Shown: in pieces, positions 1 to 64,000 of the stretch | How the letters are laid out: every line of letters begins with the position of its first letter | Numbering within the stretch: the stretch's first letter is position 1 | From: Bacteroidota bacterium | Lineage (GTDB): Bacteria > Bacteroidota > Bacteroidia > Chitinophagales > Chitinophagaceae | Length of the DNA: 64,000 bases | Direction of reading: 5' to 3' | NCBI GenBank assembly: GCA_025363385.1 | Contig: JANYEA010000100.1 | Coordinates: forward strand, 1-64,000 | Translations under genes and position numbers: made by a program | The notes under the pieces: generated by a model | Seen by the model: only the letters and a program-made list of their open reading frames with translations | Databases searched by the model: none | Told to the model about the DNA's origin: nothing

Positions 1-158
1 TACCCGGGTATTAATACAGCAATCTTTCTCAACTTGCCTGACTTTTTTGATTGTTTTTGTTTATAAAATAATCCTGCAATTGCAAACAGTAAAATATAGA
101 GAACTGCTAATCCAATGAAAACAAATAAAATATATTGTATGGAATTATAAATTATCAT
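1..158 (-). CDS. Partial membrane-anchored family 2 glycosyltransferase (N-terminus only)
   Basis: An open frame starts at an ATG whose complement is at 156-158 and runs off the left edge of the window; 52 codons are visible. They read as one hydrophobic membrane segment (about residues 7-30), a short Lys/Gln/Ser-rich linker, and then KIAVLIPG, which resembles the first beta strand of GT2 glycosyltransferases (usually xIAVLIPAYNE). The gene is probably the next member of the minus-strand polysaccharide locus that includes the genes up to 2952. The family call rests on only eight diagnostic residues plus context, so another membrane protein is possible. Confidence 0.55.
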   Translation of the reverse strand, partial: MIIYNSIQYILFVFIGLAVLYILLFAIAGLFYKQKQSKKSGKLRKIAVLIPG

Positions 159-243
159 AAGATTAATTTAGTCGGTATTTATAGATTTTAATGCAGCTTT
201 CTATTGACCCACAAGAAATAGTGCCTGACATTTTTTTGTGATT

Positions 244-1188
244 TTAATTTGATTTATATTTTCGAATCTTGTTTCTCACTTTTAAAGCATACTTACGTAA
301 GAAGGGCAAATATTTTCCACTTTTTAAATTATATAAAGCAGATTGTGAATCAAAAATCATTTCAAAATTTTCAGTACACAAAACCGGTTTCTTTGAAATC
401 CTGTTAATCTCAATTGCTTGAGCCAATTCACTTTCTACAAATAACACATGTGGCTTAGAATTGTATGCTTTGGCTTTATGGGTACCATGACTGTTTGCCT
501 TTTGACGCGCGGCCATATCAGGGAGATCCAGCATAACCAATTCATCATACTTTACATTATTTTCCTTGAGCCAGATTTCAGTTTCTTTTCGATACTTTTC
601 TAGCCTTGAGGTAACAATGGTTCCTATTTTACTGCCTGGAATAAATAATGGCGCAGCATGCAAAATAAAATCTCTGTACTTTTCTCCATCGTCATTTTGT
701 TCTGGTAACGGATCCACACATAAAACACCGTCGATATCGAAACAAGCTTTTTCTAATGAAGTATGGTTTAAAAAATTCCACTGAAAATATCTAGGAAGTG
801 GTACCACTTCAAAATAATAGTCCACTACTTTTTCTTTACCAGGGATTACATAAACTGCACAATATTTAATATCGAAATCCGAAGATACAGATTGCAACTT
901 TTCTTTCACTTCATTTAATGCAGATCCAGAAGCCACACTGTCATCCACCACTAGAATTTTTTTGAAATCTTTTTTATCGAAAAATTGGCTCCTAGCTCCT
1001 GCCTTATAAATATGGCCATTTAAGAAAGAATCGATATCAGTATATGGACGATTTAAATATAGAGCCAACAAATTTGCGGGCAACATTCCACTTCTAGGAA
1101 CACCTACAATTAAATCAAAATCACGAGGTAGTATACTCAACCTTTTAAGAATAATTTTATTCAGGTCAGCTATGTTTCTGTATTCCAT
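244..1188 (-). CDS. Phosphoribosyltransferase-HAD hydrolase fusion protein
   Basis: Two enzyme-like domains sit in one 314-residue chain. The N-terminal half is a type I phosphoribosyltransferase: GVPRSG near residue 29 and the PRPP-binding loop VVDDSVASGSA at about 80-90. The C-terminal half looks HAD-like: FDIDGVLC at about 150-157 (motif I, DxD), TIVTSR at about 190 (motif II) and a basic stretch followed by LFVES (motifs III/IV, with Glu where Asp is more usual). The ATG at 1188 is preferred to the one at 1233 because it begins directly at the PRTase fold and avoids overlap with the Hpt gene. It lies 28 bp behind that gene in a glycosyltransferase-containing locus. Substrates are unknown; a role in making or dephosphorylating a nucleotide-linked precursor is inference. 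Confidence 0.8.
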   Translation of the reverse strand: MEYRNIADLNKIILKRLSILPRDFDLIVGVPRSGMLPANLLALYLNRPYTDIDSFLNGHIYKAGARSQFFDKKDFKKILVVDDSVASGSALNEVKEKLQSVSSDFDIKYCAVYVIPGKEKVVDYYFEVVPLPRYFQWNFLNHTSLEKACFDIDGVLCVDPLPEQNDDGEKYRDFILHAAPLFIPGSKIGTIVTSRLEKYRKETEIWLKENNVKYDELVMLDLPDMAARQKANSHGTHKAKAYNSKPHVLFVESELAQAIEINRISKKPVLCTENFEMIFDSQSALYNLKSGKYLPFLRKYALKVRNKIRKYKSN

Positions 1189-1216
1189 GATTTTTAATAT
1201 AAATTTAAGAATTAAA

Positions 1217-1588
1217 TTATGAAACGTAAGCATTCATTTGCTGGGTTACCTCGCAAATTATATTACTTACATTATTGATATTTGACTCAAGGTCTGCAGT
1301 TATCCTTTCTTCTATTCCTGAGCTTTCAATCATTTGTAAGTCTTTTTCGATTAAGACAATAGAATACATTGCCAGAACAGGTTTAATCCTATGTGCCGTT
1401 TTTTTAAGAGTGATAAAGTCTAGTTTTTGATAAGCCAGTTTAATTTCTTCGATGGCTACAGGTATATCATTTATAAATAGCTGGACCATTTTTTTAGTTT
1501 TACTAATATCACCCCTACAAAGCTTTTCAATCATTCCCAAATCGTATAGCTTTTCAAGTGGCGCTTCATATTTTAATAAAGTATTCAT
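1217..1588 (-). CDS. Stand-alone Hpt (histidine phosphotransfer) domain protein
   Basis: A 123-residue protein made almost entirely of one Hpt four-helix domain. The phosphorylatable histidine is in TAHRIKP (about residue 66). The same AHRIKP signature occurs in the C-terminal Hpt of the hybrid kinase at 4692-8456. It has no kinase, receiver or output domain, so it can only relay phosphate between partners. The ATG at 1588 is chosen over an upstream TTG (1603). It sits between a glycosyltransferase and the PRTase-HAD gene, all on the minus strand, and is probably cotranscribed with the latter. The likely partners are the kinase and the sigma-54 response regulator encoded divergently nearby; that pairing is inference. 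Confidence 0.85.
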   Translation of the reverse strand: MNTLLKYEAPLEKLYDLGMIEKLCRGDISKTKKMVQLFINDIPVAIEEIKLAYQKLDFITLKKTAHRIKPVLAMYSIVLIEKDLQMIESSGIEERITADLESNINNVSNIICEVTQQMNAYVS

Positions 1589-1791
1589 TTCGTTTATTTT
1601 CAAATTATATATATATTATCCTTATGCTATTCTTATGCCGACTAATTAAACATCACTAACATTTTGTTAATCAATAGGATATGAGTTTATGACTTAATTT
1701 AATTTCCGTATTTTAGAGACTTTTTCCACATTTTGGATTAAATGAGGCATAAATGTTTAGCCCATTTTGTAGAATTTGCTAATCTGGTGAA

Positions 1792-2952
1792 TTACTGAGT
1801 TAACTGTAATCCAAATGTTTCCCTATATATATTCAGCACATTTTCAGCCATTGACTTCCAAGAAAAATGAGCTGCTCTTAATATCCCATATTTGATCATT
1901 TTATTTTTTAAAACCTCATTTTTATATACTTCAATCATTGCAGATGTGATTTCCTCAGATTTGTATGGGTCAACTAGTAAAGCTGCATTTCCTGCTATTT
2001 CTGGCATTGAAGAAGTATTAGATGTAATTACTGGTACACCACAGGCCATAGCTTCTATAATTGGTATGCCAAAGCTTTCTCTCAATGAGGGATAAAGAAA
2101 CAATTGACTAAGACTATAAATAGCAGGTAAATCTTTATTATTTATATAACCAGTTAATACAATACTGTTTATTAAATCTGCATCTCCGATTTCAATGAGT
2201 AGCTTTTGAAGCTCGTCTTGATCATAATCTAGCATAACCAATTTCATAGCGCTACCTGTTTCCTTCAAAAAATCAGAAAACGCTTTCAATGTACCCTTTG
2301 TATTCTTTTTTGGGTGCGTATTACCCAAAAAGAAAAAGAATTGTTCAGGTAAATGATACTTTGTTTTAATCAGATCTAAAACTTTTTTATCAGTAATAGG
2401 CTTGAAATATTCACTTACCCCATTATATTCTGCACTTAGTTTCTTATAGTGTTTAAAATTGAAAAAATCTGAAATACAATCTTTTTCAAAATTGGATACG
2501 GTAATTATTTTTTTACTTTTTCGCATATTCAATGGCACAATTAATTTTCTATAGATATTACCAAACTTTTGATAGTTTGTACCTTTACCACTTATAATAT
2601 TTAGTGCCGTACTTTCCAGATAGATAATATCATGAAGTGTAACTACTGATGGTACTTTACAAAAAACAGGAGCCGTATTACTTGTGCAGTGCAGAATTTC
2701 ACATCCGAATTTCTCGGCGGCTCTCGGAAGTACAATCTGTTCCCATATTGGAAAAGAACTAGCTTCTAATTCTACAATTTTGAAATTAGGAGTATCCTCT
2801 AAGACTGTATTATCTTCATCTGGCCTAACAAAAATAAAATACTCATTTACCTTGTCAATCTGCTGAAGATTTCGAATAAGCTCTAAAGCTACCATATCCA
2901 TACCATGCTTATTCTTTCTGAAAATTCGTTGTGCTTCAATTCCGATTTTCAT
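1792..2952 (-). CDS. Family 4 glycosyltransferase (GT-B fold)
   Basis: A 386-residue retaining glycosyltransferase of the GT4 type, transferring a sugar from a nucleotide-sugar donor to a growing glycan or lipid-linked acceptor at the cytoplasmic membrane. The N-terminal domain is the acceptor half; the C-terminal half contains FFFLGNTHPKKN and the E-x7-E element ESFGIPIIE followed by AMACGVPVITS, which bind the donor. Length is normal for the family. It is the first gene of the minus-strand polysaccharide set and its promoter must lie in the 308-bp gap shared with the response regulator at 3261. There are 203 bp between its stop and the Hpt start, so a second promoter may serve the downstream genes. 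Sugar specificity cannot be read from the sequence. Confidence 0.9.
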   Translation of the reverse strand: MKIGIEAQRIFRKNKHGMDMVALELIRNLQQIDKVNEYFIFVRPDEDNTVLEDTPNFKIVELEASSFPIWEQIVLPRAAEKFGCEILHCTSNTAPVFCKVPSVVTLHDIIYLESTALNIISGKGTNYQKFGNIYRKLIVPLNMRKSKKIITVSNFEKDCISDFFNFKHYKKLSAEYNGVSEYFKPITDKKVLDLIKTKYHLPEQFFFFLGNTHPKKNTKGTLKAFSDFLKETGSAMKLVMLDYDQDELQKLLIEIGDADLINSIVLTGYINNKDLPAIYSLSQLFLYPSLRESFGIPIIEAMACGVPVITSNTSSMPEIAGNAALLVDPYKSEEITSAMIEVYKNEVLKNKMIKYGILRAAHFSWKSMAENVLNIYRETFGLQLTQ

Positions 2953-3260
2953 TTTTTTGTTTTTAGTTGATTAATCATTAATTGCTTAATTTCTTCGTAA
3001 AGGAACTGAAGTTCAAGATTTTGGATTGTAGATTGCTACTTAGCATTTTTGTAGTAAAAACACTACAAACAAAAGGATTTCAGCAGAAAATATTACTACA
3101 GCAAATCAAAGGCATCCATAAACGTATTAGAAAGTTAAGATGATTAAACCTTCATTTTCGATTTCTACAAATTGGAATAAGTCCAATTACTGTAACTTTA
3201 CCATATTCTGTAGATTCGTTTGTGATTCATGTTACTAACCGATTTTGAAACCATTTTACC
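2953..3260. promoter_or_regulatory. Divergent intergenic control region between glycosyltransferase and sigma-54 regulator genes
   Basis: This 308-bp gap has no credible ORF. It contains a GG-N10-GC arrangement resembling a -24/-12 sigma-54 promoter at 3021-3037 (plus strand), an 8-bp inverted repeat TTTGTAGT/ACTACAAA at 3048-3055 and 3062-3069 separated by 6 bp, and a TAGATTCG element at 3211-3218 that resembles the Bacteroidota -7 box TAnnTTTG with one mismatch, 43 bp before the regulator's ATG. The inverted repeat is a candidate operator. All functional readings are inference. Confidence 0.4.
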
Positions 3261-4607
3261 ATGGCAGATTATTCCATATATATTGTAGAAGAGGATCCAT
3301 GGTATGGAGAAATACTAGCCTACCATTTGGGTCTCAATCCCGATTATAAGATTACCCGATTTGAAACTGGCAAGGAATGCCTTTCAAAAATGCATTTAAG
3401 GCCCGATTTGGTAACAATCGACTTTTCCTTACCCGACATGCAAGGGGATGAATTATTCAAAAAGATAAGGGAATCCAATCCGCAAATCCCTGTAATCATT
3501 ATTAGTGCGCAAGAAGAGATTAATGTAGCGGTTAATCTATTGAAGATGGGGGTAAATGATTATCTCATAAAAGATGAAGCAACCAAGGATCTTTTATGGA
3601 ATAGCATTGCACGTATTCGGGAAACGCAATCCCTAAAAAAGGAAGTTGCCTATTTAAGAGAAGAGCTTGGTCAAAAATTCTCCTTTCAGAATACCTTAAT
3701 AGGGCAAAGCGAAAGCCTTAAAAAAGTCTTTACCATGATGGGTAAAGCAATTAAAACAAATATAAATATTTCAATTACTGGAGAAACCGGAACTGGTAAG
3801 GAAGTAGTTGCAAAAGCAATCCATTATAATAGTGATCGGAAAAAGAAAGATTTCGTAGCAGTAAATATGACAGCCATTCCAAAAGAATTAGTGGAAAGTG
3901 AACTATTCGGGCATGAAAAAGGAGCATTTACTGGTGCCATGGGCCGCAAAGCCGGGAAATTTGAAGAGGCAAATGGGGGTACTATTTTCCTGGATGAAAT
4001 TGCAGAAATAGATCTAAACCTTCAAAGTAAATTACTTCGTGTTCTTCAAGAAAGAGAAGTGATAAGAGTTGGAGGAAATGAAGTAGTGAAATTAGACGTA
4101 AGATTAATTGTTGCCACACATAAGAATTTAGCAGAAGAGGTAAAAAAAGGAAATTTCCGAGAAGATTTATATTTTAGAATCATGGGGTTGCCAATTGATC
4201 TACCGCCTTTAAGAGAAAGAGGGGAAGATATTTTAATCCTTAGTAAATATTTTATTGAGAGCTTTATAAAAGAAAATAGACTGGGCCCCATACATTTATC
4301 ACAGGGAGCCAAAGACAAATTGCTAAATCACTATTTCCCGGGTAACGTTAGAGAATTAAAAACAATTATTGACTTAGCTGTTGTGATGTGCGATAACAAT
4401 GAAATAAAGGCAGATGATATTACCCTCACCTCATTAAAAAAAGATGACGTATTTATGGGTGAACAAAAAACCTTACGCGAGTATACTTGTGATATTGTAA
4501 AATTTTATCTTAAGAAAAATAACGATGATGTAATTGCTACATCTAAAATTTTGGATATCGGGAAGAGTACCATTTATAAGATGAAACAGGCAGGGGATCT
4601 GGAATAA
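3261..4607 (+). CDS. Sigma-54-dependent response regulator (NtrC family)
   Basis: A 448-residue three-domain activator. Residues 1-120 form a receiver with the phospho-acceptor Asp at about 54 (TIDFSLPD). A central AAA+ domain follows with Walker A GETGTGKE at about 174-181, the sigma-54 contact loop GAFTGA at about 221-226 and Walker [12 protein letters not shown]. The C-terminus carries a Fis-type helix-turn-helix ([17 protein letters not shown]). Every motif needed for sigma-54 activation is intact. It is followed by the hybrid kinase 84 bp downstream on the same strand, the usual layout of a cognate pair, and is divergent from the polysaccharide genes. Phosphate would have to pass kinase receiver to Hpt to this receiver. 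Target genes are not known from the sequence. Confidence 0.95.
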
Positions 4608-4691
4608 GTTTAGAAAAGACACCCCATCACAATGTTTTTCACTTGGTATTCAAATCCCTGTTGCTAATTTTTAAGTAAACTGGAAAGAATC

Positions 4692-7600
4692 ATGGCTATC
4701 AATTTAACTTTTTCCGAAGATCAATTAAACCGGTTATTCCCTTACTATATTCTTATTAATGAAGAACTGGTTATTAAATCAATTGGGCCATCAATAGAAA
4801 AAATATATCCTGGAATAAAAGAAACTCGTTTTTCTGAAATTTTTCAAATTGTAAAACCAATAATTCAACCTTTAAATTTTGAAACATTCAAATTGTATTC
4901 CAATCAAATACTTCTGATCCAATGTTTTAATGAAGAACATACCATCTTAAATGGAAAATTAAATTATATACCAGATACTAAACAATTATTATTTATAGGG
5001 AAGGAGCCTCAAGCTGAGCAGCATTTTCAAGAAACCCTGAAAATAAATCATGAAGAGGATCAAAAAATGGCACTCTTCCCTATTCAAAATCCTGACCCTT
5101 TAATTAGAATAGATTTTACTGGGAATATTTTACTCACTAATCCTTCAGCCGAAAAGTTAGCGTTTTTTATTTATGATGAAAAGTTTTATGCCAAAGAGGA
5201 AATGTTTAAACTGATTGCTAGTAAGATAGATCTTAGTTTAGATAGATGGGAATTTGATGCAACATCTGGAAATATTGAATTTACCTTTTCTTGCATTTCA
5301 TTTAAGCAAGATGGCTATATTAATATTTATGGCAAAAATGTGAATCTATTAAAAAAAGATCAATTACAACTCGAACAACTATACTTAATTATTCAGCAAA
5401 CTAAACAATCTATTGTAATCACAGATGAACACGCAAAAATTGAATGGATAAATAAATCATTTGAAAAAGTTACTGGATTTTCAATTGTTGATGCAAAGGG
5501 TAAAACCCCGGGCAGTTTAATGCAGGGACCAGATACCGATCCGGAAACTGTAAAATATATGCGTAGACAAATTCGGAAAGGCCGGCCTTTTTCTTGTGAT
5601 GTATATAATTATACGAAAACGAATGAAGGTTATTGGGTAAGAATTATTGCACAGCCTGTTTTTGATAAGAAAGGAAATTTAGTGCAATATTTTGCGATTC
5701 GAGAAGATATTACGGAAGAAAAAAAATCCCAAGCTAAACTTCAAGAGGCAATCAATCGAATGTCATCGCTCATCACCAATTTACAAGCTGGAGTATTATT
5801 AGTAAATGATCAAGGGAAAATAGACCTTGTTAATACCCGTTTTTGTAAATTATTCAATATCCAAGAAGACCCTTCCCTTTTAATCGGATCTGAAAGCACT
5901 AAAATTACAGCTCACACTAAAGTATATTTTAAAGAACCCAATCTTTTTGCATCCAATATCAAACTTTATAAAGAAGAAAAAAAATTGGTTACAGGTGAAA
6001 TATTAGAGATGGTTGATGGCAGGTATTTTGAAAGAGACTTTATACCCATTTGGCATGAAGATACTTATAATGGAAATTTATGGGTTTATACTGAAATAAC
6101 TGAAAAGTTAAGTGCAGATAAAAAACTGGAAGATCAAAAAATATTTTACGAAGAAATATTAGATAATATACCCGCAGATATTGCGGTATTTGATAACCAG
6201 CATAACTATCTGTACATAAATCCAAAAGGTATCAGCGACCCGATACTTCGGAAATGGTTGATTGGAAAAAAAGATGAAGATTATGTACGGATTAGAAATA
6301 AGTCTTTATCAATTGTAACAGAAAGAAGGAAATTGTTTAACGATGTAATGAACTCGAAAGTTTTAAAAAGCTGGGAAGAGGAATTAAAACAAGCAGACGG
6401 TTCTATTCATCATGTTCTTAGAAATATGTACCCCGTGTTAGATGATAGTAATCAAGTGAAATTGATTATTGGATATGGGGTAGACATTACCTATACTAAA
6501 AAAGTATTAACCCAGATCGAAGAGAGTGAAAAAAAATATCGTGATGTAATTGAAAATTCACAAGCATTAATAACCACTCATGACATGAATGGAAAACTAT
6601 TAACTGCAAACCCAATTGTGGGTAAAACTTATGGATATACAGATGAGGAATTTATTGGTCATTCTATTACAGAATTCATGCCTGAAGAAGAACGTGCTTT
6701 CTTTCATAACCGGTACATGCTGAATATTAAAACTGAAAAAAAAATAAATGGTATTTTTAAGGTTATAAACAAAGATGGCTCAATTACCTACACTTTATTC
6801 AATAATTTCTTAAAAGAAGAACCCGGTATTGAGCCCTATGTAATTGGGTTTGCAGTTGATATTACGAATAGGGTAAAAGCAGAAGAAGAATTAAAAAAAG
6901 CTCAAAAAATTACAGAGGAGCTAGTCAGAACCAAGCAAAATTTTTTGGCTAATATGAGTCATGAAATCAGAACTCCAATGAATGCCATCATGGGAATGAC
7001 CAATCAATTAAGTAAAACAGTTCTTACAAAAGACCAGCATTATTATATTGATATCATACAAAATGCATCATCCAATTTATTACATATACTAAATGAAATC
7101 CTAGACTTATCAAAAATTGAAGCTGGTAAACTTTCATTAGAAAATATTGGGTTTGAACCCAAACTGATCATTAGTCAGGTTATGCAGGTTATGAAACACA
7201 AATCTGAGGAAAAAGGCTTGTTATTCACGAATTCGTTTTGTGATTCAAGATTAGCTGAAGTTTTAATCGGCGATCCTTATCGCTTAAACCAAATCATGCT
7301 TAACTTAGTGTCGAATGCCATTAAGTTTACTGAAAATGGAAACGTTGATATTAGTTGCCAAGTTATTGCCGAAACTGCAATAGAACAAACAGTGAAAGTA
7401 TCGATAAAAGATACCGGTAAGGGAATGGCAGAAGATTTTACAAAAAGTTTATTTAAAAAATATTCACAAGAAGAAGGTTCTATTTCGCGCGTGTATGGTG
7501 GAACCGGCTTGGGCATGAGTATTTGCGAGGAGCTGGTACATTTGATGAATGGCACAATACATGTAGAAAGCAAAAAAGGAATCGGAACCATTGTTACATT

Positions 7601-8456
7601 TGAAATCCCATTCGGTAAAGGTAACAGAGACCAAATTCTAGTAAAAGAAATCACACAATTAGATACTAGTATTTTAAAAGGCAGAAAGATACTGATAGCA
7701 GATGATTACGAAATTAACAGGCTAGTTGCAACCACCATATTAAATGATTACGATGTTATATCTGTTGAAGCAAAAAATGGAATGGAAGCTATTGAAGCTA
7801 TCGAAAAAGAGTCATTTGATTTGGTATTGATGGATGTTCAAATGCCCGAAATGGATGGAATAGAAGCTACTAATATCATTCGAAAAAGAATCAGTAAAAC
7901 AATTCCCATAATAGCCTTAACGGCATACGCATTAAAAGGCGATGATGCCAAATTTATTGATGCAGGGATGAATGATTATTTGTCAAAACCTTTCGAAGAA
8001 AACCAATTATTAGAAATATTAATCAGGTGGATTAAGAAAACAGGAACAATTGAATCCAAAGAGATCATAATTCCAAAAACATCCCTTGAAACCTATGCAA
8101 GTATCAGCCAGAAAAGTGTACCATTATTTGACCTCACTAAATTACAAACGATATCAAGGGGCAATATGGATTTCATAAATAAAATGATTGCTTTATTTAT
8201 TGAAACAACACCAGTTTGTATTGTTGACATGAAATTAGCATATGTAAATAATGAATTTGATAAAGTCAGAAAAATTGCCCACAGGATTAAACCATCAATT
8301 GATAATTTAGAAATAGTTAGTCTTAAAAACGAAATTAGAGAAATTGAATTAAACGCAGAAACGTATCAAAAATCCGAGCAACTGGAGCGTTTGATTTTAA
8401 AAGTTGAACTGGTATTGAATGAAGTATTCTCAAATTTAAAAACAATTGAAAAATAA
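4692..8456 (+). CDS. Multi-PAS hybrid histidine kinase with receiver and C-terminal Hpt
   Basis: A 1254-residue hybrid sensor kinase without an obvious membrane segment, so probably cytoplasmic. After a diverged N-terminal sensor region come about four PAS domains (around residues 230-350, 355-475, 485-610 and 615-735). The HisKA H-box NMSHEIRTPMNA has its His at about 757. The HATPase has NLVSNAIKFTENG, DTGKGM and GGTGLGMS. A receiver follows with Asp at about 1048 (LMDVQMPEMDG), and the chain ends in an Hpt domain with its His at about 1197 (AHRIKP). The first PAS resembles LOV domains (MQGPDTDPETV) but lacks the photoactive cysteine. It lies 84 bp behind the sigma-54 regulator. The signal sensed is unknown; a heme, flavin or small-molecule ligand is possible. 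Confidence 0.95.
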   Translation: MAINLTFSEDQLNRLFPYYILINEELVIKSIGPSIEKIYPGIKETRFSEIFQIVKPIIQPLNFETFKLYSNQILLIQCFNEEHTILNGKLNYIPDTKQLLFIGKEPQAEQHFQETLKINHEEDQKMALFPIQNPDPLIRIDFTGNILLTNPSAEKLAFFIYDEKFYAKEEMFKLIASKIDLSLDRWEFDATSGNIEFTFSCISFKQDGYINIYGKNVNLLKKDQLQLEQLYLIIQQTKQSIVITDEHAKIEWINKSFEKVTGFSIVDAKGKTPGSLMQGPDTDPETVKYMRRQIRKGRPFSCDVYNYTKTNEGYWVRIIAQPVFDKKGNLVQYFAIREDITEEKKSQAKLQEAINRMSSLITNLQAGVLLVNDQGKIDLVNTRFCKLFNIQEDPSLLIGSESTKITAHTKVYFKEPNLFASNIKLYKEEKKLVTGEILEMVDGRYFERDFIPIWHEDTYNGNLWVYTEITEKLSADKKLEDQKIFYEEILDNIPADIAVFDNQHNYLYINPKGISDPILRKWLIGKKDEDYVRIRNKSLSIVTERRKLFNDVMNSKVLKSWEEELKQADGSIHHVLRNMYPVLDDSNQVKLIIGYGVDITYTKKVLTQIEESEKKYRDVIENSQALITTHDMNGKLLTANPIVGKTYGYTDEEFIGHSITEFMPEEERAFFHNRYMLNIKTEKKINGIFKVINKDGSITYTLFNNFLKEEPGIEPYVIGFAVDITNRVKAEEELKKAQKITEELVRTKQNFLANMSHEIRTPMNAIMGMTNQLSKTVLTKDQHYYIDIIQNASSNLLHILNEILDLSKIEAGKLSLENIGFEPKLIISQVMQVMKHKSEEKGLLFTNSFCDSRLAEVLIGDPYRLNQIMLNLVSNAIKFTENGNVDISCQVIAETAIEQTVKVSIKDTGKGMAEDFTKSLFKKYSQEEGSISRVYGGTGLGMSICEELVHLMNGTIHVESKKGIGTIVTFEIPFGKGNRDQILVKEITQLDTSILKGRKILIADDYEINRLVATTILNDYDVISVEAKNGMEAIEAIEKESFDLVLMDVQMPEMDGIEATNIIRKRISKTIPIIALTAYALKGDDAKFIDAGMNDYLSKPFEENQLLEILIRWIKKTGTIESKEIIIPKTSLETYASISQKSVPLFDLTKLQTISRGNMDFINKMIALFIETTPVCIVDMKLAYVNNEFDKVRKIAHRIKPSIDNLEIVSLKNEIREIELNAETYQKSEQLERLILKVELVLNEVFSNLKTIEK

Positions 8457-8504
8457 CCTACTTTGTATTACAAGTTGAGTTTTTAATAAAACTGTAGCCA
8501 CATT

Positions 8505-9344
8505 ATGGTTTTAAATCAATTTTTACCAACACCAATTCTTTGTGAATTTATTAGGGTTTACAGAGTAGTACATTGCGTTTTTGAAAACACAAATAATATT
8601 CCTTTTAAACCTTACCCTCCTAAGCCAGAACATTGTTTAAGTTTCTATCCCAGAGATACAGAAATTGTAAATTATACAAAGAGCGGCAAATCAAATTTAA
8701 ACCTAAAAGCTGTTATAATAGGGCAGCAAACTGAAGTTACCAATAGGCATATAGGGAGGGATTTTTTATTGGTTCAAGTTGTTTTTAAACCAGGTGCTCT
8801 TTACCGTTTATTAGGCATTCCCTCTTCCGAGTTAACCAATTGTTATATAGATGCAGAAACCCTATTCCCTGCTCAATTAATTAGAGAAGTTAATGAGCGT
8901 TTAGTGGAAGCAGGTATTAATTATAAAGAAATGATACAGATTATGAATTCATTTTTCCTAAAGAGAATGAGTCATTTAAAAAAGGACTCACATCAAATTG
9001 ATAAGATCAGTAACTTAATTCTCATGTCAAATGAAACTTACAGTATTGAATGGTTGGCTAAAGAATCCTGCCTAAGTTTAAGGCAGTACGAAAGAAGGTT
9101 TTTAGAACGTATGGGCGCAACTCCAAAATATTTCAGCAAGGTGGTAAGATTTGAAAATGCGTTTCGTATGAAAAATAAATTTCCACAGTTAGACTGGCTA
9201 ACCATAGCAGTTCATTGCGGATATTACGACTATCAACATCTTGTAAAAGACTATAAGGAATTGACTTTACAAAGCCCTATTGAATTTCATCTTCTTGACC
9301 TATCCTCCCCTGAGAGAAAATTTGGAGAAGCCGACACCTATTAA
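8505..9344 (+). CDS. AraC-family transcriptional regulator
   Basis: A 279-residue protein with a C-terminal AraC/XylS DNA-binding region (about residues 165-265). It includes the first helix-turn-helix YSIEWLAKESCLSLRQYERR and a recognisable GATPKYFSKVVRFENAF linker, with the second HTH around IAVHCGYYDYQHLVKDY. The N-terminal half looks like the DUF6597-type sensor domain common in Bacteroidota AraC proteins. It starts 48 bp after the hybrid kinase stop but is not obviously part of that system. A cupin gene follows 69 bp downstream on the same strand and is a plausible target. The effector is not predictable. Confidence 0.9.
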   Translation: MVLNQFLPTPILCEFIRVYRVVHCVFENTNNIPFKPYPPKPEHCLSFYPRDTEIVNYTKSGKSNLNLKAVIIGQQTEVTNRHIGRDFLLVQVVFKPGALYRLLGIPSSELTNCYIDAETLFPAQLIREVNERLVEAGINYKEMIQIMNSFFLKRMSHLKKDSHQIDKISNLILMSNETYSIEWLAKESCLSLRQYERRFLERMGATPKYFSKVVRFENAFRMKNKFPQLDWLTIAVHCGYYDYQHLVKDYKELTLQSPIEFHLLDLSSPERKFGEADTY

Positions 9345-9413
9345 AATGTCGTTTTTTTACCAGTAGGCATTATCAGTAACCATTCATATTTGCATGATAC
9401 TAAAACAAATCAC

Positions 9414-9965
9414 ATGCAAAGAAGAAATTTTTTATTTACAGCAGCAGCAAGTATTCCTGCATTGGCTTTGGGCTCTACTTCAAAATCAGTACCCAAACAA
9501 ACCGAAAAAGGATTAGTTACAAAAGCTACTGAAAGCAGGTTTAAGGAAAAAACCATCTTAGGTGGAAAAAACCCGAATGATATTAAAGTCTCTTCAAAAG
9601 ACACAAACGGTGCACTTTCCATTTTTGAATATTCTGGTTTTGAAAAAGGAGGCCCCCCATTGCACTATCACTTAAATCAAGACGAAATATTCTTTATCGT
9701 GGAAGGTGATTACCTCTTTCAAGTAGGTGAAGAAAAACACAATTTAAAAAAAGGAGATACCATTTTTCTCCCAAGAAATGTACCCCATGCATTTGCTCAA
9801 TTATCTGAAACTGGAAAAATGTTCTTTCTATTTCAACCTTCTGGAAAAATGGAAGACTTTTTTAGAGCACTTGGTGGTCTTACCACTGCCCCTAGCCCAG
9901 AACAAGCCGGAAAAATTTTCGCTGATCACGACATGAAAATAGTTGGCCCGCCTTTACTATTTTAG
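9414..9965 (+). CDS. Cupin-domain protein with Tat-like signal peptide
   Basis: A 183-residue exported single-domain cupin. The N-terminus MQRRNFLFTAAASIPALAL has twin arginines followed by a hydrophobic stretch, typical of Tat substrates or of the related Bacteroidota leader. The cupin metal ligands are intact: HYH plus Glu in the first motif (LHYHLNQDEIFFIVEG) and His in the second (PRNVPHAF). The ATG at 9414 is chosen because it places the RR motif at residues 3-4; an upstream TTG at 9390 would bury it. Tat export suggests the metal is loaded in the cytoplasm. The substrate is unknown; such proteins are often annotated as quercetin-dioxygenase-like, which cannot be confirmed here. Confidence 0.85.
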   Translation: MQRRNFLFTAAASIPALALGSTSKSVPKQTEKGLVTKATESRFKEKTILGGKNPNDIKVSSKDTNGALSIFEYSGFEKGGPPLHYHLNQDEIFFIVEGDYLFQVGEEKHNLKKGDTIFLPRNVPHAFAQLSETGKMFFLFQPSGKMEDFFRALGGLTTAPSPEQAGKIFADHDMKIVGPPLLF

Positions 9966-10002
9966 AGAATTAAAAATGTTCTCAAAAGAAAGGGCTTTCC
10001 CC

Positions 10003-10047
10003 AAATAGCCATTAGCGATAGAATCTATCTAATGCTAGTGGCTATTT
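10003..10047. repeat. Long imperfect inverted repeat (hairpin)
   Basis: AAATAGCCATTAGC at 10003-10016 pairs with GCTAGTGGCTATTT at 10034-10047 (one G-U wobble), and GATAGA/TCTATC extends the stem inside a small bulge. It lies 38 bp after the cupin stop. No T-run follows on the plus strand, so it is not a classical intrinsic terminator; it may protect the mRNA end or be a REP-like element. Confidence 0.6.
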
Positions 10048-10150
10048 GCACAAGCAACACATAAAGAACATTTTACCTTAGAATATATCACTAAGAAAAA
10101 AACTTAGTTTTGAAATAATATTCAATTAATAATTTCATTCAAAAATATAA

Positions 10151-11314
10151 ATGAAAAGGATTCATTCCATTGATATAACCAGGGGAATTGTAATGATTAT
10201 CATGGCACTCGATCATGTTCGTGATCTATTGCATGTGAATTCTATTTTGCAAAGCCCAACTAATTTAGCTACCACTACTCCATTTTTATTTTTCACAAGA
10301 TGGATCACATATTTGTGTGCGCCAATCTTTGTTTTTTTAGCCGGATCATCCGCATTTCTTTCTCTGAAAAGAAAAAAAGAACTAGCAGAAACAAAAAAAC
10401 ATTTACTAAAAAGAGGTTTGTTCTTAATTATTCTTGAATTCACAGTAGTAAATTTTGGTCTCTATTTTGACACTGGTTTTCATACTTTACTTTTTGAAGT
10501 GATAGCAAGTACTGGATTTGGATTGATCATATTGAGTTTGCTTTTACAATTATCAGTCAAGCATATTGGATTTATTGGTATAGGTATCATTTGTCTGCAC
10601 AATCTTGCACCCCTTGTTCCATTTTCAGAAACCTCTATATTAAAGGTTATTTTAATGCCTCTATTTAGTCCTACTGCTTTTCCGCTTTTTGCTGGAAAAA
10701 TTTTCATAGTAGGTTACCCTCCTATTCCATGGCTAGGTATTTTATTTTTGGGTTTTGCGATGGGTCATATTTTTGAAATACCCGAGCATCGACGCAACTC
10801 AATATTAAAAAAAATGGGGATGATTGCAATAGCTGGTTTTATTTTTATCCGCTTTATCAATATCTATGGAGATTCCACACAATGGGCATCACAACAAACT
10901 ATAGCACTTACGATAATGTCTTTCTTGAATATCACAAAATACCCACCATCACTCCTTTTTTGTTTAGCTACTTTAGGTATCATGTTTTTTATCATTGCAT
11001 ATTCTGAAAACAACAATAGTAAGATTAAAGAGATTATATCCGTTTATGGCAAAGTACCATTGTTCTATTTTATAGTTCACTTTTACGTAGTGCATTTGAT
11101 GACCGTTTTCATTTTATTCCTGCAGGGTTTTCATTGGAAACAAATGGAATTTTCTACCGGAACCTTTGGCAGACCCAAAGGAATGGAAAGCGGATTACCC
11201 CTATGGGAAATTTATATCATCTGGATGGCTGTTGTGGTTTTATTATACCAACCCTGCGTTTGGTATGGGAAACATAAATTCAACAAAAAATATTGGTGGC
11301 TTAGTTACCTATAA
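10151..11314 (+). CDS. DUF1624-type polytopic membrane protein
   Basis: A 387-residue integral membrane protein with about ten hydrophobic segments. The start MKRIHSIDITRG followed by IMALDHVRD is the hallmark of the DUF1624 / heparan-alpha-glucosaminide N-acetyltransferase-like family, where the Asp-His pair in the first helix is conserved. Members are thought to transfer acyl groups across the membrane to sugars, but the substrate in bacteria is not established. It stands alone between a cupin gene and a frameshifted small gene, all on the plus strand. A link to glycan acetylation is possible given the neighbouring polysaccharide locus, but that is inference. Confidence 0.85.
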   Translation: MKRIHSIDITRGIVMIIMALDHVRDLLHVNSILQSPTNLATTTPFLFFTRWITYLCAPIFVFLAGSSAFLSLKRKKELAETKKHLLKRGLFLIILEFTVVNFGLYFDTGFHTLLFEVIASTGFGLIILSLLLQLSVKHIGFIGIGIICLHNLAPLVPFSETSILKVILMPLFSPTAFPLFAGKIFIVGYPPIPWLGILFLGFAMGHIFEIPEHRRNSILKKMGMIAIAGFIFIRFINIYGDSTQWASQQTIALTIMSFLNITKYPPSLLFCLATLGIMFFIIAYSENNNSKIKEIISVYGKVPLFYFIVHFYVVHLMTVFILFLQGFHWKQMEFSTGTFGRPKGMESGLPLWEIYIIWMAVVVLLYQPCVWYGKHKFNKKYWWLSYL

Positions 11315-11405
11315 TTATTTGTTGGAGAAATTTGGAGTAAGACTGAAATAGTACTTGCATTTCTTAATATGGATCTGTACGTTTATCTCATAAATACTCC
11401 GTTAT

Positions 11406-11886
11406 ATGCATATTGGATTTTTCAAAACAGCTTTGATATCTATCACAATTTTGATTGCATTTACTGCAAATGCACAATCAAAATTGTTTGTGCGCGTATA
11501 TGATATCAATGGCAAAAAAAAATAAGGGAACTGTTATTGCGATTTCAGACAGTACTCTGCAACTTGGCAAATCCAACAGCATCATTCCTGTTAAAAATAT
11601 TGGCTTTATCAAAACAAAACATTCCTTCGGTCATAATATCCTCTTAGGCTCAGCTATTTCTGGTGGTATTTTTGCAACTGTAATGGCAATTGGCTCAACC
11701 GATAAAGGAGGCTTTATAAGTTGGACATTTACAGAGGGGATTGCTGCAGGGTTATTGGCGGGTGCTATTTACGGACCTATAATTGGAGGCATTTCTGCTA
11801 TTTTTAAGAACAATACTACATTCCCAATCAATGGCAGAGAATCAAATTGGAACGAATTTAAACACTACTATCTGGGTTATAAATAA
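11406..11886 (+). pseudogene. Secreted/envelope hypothetical protein, frameshifted in an A9 run
   Basis: Two frames together make one protein. From the ATG at 11406 the first frame encodes a clear signal peptide (hydrophobic core ending in FTANAQ, a signal peptidase I site) and then SKLFVRVYDINGKKK before a TAA at 11523-11525. The downstream frame continues with KNKGTVIAISDSTLQLGKS, a two-helix glycine-rich hydrophobic region (around GGIFATVMAIG and GLLAGAIYGPIIGG), and stops at 11886. The frames meet in nine consecutive A residues (11514-11522); eight A would give an uninterrupted 159-residue protein. This may be a sequencing error, a true inactivation, phase variation or transcriptional slippage. 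The function is unknown. Confidence 0.75.
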
Positions 11887-12031
11887 TCTGTAGAAGTAAG
11901 TTTTGCTTTTATTGGAAATAAAATCCCAAATAAATAGAACCTGTTAATCTTACAACAAGTTCCCCCTTATTCGTAATAATACTGAGCTCTTACTTTTTTA
12001 GTTTTATGTTTTTAAAACCTAAAGGAAAATC

Positions 12032-12607
12032 ATGAAACAAATAATACAGATTTCAAGTATTGGCATTCTATTATTCAGTTGTTTAAATATGAGTTGCAAC
12101 AATAATGAACCATTAAAAACTGAGAATATAGAAACCATTAAAGAAGCAAATATCGATTATAAAAGTAAAAATGTTGATAATTTGCAAGCGTCTTACAAAG
12201 GGGAAGTTACTGCTAAATACAAAGCTTATTCCGAAAAGGCTGAATTAGGAAAATCTGTTCCTGAAATAAAACCTGATTATACAGTTAATACAACAAAAGA
12301 AAATTTAAGTAACGATATCAACGGAGAATTATATGAATTTAACACTATGTATCCCGACTTTTTACAAGTTGCCGAAAAAGCAGGTAGCAAATCCTCTGTA
12401 ACAAGTTTAAGCAATGCATTTAAAACTGAAAAGAAGCATATGTTTTTTTATGAGAAAGCACTTGGAGATATAAATAGTAATACTTTAATGACACGCCCAT
12501 CTGAATATTTCATTTGCCCTTCTTTTGGTAATACTTACGAAAATGTACCTCCAGGTCATTGCGATTTTTGCAATACTTTAGATAAGGAATTTATTAAAAT
12601 TGATTAA
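12032..12607 (+). CDS. Rubrerythrin-like lipoprotein, apparently shortened and with a degenerate rubredoxin knuckle
   Basis: A 191-residue lipoprotein (hydrophobic leader, candidate lipobox Cys at residue 17 or 22). Its body resembles rubrerythrin: NLQASYKGEVTAKYKAYSEKA matches the first ferritin-like helix, NGELYEFNTMYPDFLQVAEKA the third and KTEKKHMFFYEKAL the fourth with its ExxH motif. The helix that normally lies between the first and third, carrying the other ExxH diiron ligands, seems to be missing: AYSEKAE runs almost directly into the inter-helix linker. The C-terminal rubredoxin-like part reads ICPSFGNT and HCDFC, so one of four cysteine ligands is Phe. Rubrerythrins reduce peroxide; whether this one can bind a diiron site is doubtful. 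It overlaps the convergent rfbD by 4 bp. Confidence 0.75.
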   Translation: MKQIIQISSIGILLFSCLNMSCNNNEPLKTENIETIKEANIDYKSKNVDNLQASYKGEVTAKYKAYSEKAELGKSVPEIKPDYTVNTTKENLSNDINGELYEFNTMYPDFLQVAEKAGSKSSVTSLSNAFKTEKKHMFFYEKALGDINSNTLMTRPSEYFICPSFGNTYENVPPGHCDFCNTLDKEFIKID

Positions 12608-13479
12608 AATACTAATTGCGAGATGCAATTTTTCAGGCTAATTTCCCATCGAATTAATTCAATTCCATATTCTTTAACCAGTTTAGAACAATCCATAACT
12701 GAATATCCTGGTCGTTTTGCGGGAGTTGGATATGCGCTTGAAGGGATTGGTCTTACATCACAACGTTTACCCCCTCCTTTAGCAATCGCAGTTGCAAAAT
12801 CAAACCATGAGGTTACACCAGTATTGCTATAATGATATATACCATAGTGCGCATTACCCAATTCGATAGATTCAATTATTTTAATAATGGTATTCGCAAG
12901 ATCAGCAGCATAAGTAGGTGAACCAATTTGATCACTCACCACATTTAGTTCCGAACGATCATTCATTAAGCGCAACATGGTTTTCACAAAATTATTTCCG
13001 TGCACACTATATACCCAAGATGTACGGATTACAATTGTTTCTGCACAGTTAGATAATGCCAGTTGTTCACCCATCCACTTGCTGTATCCATAATAATTGA
13101 TAGGCCTTGTTTTTGTGTCTGTTGTATATGGAGAAACCCCATTGCCGTCAAACACATAATCTGTTGAAATGGTTATCAGTTTTGCGTGAATCTTTGCGCA
13201 ATACTGGGCTATTAAACCAACTGATTCTGCATTCGTTTTGTAAGCCAATTCATTTTCCAGTTCTGCCTTATCTACTGCTGTATAAGCCGCACAATTCACA
13301 AAATAATCGGGATGGTATTTTTCAAAGAAAGGAGCAATCGTTTCGGGTTTCGCTAAATCCAATTCTTCTCTTCCCGTAAACAAAAATTCAAAACTATCTT
13401 TTATAGTGCCTGCAATTTGTAAAATTTCCCAGCCTAATTGACCATTCTTTCCTGTTACAACGATTAGTGGCTTTGACAT
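12604..13479 (-). CDS. rfbD: dTDP-4-dehydrorhamnose reductase
   Basis: An extended short-chain dehydrogenase of 291 residues that reduces dTDP-4-keto-L-rhamnose to dTDP-L-rhamnose with NAD(P)H, in the cytoplasm. The N-terminal VTGKNGQLGWEI is the RmlD nucleotide-binding glycine motif; STDYVFDG and YGYSKWMGE supply the catalytic Thr/Tyr/Lys set. The ATG at 13479 is preferred to an upstream start at 13536 because it begins at the Rossmann strand. It lies downstream of the UDP-xylose synthase gene but behind an intrinsic terminator, so it may have its own promoter. The partner genes rfbA, rfbB and rfbC are not in this window. Confidence 0.93.
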   Translation of the reverse strand: MSKPLIVVTGKNGQLGWEILQIAGTIKDSFEFLFTGREELDLAKPETIAPFFEKYHPDYFVNCAAYTAVDKAELENELAYKTNAESVGLIAQYCAKIHAKLITISTDYVFDGNGVSPYTTDTKTRPINYYGYSKWMGEQLALSNCAETIVIRTSWVYSVHGNNFVKTMLRLMNDRSELNVVSDQIGSPTYAADLANTIIKIIESIELGNAHYGIYHYSNTGVTSWFDFATAIAKGGGKRCDVRPIPSSAYPTPAKRPGYSVMDCSKLVKEYGIELIRWEISLKNCISQLVF

Positions 13480-13496
13480 ATCTATCAATTTAATAG

Positions 13497-13533
13497 AAAA
13501 AAAGGGCTGATACGGAATACCGACACAGCCCTT
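13497..13533 (-). terminator. Intrinsic terminator after the UDP-xylose synthase gene
   Basis: On the minus strand an AAGGGCTG/CAGCCCTT stem (13502-13509 and 13526-13533, with an inner CGG/CCG pair) is followed by seven T residues. It lies 28 bp after the stop codon of the 13561-14541 gene and separates it from rfbD. Confidence 0.85.
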
Positions 13534-13560
13534 CAATAAAATAATTAAACTATTTGGTAA

Positions 13561-14541
13561 TTAGTGACTCACAAATTCTTTAGGCTGTTTAGACCATTCT
13601 TCTTTTGGGAGAGATTTAAAATACTCATAGGTTTTTTTCAATCCCTCTGCCCTATCAATTTTCGGTTCCCAGCCCAGTAAAGTTTTTGCTTTTGTAATAT
13701 CAGGTTTACGTTGTTTGGGATCATCGATAGGAAGATCCTTATAAATAATTTTTACAGATGAACCCGTTAGTTTCAATACTTCTTCAGCAAAGTCTTTCAA
13801 AGAAATTTCGTTAGGATTGCCAATATTCACAGGCATCGTATAATCGCTCATTAATAAACGATAAATACCTTCAACAAGATCATCTACATAACAGAAAGAA
13901 CGGGTTTGACTACCATCACCAAATACGGTAAGGTCTTCACCTCTCAAAGCCTGGCCTATAAAAGCAGGCAGGGCTCTACCATCGTTGAGGCGCATTCTTG
14001 GACCATAGGTATTAAAGATTCGAATGATTCTTGTTTCAACTCCATGGAAAGTATAATATGCCCTAGTAATGGATTCCATAAAACGCTTGGCCTCGTCGTA
14101 TACACCTCTTGGGCCAACCGGATTTACATTACCCCAATATTCTTCCGTTTGAGGATGAACATTCGGATCGCCATATACTTCACTTGTGGATGCAACCAGC
14201 ATACGTGCACCTTTGGCTTTTGCAAGACCTAAACAATTATGAGTACCTAAAGCACCCACTTTCAAAGTTTGAATAGGAATTTTTAAATAATCGATAGGGC
14301 TAGCAGGTGAAGCAAAATGCAAAATATAATCTAGCTGTCCGGGAACATGAATATATTTAGAAACATCATGGTGATAGAATTCGAAGTCTTCTAATTTAAA
14401 CAAGTGCTCGATATTTCGAAGGTCGCCTGTAATTAAATTATCCATCGCTATCACGTGATAACCTTCATTAATAAAACGATCACAAAGATGTGAACCCAGG
14501 AAGCCTGCGGCTCCAGTAATCAAAATTCTTTTCTTAGACAT
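13561..14541 (-). CDS. UDP-glucuronate decarboxylase (UDP-xylose synthase)
   Basis: A 326-residue extended SDR that oxidises and decarboxylates UDP-glucuronate to UDP-xylose using bound NAD. It shows [16 protein letters not shown] (NAD-binding glycines), [22 protein letters not shown], the YxxxK catalytic pair in GVYDEAKRF, and [10 protein letters not shown], all typical of the UXS family. It follows ugd by 12 bp, so the operon makes UDP-glucose to UDP-glucuronate to UDP-xylose. The UDP-xylose would feed polysaccharide or LPS glycosyltransferases. A terminator lies immediately downstream. Residues agree with the decarboxylating rather than the epimerising branch, though this is by pattern only. 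Confidence 0.92.
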
Positions 14542-14553
14542 AATTGATTTGTT

Positions 14554-15855
14554 TTAAAGTCTACCAACACTTTCATAATGATAACCCATCTCTCTGATAT
14601 GATTTACATCAAAAAGATTACGTCCGTCGAATATTACTTTGTTCTTCAATTTTGATTCTATGATCTCAAAATCGGGTGTTCTAAATTCGCTCCACTCTGT
14701 AGCAATAATTAAAGCATCTGCACCAGCAAGGGTGCTATATTGATCTGCTGCATAGTTTACTTTATGTCCTAATACACCCTGAACATTTGGGATAGCTTCA
14801 GGATCATAAGCGGTAACTGTTGCACCAGCATTGATTAAAGCATCAATAATATACAAAGCCGGAGCTTCCCGAATATCATCTGTATTTGGTTTAAACGCCA
14901 ATCCCCAAAGTGCGAAATGTTTGCCCTTTAAATCGTTATTGAAATATTTGTTTATTTTAGGAATTAAGTGGAGTTTTTGTAATTCGTTTACATCTTCCAC
15001 CGCTTTTAAAATCTGAAAATTATAACCGACCTCTTCAGATGACATGATCAATGCCTGAACATCTTTAGGGAAGCAACTTCCACCATAACCAATTCCAGGA
15101 AATAAGAAACGGCGACCAATACGATCATCGCTGCCAATACCCTTGCGAACCATATCCACATCAGCACCCACTTTTTCGCAAAGTTGTGCTACTTCATTCA
15201 TAAAAGAAATTTTAGTAGCAAGGAATGAATTGGCAGCATACTTAGTAAGTTCTGATGATTTCTCATCCATAAAAATTACTGGATTACCCTGACGCACAAA
15301 TGGTGCATACAACTCCCCCATTACTTTTCTAGCACGTTCAGATTTTGTTCCAATAACAACCCTGTCTGGTTTCATGAAGTCGTCTACAGCTACGCCTTCT
15401 CTTAAGAATTCCGGGTTACTAACTACATCGAATTCACCTTTAAAATTGGCAGCCACAGCAGCATGTACTTTTGCAGCGGTTCCAACAGGCACCGTACTTT
15501 TATCAACAATTACCATATAATGCGTAAGTATCTTTCCTAAATCATTGGCAACACCCAAGATATATTTCAAATCGGCAGATCCATCAGCACCAGGAGGTGT
15601 TGGTAATGCTAGAAATACAATTTCTGCATCCTTAATACCTTCTTCTAAATTGGTTGTAAATTTCAAACGCCCTTCTTTAGTGTTCCGTAGGAATATTTTT
15701 TCCAACCCTGGTTCGTAAATGGTGATCTCTCCATTCGACAATTTGGTTACTTTTTTAATATCAATATCTACGCAGGTTACTTTGTTACCCGTTTCGGCAA
15801 AACAGGTTCCTGTTACAAGTCCTACATATCCTGTACCGACTACTGCAATTTTCAT
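14554..15855 (-). CDS. ugd: UDP-glucose 6-dehydrogenase
   Basis: A 433-residue NAD-dependent enzyme that oxidises UDP-glucose to UDP-glucuronate in two steps. The N-terminal Rossmann motif is VVGTGYVGLVTG, the substrate region includes NPEFLREG, and the catalytic cysteine lies in GIGYGGSCFPKD. The C-terminal domain carries the LWGLAFKPNTDDIREAP signature. The length is standard. It starts 2 bp after the aminotransferase stop and ends 12 bp before the UDP-xylose synthase, so the three are almost certainly one transcript. Its product is the substrate of the next enzyme. Confidence 0.97.
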   Translation of the reverse strand: MKIAVVGTGYVGLVTGTCFAETGNKVTCVDIDIKKVTKLSNGEITIYEPGLEKIFLRNTKEGRLKFTTNLEEGIKDAEIVFLALPTPPGADGSADLKYILGVANDLGKILTHYMVIVDKSTVPVGTAAKVHAAVAANFKGEFDVVSNPEFLREGVAVDDFMKPDRVVIGTKSERARKVMGELYAPFVRQGNPVIFMDEKSSELTKYAANSFLATKISFMNEVAQLCEKVGADVDMVRKGIGSDDRIGRRFLFPGIGYGGSCFPKDVQALIMSSEEVGYNFQILKAVEDVNELQKLHLIPKINKYFNNDLKGKHFALWGLAFKPNTDDIREAPALYIIDALINAGATVTAYDPEAIPNVQGVLGHKVNYAADQYSTLAGADALIIATEWSEFRTPDFEIIESKLKNKVIFDGRNLFDVNHIREMGYHYESVGRL

Positions 15856-15857
15856 AT

Positions 15858-16988
15858 TTAGTTATTTATAAAGTTTAAAATACTATTGGTAATATAAGAA
15901 AGTTGGTCTGTATCTAGTTCAGTGTGCATGGGTAATGAAATCACTCTTTCTGTTAGCCAGTCGGTTACTTTCAAATCTATTTCCGGCAAATTAAAAGCAC
16001 TAAACATTTTTTGTTTGTGACCCGGTACTGGATAATAAATCATGGAAGGAATCTTTTTCTCAGCTAAATAAGTATTCAAAGCATCTCTGTTAACTCCTTT
16101 CAATTGTAAAGTGTATTGATGGTAAACATGTGAACTATATTCTGCCACGAATGGAATGGTGATTTTTTCATTGTCTGCAAAAGCTGCGTTATAAAAAGCT
16201 GCAGCCGACTGTCGTGCACTGATATAATTGTCTAGTTCTTTCAATTTGATGTTCAAAATCGCTGCTTGAATAGAATCTAATCTAGAATTACAACCTACCA
16301 TTTCGTGATAATAGCGTGTTTGTTGTCCGTGATTTGCAATCATTTTCATTTTATGTGCAAGCGCTGCATCGTTTGTAAATATGGCACCACCATCACCAAA
16401 AGCTCCCAGGTTTTTACTCGGATAAAATGAGGTGGCTCCTACAGTTCCAATGGAACCCGTTTTTTGTGTAGTACCATCAGCAAATCTATAATCACAACCA
16501 ATGGCTTGTGCATTGTCTTCTATCACATACAAACCAAATTCCTTAGCTATTGCCATGATTTCCTCCATGGGCGCTGCATGGCCGTATAAATGCACCGGTA
16601 CAATAGCCTTGGTTTTTGCTGTAATTGCCTTACGAACAGATGTGGGGTCTAAACAAAATGTATTAGGATCCACTTCTACAAAAACCGGTGTTAATTTTAA
16701 TAAAGCCACCACTTCAGTAGTTGCGATATAGGTAAATGAAGGTGTAATTACTTCATCCCCAGGTTGCAGATCAAGTGCCATCATAGCAATCTGAAGTGCG
16801 TCAGTTCCATTAGCACATGGTATTGTAAATCCTGAACCTTGATAATTATTTAAACTTGTTGTAAACTCTTGAACAGCTTTACCATTGATATAAGAAGCTG
16901 TGTCTAAAACTTCATGAATGGCGGCATCCACTTCTGCCTTAATTTTTAGATACTGTTGTTTGGTATCTACCATCTGAATTGGCCGCAT
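15858..16988 (-). CDS. DegT/DnrJ/EryC1-family sugar aminotransferase
   Basis: A 376-residue PLP-dependent aminotransferase of the family that aminates keto-sugar nucleotides. PLP-site features are present: CANGTDALQIAMMAL near the N-terminus, EDNAQAIG for the ring-stacking Asp region and the Schiff-base lysine in SFYPSKNLGAFGDGG. It is first in a tight operon with ugd and UDP-xylose synthase. Its opening MRPIQMVDTKQQYLKIK resembles WbpE/WlbC-type enzymes acting on UDP-3-keto-GlcNAcA derivatives, but the partner dehydrogenases for that pathway are not seen, so the substrate is left open. The gene is divergent from the Kdo transferase gene across 114 bp. Confidence 0.92.
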   Translation of the reverse strand: MRPIQMVDTKQQYLKIKAEVDAAIHEVLDTASYINGKAVQEFTTSLNNYQGSGFTIPCANGTDALQIAMMALDLQPGDEVITPSFTYIATTEVVALLKLTPVFVEVDPNTFCLDPTSVRKAITAKTKAIVPVHLYGHAAPMEEIMAIAKEFGLYVIEDNAQAIGCDYRFADGTTQKTGSIGTVGATSFYPSKNLGAFGDGGAIFTNDAALAHKMKMIANHGQQTRYYHEMVGCNSRLDSIQAAILNIKLKELDNYISARQSAAAFYNAAFADNEKITIPFVAEYSSHVYHQYTLQLKGVNRDALNTYLAEKKIPSMIYYPVPGHKQKMFSAFNLPEIDLKVTDWLTERVISLPMHTELDTDQLSYITNSILNFINN

Positions 16989-17102
16989 ACTAATAGATCT
17001 TAATGATAAGCAAATCTACGAGAAAATATAACAAATTAAGATTCATAATTATCTGAAATAAGCTAAAGTTTATTACGTTATTTTGTAAATAGAAATCTTC
17101 CA

Positions 17103-18368
17103 TTGAAAATACTCTATCAACTCTTTGTTTTCTTATACCCCAAAGCTGCTTGGTTATTAGGTTTGAAAAACGAAAAAGCTAAGAAATGGGTTCGGGGTAG
17201 AAAAGGGGTCTTTAAAAGCCTCGCTAATTATTTCTATCAACAAAAGGCCCCAGTTATTTGGGTTCATTGTGCTTCTTTAGGCGAGTTTGAACAGGGCAGA
17301 CCCATTTTAGAATCCCTTAAAAAGGCTTATCCGCATTATAAAATATTGCTTACTTTTTTTTCACCTTCCGGTTATGAAGTTCGCAAAAATTATCCCAAAG
17401 CAGATTTCATCTCCTATCTCCCCATGGACTCGTCTAAAAATGCGAATCGTTTTTTTAATATTGTACAACCCAGCCTCATCTTTTTTATTAAATATGAGTT
17501 TTGGCATTATTACTGTAAAGAAGCCGAAGAAAGAAAAATACCCCTCCTACTGGCATCTGGAATTTTTAGAGAAGACCAGATCTTTTTTAAATGGTATGGT
17601 AGTTTTTACAAAAATATACTTTTCAATTTTAGTCATTTTTTTGTTCAAGATGCGCAATCAGCTAATCTTTTAAACAAGCTAGGGCTCGCAGAGAAAACGA
17701 TCATTAGTGGTGATACCAGATTTGATAGGGTTTTAGAAATCGAAGCTGCATTTGAACCTATACCCTTAATTGAAACCTTTTGCAAAAATGCCATCACTAT
17801 TGTAGCAGGAAGTACCTGGACAGAAGATGATGAAGAACTCGATCATTTCATTAATAATCATCCTGATATCAAATGTATCATTGCTCCACATGAAATTGAA
17901 GCTGAAAGATTGAAGGAATGTCTTTCACTTTATAAGAGATCTATGCTTTTTTCGGAATATAAAAAACGATCCATTGAAGATGTCATAATCGATCCCCAAG
18001 TTTTGATCATCGATAATTATGGAATGCTGACAAGACTATATCAATATGCAAAAATTTGCCTTGTAGGCGGAGGTTTTGGAGGCGATGGTGTTCATAATGT
18101 ACTGGAAGCAGCTGTATATGGTAAGCCTGTATTGATTGGACCAGTTTATGAAAAATATATGGAAGCGGTTGATCTGGTTGAAAATGGAGGATGTATTGCT
18201 GTTGAAAATGCTTTAGAGATGGAAGAAATATTAAAGCAATTATTAGATCCAGAAAATCCACTTTATCAACAGTCTGCTACCGCGGCAAAGGTATATGTGT
18301 CTGCAAATGCTGGGGCAACCAATAAAATTTTAGCCTATGTTCAGGCAAACCTTCTTTTAACCAATTGA
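17103..18368 (+). CDS. waaA: 3-deoxy-D-manno-octulosonic acid transferase
   Basis: A 421-residue GT-B glycosyltransferase that adds Kdo from CMP-Kdo to lipid A precursors at the inner membrane. It opens with a short membrane-associated segment (LYQLFVFLYPKAAWLLG), then shows WVHCASLGEFEQGRP with the catalytic Glu and FIKYEFWHYY; the C-terminal half carries VAGSTWTEDDEE and VGGGFGGDGVHNVLEAA. The only start near the family N-terminus is a TTG at 17103; no ATG fits. A weak -7-like box (TATTTTG, 17079-17085) lies just upstream and supports it. The 3' end overlaps the convergent gene at 18341 by 28 bp. Together with kdsA at 37.6 kb it indicates Kdo-containing LPS. Confidence 0.95.
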   Translation: MKILYQLFVFLYPKAAWLLGLKNEKAKKWVRGRKGVFKSLANYFYQQKAPVIWVHCASLGEFEQGRPILESLKKAYPHYKILLTFFSPSGYEVRKNYPKADFISYLPMDSSKNANRFFNIVQPSLIFFIKYEFWHYYCKEAEERKIPLLLASGIFREDQIFFKWYGSFYKNILFNFSHFFVQDAQSANLLNKLGLAEKTIISGDTRFDRVLEIEAAFEPIPLIETFCKNAITIVAGSTWTEDDEELDHFINNHPDIKCIIAPHEIEAERLKECLSLYKRSMLFSEYKKRSIEDVIIDPQVLIIDNYGMLTRLYQYAKICLVGGGFGGDGVHNVLEAAVYGKPVLIGPVYEKYMEAVDLVENGGCIAVENALEMEEILKQLLDPENPLYQQSATAAKVYVSANAGATNKILAYVQANLLLTN

Positions 18369-19009
18369 TCAAAGTGTTCCACCGCTATAGAAGCATCTTT
18401 CCAACCCAATTTTAATTTTAATTCTCTTTCAATCCAGTACTGTGCTTCCGGAAAAATATTAAAGCCATTAATGGTTTTTAAACTTCTTTCATACATCATT
18501 TCATCTCCCCTGAATAATTCATTGATAAAAAGATAACGATCATTAATTCCTATTGCTTTTTTTAGATCCCGAATGGGTGTTTCATTAAATCCCTGAGCAA
18601 CTTCCCTTTCTTTTTGTTTCAATTGATCATTAACGCTGAATGCTTCATTTGATATCACATCATTCAACTCCATTTGTTCTTTAACTACTTCCTTTTCAGA
18701 AACCTTTTTCATTGCTCCAGGGTCTGAAATAGGCATCTCAGTATTGATATCGAATAACCAACCACTCAACTCCTCATTTTTCTTTGTTGCCCCTTTAGAT
18801 AAGGGAGAATTGGTCATTGAAATGGATTGTATGCAGGAATTATTGAGTAATAAATCCATTACTGATACTGAGCTACTAGATGAGTGGGCATTTTTTTGCT
18901 GTTGCAATTCAGCCATTATCATCTGTGTTGTAGCCAATAAACTATCGGATTCAGCTTGCTGAACAAATTGTTCCCTTAGTTTATCGATTAGTATACCCAC
19001 TCTTTCCAT
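18341..19009 (-). CDS. Conserved hypothetical protein, largely helical
   Basis: I do not recognise a named family. With the start at 19009 the protein is 222 residues, opening MERVGILIDKLREQFVQQA, a helical Gln-rich region followed by a low-complexity linker with a Ser run (about residues 50-60), and closing with a folded helical part (ELFRGDEMMYERSLKTI, WIERELKLKLGW). An in-frame ATG at 19075 would add 22 residues; I chose the later one because the upstream extension looks unconserved in character. It is divergent from tdk and convergent with waaA, overlapping waaA by 28 bp. There is no signal peptide or membrane segment, so a cytoplasmic location is likely. Confidence 0.75.
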   Translation of the reverse strand: MERVGILIDKLREQFVQQAESDSLLATTQMIMAELQQQKNAHSSSSSVSVMDLLLNNSCIQSISMTNSPLSKGATKKNEELSGWLFDINTEMPISDPGAMKKVSEKEVVKEQMELNDVISNEAFSVNDQLKQKEREVAQGFNETPIRDLKKAIGINDRYLFINELFRGDEMMYERSLKTINGFNIFPEAQYWIERELKLKLGWKDASIAVEHFDQLVKRRFA

Positions 19010-19087
19010 TGGATGTAATACATTTGATGTGTTAAAATGTAAGCGAGTCTTTTCTGAAACGAATTTTATTATCATTTATTTTATAGG

Positions 19088-19657
19088 ATGTTTATAGAAC
19101 CGAATATATCCGGGGAACGGAGGGGATGGGTGGAAGTGATTTGCGGAAGTATGTTTAGTGGCAAAACAGAAGAGTTATTGCGCCGTTTGAAAAGAGCCAG
19201 GATTGCAAATTTAAAAGTAGAGATTTTTAAACCTGCGATTGACACCCGTTACGATGAAACACAGGTGGTGAGCCACGATTCAAATAGCGTTCAATCAACC
19301 CCCATAGAAAATTCACAAACAATCCTGCTCTTAACTGAGGGTGTAGATGTGGTTGGGATAGATGAAGCGCAATTTTTTGATGATCAAATTATCTATGTCT
19401 GCGAACAATTAGCTGCAAAAGGAACCAGGGTAATCGTAGCGGGCTTAGATATGGATTACAAAGGCAGGCCTTTTGGACAGATGCCCAACTTATTAGCTAT
19501 TGCAGATTATATTACAAAGCTTCACGCAATTTGTGTGCAATGTGGCAATATCGCAAGTATCTCCCATAGGAAATCTGCAGTTGGACCTCAAGTATTACTA
19601 GGAGAAAAAGATGTTTATGAACCCCGTTGTAGAAAATGTGTACATGAAAAACCATAA
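19088..19657 (+). CDS. tdk: Thymidine kinase
   Basis: A 189-residue type II thymidine kinase that phosphorylates thymidine to dTMP with ATP in the salvage pathway. The P-loop is [17 protein letters not shown]; the DEAQFFDD element supplies the Mg-binding region, and [15 protein letters not shown] is the lasso-side motif. Four zinc cysteines are seen in the pairs CVQCG and CRKC. The full family length is present. The ccmB start codon lies inside its last codons, so the two are translationally coupled or at least cotranscribed despite unrelated functions. Confidence 0.97.
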
Positions 19658-20303
19658 CCCTATTTTAGCCCTGGTAAAAAAAGAATTACTGCTCGAAACA
19701 CGCCAGCAGTATACCTTATATGGTATTTTTCTTTATGTAGCTTCTACTATTTTTGTAGTGTATTTATCGATGGGGCAACCAGAAGACAAGGTGTGGAATG
19801 GCCTTTTCTGGGTGATTCAATTATTTGTTTGTGTGAACGCCGTAGCAAAAAGTTTCCTTGCAGAAAGCCGTGGAAGAATGCTTTATTTCTATTCCATTGC
19901 AGGCGCCAAAGATTTTGTTTTGTCGAAACTCATTTTCAATAGCATCTTAATGCTTGTAATGAGTTGTATCAGTTTGGCCATATTTACCCTTTTATTGGGC
20001 AACCCTATTGAATTTGGGTTTAGATTTTTAGGTATAGCTTGCCTTGGCGGAATCAGCCTCAGCCTTGTATTTACATTTTTAGCAGCTATTGCCGCTAAAG
20101 CACAACAACAATCAGCATTAATGGCCATCATGGGTTTCCCCATTATTATCCCGCAACTACTGCTATTAATGAAAATTTCTACGGCCGCATTTTCTGCCGT
20201 AATTCAAGCTGGTTTATTACAGATGGTATTTTTACTGGTAGGTCTAGATATCTTAGTGGTAGCCCTAGCTATTATTTTATTTCCTTTTCTTTGGAAAGAT
20301 TAA
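19644..20303 (+). CDS. ccmB: Heme exporter protein B (cytochrome c maturation)
   Basis: A 219-residue inner-membrane protein with six predicted hydrophobic segments, the permease partner in the CcmABC system that handles heme for c-type cytochrome maturation. The early motif [18 protein letters not shown] followed by GLFWVIQLF and [14 protein letters not shown] matches the family. The ATG at 19644 ([13 protein letters not shown]) is preferred to an earlier one, and it overlaps tdk by 14 bp. The companion ccmC and ccmD are on the opposite strand about 4 kb away, and no ccmA, ccmE or ccmF is in the window. Confidence 0.92.
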
Positions 20304-20306
20304 TTG

Positions 20307-21083
20307 TTAATTCTCAAAACGTAAGTGCCTTACAGTTTGACCATTATTGATCAATTGCTTTAAAGAATCGATTCCGATCTTGAGGTGTTTTTCAACATAT
20401 TCTTCGGTTACTTTCTTATCGCTTGCTTCGGTTTTAACACCATCTGGAACCATGGGCTGATCGCTCACCAATAACAAAGCACCCGTAGGAATTTTATTAA
20501 AAAATCCCACGGTAAATATAGTAGCGGTTTCCATATCAATGGCGTAAGCACGAACTTTTGTGAGGTATTCCTTAAATGCCTCATCATGCTCCCAAACACG
20601 CCTATTGGTGGTATACACCGTTCCTGTCCAATAATCTACCTGATAGTCTCTTATAGTTGTTGAAATCGCTTTTTGAAGTGCAAATGCCGGCATGGCGGGA
20701 ACTTCTGGTGGGAAGTAGTCGTTTGAAGTACCCTCACCCCTAATTGCGGCAATGGGCAATATCAGATCGCCGAGTTTATTTCTTTTTTTCAATCCCCCGC
20801 ATTTGCCTAAAAACAAAACAGCATCTGGTTCTATAGCAGTTAATAGATCCATTATTGTTGCGGCACCGGGGCTGCCCATTCCAAAATTGATGATTGTAAT
20901 ACCATTAGCAGTGGCGCATTCCATGGGACGATCTTTTCCTATGACAGGCACATTATTCCATTCAGCAAACATATTTACATAGTTTGCAAAATTGGTTAGC
21001 AAAATGTATTTCCCAAAATTCTCAATTGATTCACCAGTATATCTTGGCAGCCAATTCTTTACTATCTCTTCTTTCGTTTTCAT
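20307..21083 (-). CDS. amn: AMP nucleosidase (short form)
   Basis: A 258-residue purine nucleosidase/phosphorylase-fold enzyme that splits AMP into adenine and ribose 5-phosphate. NFGMGSPGAATIMDLL and FLGKCGGLKKRNKLGDL are the phosphate/ribose-binding elements, and AIDMETATIFTVGF carries the MET/E motif for the ribose hydroxyls, with LLLVSDQPM after it. It lacks the N-terminal domain of the proteobacterial Amn, as is usual for Bacteroidota. It is convergent with ccmB, with stops 3 bp apart, and divergent from the HsdR-N protein gene. Confidence 0.92.
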   Translation of the reverse strand: MKTKEEIVKNWLPRYTGESIENFGKYILLTNFANYVNMFAEWNNVPVIGKDRPMECATANGITIINFGMGSPGAATIMDLLTAIEPDAVLFLGKCGGLKKRNKLGDLILPIAAIRGEGTSNDYFPPEVPAMPAFALQKAISTTIRDYQVDYWTGTVYTTNRRVWEHDEAFKEYLTKVRAYAIDMETATIFTVGFFNKIPTGALLLVSDQPMVPDGVKTEASDKKVTEEYVEKHLKIGIDSLKQLINNGQTVRHLRFEN

Positions 21084-21169
21084 AATTCTGCTTTTAGTGC
21101 TTCTTCAGGAAGTATCTTTGAAAAAGTTAATTGGCTAAAATACAAAAAATCAAATCAGTAAACAACCTA

Positions 21170-21604
21170 ATGATTAAAATTGATTATCCAAGTCCAGCAT
21201 TCCGAACCAAAACAGAAGATGGAAAGGATTGGTTATTCGATACATTTAGAAAACGCTGGATACAAATTACCCCTGAAGAATGGGTGCGTCAAAATTTTTT
21301 GCAATGGCTGGTTCAAAAAAAAGGAATTCCTGCTTCACTAATTGCAGTTGAAAAGGAAATCAAAGTGGGGGAACTCAGAAAAAGGTGTGATATCGTAGTT
21401 TATAAATCTTCTATCCCCTGGATCATTGTGGAATGCAAAGAAATGGATGTAAAGCTAAACGAAGCTGTTATTAAACAAATTCTCAATTATAATATTTCTT
21501 TAAGGGTGCAATATCTGATCATCACTAATGGATCAGATACTTTTGCCTTTGAATTGAAGGATGGCAATATTGAAATGCTATACGAAATACCAGGTTTTGA
21601 ATAA
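21170..21604 (+). CDS. Stand-alone HsdR N-terminal-like (PD-(D/E)xK) protein
   Basis: A 144-residue protein resembling only the nuclease-type N-terminal domain of type I restriction subunit R. It has EEWVRQNFLQWL, a basic GELRKRCDIVVY and IIVECKEMDV, which supply the Asp and the ExK expected of a PD-(D/E)xK active site. No helicase motor, HsdM or HsdS gene is nearby, so this is not a restriction system; Bacteroidota carry such stand-alone proteins whose role is not established. The ATG at 21170 matches the usual family start (MIKIDYP); the longer TTG start at 21131 is less likely. Confidence 0.85.
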   Translation: MIKIDYPSPAFRTKTEDGKDWLFDTFRKRWIQITPEEWVRQNFLQWLVQKKGIPASLIAVEKEIKVGELRKRCDIVVYKSSIPWIIVECKEMDVKLNEAVIKQILNYNISLRVQYLIITNGSDTFAFELKDGNIEMLYEIPGFE

Positions 21605-21643
21605 TTCAAACTGAGCAACACAACCAATTACAAAATTCCCATT

Positions 21644-22441
21644 ATGCGTTTTAGTCTAACTTTTTCATTATTACTTGTCTGCTTTATTTCAAACCATACC
21701 TTACATGCACAGATCATCAGCATTGATAAATCTGACACTTCCGATTATGTGAAGAAACCACAATTCAATTTTAATTTTAGTACTGGGCTAGAAGTAGATA
21801 AACAACAGACCACACTCTGGGATGCCACCAATACAGCAGAAATGATGTTGCAAAAAAACAAAGATTTATTTTTATTTGCAGCGAGTTACCGATTCACTTA
21901 TAACGGACCAGATGATATTCTAAATGCCGGTTATTTTCATCTTAGATATAGAAGTCATTATAAAGATAAATTTCAGCCCGAACCATTTATACAATATCAA
22001 TGGGACAATAAGCGTGGGCTAGAAATGCGCGCCATCGCAGGAGCAAATATCAGGTACAATATGTGGAAGGGTGATAAGCTAGAATTCAATGCAGGGTTAG
22101 GTTTGATGAATGAAATTGAGCGATGGAATTTTGACGGGGTTGATTCAAATAAAATACCGAGCACCCCAACCCCTATCACAATCAACTATATTAAAATCAA
22201 CTCCTATGTTCGAATGGATTGGAAACCCAATGCGAATAATGATATTGCTGTAAATGTTTTTTTTCAAACAAGGCCTGATAGTTTTCATCCAAGAATTGCG
22301 CCTCATTTCCAATGGTCGATCAATGCTGGGAAACATGTAGGTTTCACTATCAGTTACTCGGGCATGTACGACGAATCTCCCATTGTTCCCATACACCAAT
22401 TTTATTTTAGTTTGTCGAATAGTCTATTAGTAAAATTCTAA
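21644..22441 (+). CDS. Outer-membrane beta-barrel protein of DUF481 type
   Basis: A 265-residue exported protein. The signal peptide (hydrophobic FSLTFSLLLVCFI, ending in LHAQ) is followed by alternating hydrophobic/aromatic strands typical of a small outer-membrane barrel, with LFLFAASYRFTYNG and EFNAGLGLMNEIERWNF resembling DUF481 proteins, and a terminal Phe as required for BAM-dependent insertion. It lies 39 bp after the HsdR-N gene and shares a bidirectional hairpin with gdhA. The function is unknown. Confidence 0.75.
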   Translation: MRFSLTFSLLLVCFISNHTLHAQIISIDKSDTSDYVKKPQFNFNFSTGLEVDKQQTTLWDATNTAEMMLQKNKDLFLFAASYRFTYNGPDDILNAGYFHLRYRSHYKDKFQPEPFIQYQWDNKRGLEMRAIAGANIRYNMWKGDKLEFNAGLGLMNEIERWNFDGVDSNKIPSTPTPITINYIKINSYVRMDWKPNANNDIAVNVFFQTRPDSFHPRIAPHFQWSINAGKHVGFTISYSGMYDESPIVPIHQFYFSLSNSLLVKF

Positions 22442-22474
22442 AAAAAAGGCCGTCTCGATCACTCGAAACGGCCT
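22441..22474 (-). terminator. Intrinsic terminator for gdhA
   Basis: The AGGCCGT/ACGGCCT stem, extended by TCGA/TCGA around a TCAC loop (22447-22474), is followed on the minus strand by a T-run at 22441-22446. It lies between convergent genes; the plus-strand side has only a weak T-tract, so termination is mainly of gdhA. Confidence 0.85.
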
Positions 22475-22495
22475 GGTAAAATTTTCATTTACCGA

Positions 22496-23917
22496 TTATG
22501 GGAAGATCCCTAATTCGGTATAACTAATTGCCACTTTATTAATAGCACTTACATAAGCTGCAGTTCTCATATCAGGTATAGTTGGATTTGCTGTCATAAT
22601 TTCCATAATTTCCTGAGTAGCATTGATCATGGTTTCTTCTAATCCACTGTATACCAGATCGATTTCTTCCGCACCGTGCATGATAAATTCTTTTTCTTTA
22701 CGTCCAACTGTTTTACCGGTTAATCCTTCGATTTGATTTAAAATATGTGCATTCATATTTTCAGTAAACCTTTTTTCCATACGGCCATAACGAACGTGAC
22801 TCAAATTCTTAAGCCATTCGAAATAGGAAACGGTTACACCACCAGCATTGAGGTACATATCAGGTACCACCAATATGCCTCTTTCAGCAAAAATCTCATC
22901 TGCTTCAGGAGTTAATGGTCCGTTTGCTGCTTCCGCAATTATTTTTGCTTTTACCCTTGGTGCATTTTCTGCGTCGATCACATTTTCCAATGCAGCTGGA
23001 ATTAAAATATCACATTCCAACTCAAGTGCATCGCCATTTTTTTCTAAATTAGTAGCACCGGGAAAATTTAAAATACTACCGGTAGTTTTTCTATGCTGTA
23101 AAAGTTCGGCTTCATTAATACCATCGGCTTTATAAATAGCACCCTCATATTCAGCAATGGCAATAATGGTTGCACCATGCTCTCTGAAAAATCTGGCACA
23201 GAAAAAACCTACATTACCCAATCCTTGTACCACTACTTTTTTACCTGCAATACCCGTTTTCAAACCAATTTTTTTCATCTGATCTGGCATATTACAAACC
23301 TCTCTTACACCAAAAAAAACACCTAATCCGGTAGCTTCTCTTCTTCCTCGAACACCACCTTGAGAAATGGGTTTTCCGGTAACACAACCAGCGCTATCAA
23401 TATCGCCAGGTTTCATAGACTGGTAAGTATCTACGATCCAAGACATTTCTCTTTCTCCGGTTCCATAATCAGGAGCAGGTACATCAATACCGGGGCCTAT
23501 AAAATTCTTTTTAACAAGTTCAGCAGTGTAACGACGGGTGATTCTTTCTAATTCTGCAGCGCTATGATTTCTGGGGCTGATTTTAATACCACCCTTTGCA
23601 CCTCCGAAAGGCACATTAACAATGGCACATTTATAGGTCATCAGAGAAGCAAGCGCCATCACTTCATCTTGGTTTACAGCCAAACTAAAACGGATTCCTC
23701 CTTTACAAGGGGTTTTGTGCTGCGAATGCTGAATTCTGTAAGCTTCAATAACTTCGATGCGACCATCATCCATGGTTACAGGAAAACGCATACTGTAGAT
23801 ACTATTACATGCTTTAATTTGTTCCAGCAAGCCTGGTTCCCAATTGGTGAACTTGGCTGCTTTATCAAAGCTCCTTTCAACACTTTGAAAGAAACTGTAA
23901 GGTTTTTGACTTGACAT
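22496..23917 (-). CDS. gdhA: Glu/Leu/Phe/Val-type glutamate dehydrogenase
   Basis: A 473-residue hexameric dehydrogenase interconverting glutamate and 2-oxoglutarate plus ammonia. The substrate lysines lie in GGIRFS and in [29 protein letters not shown] is the family signature; the nucleotide-binding loop is [15 protein letters not shown]. The ATG at 23917 is used instead of the TTG at 23923. Length and motifs are normal. It sits between terminators and appears monocistronic. Whether it runs anabolically or catabolically, and which cofactor it prefers, cannot be decided from the motif alone. Confidence 0.94.
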
Positions 23918-23960
23918 GAGCAATTTTTTAGTTCGTTATTTTTTTGACCTCTATAAACAA

Positions 23961-23987
23961 CAAGTGCTTCTGAGCAGGAAGCACTTG
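23961..23987 (-). terminator. Hairpin between ccmD and gdhA, probable terminator
   Basis: A perfect 10-bp stem CAAGTGCTTC/GAAGCACTTG with a 7-nt loop lies 3 bp after the ccmD-like stop. On the minus strand it is followed by TTGTTTATAG, a weak T-tract; a good T-run follows on the plus strand instead. Termination efficiency is therefore uncertain. Confidence 0.55.
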
Positions 23988-23990
23988 AGA

Positions 23991-24209
23991 TTATTTTTTT
24001 TCTAGCTTACTAATCTTTTTATCGAGACTGTAAACATATAATAGTAACCCAATCACTATAAACACAACGATTGTCATTACCAAAAAAATTCTTCCATTAC
24101 TACGCATTAAATCATTGCTATTGGCATCTGTTACTGCTGCTTGTGCATTTGCAACAACCTGATAGCAGGCAAATACAAAAAACAGGATCCACTTTTTTAA
24201 ATTATTCAT
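23991..24209 (-). CDS. CcmD-like small membrane protein
   Basis: A 72-residue protein with a cleavable-looking leader (WILFFVFACYQVVANAQA), a second hydrophobic span (IFLVMTIVVFIVIGLLLYVY) and a short Lys-rich tail (LDKKISKLEKK). Bacteroidota CcmD homologues have this shape and help release heme-loaded CcmE. Identification comes mainly from position: it overlaps the ccmC 3' end by 8 bp. Sequence similarity to proteobacterial CcmD would be slight. Confidence 0.75.
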   Translation of the reverse strand: MNNLKKWILFFVFACYQVVANAQAAVTDANSNDLMRSNGRIFLVMTIVVFIVIGLLLYVYSLDKKISKLEKK

Positions 24210-24882
24210 TGTTTAATTGCTTTTCGTTTAAAATTTGATACCTAACACTTAAAGTTGAAATCCATACACCTAATAAGGTCCATCCTATCACAGCAGGATA
24301 AAAAACAGTTCGCATATGCATATCCATGTCTTTTCCATTAATACCGGGATTGCCTTCACTACCCTGCCCGCCTGGGTGTAATGATTCAGTTAAACGAGGC
24401 AGGATCCACAGGGTAGGGAATAACATAAAAAATGCGAAAATATTGTAGACTGCCCCAATACGCATTTTCTTCTCTTCATCATGCATACTACCCCTCAATA
24501 CGAAATAAGCTAGATATATTAATATGGCAATGGCGGCTCCATTTTGTTTGGGATCTCCACTCCATGGGCTACCCCATTGGTAATTAGCCCAGATGGCACC
24601 AGTAAAAATGCCCAACAATGAGAAAATAGTACCCGTTGCAGCAAAGGCATTCGAGTAAAAATCGTACAACGGATTGGGGGTTCTTAAATACTTTACAGCA
24701 TAATAAACAGAGACAAATAATAAAACCATCATTCCAAACCACATGGGCACATGGAAGAAGAAATTTCGAACAGATTCCTGCATCCGATCGTCCATTTTAG
24801 GGATTTTCACATAAAACCCGTAGGTGCAGGTATACATTAAAAGAACGATTGCCAAGGCTTTCCACCAAAATTTTCGAATCAT
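24202..24882 (-). CDS. ccmC: Cytochrome c biogenesis heme-handling protein CcmC
   Basis: A 226-residue integral membrane protein with six hydrophobic segments. The tryptophan-rich WANYQWGSPWSGDPKQNGAA matches the WGxxWxWD heme-binding signature of the CcmC/CcmF/CcsA family, and histidines flank it (FFFHVPMWFGM before, TESLHPGG after). CcmC loads heme onto CcmE at the periplasmic face. It is cotranscribed with the CcmD-like gene downstream. Its start region faces queA across a 245-bp gap that contains a candidate structured leader. Confidence 0.92.
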   Translation of the reverse strand: MIRKFWWKALAIVLLMYTCTYGFYVKIPKMDDRMQESVRNFFFHVPMWFGMMVLLFVSVYYAVKYLRTPNPLYDFYSNAFAATGTIFSLLGIFTGAIWANYQWGSPWSGDPKQNGAAIAILIYLAYFVLRGSMHDEEKKMRIGAVYNIFAFFMLFPTLWILPRLTESLHPGGQGSEGNPGINGKDMDMHMRTVFYPAVIGWTLLGVWISTLSVRYQILNEKQLNNE

Positions 24883-25021
24883 ATATATATATTTTCTTTC
24901 CTTTTTTTCAAACTAACAAATGTAAGCGCAAATTTAGGTGAAAGGGCACCAATAATTAGCATCAACGTGTAAAATTTACCTGTTGTTCTTGTTAAAAAAA
25001 GGTTTAAACAGGATTATACCT

Positions 25022-25029
25022 TACCTTTG
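25022..25029 (+). promoter_or_regulatory. Candidate Bacteroidota -7 promoter element upstream of queA
   Basis: TACCTTTG fits the TAnnTTTG consensus exactly. No TTTG-type -33 box lies at the ideal 17-23 bp; the nearest TTG is about 30 bp upstream. A start near 25035 would give a leader of about 93 nt before queA. Confidence 0.45.
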
Positions 25030-25042
25030 CCAACTTCCAAAA

Positions 25043-25108
25043 TTCATGCCGTAACATGAAGTTAGTGCGTCCTACTCAGGTGGGATAACAACTGATTGTG
25101 GCTATCAT
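25043..25108 (+). ncRNA. Candidate structured 5' leader RNA of queA
   Basis: Between the predicted promoter and the queA ATG there are two perfect stems: TTCATG/CATGAA around a CCGTAA loop (25043-25060), and TCCTAC/GTGGGA around a TCAG loop (25070-25085) flanked by AGTT (25060-25063) and AACT (25090-25093). An alternative outer helix, CATGAAGTT (25055-25063) with AACTGATTG (25090-25098), includes tandem G-A mismatches, and GCC/GGC could close it. I do not recognise a known riboswitch class; it does not match the preQ1 motifs I know. Confidence 0.35.
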
Positions 25109-25127
25109 TCAAAAATAGAATAGACAC

Positions 25128-26177
25128 ATGAAATTATCACAGTTCAAGTTTGACCTTCCGTTAAACCTTATTGCCCAGAACCCGACCAAAAAAAGAGAAG
25201 ACAGCCGAATGATGGTTGTTGATCGTAAAACCGGGCATATGGAAAACAGACATTTTCGCGACATCTTAGAGTATTATGACGACAAGGATGTGTTTGTTGT
25301 AAATAACACAAAAGTATTTCCGGCAAGAATGTACGGCCGTAAAGAAAAAACGGGTGCAAAGATCGAAGTATTTTTATTGCGTGAGTTAAATAAGCCCAAC
25401 CGTTTATGGGATGTAATCGTTGATCCCGCAAGAAAGATTCGTGTAGGTAACAAATTATATTTCGGAGACAATGAAGAACTGGTTGCAGAAGTAATCGACA
25501 ACACAACAAGCCGTGGACGTACCATTCGTTTTTTATGGGACGATGATGATGAGAGCTTCAAAAAAATGTTGGAATTTTTAGGAGAAACTCCTTTGCCTAA
25601 ATACATCAAGCGTAAGCCAGATGAAGAAGATAAAGAACGCTATCAAACAGTTTATGCAAAGCATGAAGGTGCAGTTGCTGCTCCTACTGCCGGATTGCAT
25701 TTTTCTAAAGAATTGATCAAGCGTTGCGAAATTTTAGGTGTTCGTTTTGCAGAAGTTACTTTACATACCGGATTAGGTACTTTCCGTCCAATTGAAGTAG
25801 AAGATCTAAGCAAACATAAAATGGATGCTGAATACTATCAGATCAATGAAGAAGCATGTAAAATTGTAAATAAGGCTAAAGAAAACGGAAAAAGAATCTG
25901 TTCAATTGGCACCACCACCATGCGTGCCATGGAGAGTAGTTTTACTGCACAGAAGATGTTGAAGCCAAGTGAGGGATGGACTAATCACTTTATTCACCCA
26001 CCTTACACTTTTAATGTGGCTGATAGTTTGGTTACCAATTTCCACCTTCCAAAAACAAGTTTATTAATTATGACTTGTGCTTTTGCTGGATATGATTTAG
26101 CTATCGAAGCGTATAAAAAAGCAATCAAAGATAAATATCGTTTCTTCAGTTATGGAGATGCGTTATTAATTATATAA
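25128..26177 (+). CDS. queA: S-adenosylmethionine:tRNA ribosyltransferase-isomerase
   Basis: A 349-residue enzyme that transfers and isomerises the ribosyl group of SAM onto preQ1-modified tRNA, giving epoxyqueuosine in the wobble position of GUN-anticodon tRNAs. Signature stretches include [12 protein letters not shown] at the N-terminus, [16 protein letters not shown], the APTAGLHFS element and [14 protein letters not shown]. Length and motif order are normal. It is monogenic, with its own leader region and a strong bidirectional terminator shared with the convergent aspartokinase gene. Other queuosine genes are not in the window. Confidence 0.97.
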
Positions 26178-26193
26178 TTCAAAAATAAAAAAT

Positions 26194-26225
26194 AAAAAGG
26201 CTGTCTCAATCGAGCAGCCTTTTTT
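26194..26225. terminator. Bidirectional terminator between queA and aspartokinase
   Basis: AAAAAGGCTG pairs with CAGCCTTTTT and an inner CTC/GAG closes around AATC, giving a GC-rich stem flanked by A and T tracts. It can terminate queA on the plus strand and the aspartokinase gene (stop at 26267) on the minus strand. Confidence 0.9.
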
Positions 26226-26266
26226 ATATAGTTCAAATGTTTTTGACTTTTAACTTTTGACTTATT

Positions 26267-27586
26267 CTATAATCCAAACAGTCCACTATTCAATAACTGC
26301 AAGGTCTTTGTTCTGTATTCTTTTGGAACTAATAAAGAGATATTATGAGGGCTTCCTCCGTAGCTTACCATGGTTACCGGAATTTCACGAACAGCATCGA
26401 ACAACTTCATTAATACATCATCTGTCTTTGCAATTTCATTACCCACGATCGATACAATGGATTGATCTTTTTCCACTTCAACAGTACCAAATGGTTCTAG
26501 TTCCTTTATAATTTCAGCAAGCGAAGTGTCTGAATCAATGGTTACAGATACTGCTACTTCTGAAGTAGTGATCATATCGATAGAAGTGCGGTATTTTTCA
26601 AACACTTCAAATACCTTACGCAAGAAACCATAAGCCAAGAGCATCCGGCTACTTTTTATTTTAATCGCGATGATCCCGTCTTTGGCTGCAACTGCCTTCA
26701 CCCCAACACTTCCTGCTTCTTTAGTAATAACAGTTCCGGCAGCTTCAGGCTGCATGGTGTTTAATAATTTAACAGGTACATTCTCTTGTTGTGCAGGCCA
26801 GATACAAGTAGGATGCAAAATTTTTGCCCCGAAATAAGCCAGCTCAGCTGCTTCATCAAAACTTAATTGTTCAATAGCAACTGTTTTATTTACAATACGG
26901 GGATCATTGTTGTGCATGCCATCAATGTCGGTCCATATTTCACAAACAGTAGCATTAATTGCAGCAGCCACTAATGAAGCAGTATAATCGCTACCACCAC
27001 GCTTTAAATTATCTACTTCACCTCTCACATTACGGCAGATATATCCCTGTGTAATAAATATTTTTTTATCGGTATGTTCTGCAAGTATGGTTGTTAGTTT
27101 AGTACGAATAAGCGGGAAATTCGGTTCTTCATTCGCATCAATTGCCATGAATTCCAAAGCAGGCAATAACAAATGATCAATATCCAGTTCCTCCAAATAA
27201 ACACAAAACAATTTTGTGCTCATTAATTCTCCTTGTGCAAGAATATCCTTATTTAATGCTTCACTAAAAGAAATGCGCAGTATAATATTCAGAAATTCAA
27301 AATGTTCTGATACAATTGCATTTGCTTTTGCACGATTTTCATCTAGTTTTACCAGATCCAACACAAATTGACGGTAATGTGCTTCCAAAGTGTCGATCTT
27401 TTGCTTAGCTGCTTCGCGATTACTTTCTGCTAAACTATTACTGATATCCACCAAAGAATTGGTAGTACCACTCAATGCACTCAATACAACTATTTTAGAT
27501 TCTGCATCTTTCGTAATCAGTTGAGATACTTGGTGCATACGTTCTGGTTTACCCACGCTGGTTCCACCAAACTTCATTATTTTCAT
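26267..27586 (-). CDS. lysC: Aspartate kinase (monofunctional)
   Basis: A 439-residue enzyme that phosphorylates L-aspartate, the entry step to lysine, threonine and methionine. The kinase domain opens with MKFGGTSVGKPERM and includes KRGGSDYTASLVAAA and EIWTDIDGMHNNDPRIV. Two C-terminal ACT domains follow (around residues 305-435), the usual site of feedback inhibition by lysine or threonine. There is no homoserine dehydrogenase or DAP decarboxylase fusion. With dapB at 35.3 kb it covers part of the lysine/DAP route, though the two are not linked in an operon. Confidence 0.94.
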   Translation of the reverse strand: MKIMKFGGTSVGKPERMHQVSQLITKDAESKIVVLSALSGTTNSLVDISNSLAESNREAAKQKIDTLEAHYRQFVLDLVKLDENRAKANAIVSEHFEFLNIILRISFSEALNKDILAQGELMSTKLFCVYLEELDIDHLLLPALEFMAIDANEEPNFPLIRTKLTTILAEHTDKKIFITQGYICRNVRGEVDNLKRGGSDYTASLVAAAINATVCEIWTDIDGMHNNDPRIVNKTVAIEQLSFDEAAELAYFGAKILHPTCIWPAQQENVPVKLLNTMQPEAAGTVITKEAGSVGVKAVAAKDGIIAIKIKSSRMLLAYGFLRKVFEVFEKYRTSIDMITTSEVAVSVTIDSDTSLAEIIKELEPFGTVEVEKDQSIVSIVGNEIAKTDDVLMKLFDAVREIPVTMVSYGGSPHNISLLVPKEYRTKTLQLLNSGLFGL

Positions 27587-27702
27587 AATATCATTTACAT
27601 TTTAGCTTGCAAATGTACAAGCTGAACTTAAATGATAGACTAATAATTTTAATAACAAATGTTAGTCTAGCATAGCTTTCAGAAAGAATAAACAGATTCC
27701 TC

Positions 27703-28509
27703 ATGAGAAAATATACCTTCTTACTCATTATTATCAATTCGCTTTTTTGCAGATCCCAAAGTTTTGCACAAACCGATAGCAACAGAATTTATATAGCGAA
27801 TGATGGCATTAAAATTCATTATGAAGTGAAAGGCACTGGTTTTCCGATTGTGTTGGTACATGGATTCATTGTAACAAGTGAGAACTGGAAAAAAGCAATC
27901 ATTTTTCAAGGGCTACTAGATGCAGGTTATCAAGTAATAACAATGGATTTACGAGGAAATGGAAAATCAGATAAACCCCATGATACACATTTTTATGAGA
28001 ATGATGCACAAGCAAAAGATATTATAGGTATTCTTACAAGCCTTGGTATTCAATCTTACCATGTATTGGGTTACTCAAGGGGATCCATCATTACTGCTAG
28101 ATTACTCGTTCTCGACAATCGAATCAAAAAAGCAATATTAGGTGGTATGGGTACCGAATTCACTAATCCTGAATGGCCAAGAAGAATTCAATTTTATCAT
28201 GCCCTAATGGGTGAAGTTGTTCCTGAGTTAAAGGGCATGGTTGAATATGTGCAAAAATCTGGATTAGACCAGTTGGCTTTAGCTTTTCAACAAAAAGAGC
28301 AACCATCCACATCAGCACAAAGTTTATCACTTATTAAAAAACCAGTAATGGTGATATGTGGTATAGAAGATCAAGATAATGGGTTGGGAATAGCACTAGC
28401 AAAACTAATTCCAGGGGCTATTTTTAAAGAAGTTCCTGGAAATCATAATAACACATCTGGAACAAAAGCTTTTGCAGATACTGTTATTTCTTTTCTAAAA
28501 ACGAATTAA
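27703..28509 (+). CDS. Exported alpha/beta hydrolase
   Basis: A 268-residue alpha/beta-hydrolase-fold protein with an N-terminal signal peptide (TFLLIIINSLFC..SFAQ). The oxyanion region is LVHGFI, the nucleophile elbow is GYSRGS with the catalytic Ser, an acidic residue lies in ICGIEDQDNG, and the catalytic His in GNHNN. The family includes esterases, epoxide hydrolases and haloperoxidase-like enzymes, so the substrate stays open. It is convergent with the GH19 gene, overlapping it by 4 bp. Confidence 0.85.
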   Translation: MRKYTFLLIIINSLFCRSQSFAQTDSNRIYIANDGIKIHYEVKGTGFPIVLVHGFIVTSENWKKAIIFQGLLDAGYQVITMDLRGNGKSDKPHDTHFYENDAQAKDIIGILTSLGIQSYHVLGYSRGSIITARLLVLDNRIKKAILGGMGTEFTNPEWPRRIQFYHALMGEVVPELKGMVEYVQKSGLDQLALAFQQKEQPSTSAQSLSLIKKPVMVICGIEDQDNGLGIALAKLIPGAIFKEVPGNHNNTSGTKAFADTVISFLKTN

Positions 28510-29408
28510 AACCCGAAAGGTTTTTGAGAACTACATTCTGCATTAGGCCCCTTACCGATTTGAAGAAAATGGCAGAAGTATTGGTAATACTCATAACGAT
28601 ATTGGGTACGGCTAGAATGATTCTCACCACATTCTAATCCGCCATTAATCACATTTACTACGGTACCAAATCCAAGTCCCCTGCCACCCGCAATATCCTT
28701 CGGGGTTGGTTCCCACTGCCCAGCCATGATATCGTGGCAGGAAGGTTTGGGATACTGATCTCGAACCCAAAACCAGATGGCACTTGCAAAACACAGCACA
28801 GAATCTTTTAAAAGCAGATCGGGATTATCCAACAACAATTGTTTGTTTCCAAAATATGCTTCACTGAACTGCCCATAATTATAATTCCAGCTCAGCTGCA
28901 TGGGCCCACGTCCATGATAAGATTTTCCTATTACTGGTAACCATTTCTTTTTAGTAGAATCTGCGTAACTAAAACGGGTATTGGGAAAGCCATTTTCTTG
29001 TACAAAGTATAAACCCCATTGATAAATACCACCAGGCGCTTCGTTCCAACCGCCACTGGTTTCATGAGCCATATTTGCCAAAAATGCGGCTAGTTCTCTT
29101 CTTTGAATACTATCATTCCCATCCCCCAAAAAAAGTGGAAACATTTTCGCAGCAGCAACAAATGCATCAAAACTATAGAAGTCTTTTTTGGGTATACTAA
29201 TTAAATTACTATCCGGATATTTTGAAATATGATAGCGATTCGGAAATAAATAATTCCATTTCTTTGCGTCTAAAAATTTAGTGAGATTGGTATGTTCATT
29301 TTTTTTATTGGCAACAATTTCATCATCTTGTTTATCAATCAAAGCTGCACAGGAATGCAACATAAACAGGGAAAGTATCATCGAAAAAAAGTAAATGTTT
29401 TTTTTCAT
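28506..29408 (-). CDS. Glycoside hydrolase family 19 (chitinase-like) lipoprotein
   Basis: A 300-residue predicted lipoprotein (FSMILSLFMLHSC, lipidated Cys about residue 20) whose body matches the GH19 chitinase fold. FLANMAHETSGGW holds the catalytic Glu, and YHGRGPMQLSWNYNYGQFS is the family signature. GH19 enzymes cleave chitin or related GlcNAc polymers, and some bacterial members act on peptidoglycan; surface anchoring suggests a scavenging role, but neither is proved here. The gene is 12 bp downstream of the Ldh2-type dehydrogenase gene on the same strand, so they may be cotranscribed. Confidence 0.88.
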   Translation of the reverse strand: MKKNIYFFSMILSLFMLHSCAALIDKQDDEIVANKKNEHTNLTKFLDAKKWNYLFPNRYHISKYPDSNLISIPKKDFYSFDAFVAAAKMFPLFLGDGNDSIQRRELAAFLANMAHETSGGWNEAPGGIYQWGLYFVQENGFPNTRFSYADSTKKKWLPVIGKSYHGRGPMQLSWNYNYGQFSEAYFGNKQLLLDNPDLLLKDSVLCFASAIWFWVRDQYPKPSCHDIMAGQWEPTPKDIAGGRGLGFGTVVNVINGGLECGENHSSRTQYRYEYYQYFCHFLQIGKGPNAECSSQKPFGF

Positions 29409-29420
29409 GCAGCATTCACA

Positions 29421-30494
29421 TTATAATTTTAGCTTGAATTTTTCTGCTATTCCCATTAAGTCCTTTTCAACGGATTCAACTAAAGGTATTCCTTCTTTAA
29501 TGCGAATTGCTTCCATTTCTCTTTCCGGATCTCCCGGTATCAATACTTTTTCATATCCAGCAATTGGCGTAGCATTTCTAAATCGCTCGATCCAATGATC
29601 CATATGCGATGTAAACTCTTCCGCTGGGCGAAATGCATCCACACGCATGGCTCCGAAAAAATGACCAAGTCCTTGCCCTGGTTGATTCTCAGGCATTGGT
29701 ACATAAGCTGGAAATGGTGGGGCCCATGGACCATAGGATGCCCCGCTCAGAACTGCGGAGAAAATATCAACAATACTACCTAAGGCATATCCTTTATGGC
29801 TACCATGTTCACGATCACTACCCAATGGAAGCAATGCACCTTGTTTACGTAAAATATTGGCATCAGTAGAAGCCTGCCCATCTTTGTCCTGTGCCCACCC
29901 AAGGGGCATATCAGTATTTTTTCTTTGCAGAATCTCCAGCTTACCATTGGCTGCGGTTGTGGTGGCAAAGTCGGCCACAAATGCAGGTTGTTCGTTAGTA
30001 GGAATTGCCACAGCAATCGGATTGGTTCCTAACATTCTCTCATTTGAAAAGGTAGGTGCAACCAATGCAGAAGCATTTGTCATGGCCATCCCAATCATCT
30101 CTTCTTTCAAAGCCATCATAGCGTGAATACCTGCAATGCCAAAGTGATTAGAATTTTTAACACTTACCCAACCAGTTCCTACATTCTTTGCTTTATCAAT
30201 AGCTACCTGCATAGCAAAGGGTGCAACCACTAAACCCAAACCAGCATCCCCATCAACTACCGCAGTAGAAGGGGTCTCATACACCACTCTGATATTGGGC
30301 TTTGCATTAATGCGGCCAGCTTCCCATAATCTTAAGTAGCCACTCAGTCTTGCTACCCCATGGCTATCAATCCCTCTCAGATCTGCAGAAAGCAAAACTG
30401 TTGCAGCAGTGGTAGCATCCTGCAAAGAACATCCCATTTTCTGAAATACTGCGTGGGTAAACTGATACAATCGATCGTAAGAAAATTTATTCAC
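29421..30494 (-). CDS. Ldh2-family malate/L-lactate-type dehydrogenase
   Basis: A 357-residue NAD(P)-dependent 2-hydroxy-acid dehydrogenase of the malate/lactate/ureidoglycolate/sulfolactate (Ldh2) family, which has its own fold unlike classical LDH. The early SHGVARLSGYLRLWEAGRI, the catalytic-His element NSNHFGIAG and the GSHKGYALGS loop are family features. The start is a GTG at 30494; MNKFSYDRLYQFTHAVF matches the usual N-terminus and no ATG is available. Substrate choice between malate, lactate and similar acids cannot be made by reading. Confidence 0.9.
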   Translation of the reverse strand: MNKFSYDRLYQFTHAVFQKMGCSLQDATTAATVLLSADLRGIDSHGVARLSGYLRLWEAGRINAKPNIRVVYETPSTAVVDGDAGLGLVVAPFAMQVAIDKAKNVGTGWVSVKNSNHFGIAGIHAMMALKEEMIGMAMTNASALVAPTFSNERMLGTNPIAVAIPTNEQPAFVADFATTTAANGKLEILQRKNTDMPLGWAQDKDGQASTDANILRKQGALLPLGSDREHGSHKGYALGSIVDIFSAVLSGASYGPWAPPFPAYVPMPENQPGQGLGHFFGAMRVDAFRPAEEFTSHMDHWIERFRNATPIAGYEKVLIPGDPEREMEAIRIKEGIPLVESVEKDLMGIAEKFKLKL

Positions 30495-30574
30495 TTTGGA
30501 ATTTTAAAAATGGAGTAAGAAAATGGATTTGCAATATAACCACTTTAGTATGATTAAATTAGCATGTGAATTTC

Positions 30575-30601
30575 AAAAAAAAGGCATCCAAAAAGGATGC
30601 C
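30575..30601 (-). terminator. Intrinsic terminator after the outer-membrane barrel gene
   Basis: GGCATCC/GGATGCC (30583-30589 and 30595-30601) with a five-base loop is followed on the minus strand by eight T residues (30575-30582). It lies 23 bp past the stop of the 30625-31221 gene. Confidence 0.9.
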
Positions 30602-30624
30602 TCGGTTTTTCATGGATTAGTATA

Positions 30625-31221
30625 TTATAATCTTAATCCAACACCCAGCTGGATTTGCTGACTGGTCCATTTATCTTTTTGATCGATCTGATTGATATTT
30701 TTCATACCAATATTGTAACGACCATAGAGTCTTAATGCTTTTAAATTAACCTGTAATCCTGCTACAGCAGAAAAATCGCCTTCAGAAAATGCTTTCTGTC
30801 CGTTCTGCAATAGATTCTGATTTTTATTCATCAAAATACCAAATTGCGGTCCTGCTACAATCGAGAACATACTACCCAAATTATAGCGTAGCAATAATGG
30901 GATTGATAAATAATTCAAAACTACTTCTTGGTTTAAAGTGTTAGGGTTGGTTATAGAAGGATACAAAGTGGCAAACTCAGCAGATACCTGCGTATTTGAC
31001 TGGTTCCATAAAACTTCTGGTTGAATTCCAAATTTTTTCGTGAAATCAATTTCAGCAAATCCTCCTAAATGGTATCCAAAATTAAATCCATTATTAAAGG
31101 ATACGCCTTCAATTTGATTTAAGTTTAATCCACCCTTAATTCCTAATCTAAATCCACCCTGTGCATTTACTGCAACAGACATTGCGATTATTGCAAAAGA
31201 AGCTAATAGTATTTTTTTCAT
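30625..31221 (-). CDS. PF13568-type outer-membrane beta-barrel (porin family) protein
   Basis: A 198-residue exported barrel. The signal peptide is ILLASFAIIAMSVAVNAQ, followed by GGFRLGIKGGLNLNQIEG, the typical start of the porT-like/OmpW-like PF13568 barrels of Bacteroidota. Strands alternate in pattern and the protein ends in GVGLRL rather than Phe. The ATG at 31221 (MKKILLASFA) is preferred to a start at 31242. A site resembling a sigma-54 promoter lies directly upstream at 31244-31260, and a strong terminator follows, so the gene is a single transcript. The substrate is unknown. Confidence 0.85.
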   Translation of the reverse strand: MKKILLASFAIIAMSVAVNAQGGFRLGIKGGLNLNQIEGVSFNNGFNFGYHLGGFAEIDFTKKFGIQPEVLWNQSNTQVSAEFATLYPSITNPNTLNQEVVLNYLSIPLLLRYNLGSMFSIVAGPQFGILMNKNQNLLQNGQKAFSEGDFSAVAGLQVNLKALRLYGRYNIGMKNINQIDQKDKWTSQQIQLGVGLRL

Positions 31222-31243
31222 AGTATCTAGTTTACTATACAAC

Positions 31244-31260
31244 TACCAAAGCCGTGCCAA
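31244..31260 (-). promoter_or_regulatory. Candidate sigma-54 promoter (-24/-12) for the barrel gene
   Basis: On the minus strand the site reads TTGGCACGGCTTTGGTA. The -24 half TTGGCACG is a perfect match to the consensus; the -12 half has GT where GC is expected at the correct 10-bp spacing. The predicted start would be about 12 nt before the ATG at 31221. Confidence 0.45.
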
Positions 31261-31303
31261 TATTTTAAATGAAATGCAAAAATGTGAAAGATGCAATAAA
31301 GTG

Positions 31304-32551
31304 TTATACAAATTCAATCACTGTAATTTCTGGCATGATGCCAACTCTACCTGGGTATCCAATAAAACCATACCCACGATTCACATACAATTTCTGTTTT
31401 CCATCTTCATATAGCCCAGCCCATTGATGGTACATCCACTGTACTGGACTCCATTTAAAATAAGGATTTTCTAAACCGAATTGCATACCATGTGTATGAC
31501 CCGCTAACATCAAATCGATATCAGCGTATTTGGTTTTTATTTCTGCATCCCAATGACTAGGATCGTGACTCATCAATATTTTGAAAGGAATATTTTCAGT
31601 TCCCGGATGGGCTTCATTCATTTTGCCGTATTTAGGAAACCGCCCTTTGGCTCCCCAATTTTCGATACCCAACAATGCAATTTGTTCATCAGCACGATTC
31701 AATACCACGTGTTCGTTCATCAATAAACGCCATCCCAAATCTTTGTGCACTTTTTTAAGGTCTTCTAAATTTTGCTTTTTTTCTTCCTGCGTAGGCCATG
31801 CTACATAATCACCATAATCGTGATTACCCAATACGCTATATACACCCATGGGTGCTTTAAGTCTGCTAAACACATCCATATAATCCTGCATTTCAGTAGC
31901 ACGATCATTTACCAGATCACCGGTAAATAAAATCAGGTCAGCATTTTCTTTCAAGATCATATCTACACCATGGTTCACGGCAGTTTTATTTTGGAAACTA
32001 CCACTATGTATATCACTGATATGAATCAACTTCATTCCTTTAAAGGCAGCGGGTAAATTTTGATACGCCAGCTTTACCCTTTTTACCTGGTAATTATATT
32101 TGTTAGAAAACCCATACAATAAGGTTCCAAATAAACTACCCCCAATTCCCAAGCCAAGCCAACTTAAAAACATGGATCTTGGAATGGCATTTCCCTCACC
32201 CATAAACTGAGCCCCGGTAGCAGGCAGTACTTTACTGAGCATAAAAACAGACCCTCTTCTTAGGTCATCCGTTAAAAAGAAAATGGCCGCTATTAATTTA
32301 GCAAAGAATAAACCCAGAAAAATGGCAAAAATATAGTTGCGGAAAATTTTAGAAGTTTGAAGCGCCTGGATATAAGGAAACGACATCATGAGCAGCAGTG
32401 TGCAACCTGAAATTACCCAATACCCAAGATGAATCATTAACCTAGTTTTTTCACTTGCGTTTTGTGTTACCGTTTTTAAAGCTTGATACACGTAAAAGTC
32501 TAACAATAACATAACGACCGCAATAATCCACCACATGCCTGAATTTTTCAT
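31304..32551 (-). CDS. Membrane-anchored metallophosphoesterase
   Basis: A 415-residue protein with four to five N-terminal hydrophobic segments (residues about 1-155) followed by a calcineurin-like phosphoesterase domain. The metal-binding motifs are complete: ISDIHSG, FTGDLVND, GNHDYGD, and LAGHTHGMQFG. The layout matches the YkuE/YaeI type. Enzymes of this group act on phosphodiesters such as UDP-diacylglucosamine-like or nucleotide substrates, but the true substrate here is unknown. It stands 62 bp upstream of the barrel gene on the same strand; the strong sigma-54-like site between them suggests separate control. Confidence 0.9.
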   Translation of the reverse strand: MKNSGMWWIIAVVMLLLDFYVYQALKTVTQNASEKTRLMIHLGYWVISGCTLLLMMSFPYIQALQTSKIFRNYIFAIFLGLFFAKLIAAIFFLTDDLRRGSVFMLSKVLPATGAQFMGEGNAIPRSMFLSWLGLGIGGSLFGTLLYGFSNKYNYQVKRVKLAYQNLPAAFKGMKLIHISDIHSGSFQNKTAVNHGVDMILKENADLILFTGDLVNDRATEMQDYMDVFSRLKAPMGVYSVLGNHDYGDYVAWPTQEEKKQNLEDLKKVHKDLGWRLLMNEHVVLNRADEQIALLGIENWGAKGRFPKYGKMNEAHPGTENIPFKILMSHDPSHWDAEIKTKYADIDLMLAGHTHGMQFGLENPYFKWSPVQWMYHQWAGLYEDGKQKLYVNRGYGFIGYPGRVGIMPEITVIEFV

Positions 32552-32693
32552 ACTACTTCTGTACTTTTTAAGGGTAGACGATTGATAAAGGGTTTTATTG
32601 TAGGAAAATAGCCCTAATTCAAATTATATATTTTTTATATTTAAAAGCCTTAGCCATCATTTCCCTAGCAAAACTAACAACTAACTGATATTA

Positions 32694-32726
32694 TTGTTTT
32701 TAAATCTATGCTAAAGTGTATTTTTG
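32694..32726 (+). promoter_or_regulatory. Predicted Bacteroidota-type promoter for parAB
   Basis: A TTG at 32694-32696 is followed after 22 bp by TATTTTTG (32719-32726), an exact TAnnTTTG -7 box. The predicted start lies about 85 nt before the parA ATG. The rest of the 265-bp gap shows nothing else I can support, and no parS-like palindrome. Confidence 0.55.
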
Positions 32727-32816
32727 GCTTATTATTGCCGCTAATAGCTGAGCAAAAGAAAATTAGAGAAATCGAATTAATCATACGATCTGCAAAATCA
32801 GACAAACGGAATAACT

Positions 32817-33617
32817 ATGGCGAGAATTATTGGCGTTGCCAATCAGAAAGGCGGAGTAGGTAAAACAACTACGGCTATTAATGTAGCGGCCAGTCTGGCA
32901 GTTTTGGAATATAAAACACTTTTGGTTGATGCAGATCCACAGGCAAATAGCACAACGGGTGTAGGATTTGATTTGCATAATATAACTAGCAGTTTATATG
33001 ACTGCATGGTGAACAATACACTTGCCACAGATGTGATTTTAAAAAGTGATGTTCCTAATCTTGATCTTCTTCCCTCTCATATTGATTTGGTGGGTGCTGA
33101 AATTGAAATGATTAATTATCCGAATCGTGAAAATGTGATGAAAACCATTTTAGACTTGATTAGGGATAAGTACGACTTTATTATTATCGATTGTTCTCCT
33201 TCATTGGGCCTAATTACAGTTAACTCTTTAGTGGCTTCAGATAGTGTGATTGTGCCGGTACAATGCGAGTTTTTTGCATTAGAGGGATTGGGGAAATTAT
33301 TGAATACCATTAAAATTGTACAGAACAGATTAAATCCTGAATTAAAAATCGAAGGTATTTTGATGACCATGTACGATGGTCGTCTTCGCCTCTGTAATCA
33401 GGTAGTAAGTGAAGTGAGAAGGCATTTTGATGACATGGTTTTCTCTACCATTATTCATAGAAATACCAGATTGAGTGAAGCACCTAGTGTTGGTAAACCC
33501 GTTATCTTATATGATGCAGAAAGTAAGGGAACTGTGAATTATTTAAATCTTGCCAAAGAAGTATTACAAAATAACGGACTCACTAAAATGAGTAATGAAG
33601 AAAGGATTATTGAGTAG
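32817..33617 (+). CDS. parA: Chromosome-partitioning ATPase ParA (Soj)
   Basis: A 266-residue deviant-Walker ATPase that binds nucleoid DNA with ATP and moves ParB-bound origin regions. The deviant P-loop KGGVGKTT (IIGVANQKGGVGKTTTA) sits at the N-terminus, DADPQANST is the A' motif, and IIIDCSPSLGLIT the Walker B. It is first in a parA-parB-DUF5683-dapB series that is a familiar Bacteroidota gene order, suggesting the window may be near a chromosomal origin-side region, though no dnaA or parS is seen. Confidence 0.96.
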   Translation: MARIIGVANQKGGVGKTTTAINVAASLAVLEYKTLLVDADPQANSTTGVGFDLHNITSSLYDCMVNNTLATDVILKSDVPNLDLLPSHIDLVGAEIEMINYPNRENVMKTILDLIRDKYDFIIIDCSPSLGLITVNSLVASDSVIVPVQCEFFALEGLGKLLNTIKIVQNRLNPELKIEGILMTMYDGRLRLCNQVVSEVRRHFDDMVFSTIIHRNTRLSEAPSVGKPVILYDAESKGTVNYLNLAKEVLQNNGLTKMSNEERIIE

Positions 33618-33663
33618 TAACCCCTTATTCATTTTAACGACTGCAACAAATTAGAATTGAAAC

Positions 33664-34587
33664 ATGAGCACACCAAAACAAAATAAAGATTTAATAGGAA
33701 AAGGGCTTCGTTCTCTTTTGCAAAATATTGATGCAGATTTAAAAACTACTGAAGGGGGCTTAAAAACCAAAGTAGTGGATGAAGTTACAGGCACCAATCG
33801 TTTAGCCATTACTGAAATTCTGATTAACCCTAAACAGCCAAGAAGGGATTTCGATGAAACTGCATTGAACGAATTAGCGGCATCTATTAAATTGCACGAT
33901 ATTATTCAACCCTTAACCGTTTCAAAACTTGCTAACGGAAAATTTCAACTGATTGCTGGGGAAAGAAGATACAGGGCTTCTAAAATTGCTGGTTTAAAAG
34001 ATGTGCCCGTATACATTCGTCAGGCGAATGATCAGCAATTGCTGGAGCTGGCATTATTAGAGAATTTACAAAGAGAAAACCTAAATGCGGTGGAAGTAGC
34101 ATTGAGCTATAAGCGCATGATGGAAGAATTGAACTATACGCAAGAGCAGGTTGCTGAACGTATGGGCAAGGAAAGAAGTACCGTTACCAACTATATCCGT
34201 TTATTAAAATTACCTCCAGATATTCAACTTGCCGTGCGAAATGGCAGTTTGAGCATGGGGCATGCAAGAGCATTGGTAAATATCGATACCATCGATAAAC
34301 AACTTTTTGTTTTCAAAGAAATCCAAAGTAAGGGACTTAGCGTACGTCAAACAGAGGAATTGGTTCGCAAAATGTACAAAGCCGATAAAGTGGGAGCTGT
34401 TAAACCTTCACTAAAGTCTGACCTCCCTCCTACCTATAAAAAAATAGAAGATAATTTAGCCTCACATTTTGGTACAAAAGTTAGAATGGCTCATAATAAA
34501 AAAGGCTATGGTAGCATCAGTATAGAATATTATTCATTAGAAGAATTGAATAAAATTCTAGAAGCGATGAATGTTACAGTCAGTTAA
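33664..34587 (+). CDS. parB: Chromosome-partitioning protein ParB (Spo0J)
   Basis: A 307-residue CTP-dependent DNA-sliding clamp that loads at parS. The N-terminal domain includes NPKQPRRDFDE and the CTP-binding GERRYRASKIAG; the central HTH includes TQEQVAERMGKERSTVTNYI and MGHARALV; the C-terminal part is the dimerisation region. The start MSTPKQNKDLIGKGLRSLL carries the short ParA-stimulating basic segment. It follows parA by 46 bp on the same strand. Confidence 0.96.
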   Translation: MSTPKQNKDLIGKGLRSLLQNIDADLKTTEGGLKTKVVDEVTGTNRLAITEILINPKQPRRDFDETALNELAASIKLHDIIQPLTVSKLANGKFQLIAGERRYRASKIAGLKDVPVYIRQANDQQLLELALLENLQRENLNAVEVALSYKRMMEELNYTQEQVAERMGKERSTVTNYIRLLKLPPDIQLAVRNGSLSMGHARALVNIDTIDKQLFVFKEIQSKGLSVRQTEELVRKMYKADKVGAVKPSLKSDLPPTYKKIEDNLASHFGTKVRMAHNKKGYGSISIEYYSLEELNKILEAMNVTVS

Positions 34588-34592
34588 TTTTC

Positions 34593-35243
34593 ATGAAATT
34601 TTTTCGCCTCATCTTATTACTTTTTTTGGTTACAGCATGGCTGGGTAGAACCTATGCACAAACAGACACAAGCAAGGTTAGGGTTAATAGTGTTGTAATG
34701 GCATCAAAGGATAGTATTAAAAAAAATACACCTGATAGCCTCATCAAAAAACATGATCCCAGAAAAGCTACAAGAAGATCGGCAATGATTCCAGGCTGGG
34801 GGCAGGCATATAATAGAGAATACTGGAAAATACCATTGGTTTATGGCGCATTAGCCATACCCACAGGCTTATTTTTTTATAATAATAACTGGTATACGAA
34901 AACAAAATTTGCATACGAAGCAAAGTACAAGGCAGAAGTATATAAAGACAGTTCAAATTATGCTGCAATAGATCCTCAACTCGTTGGATTAAGTTCAGCT
35001 TCCTTACAGAGTTATCGAAATACCTTTAGAAGAGACCGCGACTACTCAATTCTTTTCTTTTTACTGGCTTGGGGTTTAAATGTAGTAGACGCTACTGTAT
35101 TTGGGCATTTGAAAGATTTTGATGTTTCCAGTGATTTATCGATGAATGTGAAACCTAATCTCAATCCCACCACCAGAACCCCAGGATTAACACTCACGTT
35201 TAGCCCTAAGAAACCAGCACATAGGCTCTATGAAGTACGATAA
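34593..35243 (+). CDS. DUF5683-family membrane protein
   Basis: A 216-residue protein with a signal peptide (FRLILLLFLVTAWLGRTYAQ) and one or two further hydrophobic spans (VYGALAIPTGLFFY, YSILFFLLAWGLNVVDATVFG). The motif RSAMIPGWGQAYNREYWKIP is diagnostic of DUF5683, a family often located between parB and dapB in Bacteroidota. The family has no established function; association with cell-envelope growth is only suggested by its neighbours. It starts 5 bp after parB, so it is cotranscribed. Confidence 0.88.
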   Translation: MKFFRLILLLFLVTAWLGRTYAQTDTSKVRVNSVVMASKDSIKKNTPDSLIKKHDPRKATRRSAMIPGWGQAYNREYWKIPLVYGALAIPTGLFFYNNNWYTKTKFAYEAKYKAEVYKDSSNYAAIDPQLVGLSSASLQSYRNTFRRDRDYSILFFLLAWGLNVVDATVFGHLKDFDVSSDLSMNVKPNLNPTTRTPGLTLTFSPKKPAHRLYEVR

Positions 35244-35292
35244 ACCTATTTCAAATTTTATTAGATTTACACACATAATTTAAATGGTAAGT

Positions 35293-36009
35293 ATGAATAT
35301 CGCATTGATTGGATATGGTAAAATGGGACAGGCAATAGAAGCCATCGCTATTGAAAAAGGGCATCAAATTGTTTTAAAGATCGATATCAACAATGCGTCT
35401 GATTTAAATAAAGAAAATATTGCAAAAGTAGATGTGGCCATTGAGTTTACTGGACCACATAGTGCGTTCAACAATGTAATGAAGTGTTTGGAATTAGGTA
35501 TTCCTGTGGTGTGTGGATCTACTGGCTGGTTAGATAAATGGGAAGAAGCCAAAAGCTTTTGCGAAAAACAACAGGGTAGTTTATTATATGCAAGCAATTA
35601 TAGCATTGGCGTGAATTTGTTCTTTGAAATCAATAAATATGTGGCACAATTAATGAGTAGTCACCCCGAATATCAAGTGGCAATGGAAGAAATTCACCAT
35701 ACCCAAAAGAAAGATGCTCCGAGTGGCACAGCCATTACCTTGGCCGAGCAAGTTTTAGGTTTTATCAAACAAAAAAAACAATGGGTAAATGAGCCATCTC
35801 AAGATGCAGCTGAACTTGAAATTATTTCAAAAAGAATTGACCCCGCACCTGGCACGCATTCCATTAAATATACTTCCCTTGTAGATGATATTGAAATCAT
35901 TCATACGGCGCATAACCGTGTGGGTTTTGCAGGAGGCGCAGTTCTTGCTGCAGAATTCCTGTATCAGAAAAAAGGGATCTATTCTATGAAAGATGTTTTA
36001 GGACTTTAA
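35293..36009 (+). CDS. dapB: 4-hydroxy-tetrahydrodipicolinate reductase
   Basis: A 238-residue reductase of the lysine/diaminopimelate pathway, reducing HTPA to tetrahydrodipicolinate with NAD(P)H. The N-terminal IALIGYGKMGQAIE is the cofactor-binding glycine motif, with the substrate region EIHHTQKKDAPSGTA containing the catalytic His and Lys. The ATG at 35293 (MNIALIGYG) is preferred over one three codons upstream. It lies 49 bp after the DUF5683 gene in the par operon. Length is normal. Confidence 0.95.
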   Translation: MNIALIGYGKMGQAIEAIAIEKGHQIVLKIDINNASDLNKENIAKVDVAIEFTGPHSAFNNVMKCLELGIPVVCGSTGWLDKWEEAKSFCEKQQGSLLYASNYSIGVNLFFEINKYVAQLMSSHPEYQVAMEEIHHTQKKDAPSGTAITLAEQVLGFIKQKKQWVNEPSQDAAELEIISKRIDPAPGTHSIKYTSLVDDIEIIHTAHNRVGFAGGAVLAAEFLYQKKGIYSMKDVLGL

Positions 36010-36026
36010 AAAAGTAAATTTAAAAT

Positions 36027-36042
36027 ATTCTCAATTGAGAAT
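36027..36042. promoter_or_regulatory. Perfect 16-bp palindrome between dapB and the Rrf2 gene
   Basis: ATTCTCAATTGAGAAT is perfectly self-complementary and lies 17 bp after the dapB stop and 104 bp before the Rrf2 start. A second, imperfect palindrome centred on TTAAATTTAA lies at about 36076-36092. The Rrf2 promoter may be TTTG (36073-36076) with TAAATTCG (36100-36107), spaced 23 bp. Either palindrome could be an operator; the first has no T-run, so it is not a terminator. Confidence 0.4.
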
Positions 36043-36146
36043 TCCTTTTCAAATTGCCATTAGTTCTCAGATTTTGTACTTAAATTTAAAGTAAGAATAT
36101 AAATTCGATTCATTAGATGAAAATAGTCCTACGAGGATAAATTGAT

Positions 36147-36551
36147 ATGTTATCTAAAAAGACACAATACGCATTCAAAGCATTAACCTATTTAGCTGAG
36201 CAGCAAAAAGATGTGCCAGTTTTAATTGCTGAGATATCAAAAAAGAAAAAAATCCCACTTAAATTTTTAGAGAATATACTATTAGAATTGCGTAAGGCAG
36301 GCATGCTGGAAAGTAAGAAAGGAAAAGGCGGAGGTTATTTTTTAAAAAATGATCCTGATAAAATTCCGCTTTCAAAAGTAATGCGTTTAATCGAAGGCCC
36401 AATTGCATTATTGCCTTGCGTGAGTTTGAATTTCTACAAAAAATGTAAAGACTGCGATGAAAAAAAATGCGGACTTAACCATGTAATGATTGAAGTCCGC
36501 GATAATATGTTACAGATCCTTGAAAACAAAACGGTAGCGGATTTGATTTAA
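36147..36551 (+). CDS. Rrf2-family transcriptional regulator, probably Fe-S binding
   Basis: A 134-residue winged-helix repressor-type protein. The N-terminal MLSKKTQYAFKALTYLA and the recognition helix GGGYFLKNDP are family features. Four cysteines cluster in PCVSLNFYKKCKDCDEKKC, a layout used in IscR/NsrR-like members to hold an iron-sulfur cluster that senses Fe-S status, NO or redox. No isc or suf genes are adjacent, so the sensed signal is unknown. It lies after dapB and convergent with the threonine dehydrogenase gene. Palindromes upstream suggest autoregulation. Confidence 0.88.
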   Translation: MLSKKTQYAFKALTYLAEQQKDVPVLIAEISKKKKIPLKFLENILLELRKAGMLESKKGKGGGYFLKNDPDKIPLSKVMRLIEGPIALLPCVSLNFYKKCKDCDEKKCGLNHVMIEVRDNMLQILENKTVADLI

Positions 36552-36567
36552 TTCAATACTTGCTTTT

Positions 36568-37518
36568 TTATTCTGCCTTCATTAAATTTTCCAACATATC
36601 CGTTGTCATTTTATCTAAATCATATGCAGGCTTCCAGCCCCAATCTTTCGTAGCTACAGAATCATCAATACTTTCAGGCCAGCTATTGGCAATTTTTTGA
36701 CGATAATCGGGAACGCAACTCAACGTAAACTCAGGAATATGTTTTTGAATGGATGCCGCAATTTCTTTTGGAGAAAAGCTCATACCTGATATATTATAAG
36801 AAGTTCGAACTGTAATATTTTCAACTGGAGCATGCATTAATTCCATGGTTGCACGAATGGCATCTGGCATATACATCATGGGTAGGTAAGTATCTTCTTG
36901 TAAAAAGCATTGATACTTTTTTTCTGCCAATGCTTCACTATAAATTTCAACCGCATAATCAGTAGTACCGCCGCCGGGTGCTGATTTGTAACTGATCAAT
37001 CCCGGATAGCGAATGCTTCTTACGTCTACCCCATAACGCTGATGGTAGTAATTGCACCAGAATTCTCCTGCGTATTTACTAATACCATATACAGTAATGG
37101 GTTCAATTACGGTTTGTTGAGGACAAAATTTTCTCGGAGAAGTAGGACCAAATACGGCAATACTACTAGGCCAATATACTTTCTGCAATTTTTCTTCGCG
37201 TGCAATATCGAGTACATTTAACAAGCCCTGCATGTTTAAATGCCAGGCGAGGTTTGGATTTTTTTCACCTGTAGCAGATAGAATGGCAGCTAATAAATAG
37301 ATCTGTGTAATATTCTGGCGAATTACTTGCACGTGCAACATTTCTTTGTTCATCACGTCCATACTCACATAAGGCCCTGTACCTTTTAAGAGTTCATTTT
37401 CTTCACGAAGGTCTGATGCAACCACATTGGCTGCACCATATATTTTTCGAAGTGCCAGGGTTAGTTCTACACCAATTTGTCCGGAAGCGCCAATCACCAA
37501 TATTTTTTCTTTTGCCAT
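36568..37518 (-). CDS. SDR-type L-threonine 3-dehydrogenase
   Basis: A 316-residue extended short-chain dehydrogenase. The NAD-binding motif is VIGASGQIGVELT, followed by LLAAILSATGEKNP, YWPSSIAVFGP and the Tyr-Lys pair of TVYGISKYAGE; GGGTTDYAVEIY is characteristic of UDP-glucose-epimerase-like L-threonine dehydrogenases. These oxidise L-threonine to 2-amino-3-ketobutyrate, which is then cleaved by a separate ligase. The ligase gene is not seen here. It faces kdsA across 119 bp with a good promoter for kdsA between them. Confidence 0.88.
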   Translation of the reverse strand: MAKEKILVIGASGQIGVELTLALRKIYGAANVVASDLREENELLKGTGPYVSMDVMNKEMLHVQVIRQNITQIYLLAAILSATGEKNPNLAWHLNMQGLLNVLDIAREEKLQKVYWPSSIAVFGPTSPRKFCPQQTVIEPITVYGISKYAGEFWCNYYHQRYGVDVRSIRYPGLISYKSAPGGGTTDYAVEIYSEALAEKKYQCFLQEDTYLPMMYMPDAIRATMELMHAPVENITVRTSYNISGMSFSPKEIAASIQKHIPEFTLSCVPDYRQKIANSWPESIDDSVATKDWGWKPAYDLDKMTTDMLENLMKAE

Positions 37519-37610
37519 TTTCTAAATTTAAAGGGTTCAAAAATAGAGAGTTTTGTGAAACTAACAGTGGTTATCTTTTCTGTTTCTCATTAACTACTGT
37601 ACGATTTCAC

Positions 37611-37618
37611 TAATTTTG
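37611..37618 (+). promoter_or_regulatory. Predicted -7 element for kdsA
   Basis: TAATTTTG matches TAnnTTTG exactly and ends 19 bp before the first kdsA ATG, predicting a leader of about 15 nt. No clear TTTG -33 box is at the standard spacing. Confidence 0.5.
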
Positions 37619-37637
37619 TTTTTTAAACCATTCACTT

Positions 37638-38462
37638 ATGATGCCAGATTTCTTAACTACGCTTTTCAAAAATCAACAATATAACCCAGATAATTTTTTT
37701 CTGATAGCCGGTCCCTGTGTTGTTGAAAGTGAAGAGTTAGTAATGGAAATTGCTGACAAGGTTTCTGGGATTTGCAAGCGTTTGGAAATTCCCTATGTGT
37801 TTAAGGCATCTTATAGAAAGGCAAATAGAACCTGTGCTAATTCTTTTACGGGAATTGGAGATGATAATGGCTTATCACTTATCAAAAAAGTGGGGGCCAC
37901 TTATGGTTTACCAACCACATCAGATATTCATGCGCACGAAGAAGCCGAAATGGCAGCAGATTTCATCGATATTTTACAGATACCCGCATTTCTTTGCCGA
38001 CAAACCGATTTGTTGATTGCAGCTGCCGAGACAGGAAAAATTGTGAATGTAAAAAAAGGACAATTCCTAAGTGGACCTTCCATGAAATTTGCAGTAGATA
38101 AAATTAGAAAAGCTGGAAACGAACAGATCATGCTCACTGAGCGTGGTAATACTTTTGGTTATACGGATCTGGTAGTTGATTACAGAAATATCCCTTGGAT
38201 GAAAGAACACCAAACACCAGTGATCATGGATTGTACGCATGCACTACAACAACCTAACCAAACTTCAGGAATAACTGGGGGAAATCCACAATTGATTGGA
38301 ACCATTGCTAAGGCGGCAATTGCCACTGGGGCTGATGGTCTTTTTATAGAAACACATCCCAATCCTGCAGTAGCAAAAAGTGATGGGGCTAATATGTTAC
38401 GTTTAGATTTATTGGAGCCACTTTTAGAACAATTGGTACGGCTTAGGAAAGCAGTGATTTAA
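37638..38462 (+). CDS. kdsA: 2-dehydro-3-deoxyphosphooctonate aldolase (Kdo-8-phosphate synthase)
   Basis: A 274-residue TIM-barrel enzyme condensing phosphoenolpyruvate with arabinose 5-phosphate to Kdo-8-phosphate, the first committed step to the Kdo of LPS. The signature pieces are IAGPCVVESEE, YRKANRTC, TSDIHAHEEAE and LSGPSMKFAVDK, with LTERGNTFGY near the active site. Two adjacent ATG codons (37638 and 37641) are possible starts. Its product pathway ends with WaaA, encoded at 17.1 kb. The stop lies 5 bp from that of the convergent PspC gene. Confidence 0.96.
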   Translation: MMPDFLTTLFKNQQYNPDNFFLIAGPCVVESEELVMEIADKVSGICKRLEIPYVFKASYRKANRTCANSFTGIGDDNGLSLIKKVGATYGLPTTSDIHAHEEAEMAADFIDILQIPAFLCRQTDLLIAAAETGKIVNVKKGQFLSGPSMKFAVDKIRKAGNEQIMLTERGNTFGYTDLVVDYRNIPWMKEHQTPVIMDCTHALQQPNQTSGITGGNPQLIGTIAKAAIATGADGLFIETHPNPAVAKSDGANMLRLDLLEPLLEQLVRLRKAVI

Positions 38463-38466
38463 TTGC

Positions 38467-38688
38467 CTACCAGTTTTTGATCGGGTTTCTTTTTCCCGCC
38501 ATGATATAGTTCTTGATGTTGATCCAGAAAGCCAAGATCATATACACCAAAATCGGCGAACCCAGTGTTAAAAAGGAAATATAGATAAACCACATTCTAA
38601 TTTTGGCACTTGCGATGCCAAATTTCTCTCCGATAGCTGAACAAACCCCAAATGCTTGCATTTCTATGTTTTCACGAATTTTTTGCAT
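38467..38688 (-). CDS. Small PspC-domain membrane protein
   Basis: A 73-residue protein with an N-terminal FGVCSAIGEKFGIASAKIR segment and a single hydrophobic span (MWFIYISFLTLGSPILVYMILAFWI, about residues 32-57), the form of the PspC domain. In proteobacteria PspC senses envelope stress; in Bacteroidota isolated PspC proteins are common and their role is unsettled. It stands alone, convergent with kdsA and divergent from the aconitase gene. Confidence 0.85.
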   Translation of the reverse strand: MQKIRENIEMQAFGVCSAIGEKFGIASAKIRMWFIYISFLTLGSPILVYMILAFWINIKNYIMAGKRNPIKNW

Positions 38689-38858
38689 GGTAACAGATTT
38701 TTATTGATAGGGGGATGTTATTATCGTAAAATTAGACAATTGAATCGAATAATTGTTTAAAACAGTTTTTCTCCTGAGACGGTTTTAACGTAAATTCGCC
38801 CCCTAGAACCTATTTAGGCATCAAAATTTAACCTCTCAAAACATAAATTTTTCAGACT

Positions 38859-41129
38859 ATGGCTTTTGATATCGAAATGATCAAAAAACTGTACGCAGAA
38901 ATGCCCGCAAAAGTGAATGCAGCTCGTACAGCCCTGGGTAGACCCCTTACCCTTTCAGAAAAAATATTGTTTGCACACTTACACGCAGATCAGCCATTGA
39001 GTGGTTTTGAGCGTGGTAAACACTATGTGGATTTTGCTCCAGACCGTGTGGCGATGCAGGATGCAACGGCTCAAATGGCATTATTACAATTCATGCAAGC
39101 TGGTCGCCCTAAAGTAGCCGTTCCTTCTACTGTACATTGCGATCACTTGATTACAGCAAAAGTGGAAGCAAAACAAGATTTACAAGTAGCCAATGCAGAA
39201 AGCAAGGAAGTGTACGATTTTCTGGCATCTGTTTCTAACAAATACGGTATAGGATTTTGGAAACCAGGAGCTGGAATCATTCACCAAGTGGTCTTGGAAA
39301 ACTATGCATTCCCTGGTGGTATGATGATAGGAACCGATTCTCACACTGTAAACGCAGGTGGATTAGGTATGATTGCCATTGGTGTGGGTGGTGCAGATGC
39401 TTGTGATGTGATGGCAGGTTTACCATGGGAATTAAAATGGCCCAAGCTAATCGGTATAAAATTAACAGGTAAGTTGAGCGGATGGACTGCTCCAAAAGAT
39501 GTAATCTTAAAAGTAGCAGGCATCCTTACTGTAAAAGGTGGCACTGGTGCTATTGTTGAATATTTTGGAGAAGGAGCCACCAGTATGAGTTGTACCGGTA
39601 AAGGAACCATTTGTAATATGGGTGCAGAAATTGGAGCTACTACTTCTACTTTTTGTTACGATGATAGCATGAGCAGATACCTTTCTGCTACAGGCCGCGA
39701 GGATATTGCAGCTGCAGCCGATACTGTAAAAGACTTTTTAACGGCAGACCCTGAAGTATATGCAAACCCTTCTCAATATTTTGATGAAGTAATTGAATTA
39801 GACCTGAGTACTTTGGAACCACATTTAAACGGACCATTTACGCCAGATTTAGCTACCCCAATTTCTAAAATGAAGGAAGTGGCTGCAGCAAACGGATGGC
39901 CTACTAAAGTGGAAGTGGGTTTAATTGGAAGCTGTACAAACTCTTCTTATGAAGACATTAGCAGAGCAGTGAGCTTAGCAAAACAATTGGATGCAAAAGG
40001 TTTAAAACTGGCTGCAGAGTTCAAAATCACTCCGGGTTCTGAACAGGTACGTTATACCATCGCAAGAGATGGATTCCTTGATGTATTTCAAAGTGTGGGT
40101 GCAGATGTCTTTGCAAATGCATGTGGACCTTGTATAGGAATGTGGGATCGTGTAGGTGCTGAGAAGAAAGAAAAAAATACTATCGTTCATAGCTTCAATA
40201 GAAACTTTGCAAAACGTGCAGATGGCAATCCAAATACCTATGCGTTTGTGGCTTCTCCAGAATTAGTTACCGCATTGGCCATTGCAGGCGATTTAACATT
40301 CAATCCAATCACAGATACCCTTACAAACGATAAAGGTGAGCAAGTTAAATTGGATGAGCCAACTGGTCAGGAATTACCAGTTCGTGGTTTTGCAGTTGAA
40401 GACGCAGGCTACCAGGCACCAGCTGCTGATGGTAGTGGCGTAAGTGTAGCAGTAGATCCTGCCAGTAAACGCTTACAATTGTTAGATCCATTTGCAGCAT
40501 GGGATGGCCATGATTTAAAGAGTTTAAAATTATTGATCAAAGCAAAAGGAAAGTGCACAACCGACCATATTTCAATGGCTGGTCCTTGGTTAAAATTCCG
40601 TGGTCACCTAGACAATATCAGTAATAATATGTTGATCGGTGCTGTAAACTTTTATAACGAAAAGACCGACAATATCAAGAACCAATTAACCGGTGAATAC
40701 GGCCCGGTTCCTGCAACACAACGTGCGTATAAAGCAGCAGGCATTGGAACAATTGTGGTGGGTGATGAAAACTATGGTGAAGGAAGTAGCCGCGAACATG
40801 CTGCTATGGAACCCCGTCATTTAGGTGTGCGTGTGGTATTAACAAAATCATTTGCGCGTATACACGAAACCAACCTTAAGAAGCAAGGAATGTTGGCACT
40901 TACTTTCAACGATAAATCCGATTATGATAAAATTCAGGAAGATGATAGCGTTGATATAATTGGATTAACAAGCTTTGCACCTGGAACTCCTTTAACATTG
41001 GAGTTTCACCATGCTGATGGAAGCAAAGATACTGTAGTGGCAAACCATACTTATAACCAACAACAAATTGATTGGTTCAAAGCAGGTGCTGCATTAAATA
41101 TCATTCGCAAACAAGTTGCTGGCGCCTAA
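38859..41129 (+). CDS. Aconitate hydratase (mitochondrial-type)
   Basis: A 756-residue enzyme that isomerises citrate and isocitrate in the TCA cycle through a [4Fe-4S] cluster. Cysteines of the cluster are in [11 protein letters not shown] and in [10 protein letters not shown]; further signature stretches are [18 protein letters not shown] and [16 protein letters not shown] in the swivelling C-terminal domain. The sequence is of the mitochondrial-aconitase type common in Bacteroidota rather than AcnB. A TAAATTCG element at 38791-38798 may be the -7 box. A very strong hairpin follows the gene. Confidence 0.96.
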
Positions 41130-41143
41130 TCCAAGCAGCCTCA

Positions 41144-41195
41144 ATACCAAAATAAAAGCCCGAAAGAAAATTCTTTCGGGCTTTTATTTTGGTAT
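41144..41195. terminator. Perfect 25-bp inverted repeat, bidirectional terminator after aconitase
   Basis: The left arm at 41144-41168 and right arm at 41171-41195 are exactly complementary over all 25 positions with only AA between them. The core GCCCGAAAGAA/TTCTTTCGGGC is followed by CTTTTATTTT, so it acts as an intrinsic terminator for aconitase 14 bp after its stop, and could act in the other direction for the 41251-41682 gene. Confidence 0.9.
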
Positions 41196-41206
41196 GCTTC
41201 GAGATT

Positions 41207-41236
41207 TAGCCCCTTGGCTGAAGCCTAGGGTTAACA
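41207..41236. repeat. REP-like imperfect palindrome
   Basis: TTAGCCCCTTGGCT is followed by GA and AGCCTAGGGTTAA, forming a stem with one mismatch and one bulge. It lies directly after the aconitase terminator and before the stop of the minus-strand membrane protein. It resembles short extragenic palindromes but I cannot show other full copies in this window. Confidence 0.4.
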
Positions 41237-41250
41237 ATACTTTTTACTTT

Positions 41251-41682
41251 TTAATCTTTCAACCTAGCATTTATAAAACCGATTGCAGCACCAGTGATGG
41301 CTTGCATCAAAGTACTTGCCAAAACATCTGCCACTAACCCATTCAGGTTAAATAAATTAGCAGTTCCATAACTCGTAAAATCGTGGCCCGCAATAATCAG
41401 AAAACCAGCAATAGCACCTACTATCATTCCAGCCCCGATGCTTTTAATTTTTGCTAATTCAAAAATATAGGCAAGTGTGAATCCCATAAAAAGACTCCCC
41501 AGCATGATTGACCAATAAACCATTTCATCTGCCCCTCGCATCACATTTGTGGCAGTGCCTGTACTAGCACCCATCAGTTTTGCCAGTAAAATGCCGTATA
41601 TCAGAAAACCAACAAAGAATGAAACAATGCCTCCAACTAAGCCGGAAATGAGAAATTTTTTAGAATTGAAAGTAGTACTCAT
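41251..41682 (-). CDS. Small polytopic membrane protein, unknown function
   Basis: A 143-residue protein with four hydrophobic segments separated by short loops (about residues 10-32, 56-75, 81-103 and 118-137), rich in Gly and Ala. The opening MSTTFNSKKFLISGLVGGIVSFFVG is membrane-inserting without a cleavage site. I recognise no named family with certainty; it is similar in plan to small DUF1761-like proteins. It is convergent with the aconitase gene, and its upstream region contains the repeats described at 41832-41859. Confidence 0.75.
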   Translation of the reverse strand: MSTTFNSKKFLISGLVGGIVSFFVGFLIYGILLAKLMGASTGTATNVMRGADEMVYWSIMLGSLFMGFTLAYIFELAKIKSIGAGMIVGAIAGFLIIAGHDFTSYGTANLFNLNGLVADVLASTLMQAITGAAIGFINARLKD

Positions 41683-41831
41683 GGTGATTATTTTAAGTGG
41701 GTAAAAATTTACACTTCAAGATAATAGCTAAATCGCAATTTTGCAAGTGGAAAGAGTTATTTCATTCCGCTCACTTTACCACCCCATGTTTTCGCTATCG
41801 AAAAAAATTACCCCTCCCACGAGGGAATTAC

Positions 41832-41859
41832 ACTTTTTACTTTTTACTTTTTACTTTTT
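41832..41859. repeat. ACTTTTT heptamer tandem repeat (four copies)
   Basis: Four perfect tandem copies of ACTTTTT lie 16 bp before the ChaN-like gene's ATG. Two further copies occur at about 41235-41248, and degenerate relatives (TTTTTGACTTTTAACTTTTGACTT) at 26238-26261 and on the other strand near 55508-55528. The same gap also holds a CCCTC/GAGGG hairpin at 41812-41825. Short tandem repeats can change copy number by slippage. Confidence 0.7.
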
Positions 41860-41874
41860 TATCTAGCTTTAAAG

Positions 41875-42729
41875 ATGAGAAAAATCAATTTGTTCTTTGT
41901 GCTGCTTTTCATGGCAGCTTTTGTATCTGCCCAGGAAAAACCAGCCTATATTTTATATACTGCAAAAGGCAAAAAAATTTCTTTTGGTAAAATGTTGAAC
42001 AATATCTTAGAAAAAGATATCATTCTTTTTGGAGAATTTCATAACAATGCCATTGCACATTGGCTTCAACTTGAGCTTACAAAAGAAGCAAAAGAAAAAC
42101 GTACTTTGGTAATGGGAGCCGAAATGTTTGAACAAGATAACCAGGAAATATTGGATCAATATTTACGCGGAGAAATAAAACAAAAAGCACTGGATTCTTT
42201 GGCTCGATTATGGAAAAATTATCCCACCGATTATGCCCCTCTAGTAAATTTTGCAAAAGAAAATAAGATTGCTTTCGCCGCAGATAATATTCCTAGAAGA
42301 TACGCTTCGTTGGTTGCGAAAGGGGGTTTTGCGGCATTAGATACTTTAAGTGCCAAAGAAAAATCGTGGATTGCCCCCCTACCCATTGCATATGACCCCG
42401 AATTACCCGGTTATAAAAACATGATTGCAATGATGGGCGGACATGGAGGTGATAACCTTCCAAAAGCCCAGGCCATTAAAGACGCTACCATGGCGCATTT
42501 CATTTTAAAATATTATCAACCGGGAAGTTTATTTATTCACTTTAATGGCTCCTATCATTCCGAAAACTACGAAGGCATTGGCTGGTATTTAAAGAAGGCA
42601 AGACCAGATTTAAAAGTGGCCACCATTACAACCGTGTCTCAAAAAGACGTGAAGAAATTGTTAGCCGAAAACAAAGGCAAGGCAGACTATATTATTTGTG
42701 TGGATGAAGACATGACCAATACCTATTAA
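41875..42729 (+). CDS. ChaN-like heme-binding-family exported protein
   Basis: A 284-residue secreted protein with signal peptide INLFFVLLFMAAFVSAQ and a PF04187-type (ChaN, haem-binding uptake) body. Characteristic parts are DIILFGEFHNNAIAHWLQL, MGAEMFEQDNQ, ADNIPRRYASLV and LFIHFNGSYHSENYEGIGWY. ChaN of Campylobacter binds two stacked hemes; whether this copy does is unproved. No lipobox is visible, so it should be periplasmic. It is convergent with a thioredoxin-like gene, with 9 bp between stops. The heptamer repeat upstream may influence expression. Confidence 0.85.
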   Translation: MRKINLFFVLLFMAAFVSAQEKPAYILYTAKGKKISFGKMLNNILEKDIILFGEFHNNAIAHWLQLELTKEAKEKRTLVMGAEMFEQDNQEILDQYLRGEIKQKALDSLARLWKNYPTDYAPLVNFAKENKIAFAADNIPRRYASLVAKGGFAALDTLSAKEKSWIAPLPIAYDPELPGYKNMIAMMGGHGGDNLPKAQAIKDATMAHFILKYYQPGSLFIHFNGSYHSENYEGIGWYLKKARPDLKVATITTVSQKDVKKLLAENKGKADYIICVDEDMTNTY

Positions 42730-42738
42730 TATTTTTAC

Positions 42739-43254
42739 TTAACGTAATGCCCCTTCAATGATTCCTTTAATTTCCAAAGGGTCTATCACGCCTGGCTGGG
42801 CATATAATATTCTACCCCCAGGTGCTACTATAAGGGTGTAAGGAATCATGCCCCGCCATCTTGGGTCAACAGTTTCTATTAACTGATAAAGATCTTCTGA
42901 ATTAAAAATGTAATTTGTTGCGATTGCCTGTTTTTTTTGTAAAAATTTCAACACTTTAGTTTGTTTCATAGGTGGATCTGCACTAATGGTAACCCATTCA
43001 AAATTCCGATCCCTGAACTTTGAATTCAACTTTACAAAATCAGGAAATTCAGAAACACATGGACCACACCAGGTTGCCCAAATATTAATCACTCGAAGTT
43101 TGGAAGAAGTATTCCTAATGAGATTTTTAATACCATAAACCCCAATAGTGTCGATAGTTACTGTGGGTTTCGTTTCTATGATAGTTGACTGAGCTACAAT
43201 CTGAATATTACTGAATAGTATACACGAAATAACAGCAATCAAAATCTTTCCCAT
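42739..43254 (-). CDS. TlpA-like periplasmic thioredoxin-fold protein
   Basis: A 171-residue exported thioredoxin-fold protein. The leader (ILIAVISCILFSNIQIVAQ) gives periplasmic location; the redox site is WATWCGPCVSEFPDF, a CGPC pair preceded by the INIWATW strand, and the cis-Pro loop is IPYTLIVAPGG. It resembles TlpA/ResA-type thiol reductases used in cytochrome c maturation or disulfide reduction. The ATG at 43254 is chosen over a GTG at 43260. No ccm gene is adjacent, so a specific link to heme chemistry is inference. Confidence 0.9.
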   Translation of the reverse strand: MGKILIAVISCILFSNIQIVAQSTIIETKPTVTIDTIGVYGIKNLIRNTSSKLRVINIWATWCGPCVSEFPDFVKLNSKFRDRNFEWVTISADPPMKQTKVLKFLQKKQAIATNYIFNSEDLYQLIETVDPRWRGMIPYTLIVAPGGRILYAQPGVIDPLEIKGIIEGALR

Positions 43255-43452
43255 ATCCACATTTTAGAATTGAAAAATAGCTATTTTTTTTAACCTTTTC
43301 TGTTAGGAGTTTCGTAAATTAATGCTGAGTTCAAAATAGCTTATAAAAGAATTCAAGAATCCTCATTCGTTTTCTAAAAAATAAAGGAATCAGGTAAGTA
43401 AAATAAGGCGAAAAGAGAGTAATTTTAAGGATCATTTATTCTAACTATTGCC

Positions 43453-44919
43453 ATGTATCAAATTCTAATGAGTACAATTGCAACTGCTTTGTTAGCCTTG
43501 CATCCTTCAACAAATTATCAAAAAACAACAAGTTCAGATCCTATTAAAAAAAAGGAACCGAAAGTAACGGTTTACACTACTGCAGAAAATAGCAATCTAC
43601 GATTAACACAAACTGCGGTTTTGAACTTTAGTACTTATGGTCAACCCTTTGAAACGGAGCCCGCCGTATTTGTAGATCCCAACAAAAAATTTCAAACTTT
43701 TGTGGGCATTGGTGGTGCATTAACTGACGCTTCCGCTGAAGTGTTTGCTAAATTGACGAAAGCCAAGCAACAGGAACTTCTTGAAAAATATTATGATGTA
43801 AATAAAGGAATTGGATTTTCTTTAGCCAGAACCAATATTCATAGTTGCGACTTTTCAAGCGATAGTTACACTTATGTAAAAGAAAATGATACCGAACTCA
43901 AATCATTTAGTGTTGCACACGATCAGCAATATCGTATTCCTTTGATTAAACAAGCGATTGCTGCAGCTGGTGGAAAGTTGCCGATGTTTGTAAGCCCTTG
44001 GAGCCCGCCAGGTTGGATGAAAGACAATAAAGACATGCTACATGGTGGAAAATTACTTCCCGCCTACTATCAAAGCTGGGCTAACTATTATATTAAGTTC
44101 ATTAAAACCTATCAAGAAATAGGTATTCCTATCTGGGCACTCAGTGTTCAGAATGAACCCATGGCAAAACAAACCTGGGAATCTTGTAATTATACGGCTG
44201 AGGAAGAAACCAATTTCATTAAAAATTATTTGGGGCCAACCTTGGTAAAATCTGGATTGGGCGATAAAAAGCTGATTGCCTGGGATCATAACCGTGATTT
44301 ATTGTACCAACGTGCAAGTGCTGTTTTGAACGACCCTGCTGCAGCTAAATATGTTTGGGGGATAGGTTTTCACTGGTATGAAAGTTGGACAGGTGGTGGT
44401 AATATTTACGATAATGTGGCTCGTGTTCATGAGGCATTTCCTAATACCCATTTAATGTTTACGGAAGGTTGTGTTGAAAAGTTTGACGCAACCAGAATTA
44501 AAGAATGGAGATATGGTGAATTGTATGGCAGATCCATGATCAATGATTTTAATAATGGAACTGTAGCCTGGAATGATTGGAATATTTTGTTAGACGAAAA
44601 AGGTGGACCCAACCATGTGGGCAATTTTTGTTTTGCACCAGTACATGCCAATTTAAAAACAGGTGAATTGAATTATTTGAATTCGTTTTATTATATCGGA
44701 CATTTCTCTAAATTTATTCGTCCGGGTGCAAAAAGAATTATTAGTTCTGCAAGTAGGGGACAGATACTTACTACTGCCTTTCAAAATACCAATGGTAGCA
44801 TTGTAGTTGTAGTAATGAATCCTAGTAGCGACACCATCCCTTATCATATGAGTATTGGAAACAAAGCAGTTGAGGTAAGCAGTTTGCCGCATTCTATTCA
44901 AACATTAGTTGTAGAATAA
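43453..44919 (+). CDS. Glycoside hydrolase family 30 (glucosylceramidase-like)
   Basis: A 488-residue GH30 enzyme: a TIM barrel plus a small C-terminal beta domain (IVVVVMNPSSDTIPYH). The acid/base Glu lies in WALSVQNEPMA and the nucleophile Glu in LMFTEGCVEKF; FSLARTNIHSCDFS and MFVSPWSPPGWMKDN are further signatures. Bacterial members of this subgroup cleave beta-1,6-glucan or related beta-glucosides. The N-terminus is only weakly signal-like, so export is uncertain. It has its own terminator and is followed by a GH16 lipoprotein gene, which points to beta-glucan degradation. Confidence 0.92.
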   Translation: MYQILMSTIATALLALHPSTNYQKTTSSDPIKKKEPKVTVYTTAENSNLRLTQTAVLNFSTYGQPFETEPAVFVDPNKKFQTFVGIGGALTDASAEVFAKLTKAKQQELLEKYYDVNKGIGFSLARTNIHSCDFSSDSYTYVKENDTELKSFSVAHDQQYRIPLIKQAIAAAGGKLPMFVSPWSPPGWMKDNKDMLHGGKLLPAYYQSWANYYIKFIKTYQEIGIPIWALSVQNEPMAKQTWESCNYTAEEETNFIKNYLGPTLVKSGLGDKKLIAWDHNRDLLYQRASAVLNDPAAAKYVWGIGFHWYESWTGGGNIYDNVARVHEAFPNTHLMFTEGCVEKFDATRIKEWRYGELYGRSMINDFNNGTVAWNDWNILLDEKGGPNHVGNFCFAPVHANLKTGELNYLNSFYYIGHFSKFIRPGAKRIISSASRGQILTTAFQNTNGSIVVVVMNPSSDTIPYHMSIGNKAVEVSSLPHSIQTLVVE

Positions 44920-44938
44920 TATTCATAAAAAGGCTTCT

Positions 44939-44970
44939 ACCAATATCCGAAAGGGTATTGGTATTTTTTT
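44939..44970 (+). terminator. Intrinsic terminator after the GH30 gene
   Basis: ACCAATATCC pairs with GGGTATTGGT (one G-U wobble) around a GAAA tetraloop (44939-44962), followed by ATTTTTTT. It lies 19 bp after the GH30 stop. Confidence 0.92.
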
Positions 44971-45084
44971 GCCCAAAAAATCAAGTTTTTTAAGAATTTA
45001 TGCCTTATTTATTCAACATTCTATTTGTGATTGAATTAAAAAAACTATTTTAAGTTTCGATTTAAAGATTGCAAATAACCATTT

Positions 45085-46275
45085 ATGAAAATTCGATCCT
45101 TCACTTATTTAGCATTAACATTTATTATCATTAATTCCTGTAGCAAAGGATCAGGAGGAAGCACTCCTACACCACCTGCTGTGGCAAATCCGATTGCGAG
45201 TATTAGCGATGTTAGTAATGAAAGAACCGGTGCTAATTTAAAATATCAGTTTAGTATTACGCTTGATAAAGTAAGCACCAGTGCCATTAGTATTAGTTAT
45301 ACAACTGCAGATGGTTCTGCTATGGCTAACACTGATTACAAACCAACATCAGGAACCCTTACCATACCCGCAAATGCAAACTCAGGCAGCATTGAAGTAG
45401 AAGTGGTTGGTGATAGCACTAGAAAAGCGAATCAAACATTTAGTGTTCAATTATCAAATCCAACAAATTGTACGCTAGCCAATATCAAAGGAACAGGAAC
45501 CATTTTAAATGAAAACCTACTATATTTTCCAGTAGATAATACAGGATATTCAACGCCAAATACCTACCCTGGTAAAACTTTAGTTTGGAGTGATGAGTTT
45601 GATGGAACCACCATCAATCCAGCAACCTGGACATTTGAAGCAGGTGGAGGTGGATGGGGAAACGCAGAGCTTGAAACCTATACTGCTAAAACATCGAATG
45701 CATTTCAATCAAAAGGGAATTTAATAATTGAAGCAAGAAAGGAAAGTAGCGGTATTTATACCTCTGCACGTATGATCACCAAGAATAAAAAAGTATTTAC
45801 CTATGGCAGAATTGATGTTCGTGCTAAAATACCAACTGCAAAAGGCATGTGGCCTGCCATCTGGATGTTGGGAAATAATATAGATCAGGTTGGTTGGCCA
45901 GCTTGTGGTGAAATGGATATTATGGAATTAGTGGGTACCGAGCCCAATAGAGTGCATGGCACATTGCATTGGGGTGCTACTCCTACCCTACATTCATCGA
46001 AAGAAGCAGGATACTCTTTAGCTACAGGTACTTTTGATCAACAGTTTCATGTGTATAGTATGGTATGGATAAAAGACCAGGTTCAGATTTATATTGACGA
46101 TATTCTTTATAATACCATTACCACTTCAAATACAGCTGGTTCTACCTACCCTTTTAATAGTGATTTCTTTTTCATTTTCAATGTAGCTGTAGGAGGTACA
46201 TGGCCTGGTCCGCCTGATGCTACAACCGTATTTCCACAAAGAATGGTAGTAGACTATGTTCGGGTATTTCAGTAG
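45085..46275 (+). CDS. GH16 beta-glucanase lipoprotein with Calx-beta domain
   Basis: A 396-residue lipoprotein (FIIINSCSKGSGG; lipidated Cys near residue 19). After a Gly/Ser/Thr/Pro linker comes a Calx-beta domain (about residues 38-145, including SISYTTADGSAMANTDY), then a GH16 laminarinase-type catalytic domain. The catalytic ExDxxE motif is GEMDIMELVG; preceding motifs are LVWSDEFDG and GMWPAIWMLG. GH16 lipoproteins of this type cleave beta-1,3(-1,4)-glucans at the cell surface. It lies between a GH30 and a Gfo/Idh gene on the same strand and fits with them in glucan use. Confidence 0.93.
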   Translation: MKIRSFTYLALTFIIINSCSKGSGGSTPTPPAVANPIASISDVSNERTGANLKYQFSITLDKVSTSAISISYTTADGSAMANTDYKPTSGTLTIPANANSGSIEVEVVGDSTRKANQTFSVQLSNPTNCTLANIKGTGTILNENLLYFPVDNTGYSTPNTYPGKTLVWSDEFDGTTINPATWTFEAGGGGWGNAELETYTAKTSNAFQSKGNLIIEARKESSGIYTSARMITKNKKVFTYGRIDVRAKIPTAKGMWPAIWMLGNNIDQVGWPACGEMDIMELVGTEPNRVHGTLHWGATPTLHSSKEAGYSLATGTFDQQFHVYSMVWIKDQVQIYIDDILYNTITTSNTAGSTYPFNSDFFFIFNVAVGGTWPGPPDATTVFPQRMVVDYVRVFQ

Positions 46276-46325
46276 AACTTTGTTTTCTATTGGGTAGCTT
46301 TTACATTTACAACAAATACGAACTT

Positions 46326-47375
46326 ATGCCTGCCATTAAAACAGCAATACTTTCTTTCGGAATGTCTGGAAGGGTTTTCCATGCACCATTTATAGCCTTG
46401 AATTCGGGGTTTGAATTAGTAGGTATTTGGGAAAGAACCAAATCAGATTCTTTAGAATTTTATCCGCATATTAAAATTTATCGATCTCTTGATGAAATTT
46501 TGAACGACGATAGCATTGAATTAGTGATCGTAAATACGCCCACCAATACTCATTTTGATTATACTAAACAGGTATTGCTTTCAGGTAAACATGCAGTGGT
46601 TGAAAAAGCTTTTACCACTACCATTGCGGAAGCAATTGAATTAGATGAACTGGCAAAAAATGTAAATAGAAAAATAGCTGTTTTTCAAAATCGTCGTTGG
46701 GATAGTGATTTTAAAACGGTTAAAAAAATTGTGGAAGAAGACTGGCTGGGAAAAATTGTAGAAGCCGAAATTCATTATGATCGTTTTAGAGTGGCACTCA
46801 GTGCAAAAATGCATAAAGAAATTCCAGGACCGGGAGCCGGAGTTTTAAATGATCTTGGTCCGCATTTAGTTGACCAAGCCATTTGCCTTTTTGGTATGCC
46901 ATTGTCTGTGTATGCCGACGTAAGAATTACCCGCCCCAACTCTTTGGTAGACGATTATTTTGAATTGCTATTAAACTATGCCGATATGGTAGTAAGACTA
47001 AAGGCAAGTTGCATCGTTCGGGAACCTTTTCCTTCTTATGTGATACACGGACAAAAAGGAAGTTTTCATAAAACCAGAACTGATGTACAGGAACATGCGC
47101 TATTAGCCAATCAGAAACCCAATTCGCCCAATTGGGGTGTGGAACCAATAGCGGAACAAGGGCTATTACATACTGAAAAAAATGGTATCATCATACGTGA
47201 AAAAGTGCCTACCGAAATTGGCAATTATGGTACATTTTATGTCTTAGTGGAAAAAGCCCTTCGCGAAGATGCAGCCATGCCTGTAACTTCCAAAGAAGGA
47301 ATTCAAGTGATGAAAATAATTGAAGCTGCTTTTAAAAGTAATGAGTTGAAAAAACAAATTGCCTTAACCGAATAG
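46326..47375 (+). CDS. Gfo/Idh/MocA-family NAD(P)-dependent oxidoreductase
   Basis: A 349-residue sugar dehydrogenase-like protein: N-terminal Rossmann domain and C-terminal alpha/beta substrate domain. ILSFGMSGRVFHAPFIA is the dinucleotide-binding glycine motif and VVNTPTNTHFDYTKQ a family signature. The usual EKP motif reads EKA here (HAVVEKAFTTT), which is unusual because the Pro helps shape the nicotinamide site. The ATG at 46326 (MPAIKTAILSFG) is used. It begins 50 bp after the GH16 gene, and could process a sugar released from glucan or another polyol. The substrate is unknown. Confidence 0.9.
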   Translation: MPAIKTAILSFGMSGRVFHAPFIALNSGFELVGIWERTKSDSLEFYPHIKIYRSLDEILNDDSIELVIVNTPTNTHFDYTKQVLLSGKHAVVEKAFTTTIAEAIELDELAKNVNRKIAVFQNRRWDSDFKTVKKIVEEDWLGKIVEAEIHYDRFRVALSAKMHKEIPGPGAGVLNDLGPHLVDQAICLFGMPLSVYADVRITRPNSLVDDYFELLLNYADMVVRLKASCIVREPFPSYVIHGQKGSFHKTRTDVQEHALLANQKPNSPNWGVEPIAEQGLLHTEKNGIIIREKVPTEIGNYGTFYVLVEKALREDAAMPVTSKEGIQVMKIIEAAFKSNELKKQIALTE

Positions 47376-47395
47376 TTTTAGAAAGTAATTTACCT

Positions 47396-48067
47396 ATGCA
47401 CTCTTTTATTGAACCAGTACATACAGCTTTCCAAAAAAATGCCAATGCATCCAATGCTACTGACATGAAAGCTTATATGCTCAATAAATTTGAATTCTAT
47501 GGCATCAAAGCCCCACTAAGAGACGAAATTGTTAAGTTGTATTTAAAAGAACATTCTCTAAAACAGTTTGCCGAATTAGATTTGGTAATGAAAGAATTAT
47601 GGGAAATGCCCGAGAGGGAAATGCAATATTTTGCAATTGATCTTTTTGTGGCGCATAAAAAATTATGGTCACAAGCCAGCATCAAACTGATTGAATATTG
47701 TATCACTCAAAAAAGCTGGTGGGATACGGTGGATGGTATTGCAGGTGATTGGTTAGGTACTTATTTCAACCTTTTTTCAGAACAAACTATTTTAATTACC
47801 TCACAGTGGAACAAAAGCAATAATATCTGGCTACAGAGAAGCAGTATCTTATTTCAAAAATCGTACAAAAAAAATACCGACACTGCTTTATTATCGAGTT
47901 ACCTATTGCATTTAAAAGATAGTAAGGAGTTCTTTATTCGAAAGGCAATTGGATGGGCATTGAGGGAATATTCAAAAACCAATCCCGAATGGGTGATCGC
48001 ATTTGTAGCCAATAATAAACTCTCCCCTCTCAGCGAAAAAGAAGCATTAAAAAGAATTACAAAATAA
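47396..48067 (+). CDS. DNA alkylation repair (AlkD-like HEAT) protein
   Basis: A 223-residue all-helical protein of the AlkC/AlkD HEAT-repeat family, DNA glycosylases that remove bulky or N3/N7-alkylated bases. Family stretches are YGIKAPLRDEIVKLYLKEH, WEMPEREMQYFAIDLFVAH, WWDTVDGIAGDWLG, IWLQRSSILFQKSYK and KAIGWALREYSKTNPEWV. The length is normal. It starts 20 bp after the Gfo/Idh gene and is probably cotranscribed, though functionally unrelated. The aligned WWDTVD region carries the catalytic Asp of AlkD-type enzymes. Confidence 0.9.
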   Translation: MHSFIEPVHTAFQKNANASNATDMKAYMLNKFEFYGIKAPLRDEIVKLYLKEHSLKQFAELDLVMKELWEMPEREMQYFAIDLFVAHKKLWSQASIKLIEYCITQKSWWDTVDGIAGDWLGTYFNLFSEQTILITSQWNKSNNIWLQRSSILFQKSYKKNTDTALLSSYLLHLKDSKEFFIRKAIGWALREYSKTNPEWVIAFVANNKLSPLSEKEALKRITK

Positions 48068-48069
48068 AC

Positions 48070-48098
48070 AAAAATCCCCCCCTGATGTATCAGAGAGG
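48070..48098 (-). terminator. Probable intrinsic terminator for the transaldolase gene
   Basis: On the minus strand CCTCTCTGAT is followed by AC and ATCAGGGGGG, a ten-pair stem relying on two or three G-U wobbles, and then ATTTTTG. It lies 27 bp past the transaldolase stop. The wobbles make it weaker than the other terminators in the window. Confidence 0.45.
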
Positions 48099-48124
48099 CA
48101 TCCTAACTATTTTAAAGTAAACTC

Positions 48125-48775
48125 TTACATTTTCTTAGCATCTTCTAAAAACTTCGCTAAACCAATATCTGTTAATGGATGCTTCAATAAGCCTAAGATA
48201 GAATCTAGAGGACAGGTACAAACATCTGCACCGGCTTCTGCACATTTAATAATATGTAAGGCATTTCTAATAGACGCAGCCAGAATTTCTGTTTTATAAC
48301 CCTGTATGTCGAAAATAAGACGCATTTGTCTGATCAATTCTATACCATCCCAACCACTATCATCAATCCTACCAATGAAAGGTGAAACATAAGTAGCACC
48401 TGCTTTTGCTGCCAGGATTGCTTGACCAGCAGAAAAAATCAATGTGCAATTGGTTCTGATTCCATTATCCGTAAACCATTTAATGGCTTTGATACCATCT
48501 TTGATCATAGGAACTTTTACCACAATATTGGGGTGAATCGCTGCTAATTTTTTACCCTCTTCCACCATTGATTCAAAGTCGGTAGACAATACTTCTGCAC
48601 TAATGTCTCCATCTACTATTTCGCAAATAGCTTTATAATGTTGGGCAATAGCTGCTTCACCTTTTACGCCTTCTTTAGCCATTAAAGATGGATTGGTGGT
48701 AACACCATCCAAAATTCCTAACTCACTAGCTTCCTTAATCTGAGCTAAATTACCTGTGTCGATAAAAAATTTCAT
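48125..48775 (-). CDS. fsa: Transaldolase-like fructose-6-phosphate aldolase
   Basis: A 216-residue TIM-barrel Schiff-base aldolase of the small transaldolase family (FSA/MipB/TalC). [14 protein letters not shown] and [14 protein letters not shown] mark the N-terminus, the Schiff-base Lys is in [11 protein letters not shown], and [11 protein letters not shown] follows. Members either act as true transaldolases in the pentose phosphate pathway or cleave fructose 6-phosphate; the two are hard to tell apart by sequence, so the symbol is provisional. The gene is monocistronic; the SRP RNA gene lies upstream on the same strand. Confidence 0.92.
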
Positions 48776-48913
48776 CGTATTGATTTTACTGTTTTGAATG
48801 AGAGGTAGTATCTGTTTTAGAAGTATGAGCCATAAGAAAGCTCTTTAATATCTTTTTTTTGATCTTCTTAGGACTCGCGAATATCTTACACCTATTCGCA
48901 AAAGAAAAAAAAT

Positions 48914-49010
48914 GGCAGGCTACTCACATCGCACCGCTCAACCACCTATCCTTGCTGTATTCCTACCCTGGGGAGATTCAGCAGGAGCTGGTCGTGTAAG
49001 ACCTGCCGCC
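48914..49010 (-). ncRNA. ffs: Signal recognition particle RNA (small bacterial type)
   Basis: On the minus strand a roughly 95-nt RNA begins GGCGGCAGG and ends CCTGCC, closing the long helix. The apical part reads CCCAGGGTAGGAATACAGCA: a GGAA tetraloop closed by GUA/UAC and flanked by the CAGG and AGCA strands that bind Ffh. An exact Bacteroidota -7 box (TACTTTTG on the minus strand, 49019-49012) puts the start within a few bases of the 5' end, and a T-rich tract follows the 3' end. The rest of the gap 48776-49077 shows nothing else. Confidence 0.92.
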
Positions 49011-49077
49011 GCAAAAGTAAGGTTTGGGCGTTAATTTTTTCGATTTTTTTTAAATGAATAGCAAAAAATTGCTTGAA

Positions 49078-50346
49078 TTAACGTCCAAATCTAGAGTTGA
49101 CAGAGGCAATACCTACCAATTCATCGTGCCTCCCGCTTAATGATCGATAATAAACCAATATGGTATACAGATTTTCTGTTTCCCAATAATTTCCTTCTGT
49201 AATGGAAACATCGGAGAGTGTATTGGCCTGATGCGTATCTTTTGTAACATAGGCATAACTATAGTAGCCCTGTTTTAATAATAAGTTTTTTGTATAAGCC
49301 CCTTCCAAAGAATTGAACTGCATCAAAGAGCTATCGCTAATTTGGTTACCGGTTATTTCCCCAATCATATGAACCGATTTTCCGGAAATGGCTTGTTTGC
49401 CGGGAGGAATAAAACTAAAATGAACCCAGGCATAATCGCCTTGCCACCAGGGATTCACAGACTCACTTGAATTGATCTCGGTATACCCGTTACGATCTAC
49501 AAAATTAATATAGGCAAAATTATTCCTTGCCAAATCAGGTTTCATATAAACTGTATTGGGTTCTTCTGCCCTATCTACTTTTGCAATTCTATCAGACTCA
49601 AAACGAAAACTCTGTAAATCAGCCCATCGAAATTCTTTACCTGCCTGAAACAAGAAATCCATCTCACCATTATACTCTAAAATATTTTCTTTAATGAATA
49701 CTGGCTGCTTGTTTACAATGGCATCATCCCAGCGATTGTTTTGAATAGCCACTACTTTTATTTGCTGAGGGCTCAATAAATTCAAGGCCTTCACTTCCAC
49801 CGAAAACTGCAACTTTTGATGTGTGCGCGCCAATTGATTATCGTAAGGAACCTGAATCTGGGCACCAATAGAAACCTGTTTATCTACCACCATCAATCTT
49901 TTAGTGAATGCCAATTTTGAGGTATCACCATCACGATACACTTTTAATAAATAGTTCCCACTCATGATTGGTATAGCATTTCGTTCTGGCAATTGAACTT
50001 GATAGTGCACATACTTCATAGCTGCAATGGACGCAACTCTATAGGAACTAATCCGCATTTGATTAAATCCCTTCAAATAATCAAAAACACTCACATTGGC
50101 CGGCGTCCAATCTGCATTGCATAAAACATAGGTATAGAAATAATTCTTGGGGTATGCCACCAGATCATCGAAATGCAACTCCAGCTGATCACCTGAATTT
50201 AATTGGAGGAGTGGCTGACTGAACTGATTATTTTGCTGAAAGAGTTTTACGCCATTAATGGTAGAAGAATAGATCCTATCAGGCAAACGTTGGGAATTGG
50301 CTGTTGTTAAAATAAACAAACAAATGGCAATAATAAATGTCTTCAT
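49078..50346 (-). CDS. DUF5103 type IX secretion system plug protein
   Basis: A 422-residue exported protein with signal peptide TFIIAICLFILTTANSQ. The body, all-beta in character, has LQLNSGDQLELHFDDL, NYFYTYVLCNADWTPANVS and SGNYLLKVYRDGD, which match DUF5103, now known in Bacteroidota as the Plug of the SprA translocon of the type IX secretion system. The plug seals SprA on its periplasmic side until cargo arrives. The ATG at 50346 (MKTFIIA) is chosen over one at 50361. No other T9SS genes are in the window. The gene is divergent from a LolC/E-type permease gene. Confidence 0.85.
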   Translation of the reverse strand: MKTFIIAICLFILTTANSQRLPDRIYSSTINGVKLFQQNNQFSQPLLQLNSGDQLELHFDDLVAYPKNYFYTYVLCNADWTPANVSVFDYLKGFNQMRISSYRVASIAAMKYVHYQVQLPERNAIPIMSGNYLLKVYRDGDTSKLAFTKRLMVVDKQVSIGAQIQVPYDNQLARTHQKLQFSVEVKALNLLSPQQIKVVAIQNNRWDDAIVNKQPVFIKENILEYNGEMDFLFQAGKEFRWADLQSFRFESDRIAKVDRAEEPNTVYMKPDLARNNFAYINFVDRNGYTEINSSESVNPWWQGDYAWVHFSFIPPGKQAISGKSVHMIGEITGNQISDSSLMQFNSLEGAYTKNLLLKQGYYSYAYVTKDTHQANTLSDVSITEGNYWETENLYTILVYYRSLSGRHDELVGIASVNSRFGR

Positions 50347-50395
50347 AAGAGAAAATAACACCTAAACTTACAACATTACTGAATGCTACAAAAGC

Positions 50396-50428
50396 TTTTG
50401 CTGTATTGGAAACGGCAATGTAGTTTTG
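50396..50428 (+). promoter_or_regulatory. Predicted Bacteroidota promoter for the LolC/E-type permease
   Basis: TTTTG at 50396-50400 is followed after 20 bp by TAGTTTTG at 50421-50428, an almost ideal -33/-7 pair. It would start transcription close to 50434, about 14 nt before the TTG start codon at 50448, and so supports that start. Confidence 0.65.
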
Positions 50429-50447
50429 AGACACTAAAAATCAATAT

Positions 50448-51680
50448 TTGAATCTTGCCTTTCATATCGCCAAAAGAATCGCTTTTACCAAGCAAAAATC
50501 ATTCGCAAGATTCATCATCAGGCTTTCCATTGCAGCAACAGCAGTAAGTGTGATGTCGATGATCCTTACATTAGCATTTGTGAATGGGTTTCAGCATTCG
50601 GTGGCTAGTAAGGTGTTTAGTTTTTGGGGACATATTAGGGTACAAAAATTTGAACCGAATAAATCGCTCGTAGCCGAGGAAACACCAATAAAAAAGAATC
50701 GGGAGGTAGAAACTATTATTCACCAGGAACGGGGTGTATTTCAATTACAAACATTTGCTACCAAATCGGCAATCATTGAAAAAAATAAAGAAATTGAGGG
50801 AGTATTGCTAAAAGGAATTGAGCCAAATTATGATAGTTCGCAACTGAAACCTTTTATGAAAGAAGGGCGTTGGTTACATTTTAACGATAGCGCTTACTGC
50901 AAAGACATTATTGTATCGGCGCAACTGGCTAAGCAATTGAAAATAAAGTTGTTTGATACCATCCATATTTACTTTATATCCAGTGTGGATGGAAGCCGAA
51001 ATTATCGAAAATTATCTGTTTGTGCCATTTATAAAACGGGTATCGAAGAGTACGACAAACTCTTTGTAATCGGCGATCAGCAGCTTATTAGGATAATGAG
51101 TAATTGGGCTACAGATGAAACAGGAGGTTATGAGATCTTTGTGTCAGATTATCATCAAATGGATCAAATATCTAATCAGTTGTCGGAGAAATTACCCCCC
51201 GAATGGATGAGTAAAACAATTAGAGAAGTTTACCCGAATATATTTGATTGGTTAAATATTCAGGATGTAAATAGGAACGTGATCTTTGTGGTGATGGCTC
51301 TAGTAGCTATCATTAACCTCATCACTTGTTTATTGATATTAATTTTAGAAAGAACCCGAATGGTGGGTATTTTAAAAGCCCTGGGTGCTAATGATTGGTT
51401 AATACAAAAACTATTTCTCTATCACGCAACTGTAATTACATTCGCTGGAATTGGAATTGGTTTTGTAGCAGGTATTGGCCTTTGTTTAATACAACAATAC
51501 ACGGGGATTATTAAATTAGATGAGTCTGCTTATTATGTGTCGGAAGCACCTATTTATATCATTTGGTGGCAGGTATATGCAGTATGTGCAGGCACTACTT
51601 TGGTTTGTTATTTATCGCTGATTATTCCCACATTAATCATCAAAAGAATTCAGCCCACTAAAGCTATTCAGTTCCGTTAA
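50448..51680 (+). CDS. FtsX-like / LolC-LolE-type ABC transporter permease
   Basis: A 410-residue inner-membrane permease with one N-terminal transmembrane helix (ATAVSVMSMILTLAFVNGF), a large periplasmic domain (about residues 45-270) and three C-terminal helices (IFVVMALVAIINLITCLLI, FAGIGIGFVAGIGLC, VYAVCAGTTLVCYLSLII). FGxKxLGA-like RMVGILKALGANDWLIQKLF is the FtsX/MacB signature. Lipoprotein-releasing LolC/E proteins have this plan. The start is a TTG supported by a strong promoter just upstream. Its ATPase partner is not in the window. Confidence 0.9.
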   Translation: MNLAFHIAKRIAFTKQKSFARFIIRLSIAATAVSVMSMILTLAFVNGFQHSVASKVFSFWGHIRVQKFEPNKSLVAEETPIKKNREVETIIHQERGVFQLQTFATKSAIIEKNKEIEGVLLKGIEPNYDSSQLKPFMKEGRWLHFNDSAYCKDIIVSAQLAKQLKIKLFDTIHIYFISSVDGSRNYRKLSVCAIYKTGIEEYDKLFVIGDQQLIRIMSNWATDETGGYEIFVSDYHQMDQISNQLSEKLPPEWMSKTIREVYPNIFDWLNIQDVNRNVIFVVMALVAIINLITCLLILILERTRMVGILKALGANDWLIQKLFLYHATVITFAGIGIGFVAGIGLCLIQQYTGIIKLDESAYYVSEAPIYIIWWQVYAVCAGTTLVCYLSLIIPTLIIKRIQPTKAIQFR

Positions 51681-51686
51681 TTCATT

Positions 51687-52412
51687 TTATTTTCCACAGA
51701 GATGCGACAATAAAATGCCCGTGGCTACTGCAGCATTCAAAGATTCAGCTTGTCCAATTCTTGGTATCGTGATTGCTTTAGTAATAAATGGCAGAACGGC
51801 TTCTCTAATTCCTTTTGATTCATTGCCTATTACTAAAATAACTTCTTTTAATGCAGTTAACTGATTCACAGATTGTCCTTTTAAAAGAGCCCCATAAATA
51901 GGCACGTTAACGGAGGAAAGTATTTCAGGCAATTGTTGATACCAGCATCTTACCCTTATAAAACTGCCCATCGTACTTTGGATAACTTTGGGATTATAAA
52001 ATTCAACGGTATCCTCGCTGGCAATAATCTGGTCTATTCCAAACCAATCGGCTATTCTAATAATGGTTCCCAGATTACCCGGGTCTTGCAATCCATCCAG
52101 TACAATGGTTACTTTATTTTTAAAAATGGGTTCCCCTAAATCTTTTTTTTGACGGCACATCACGAGCACTTCGTTGGGTGTTTGCAGGGTACTCATTTTT
52201 GCCAATTCCATTTCTGTAACAGCAGTTGTTTCAACGTCTACGGGGTTATCAGCCAACCAATCTTCGGTAGCATACAATTTTTCTACCCTGTAGTCGCTGT
52301 TTAAAAGTTCCAAAGCCAGCTTAGGTCCTTCTGCTAAAAACAACCCTTCTTGTGCCCTTTGCTTTTTCTGGCACAAAGATTGAATATATTTGAGTTCATT
52401 TTTGCTTAACAT
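51687..52412 (-). CDS. TrmH/SpoU-family RNA 2'-O-methyltransferase
   Basis: A 241-residue SPOUT enzyme that methylates a ribose in rRNA or tRNA using SAM. The N-terminal substrate-binding part is LSKNELKYIQSLCQKKQRAQEG; the catalytic domain has VLDGLQDPGNLGTIIRIADW, VIQSTMGSFIRV, LVIGNESKGI and AESLNAAVATGILL, which form the trefoil knot. It resembles RlmB/TrmH-type proteins; the target nucleotide cannot be told from sequence. Stops of this gene and the upstream permease gene are 6 bp apart (convergent), and the start is divergent from the BamA-like gene only 5 bp away. Confidence 0.92.
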   Translation of the reverse strand: MLSKNELKYIQSLCQKKQRAQEGLFLAEGPKLALELLNSDYRVEKLYATEDWLADNPVDVETTAVTEMELAKMSTLQTPNEVLVMCRQKKDLGEPIFKNKVTIVLDGLQDPGNLGTIIRIADWFGIDQIIASEDTVEFYNPKVIQSTMGSFIRVRCWYQQLPEILSSVNVPIYGALLKGQSVNQLTALKEVILVIGNESKGIREAVLPFITKAITIPRIGQAESLNAAVATGILLSHLCGK

Positions 52413-52417
52413 AACAT

Positions 52418-54817
52418 ATGCGTTTCAGAGGGGTTAAAGTTAATAGGTTTTTGTGGCTAATAGGGATCCTGTCTTTATTGCAACTGGCTTCCTGCTCCGA
52501 AGAACGCAGAACAAGCGTAAAAGATTATCCAGTAAATACCGCTTTTATCTATTCAAACAGAGTGCTGGTAAACGGTGAAAGTTCAAAAGACGAAAGAAAA
52601 AGATTGACCCTTGAACTTGATAATTATTGGGATGATAGTTTAAAAGCCAGGAAAGAACAAAGGGTATTATTCTGGTATCGCATTAAAAATCCACCCGTAT
52701 TTGATACGGTAAATTTATCAAGGTCTAGAAATTACATGAATGCCTACCTGAATTCTCAGGGTTATTATTATTCCAATATTAAAGACAGTACGAGTATCGA
52801 TTCAGTGGGCGATCAATTTAGGGTGCACACAATCATGAATGTTACTCCAGGAAAAAATATCACAATTGATTCGGTTGACTATCAATTAGATGACAGCAGC
52901 TTACAAGCCATTACCACGCAAAGAATGAAAGGCAGGCTTTTAAAAAAAGGAGATAATTATAGCAAGCAAATTATCAATGAAGAGCTGGATAGGTTAATTA
53001 AAATTTACCGCAATAAAGGCTATTATAAGTTTACTAAGGAAGACATTTATGCTGAAGTTGATAGTTCTGATATTAGTTTAATGAATATCACATTGAGTCC
53101 GTTTAAACAAGCAGAATTAATTGCAGCCACAGCCAAAAAAAGACTGGAGAATCCGCAGTGGGATGTCTCCATTAAAAAAAGAACCACCTATGATTCCAGT
53201 AAATTAATCCAATACCGTATTGGGAATATTTATTTTTATCCAGAAACCAAACTGAGTGATGTTACAGATAGTTTACCTTATGATAAAAGCTTCCTTGAAA
53301 AAAACTACAGTAATGTATGGATGCGCTATAAACAAGGTAAATTCAAATACAGTCCTTTAAAAGAGCATACTTTTTTTGCTCATGGAGAAACCTATAACGA
53401 AGAGCTTTATTTTAAATCGATGAATACTCTGGGGCAGGTGGGTGCATGGCAACAAGTGGATGGAAAAATTGTGCCCAGGAGTAAAGACACACTTGATTTT
53501 TATTTTTTCCTTACGCCTACTTTAAAACAAAACTTTACGGTTGACTTAGAAGGCAGCAGAAACACAGGCGATATTGGATCTGGCAATCTCTTTGGAATTT
53601 CAACAAACCTTTCGTACAGAAATAGAAATGTTTGGAAGCAAGCCATTCAATCGGTTACTAATTTTAGAACGGGAGTAGAATTGAATTTGAATTTAGGAAA
53701 TAGCAATTCCGCTAGTGATCAATTAGTACAAACCTTTAATATTAGTGCCGGAGAAACTTTTGCATTTCCAAGATTGATACAACCCTTTAATAGATGGAAG
53801 GGCTTAAGAACATTGGATAATAAAAGAACGTTACTTTCTATTAATGCGGCTTATGTAGATAGAAAAAACTACTACAAACTTCGATCCATTGTGGGTAGCT
53901 GGGGTTACGAATGGAAAAAAGTGTATAGAAGAACTGAGAACACCTGGCTCTTCAAGCCTTTCAATATAGAACTCTATTCATTAGATACGCTTCCCGGATT
54001 AGATACCCTTTTCATGAAGAATCCTTTTTTAAGAAATTCATTTAATACGGGTAATATTTATAGTCAGAGTTTATCGTTTGTACGCACATTCAATACAACA
54101 AACAGCAAGAATCATTACCTAAGATTTGGCATAGAAGAAACAGGTTTGTTATTTGGAGCATTCAATAAATTAAAGGATAATATTTATCGATATATTAAAC
54201 TGGAAGCCGAATATAAACAAACCAAGAAGTATCAAAAATCAATTATGGCATATCGGGCATTTGCAGGCTATGGTTATAATTATGGATCCTATCCTGGGAC
54301 AAGCCCTTCTACCCTTCCCTTCTTTAAACAATTCTCTTTGGGTGGCCCCTATAGTATGCGCGCTTGGGGTTTAAGACAATTAGGTTTGGGTAGTTCCAAT
54401 AGTTATGATAGTATTTCTACCAGCAGTTTTCGTGATCGTTATGGAGACATGGCTATAGAAGGGAATGTGGAATATCGATTTAATTTAGCTACGGTGGCTG
54501 GAGTTAAAATTGGATCTGCGCTGTATACAGATATAGGCAATATCTGGAATATCAAAAAGAACCCCAATGATCCAAATTCTGTATTTTCTTTATCCAATTT
54601 TGGTAAAGATCTGGCGATTGGTGTGGGTACTGGTGTAAGAATCGACTTTACTTATTTTTTGATTCGATTAGACTTTGCCTATAAAGTAAAAGATCCTGTA
54701 CGCTTGGGTAATGATGGATGGATGAGTGTACGTAAATTTAATTGGACCGATGTGCGTGCGAATGGATTGGAAGTTCCCAATTTTGCTTTACAATTGGGTA
54801 TCGGTCTCCCCTTCTAA
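52418..54817 (+). CDS. BamA/TamA-family outer-membrane protein with lipoprotein-like leader
   Basis: A 799-residue Omp85-type protein. The N-terminus ends in LLQLASCSEERR, so it may be lipidated at Cys, a feature of TamA-like proteins in Bacteroidota. POTRA-like repeats occupy about residues 40-360 (for example YLNSQGYYYSNIKDST and LIKIYRNKGYYKFTKEDI); a 16-strand barrel follows, with FKQFSLGGPYSMRAWG as the conserved loop-6-like region and a terminal Phe (LQLGIGLPF). The role is likely assembly of outer-membrane proteins or autotransporter-like substrates. Its 3' end overlaps truB by 30 bp (convergent). Which of BamA or TamA cannot be settled here. Confidence 0.9.
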   Translation: MRFRGVKVNRFLWLIGILSLLQLASCSEERRTSVKDYPVNTAFIYSNRVLVNGESSKDERKRLTLELDNYWDDSLKARKEQRVLFWYRIKNPPVFDTVNLSRSRNYMNAYLNSQGYYYSNIKDSTSIDSVGDQFRVHTIMNVTPGKNITIDSVDYQLDDSSLQAITTQRMKGRLLKKGDNYSKQIINEELDRLIKIYRNKGYYKFTKEDIYAEVDSSDISLMNITLSPFKQAELIAATAKKRLENPQWDVSIKKRTTYDSSKLIQYRIGNIYFYPETKLSDVTDSLPYDKSFLEKNYSNVWMRYKQGKFKYSPLKEHTFFAHGETYNEELYFKSMNTLGQVGAWQQVDGKIVPRSKDTLDFYFFLTPTLKQNFTVDLEGSRNTGDIGSGNLFGISTNLSYRNRNVWKQAIQSVTNFRTGVELNLNLGNSNSASDQLVQTFNISAGETFAFPRLIQPFNRWKGLRTLDNKRTLLSINAAYVDRKNYYKLRSIVGSWGYEWKKVYRRTENTWLFKPFNIELYSLDTLPGLDTLFMKNPFLRNSFNTGNIYSQSLSFVRTFNTTNSKNHYLRFGIEETGLLFGAFNKLKDNIYRYIKLEAEYKQTKKYQKSIMAYRAFAGYGYNYGSYPGTSPSTLPFFKQFSLGGPYSMRAWGLRQLGLGSSNSYDSISTSSFRDRYGDMAIEGNVEYRFNLATVAGVKIGSALYTDIGNIWNIKKNPNDPNSVFSLSNFGKDLAIGVGTGVRIDFTYFLIRLDFAYKVKDPVRLGNDGWMSVRKFNWTDVRANGLEVPNFALQLGIGLPF

Positions 54818-55501
54818 TGAGGCTCTCAGTAATTTAATTTCCTCTTCAAATTGCGTAATAGTTTTGGCGTCTTCAACTTTGAAATCGCCGATACGTGTTC
54901 TGCGTAAACTGCTCATATAACCACCTACACCCAAAGCCGCACCAAAATCGTTGGCAAGGCTTCTGATATAAGTTCCTGTAGCGCAAACTACTTTAAAATA
55001 CACAATGGGAAGTTCTATTTTTTCAATACTGAAAGATTGGATCTTTACAGCACGTGGCTCTACTTCTACAGTAATCCCCTTTCTGGCTGAAATATATAAT
55101 CGCTCTCCATTTTTTTTGATGGCAGAATGTTGTGGAGGATATTGCAAAATATCGCCTTCAAATTTTTTAGCAGCAGCAAGAATGTCCGATTCAGTGAGAT
55201 GATCCATAGAAGTAAAATTTTCCGGATTAGATTCAAGATCAAAAGTGGGTGTAGTAGCACCAAGTGTAATGGTACCAATATATTCTTTTTCCATCCCCAT
55301 ATACTCATTGATCTTCTTGGTAAATTTTCCCGTGCAGATAATAAGAAGCCCTGTAGCTAATGGATCAAGTGTGCCTGCATGACCTACTTTTTTAACTTTG
55401 ATGAGCCCTCTAATTTTATTGGAAGCATCAAAAGAAGTCCATTCCATCGACTTATCGATGAGTAAAACTTGACCGTCTAAAAAACTTTGTAATGCCTGCA
55501 T
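54788..55501 (-). CDS. truB: tRNA pseudouridine-55 synthase
   Basis: A 237-residue pseudouridine synthase that modifies U55 in the T-arm of tRNAs. The catalytic Asp is in GHAGTLDPLATGLLI, with KEYIGTITLGATTPTFDLES and the YPPQHSAIKKNGERLY and GTYIRSLANDFG motifs in the usual order. It is shorter than E. coli TruB, lacking most of the C-terminal PUA domain, as is common in Bacteroidota. It follows proS on the minus strand behind a terminator hairpin and overlaps the BamA-like gene. Confidence 0.95.
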   Translation of the reverse strand: MQALQSFLDGQVLLIDKSMEWTSFDASNKIRGLIKVKKVGHAGTLDPLATGLLIICTGKFTKKINEYMGMEKEYIGTITLGATTPTFDLESNPENFTSMDHLTESDILAAAKKFEGDILQYPPQHSAIKKNGERLYISARKGITVEVEPRAVKIQSFSIEKIELPIVYFKVVCATGTYIRSLANDFGAALGVGGYMSSLRRTRIGDFKVEDAKTITQFEEEIKLLRASLEGETDTQL

Positions 55502-55539
55502 AATAAAAATTCAAAAATCAAAAGTCAAAAAAAATACAA

Positions 55540-55569
55540 AGCCGTTCTAACATAGAACGGCTCTTTTTT
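55540..55569. terminator. Terminator hairpin between proS and truB
   Basis: AGCCGTTCTA/TAGAACGGCT (55540-55549 and 55553-55562) with an ACA loop is a perfect ten-pair stem. On the minus strand it is followed by TTTGTATTTTTTTT and lies 20 bp after the proS stop; a T-run also follows on the plus strand, so it may work both ways. Confidence 0.85.
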
Positions 55570-55582
55570 CTATTGAATTATA

Positions 55583-57061
55583 TTAATATGCTCTTGCGAA
55601 CAATACTCTTTGTGTAGAAGGGTTTCCTGTATAAATACATTTCCCTTCCTCTAGTGGATTATTTAATGGAATACAACGAATGGTTGCTTTTGCCAATTCT
55701 TTGATCTTGTCTTCTGTTTCTGCCGTTCCATCCCAATGCGCAGAAATAAAGCCAGCCTTTGTATCTAACAGATGTACAAACTCATCCCATGTATCAGCAT
55801 TGGAAATATGATTGTCTCTGAATGCGAGTGCTCTATTGTAAATATTCTGTTGTATCTCTTCTAATAGTTGTTTGATGTATTGCTCAATACCATCTAAACT
55901 TACACTCTGTTTTTCTTTGGTATCTCTACGTGCAACTTCTATTACATTGTTTTGTAAATCGCGCGCACCAATAGCCAAACGAACAGGAACTCCTTTTAAT
56001 TCATGTTCTGCAAACTTCCATCCCGGACGTTGATTATCAGAATCATCGTACTTCACAGAAATACCTAATTCTTTTAATCCCTTTATTATAACGTGTACTC
56101 TTTCATCGAGTTGTGCTTTTTGTTCTTCACCTTTATAAATAGGTACAATCACCACTTGTATCGGTGCAATTTTTGGAGGTAGAATTAATCCATCATCATC
56201 GCTATGAGCCATTACCAAGGCCCCAATCAATCTGGTACTTACGCCCCAACTTGTTGCCCATACATATTCTAACTTATTTTCTTTATCACTGAATTTTACA
56301 TCAAAAGCTTTTGCAAAATTCTGACCCAAGAAATGCGACGTGCCCGCCTGCAATGCCTTGCCATCCTGCATCATAGCTTCAATGCAATAGGTTTCTTCTG
56401 CACCCGCAAAACGTTCGTTCGGGGTTTTAATTCCTTTAATAACGGGCAATGCCATCCAATTCTCTGCAAAATCTGCATACACATCCAGCATCAGTTTTGT
56501 TTCAATGATGGCTTCTTCTTTAGTAGCATGTGCGGTATGACCTTCCTGCCATAAAAATTCTGCCGTACGTAAAAACAGACGGGTACGCATTTCCCAACGA
56601 ACCACATTGGCCCACTGATTTACCAGAATAGGTAAATCGCGATATGATTGGATCCAACCTTTATAAGTACTCCAAATAATAGCTTCACTTGTTGGACGAA
56701 CTACCAGCTCTTCCTCCAGTTTAGCTTCAGGATCTACAATTAGTTTTCCGGGATTGTTTTCGTCCGACTTTAAGCGGTAATGAGTAACCACAGCACATTC
56801 TTTTGCAAAGCCCTCTGCATTCTTCTCCTCTGCTTCGAATAAACTCTTGGGAACAAACAAAGGGAAATAGGCATTTTGATGCCCAGTATCTTTGAATTTT
56901 CTATCTAGCACATCACGCATATTTTCCCAAAGCGCATAGCCGTAAGGTTTGATTACCATACAGCCTCTAACTGCGCTGTAATCAGCTAGTTGACCTTTAA
57001 TTACAAGGTCGTTATACCATTGCGAATAATCCTGTTCCCTGGTGGCAATTTCCTTACCCAT
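55583..57061 (-). CDS. proS: Prolyl-tRNA synthetase (archaeal/eukaryotic type)
   Basis: A 492-residue class II aminoacyl-tRNA synthetase that charges tRNA-Pro. It has no INS editing insertion, and its order ([17 protein letters not shown], then [37 protein letters not shown] and [19 protein letters not shown]) and the terminal LFARAY are those of the eukaryote-like ProS used by Bacteroidota. The gene is followed by a terminator and then truB. Its start is 92 bp from the region preceding the lipoprotein gene on the other strand. Confidence 0.96.
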
Positions 57062-57195
57062 TTTGATTTATGATTTCTTTAACAAATAAACAATAATAGT
57101 AACTTAAGGTGGCAGAGTATTTGACGTACTTAGTATGTGCTTAAGCTTCGCAAATGTATGTAACTTCACATTATCTAACGTTCAAACCTATCACC

Positions 57196-57984
57196 ATGAA
57201 AAACAGTTTACTTTTTGCACTACTTGGAATGGGATTATTGGTAACAAGTTGTTCTACTGCATATAAGACAGATCAAACACCTGATGACGTTTATTATTCT
57301 CCTGGTAGACCTGCTGCAGAGAAGGTTGATATTGTGAAAGACCAATCACAAAGAGAGCAATACGATAATTATGTAAGTAGCACCGACGAGCAATTTTTAC
57401 GCATGAAAGTGGGTAATTATAATCGTTGGAATATGTTGGATGATTATACCTATTGGAATGATAGCCGATATGATTTTGCACATTTTAATTATTATAGTTC
57501 TATTGGCTATAATAACTATTATGGACATAATAATTGGAACTTCGGTTGGGGTAACGCATTTTATAGACCCATATATTCTTGGGGAAATCCTTATTATACC
57601 TTGGTTAGTTATTATAATCCAAAAGCTACTGTGGGTAAGCCTAGCGAAAGTGGCATTAGTGCTTACAAGAATAAAAACTATTCAAATACCAACACTTATT
57701 CTGTAGGAAGTTCAAAATCGGGTTATAACAATTCAAATTATACCACACCTAGTTCTAATAATTTCAGCAACCTGGTTAAAAAAGTATTTAGCAGCTCCAG
57801 TCCTTCCGGCTCATACGATCGAGCTGCACGTACTTTCGACAACAACAGTTCCAGCAATAATAGAACTTCAAATAACAGCTCAAGCAGTAGCTATTCAGCA
57901 CCTAGTAGTAATGCAGGTGGAAATAGTGGCGGCGTAAAAAGTACTGGAAGCAGCACAAGCTCAGGAAGAACTACCAGAAATTAA
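57196..57984 (+). CDS. Low-complexity Ser/Asn/Tyr-rich lipoprotein
   Basis: A 262-residue predicted lipoprotein: FALLGMGLLVTSCSTAYK gives a strong lipobox with Cys at about residue 19. A short segment TPDDVYYSPGRP is typical of Bacteroidota surface lipoproteins; the middle is rich in Tyr, Asn and Trp, and the C-terminal third is Ser/Asn-rich low complexity. No enzyme domain is recognised. The ATG at 57196 is chosen because it starts at the signal peptide; the ORF opens earlier at 57154. The next plus-strand gene, 82 bp on, encodes an outer-membrane protein, so both may act in the envelope. Confidence 0.8.
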   Translation: MKNSLLFALLGMGLLVTSCSTAYKTDQTPDDVYYSPGRPAAEKVDIVKDQSQREQYDNYVSSTDEQFLRMKVGNYNRWNMLDDYTYWNDSRYDFAHFNYYSSIGYNNYYGHNNWNFGWGNAFYRPIYSWGNPYYTLVSYYNPKATVGKPSESGISAYKNKNYSNTNTYSVGSSKSGYNNSNYTTPSSNNFSNLVKKVFSSSSPSGSYDRAARTFDNNSSSNNRTSNNSSSSSYSAPSSNAGGNSGGVKSTGSSTSSGRTTRN

Positions 57985-58066
57985 TGTATTGAAAGGTTTC
58001 CAAAAAGATAAGAAGTTACACAGCAAATAACTTCTAAGACCCAACGCATACCCAAAACCTAATTTC

Positions 58067-59596
58067 ATGAAAAAATATTTACTTATACTCTTTCTATTTT
58101 CAGGTGGATCCTTATTTGCACAAACACCAGATGATGCATTAAGAACTGCATGGTTTACACAAAATGGTACCGGCAGAAACACTGCAACTGGAGGTGTGAT
58201 GGGATCTCTAGGTGGAGACATAACGGCCAACCACGTGAACCCTGCAGGATTGGGTTTATTTAAAACCAACGAATTGGTTTTATCGCCAGGATTTAATTTG
58301 AACAATAACAAATTAGATTATAGAGGCTCCAAAAATGCAGTGCAAAAAAACAACTTCAATTATGGAGCTTCTGGATTAATTCTAAGTTCTTCCAGCAATA
58401 CTAAACGTAAGTGGACGAGTAGTGCATTTGCTGTTTCTGTAAATCAGGTAGCTAACTATAATAACCATATACAATTCACTGGATATAATAATGTGAGTTC
58501 TTTTTCAGAAAAATATTTAGAAGAATTAACAAAAGACAGGGCCGATACCAATGCTGCATTAAGCAATTATATTTTTGGTTCTTCCCTTGCATTTCGTACT
58601 TACTTAATTGATACCATTAGTGGCCCTGGAGGTGCGGTAACGGGATATCAGAGTTTGGTTCCATTATCTACCGGTGTAAACCAATCATACGATGCAATAA
58701 CCACGGGTGGCTATCACGAAATTGCGGTAGGATTAGCGGGCAATATGGACGACAAAATGTATTTAGGGGGAAGCCTGGTAATACCGGTTATTAGTTATAA
58801 CAGGGAGTTGCTTTATTCAGAAAAAGATGCCACGAACAACCCCAATAATAATTTCAGCAGTTTCGAATACAAAGAATCATTTAGTTCCAGAGGAATTGGT
58901 GTGGGATTAAAATTGGGTATGATTTATAAACCCACAGATTATTGGAGAATTGGATTTGCATTTCATACGCCACAAATGATGGGCTATAAAGATGAAATCC
59001 GCTCATCCATGATTACCAATACAGAAAGCTATGCCAAGACTGTTAGCGAAACTAGCGACAACTTAAATAGTGGCAATCCTGGTAAAAGTGAATACAATTT
59101 AATTACCCCCTATCGTGCGATAGTTAGTGCCAGCTACGTTTTCAGAGAGGTAAAAGATACCAGGAGACAAAAAGCATTTATCAGTGCCGATTTGGAATAT
59201 GTAAATTATAGAGGTTCCAGATTTTCTGCAGTTGATAAATCAGATCAGGCATTAGTGAGTTATTATTCTTTGATAAATAATACGATCAAAGATTATTATA
59301 AAGGCAATTTTAATTTTAGAATTGGCGGCGAATTAAAATTCAATGTTTGGATGGTACGTTTGGGTGGTGGTTTTTATGGTAGTCCTTATGCTGATGCGAA
59401 TTTAAAGGCCAACAAAATTGTGGCAAGTGGTGGATTGGGATATAGAAATCGTGGAGTATTTATTGATTTGAGCTATGCGCATGCATTTCAAAAAGATGTA
59501 CAATTTGCTTACCGCTTAAATGATAAGGCGAATACTTTTGCTGCCCAAACAGGTGCAAGAGGAACGGTGATGTTGACGGTTGGATTTAAATTTTAA
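58067..59596 (+). CDS. Outer-membrane transport-type barrel protein (OmpP1/FadL-like)
   Basis: A 509-residue exported barrel with signal peptide LLILFLFSGGSLFAQ. The start of the mature region, DDALRTAWFTQNGTGRNTA followed by GSLGGDITANHVNPAGLGLF, resembles the hatch region of FadL/OmpP1 proteins, and the last residue is Phe (VMLTVGFKF). Strands such as RIGFAFHTPQMMGYKDE and RGVFIDLSYAHAF fit. FadL-type proteins transport hydrophobic compounds; the ligand here is unknown. Its 3' end overlaps miaA by 4 bp (convergent). Confidence 0.82.
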   Translation: MKKYLLILFLFSGGSLFAQTPDDALRTAWFTQNGTGRNTATGGVMGSLGGDITANHVNPAGLGLFKTNELVLSPGFNLNNNKLDYRGSKNAVQKNNFNYGASGLILSSSSNTKRKWTSSAFAVSVNQVANYNNHIQFTGYNNVSSFSEKYLEELTKDRADTNAALSNYIFGSSLAFRTYLIDTISGPGGAVTGYQSLVPLSTGVNQSYDAITTGGYHEIAVGLAGNMDDKMYLGGSLVIPVISYNRELLYSEKDATNNPNNNFSSFEYKESFSSRGIGVGLKLGMIYKPTDYWRIGFAFHTPQMMGYKDEIRSSMITNTESYAKTVSETSDNLNSGNPGKSEYNLITPYRAIVSASYVFREVKDTRRQKAFISADLEYVNYRGSRFSAVDKSDQALVSYYSLINNTIKDYYKGNFNFRIGGELKFNVWMVRLGGGFYGSPYADANLKANKIVASGGLGYRNRGVFIDLSYAHAFQKDVQFAYRLNDKANTFAAQTGARGTVMLTVGFKF

Positions 59597-60489
59597 TTTT
59601 TTAATTTTTCAACATCTATTGTTCTCGCATCGAACCAATTGATTTCAGGATCTTTTTTGAACCAGGTCATCTGACGTTTGGCGTACTGACGGGTATGTTG
59701 TTTTATTAAATCAATAGCTGTATCTAAAGAAATTTTTCCTTCAAAATAGTCGAAGATCTCTTGATATCCAACTGTTTGAAGGGCGTTATTTTTTCGATGA
59801 GGAAACAACTGTTCAGCTTCCTTTATTAAACCATTTTCCAACATCAGATCTACGCGTTGATTAATTCTTTGATTTAATATTTCGCGGGGCAGTTCTAATC
59901 CGATTTTAATTATTTTAAAAGGCCTTTGTTTTTTTTCTGACTTTCTAAAATCAGTAATAGATATCCCTGTAGTAAGAATCATTTCAAGTGCACGCATCAA
60001 TCTTTGTGGATTTTCCTGTTCTGCGATTTGCCAGAACTGGGGATCTTTTTGGGCCACTTCTGTTTGTAACCAGTACATCCCCTTTGCAGCATATTCTTGA
60101 ATAATTTTTTCGCGAACTAAAGGGTCTATCCTGGGCATTGAATCCATTCCTTCACAAAATGCCTTTATATATAATCCAGTTCCGCCCACCATTACAGTGC
60201 TTTGATACTTTTTAAAAATAGCTTCTGTTTTTTCCAATGCATACTGCTCAAACTTACCTGCATTGAGTTCTTCTGTCATCGAATGAGAATCTATAAAATG
60301 ATGCTTTACTCTTTTCAATTCTTCCCATGAAGGCTTCGCTACTGCAATTCCTAATTCAGTAAAACACTGTCTTGAATCAGCTGAAATAATTTCGGTTTGT
60401 AAATGCTCCGCTAATGCAATCGCAAATGCAGTTTTACCAACAGCAGTTGGTCCGCAAATAATAAACACGGTATTCATCTCATTGAGCAT
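59593..60489 (-). CDS. miaA: tRNA dimethylallyltransferase
   Basis: A 298-residue enzyme that adds a dimethylallyl group to A37 of tRNAs reading UNN codons. The P-loop is CGPTAVGKTAFA; SADSRQCFTELGIAVAKPS carries the conserved Asp-Ser-Arg-Gln, followed by HHFIDS and VGGTGLYIKAF; the C-terminal RQYAKRQMTWFKKD is a tRNA-binding signature. The start at 60489 is used, with a second ATG at 60477 that is equally possible. A pRiA4b-type gene lies 69 bp upstream. Confidence 0.96.
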   Translation of the reverse strand: MLNEMNTVFIICGPTAVGKTAFAIALAEHLQTEIISADSRQCFTELGIAVAKPSWEELKRVKHHFIDSHSMTEELNAGKFEQYALEKTEAIFKKYQSTVMVGGTGLYIKAFCEGMDSMPRIDPLVREKIIQEYAAKGMYWLQTEVAQKDPQFWQIAEQENPQRLMRALEMILTTGISITDFRKSEKKQRPFKIIKIGLELPREILNQRINQRVDLMLENGLIKEAEQLFPHRKNNALQTVGYQEIFDYFEGKISLDTAIDLIKQHTRQYAKRQMTWFKKDPEINWFDARTIDVEKLKN

Positions 60490-60558
60490 AGAGGATATTT
60501 ACAAAGAAGACCAACCCTTGTGAGTGATTGGTCTTTCTATTATATATTTAAATGAAAT

Positions 60559-61137
60559 TTAGAATGCTTCTTCATCCTGGCCTTCTTCGGTTTCAGCTTC
60601 TTCATCTGAATCAGAAGAATCAGTTCCTTCTCCATCACCTTCTTCACCAAATCCATCAATGGCTTCTGTTAAATCATATTTCTCTTCAATGTCTGCAAAC
60701 TTATCTCCCAACAAACTCTTAGTGCCATATTGTTGGGGTCCAATTCCTTCCGTTCTGGTGGTAACCGGATATTGCATTTTACTGTTTTCCTCTTTACTTA
60801 CATTGATCAATTCTACTAAGAAGGTCCAATTCTTGGTAAAATCATATACGTAAACAAATTTTTGATTCGTATCCCTGATTTCACTGCCAATGGTTGTATC
60901 AGACATCAGCAAAGGGTCTACAGGATATTTTTTATCGTATTTCTCCACGCTAATTTCTCGGCCACGTTGCCAATGATCGTTACTTCTAAAAAAAGTAGCC
61001 TGATGTTTACAATCGAATTCGAACGACTTCAGAATGGCTAGATGCAATTCCAGAAAATTTTGCGTGTGTTTAATCACCACATCTCTATAAACAGCATCGT
61101 CTTCTTCTAAATAAATTCTAAATTTTAAAACAGCCAT
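60559..61137 (-). CDS. pRiA4b ORF-3-like (IS1096 TnpR-passenger family) protein
   Basis: A 192-residue protein of the PF07929 family, whose typical start LKFRIYLEEDDAVYRDVVIK and FRSNDHWQRGREI are visible. It ends in a strongly acidic low-complexity tail (about residues 163-192, Glu/Asp/Gly/Ser). Family names derive from plasmid and insertion-sequence copies, but such genes are also chromosomal housekeeping neighbours in Bacteroidota; no transposase or terminal repeats are present here. Its function is unknown. It lies between cca and miaA on the minus strand, where a role in RNA metabolism is conceivable but unproved. Confidence 0.85.
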   Translation of the reverse strand: MAVLKFRIYLEEDDAVYRDVVIKHTQNFLELHLAILKSFEFDCKHQATFFRSNDHWQRGREISVEKYDKKYPVDPLLMSDTTIGSEIRDTNQKFVYVYDFTKNWTFLVELINVSKEENSKMQYPVTTRTEGIGPQQYGTKSLLGDKFADIEEKYDLTEAIDGFGEEGDGEGTDSSDSDEEAETEEGQDEEAF

Positions 61138-61232
61138 TAATGAAAGAATATTAATTAGTGTAATTATTTAATAAAAGCTCCTTTTCAGGAAAGTATGCAA
61201 ATTAAGCAAGTAAGTTTTAGAAACGAAAGAAT

Positions 61233-62657
61233 TTAGGATTTATTCGGTGATGGAATCTGTAACTCTGCAGCTTTCTGCAACATATAGCTAAAAGCTGCAT
61301 CATAATCGTTCGGAATTAGCCCGTCTAAAATGGCTTCCCTGATGGCATCTTTAATTAATCCCACGTTTTTGCCAGGGGTTAAACCAAAATGGTCCATGAT
61401 CATACTTCCTGTAATGGGAGGCTGCCAGTTGCGCATTTGATCGCTTTCTTCCACTGTTTTCATGCGAAGCTTCACCATTTCGAAGTTTTGCAAGTATCGT
61501 TTTACTTTATACTTGTTTTTACTGGTGATGTCGGCCGAGCACAATAACATCAAAGCATCAATATCCTCACCCGCTTCAAATAACAACCTTCTTACTGCAC
61601 TATCTGTAATATTTTCATTCGTTAAACTAATGGGGCGCAAATGCAGAGCCACAAGTTTTTGAACCAATTTCATCTTTTCATTCAAGGGCAATTTCAACCG
61701 GGTAAATATTTTCGGAACCATTCTTGCACCTACTGTTTCATGGCCATGAAAGGTCCAACCATGCCCCTCTTCAAATTGTTTTGTGGCTGGCTTGCCAATA
61801 TCGTGCAATAATGCTGCCCATCTTAACCACAAATCATTGGTTTGTTCGCAAATATTATCAATCACCTGAAGTGTATGATAGAAATTGTCTTTATGGCCCA
61901 TTCCATCAATATATTCAGCACCATGCAACTCAACCATTTGAGGAAAAATAATCGCTAGTAAATCTGTCTTATATAAAAGATCCCAACCAACAGAAGGTTT
62001 ATTACAAAGCATGATTTTATTCAACTCATCAGTGATGCGTTCTTGAGAAACAATTTTGATACGGTCTGCTTGCGTTTTAATGGCATCTAAAGTTTCTGGT
62101 ACGATTGTAAAATCTAGCTGACAGGCAAAGCGAATGGCCCTCATCATCCGCAGTGGGTCGTCGCTAAAAGTCTGTTCGGGAAATAAAGGAGTTTGGATGC
62201 GTTTTTGTTCAATGGCTTCTAAACCATTGAAAGGATCAATGAGCATTCCAAAATCAGCTTTATTTAGGCTAATGGCGAGTGCATTAATGGTAAAATCTCT
62301 CCTATTTTGATCGTCTTCCAGGCTACCGGTTTCTACCCTGGGCTTTCTGCTATCTGGTTGATAACTTTCTTTTCTTGCACCTACAAATTCAATTTCAAAT
62401 TCAGGTAATTTGATTTGGGCGGTACCAAAATTTTTAAAATAAGCCACAGTTGGTCGGGGTTCAAAAAGCTCGGCAACCCGATGAGCCAGGGCAATCCCAT
62501 CACCAAGGCAAACGATATCTGCATCTTTTGAACTGCGGCCAATGATCTTATCACGTACAAATCCCCCGATCAAATAAGTGGGTAACTGCAATTCATTCGC
62601 AGCAAATGCAATTTTATCAAAAATGACTCTTTCTATATTGGAACAAGGTATCTGCAT
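61233..62657 (-). CDS. cca: CCA-adding tRNA nucleotidyltransferase with HD domain
   Basis: A 474-residue class II enzyme that builds or repairs the 3'-CCA end of tRNAs. The nucleotidyltransferase head has [20 protein letters not shown] with the catalytic Asp pair, followed by [13 protein letters not shown]; the neck and body contain [13 protein letters not shown]. An HD phosphohydrolase domain follows with [11 protein letters not shown] (about residue 285). The ATG at 62657 is used rather than a TTG at 62666. The HD domain indicates possible 2',3'-cyclic phosphodiesterase activity. It is transcribed after the heptosyltransferase gene. Confidence 0.95.
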
Positions 62658-62685
62658 TTGCTGCAAATGTAATAAGCTTTACCGG

Positions 62686-63687
62686 CTAATCATGGGGTAA
62701 TGGAGCCATTAACTGCTCATTCTTTATTTTCATAGCACAATTAAAATGGGTTTCTGGGCAGTTTTTTTTACCATGAATACCACATGGTCTGCAACTTAAG
62801 GGCTCATCTATTTCAACAATTGTCCGATTATTTGAAAGCGGGCCATAACCAAATGCAGGAATCGTAGAACAATAAATGGCCGTAACAGGAGCATTCACAG
62901 CAGAAGCAAAGTGCATGGGTGCAGAATCATTCACATAATTCATCGTAGCTTTCTCCATCAGTGCAGCTGATTCTAAAAAATTTAATTTCCCTGCTAAGAT
63001 GCTATTATTTCTTTCAGGCAAAGCAGCCATAATTTCTGTACATAAAGCAGTATCTGATGGAGCTCCTAATAAGTAGATAGTATATTTTTCAGGTATTACT
63101 TGTACTAATTCAATCCATTTAATAACAGGGAATTGTTTTGTAAACCAAACTGATGCAGGAGCGATACAGATATATGGTTGGTTGATATACTTAGCAATGG
63201 CTGCTTTATCAATCTGGGAAGGATATAACTTAGGTTTTGATGCAACAGGATGTGAGGCATTTTCTATCAACTGAAAATTTCTTTCTACTTCATGTAACAC
63301 CATATTACCCTTACTAAAAATATGCTTGATCCGTTTGGTAAAAAATATACTTAAGGGATTTTTATCAAAACCAATTGTTTCTTTGGCGCCAGATAATATT
63401 GTTATCAAACCTGTTGCTGCAAAGCGTTGTACATTCATCAAGAGATCGTATTGAATACTCCTGATTTGTTTAATAACTTTAAAAAGATGACTGTATTTAT
63501 GTTCTTTTTTATTCCAGACCAACACATCATTCAAAAAAGGGTGGCCATGAAATAATGCTTCATTTCCCTTTCGAACAAGTATATCAATTTTAGCGTTTGG
63601 ATATTGGATATGCAAGTCCTCTAACAATCCTGTTACCAATACTACATCCCCGATAAAAGCGGTTTGAATCACCAGGATTTTTTGCAT
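62686..63687 (-). CDS. Family 9 (heptosyltransferase-type) glycosyltransferase
   Basis: A 333-residue GT-B enzyme of the ADP-heptose:LPS heptosyltransferase family. VIQTAFIGDVVLVTGLLEDL is the N-terminal signature and NDSAPMHFASAVNAPVTAIY the C-terminal donor-binding element. The tail carries several cysteines (SCRPCGIHGKKNC). It should act on the LPS inner core at the cytoplasmic face, consistent with waaA and kdsA elsewhere in the window. No partner heptose-biosynthesis genes are visible. It precedes cca by 28 bp on the same strand. Confidence 0.92.
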   Translation of the reverse strand: MQKILVIQTAFIGDVVLVTGLLEDLHIQYPNAKIDILVRKGNEALFHGHPFLNDVLVWNKKEHKYSHLFKVIKQIRSIQYDLLMNVQRFAATGLITILSGAKETIGFDKNPLSIFFTKRIKHIFSKGNMVLHEVERNFQLIENASHPVASKPKLYPSQIDKAAIAKYINQPYICIAPASVWFTKQFPVIKWIELVQVIPEKYTIYLLGAPSDTALCTEIMAALPERNNSILAGKLNFLESAALMEKATMNYVNDSAPMHFASAVNAPVTAIYCSTIPAFGYGPLSNNRTIVEIDEPLSCRPCGIHGKKNCPETHFNCAMKIKNEQLMAPLPHD

Positions 63688-63739
63688 CCAGCAAAATTAC
63701 TCAATAAAAGGGTTGCTTCACAAATAGGGAAAGCAAATA

Positions 63740-63955
63740 CTATTCATATTCTAGTTCATTGCTAAAATATTCCCAGTCGAATAATATAAAACTGCTGTAG
63801 ATTTTATGAAGTGTAAATAAGGTACCCCTATTTTGTTTGTGTCTGCGACTTATTTCTCTAAATTGAATGGTATCCTTTTCTATCCCCAAATTCGTTACTG
63901 CCTGGAGAAAAGGTTTCATTTTGCTGGACGGAACGTCTAAAATAACCCTTGTCAT
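63740..63955 (-). CDS. Small hypothetical protein, unknown function
   Basis: A 71-residue protein with MTRVILDVPSSKMKPFLQAVTNLG at its start, which looks like a short beta strand plus helix reminiscent of small DNA-binding antitoxin-like proteins, and an aromatic/acidic tail (FILFDWEYFSNELEYE). No toxin gene is next to it, so I do not call a toxin-antitoxin pair. It lies 52 bp upstream of the heptosyltransferase gene on the same strand. No signal peptide or membrane segment is seen. Confidence 0.5.
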   Translation of the reverse strand: MTRVILDVPSSKMKPFLQAVTNLGIEKDTIQFREISRRHKQNRGTLFTLHKIYSSFILFDWEYFSNELEYE

Positions 63956-64000
63956 ATACTTAATTGTTCTATTAAATTGGTGAAAAATATCAACAAATGC

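Follow-up and report, generated by a model that had tools for sequence, protein, structure and literature searches.

The queA leader of Bacteroidia: a recurrent hairpin with a CYGUAA loop as a putative translational operator

The upstream region of queA in a 64,000-nt stretch of DNA from a member of the Chitinophagaceae (hereafter the window) was confirmed as a real queA leader, homologous to a catalogued orphan motif. Comparison of sequences showed that most of the relatives sampled, and several other families of the class, have a hairpin with a CYGUAA loop (CCGUAA or CUGUAA) and a freely changing stem on the queA start or 5' of it. Where the leader is long, a middle strand can, on the predicted pairings, join either the start region (helix P3) or, exclusively, the 3' arm of the first hairpin (helix P1). 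The best explanation, which we hold at slightly less than even confidence, is that the leader serves as a 5' UTR translational operator that gates the queA start and has a queuosine enzyme as its putative binder, QueA being the likeliest. As far as searched, the wide occurrence of the hairpin, its location on the start codon, the rival pairing of the start site and the anticodon-like loop are new.

The queA leader in the window and Rfam family RF03093

The queA gene, encoding tRNA preQ1(34) S-adenosylmethionine ribosyltransferase-isomerase (349 aa), occupies 25128..26177 of the forward strand and was identified by NCBIfam TIGR00113 and NF001140, both above cut-off. All of the leader features described below are on the same strand. 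Before the first hairpin is a TAnnTTTG box (TACCTTTG, 25022..25029), recognized from its sequence and from the upstream stretches of relatives, which we take to be the -7 promoter element of Bacteroidetes. Of 181 relatives, 174 had TAnnTTYG in the 60 nt preceding the first hairpin; in the control, the next 60 nt upstream, it was found in 12 of 177.

The first hairpin, H1 (25043..25060), reads UUCAUG-CCGUAA-CAUGAA with 6/6 pairs, and was assigned from stem 1 of RF03093 and an alignment of 44 sequences. Its invariant loop, CCGUAA (25049-25054), was the commonest 6-nt hairpin loop by far, and its 3' arm contains an AUG (25056..25058) whose position and context match the real queA start of short-leader species. 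The second hairpin, H2 (25069..25086), has 7 consecutive pairs including two G-U, a pairing probability of 0.998 and, here, a UCAG loop. In many relatives the H2 loop was CCGUAA or CUGUAA, and conservation of the TCAG loop was not seen in the relatives aligned.

The outer helix P1, supported by the alignment and a swap test, is formed by a 5' strand (25054..25063) overlapping the H1 3' arm and a 3' strand (25090..25099) overlapping the P3 5' strand; its mismatches are a tandem G-A (25058-25059 / 25094-25095) and a U-U (25057/25096). P3, supported by the alignment, the energy model and the swap test, joins the anti-start strand within the conserved tail (25097..25105) to AUAGACACA (25120..25128), whose last base is the A of the AUG that starts queA. 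The box, the two stems, the TCAG-capped stem and the outer helix with tandem G-A mismatches of the original prediction were therefore all present, with correct coordinates.

Three further observations were made in the window. The divergent gene upstream (24202-24882, reverse strand) encodes a CcmC/CcsB-like protein of cytochrome c biogenesis, scoring under both curated cut-offs. A Bacteroidales small SRP RNA (RF04183) was found at 48909-49015 of the reverse strand with 83.9 bits. The tail sequence UUGUGGC (25096-25102) is the same as the 7-base loop that carries the anticodon in tRNA-His of this genome, an identity that may be due to chance because UUGUGGC sits in a stem and not in a loop.

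As a single sequence, the window leader has a mildly unusual fold (z -1.54 and -1.87; 17 and 7 of 200 shuffles were equally good). Because this fold barely beats the shuffles, the case for the leader rests on comparison. At the DNA level, matches to the leader were obtained in 36 of 60 genomes, namely the genome itself and 35 of the 36 others of the genus, with 0 of 23 outside the genus.

In a permissive Rfam scan, positions 25043..25105 aligned with the queA RNA (RF03093) over model positions 1-59 of 59, at 52.5 bits and E 7.9e-9 against a gathering cut-off of 52.6. The gathering-level scan had missed this match by 0.1 bit, so the window leader is treated as a homologue of RF03093 and not as a formal member. 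The alignment covered both hairpins and the conserved tail, and the matched stretch lies upstream of queA. Thus, while no known riboswitch consensus had been recognized in the original prediction, a catalogued consensus fits the leader over its full length. The family presumably originates from the Weinberg 2017 motif survey. In a limited literature search no function of the queA RNA was described, although an earlier description is possible. The window shares the downstream gene, the first hairpin and the tail with RF03093; the model differs in that its tail is unpaired, it ends 22 nt before the AUG, P1 and P3 are absent and it is typed as an sRNA.

Within the genus, 114 of 147 genomes matched RF03093 at E <= 0.01 and 94 of 147 scored above the cut-off. 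Across the order, 8 of 198 genomes matched and 4 of 198 passed the cut-off. According to these counts the family looks confined to one genus, and the Rfam model represents the version that a single lineage has of a wider element. A further order-level match of 31.6 bits (L027) was rejected, as it lies where another gene starts and is probably a chance hit.

The CYGUAA hairpin before queA across the class

The upstream regions of queA in the family were fetched through the QueA protein alone. The sample consisted of the best 80 of 592 relatives in named contigs, the best 30 loci in 244 family genomes that were drawn, and 60 loci picked across genera from the listed upper part of that draw, and it leans to close relatives because it was built from best matches and that upper part. 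A start was found by script in 164 of the 170 loci, which gave 148 distinct regions.

A hairpin with a CCGTAA loop, counted when at least 4 pairs enclosed a 6-nt loop or at least 3 pairs an 8-nt loop, was present in 133 of the 148 distinct regions and absent in 15. Where 5 or more pairs enclosed a 6-nt loop, CCGTAA was that loop in 93 regions, whereas the next most frequent loop occurred in 4; among 8-nt-loop hairpins, GCCGTAAC (51) and GCCGTAAG (32) were on top. The antisense loop TTACGG was found in 0 of the 148 regions. Across the whole comparison, within and beyond the family, the stem sequences varied around the constant loop and included UUCAUG/CAUGAA, UUCAUA/UAUGAA, UUGAUG/CAUCAA, ACUUUUAAUAAA/UUUAUUGAAAGU and AAAAAUUA/UAAUUUUU. 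The structured RNA leader of queA originally proposed is borne out by the RF03093 match together with this recurrence before orthologous queA genes; a lack of conservation there, named at the outset as the observation that would speak against it, is clearly contradicted by the 133 regions.

Fifty further distinct regions were found via the motif itself and kept separate, and the pool amounted to 198 distinct regions. The hairpin contained queA's own AUG in 22 of the 198 (class A) and lay about 20 nt before the AUG in 3 (class B). Class C, to which the window belongs, comprised 89 regions with an upstream H1 alone and 17 with H1 and a second such hairpin, as judged by script. Only the second hairpin was present in 51 regions (class D/E), and 16 had no hairpin. 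Mapped on a tree of 118 QueA proteins, the split between class A and long leaders requires at least 7 changes, which suggests that the leader forms interconvert; the tree was built by FastTree only, with 43 of 115 inner branches open.

The sample from other families of the order and class included 109 loci: 40 were picked across the order's families, and 109 genomes drawn from the class supplied the best 29 and 40 more that were picked. A start was found in 93 loci, 90 of them outside the window's family. A CYGTAA hairpin within 90 nt of queA was present in 26 of these 90 regions, where dinucleotide shuffles would give 0.03; the 26 came from 12 of the 49 families sampled, and 64 of the 90 were without it. 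When only hairpins of 5 or more pairs lying within 80 nt were counted, the 93 regions gave the loop CCGTAA in 21 and CTGTAA in 4, and the next loop reached 2. Of three more remote members of the window's own family that the class search brought in, one had the hairpin, with a CTGTAA loop, and two did not. The stems differed among lineages, some of them recurring (e.g., AAAUC/GAUUU), and the distance from loop to AUG ranged from 8 to 89 nt in the 30 of 93 regions with at least 4 pairs. Outside the class but within the phylum, a CYGTAA hairpin of at least 4 pairs was found in 0 of 9 readable regions (15 outside-class loci among the 25 of L427-L451, 6 of them unreadable); the sole such hairpin among L427-L451, at L434, belongs to a genome of the class and was already counted. 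A one-genus RNA family can therefore conceal a wider element, of which the six-base loop is the most constant part.

A model of the hairpin was also searched against whole genomes, with at most 150 candidates scored per genome. In 6 genomes of the genus, model R1 gave 20 hits at E <= 10, of which 7 were at queA and 13 elsewhere (<=23.5 bits); the best hit was at queA in each of the 6. In 30 genomes of the family, 22 of 28 hits at E <= 0.1 were at queA, in 18 genomes. The 6 others, up to 25.2 bits, were each in a different genome; an open frame, read in sense or antisense, enclosed five of them but not L465. One of the 13 genus hits away from queA, near tgt (L259), was rejected as a tgt-leader element since it lies on the opposite strand, outside the tgt leader. 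A wider regulon is possible, because the candidates were limited per genome, the queA site was found in 18 of 30 genomes and 6 hits fell elsewhere. Several genomes of the order also carry a second QueA-like protein (e.g., G055:C44:2011-2850 and G181:C2:13368-14207) with 33-40% identity, in frames mostly of 408-454 aa and some of 357-365.

The start codon and the competing pairings

In class A, the 3' arm of the stem is the start codon itself, as in UUCAUA-CCGUAA-UAUGAA of Chitinophaga, and the 5' arm is changed to match. The lone 18-nt hairpin with the start codon was the entire conserved part in these 22 of 198 regions; 18-nt hairpins are carried by Chitinophaga and Sediminibacterium. Among the 106 upstream H1 copies, an AUG was kept in the 3' arm of 99, usually in the context ACAUGA, which resembles the true start ACAUGAAA. 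This AUG is possibly a former start codon that now serves as a decoy. The leaders of other families contain seemingly comparable copies of the start context; in L349, judged by eye, GUUUCAUA has two possible partners, UAUGAGAC in the hairpin arm and UAUGAAAC at the start. In L339 and L348, also of other families, an apparent decayed copy of the queA coding start was seen by eye 3' of the CYGUAA hairpin. Such decayed copies suggest repeated relocation of the start codon.

Two upstream ORFs were considered and ruled out. The frame AUG-CCG-UAA across the loop fails because its first AUG is AUA or AUU in class A relatives. A frame from the AUG of the H1 3' arm fails because this AUG is missing in 7 of 106 copies, and neither length nor frame is conserved: the ORFs from the 99 AUGs ranged in length from 2 codons to 54 (6 codons in 33 cases, chiefly near relatives, while 4 left the piece read) and fell into all three frames (44, 33 and 22).

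In 44 aligned class C leaders, 97.3% of the cells were paired in H1, 74.3% in P3 and 72.5% in P1, and two pairs of H1 were changed on both sides. The covariation score of H1 and P3 was above all 500 shuffles and that of P1 above all but 2, an excess that relatedness of the sequences alone could produce. H1 and P3 had no more further pair types than shuffles did (267 of 500 reached the same level), a shift of the partners by -3 columns left the covariation score nearly unchanged (0.070 vs 0.071), and slid versions of P1 had as many double changes or more. RNAalifold on this alignment returned only H1, and neither P1 nor P3.

For the pairing of the start, a swap test gave stronger evidence than the alignment covariation did. 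Each leader's own middle strand was compared with the strands of other species for its fit to the leader's own start region, on representatives thinned to 75% identity, among which relatedness partly remains. For P3 (n=75) the own strand reached -9.07 kcal/mol versus -7.55 for swapped strands, and in class D/E (n=48) -8.33 versus -6.37 kcal/mol, both with p 0.0002, the floor of 5000 permutations; the pairing of the start is in this sense specific to each species. The control segments, two per group, gave p 0.65, 0.14, 0.24 and 0.19. For P1, the own strand reached -6.37 versus -5.81 kcal/mol (p 0.0012). The middle segments used for P1 and P3 overlapped in 66 of 75 leaders, and the two helices therefore compete. 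A weaker result than the swap test came from the pairing of the start region relative to shuffles, with median ranks of 0.05 to 0.17 in the hairpin classes, 0.70 in the three class B leaders and 0.49 in leaders without hairpin.

In the energy model of the window, H1 (0.97) and P3 (0.90) form the predicted ground state, in which P3 extends only to the A of the AUG. P1 had a probability of 0.004-0.07, and forcing it costs 2.5 kcal/mol in minimum energy and 3.6 in ensemble energy. The resting state of the window leader is therefore probably closed. In the fold with P1 imposed, the start codon is taken up by the 5' arm that H1 releases, and so P1 alone need not mean the ON state.

In the operator that we propose, QueA in excess over its tRNA substrate would hold H1 closed. 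In short leaders, closed H1 would bury the AUG directly; in long leaders it would withhold its 3' arm from the middle strand, leaving that strand to pair with the start region. With little QueA present, or with QueA occupied, H1 could open, P1 would form and the start would be exposed. A protein holding H1 would keep the start closed in long and short leaders alike, and this logic fits both. Least certain in this scheme are which way the switch works and which protein binds. In its present form the cascade misfits class D leaders, which have no H1 and whose CCGUAA hairpin, by eye, does not overlap P1. According to the available text of PMC9976891, Shine-Dalgarno pairing is not generally used in Bacteroidia, and initiation relies on low structure around the start codon.

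The binder, other readings and known systems

QueA and TGT both act on the anticodon loops of queuosine tRNAs; TGT, a dimer, exchanges G34 of the same tRNAs. The tRNA-Tyr of the genome has the anticodon stem-loop ACAGA-CUGUAAA-UCUGU, and compared to six bases of its loop, CCGUAA agrees in 5/6 and CUGUAA in 6/6. Among the 29 tRNA loops that were compared, only that of tRNA-Tyr was within one mismatch of CCGUAA. A random hexamer would come within one mismatch of any of the four queuosine tRNA loops with a chance of 0.017-0.033, and of any tRNA loop with a chance of 0.09-0.17; given these figures and the fact that the likeness was noticed after the fact, it is suggestive only. Most leader loops have C at the place of U33 and 6 nt (8 with a G-G flank), versus 7 in the tRNA.

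The same operator might be bound by TGT or another RNA-binding protein instead of QueA, which we consider unlikely. The available text of two sources describes the minimal substrate of TGT as a 17-nt tRNA-Tyr anticodon hairpin with UGU in its loop (PMC10103133), and E. coli TGT as binding two hairpins, with tandem ones joined by a linker preferred (PMC13416341). The CUGUAA variants meet the UGU requirement, and a TGT dimer would suit the leaders with two tandem CYGUAA hairpins (17/198 by script, CCGUAA). However, the dominant loop CCGUAA is without the U before the G of the minimal motif, and CCGTAA, the only form searched for, was found within 150 nt before tgt in 0 of 20 Chitinophagaceae genomes. 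Since the element was not seen before tgt and most of the strong hits were at queA, QueA is the first choice of binder, with TGT or another protein next. In many of these 20 genomes (L268-L287), a promoter-like box ends a few bases before the ATG assigned to tgt by script; as the box almost touches the ATG, the tgt mRNA looks almost leaderless.

A metabolite riboswitch for preQ1, preQ0, SAM or a relative, with H1, H2 and P1 as the aptamer and P3 as the expression platform, is a poorer candidate and quite unlikely. The gene product does use SAM and preQ1-tRNA, and the exclusive structures, the tandem G-A and the conserved tail resemble a riboswitch layout. Nevertheless, no preQ1 or SAM family was among the Rfam matches up to E 10 at 24800-25200, and in classes A and B, as in other families, a single hairpin is all that remains of the conserved part. 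An 18-nt hairpin as the whole conserved part offers scant space for a metabolite pocket and suggests a protein or RNA partner. Of the regulation by preQ1, SAM or translation first suggested for this leader, translation stands as the likely level, and preQ1 and SAM are disfavoured by the lone hairpin and the lack of a family model match. A pseudoknot between the loop bases GCCGUA and the tail UGUGGC, possible in the window, was rejected by eye since tails of the Ferruginibacter type lack it and short leaders cannot form it.

It is a long shot, and an extension of the protein-bound operator, that the queA mRNA across Bacteroidia contains an anticodon-loop mimic that is read and maybe even modified by queuosine enzymes. 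TGT would insert preQ1 at the loop G of CUGUAA and QueA would act on it, and the start would sense the ratio of enzyme to unmodified tRNA via the decoy former start codon.

A passive or temperature-responsive start-codon structure with no specific partner is improbable. It agrees with the start region being more paired than shuffles in most hairpin classes and with H1 plus P3 as the predicted ground state, but such a stem needs no invariant loop, and here CYGUAA is constant across families while the stem changes. A separate small RNA located before queA by chance, in keeping with the Rfam type line 'Gene; sRNA', is very improbable: the element was at or closely upstream of the queA start in the regions examined, no terminator-like site was found in 24880-25130, and the element pairs with the queA start region. 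A DNA operator, with H1 as an inverted repeat near the promoter box bound by a transcription factor, is hardly credible, as it would keep its arms and free its spacer, whereas in these leaders the arms change around a constant, strand-specific spacer (no TTACGG loops in the 148 regions), and H1 lies downstream of the box.

If the protein-bound operator is correct, an orphan Rfam motif would gain a function, a tRNA modification enzyme would exert autogenous control via anticodon mimicry, and start-codon gating would be shown in bacteria that generally work without Shine-Dalgarno pairing.

Among known systems, the preQ1 riboswitches of classes I-III are described in the available text of PMC11625349 as pseudoknots that occur with queCDEF, queT and yhhQ. 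They share with the queA leader the position in leaders of queuosine-pathway genes, and several of them act on translation; unlike them, the window gave no match to their models. The TGT substrate hairpin ECY-A1 / RNA-TAG, as far as the available text of PMC10103133 and PMC13416341 goes, is taken from the tRNA-Tyr anticodon loop, to which the leader loop bears a suggestive likeness, and is favoured in tandem copies, which some leaders have. It differs in its UGU, which is missing from the CCGUAA of the window and most relatives and is provided by CUGUAA in 4 of 93 other regions. A yeast aminoacyl-tRNA synthetase is likewise described as acting on its own mRNA (available text of PMC6542539).

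The leader can further be compared with thrS-type operators. The thrS operator of E. coli is a case of autoregulation by an anticodon mimic. The queA leader differs from it in that the enzyme is a modification enzyme, the loop has 6 nt with C in place of U33, and binding is putative. In both systems, the mRNA of a tRNA-acting enzyme would carry a likeness of the anticodon loop of its tRNA, a suggestive one in the case of queA, and this element is at the translation initiation region, with the AUG inside the hairpin in the class A leaders and the start paired in the long leaders.
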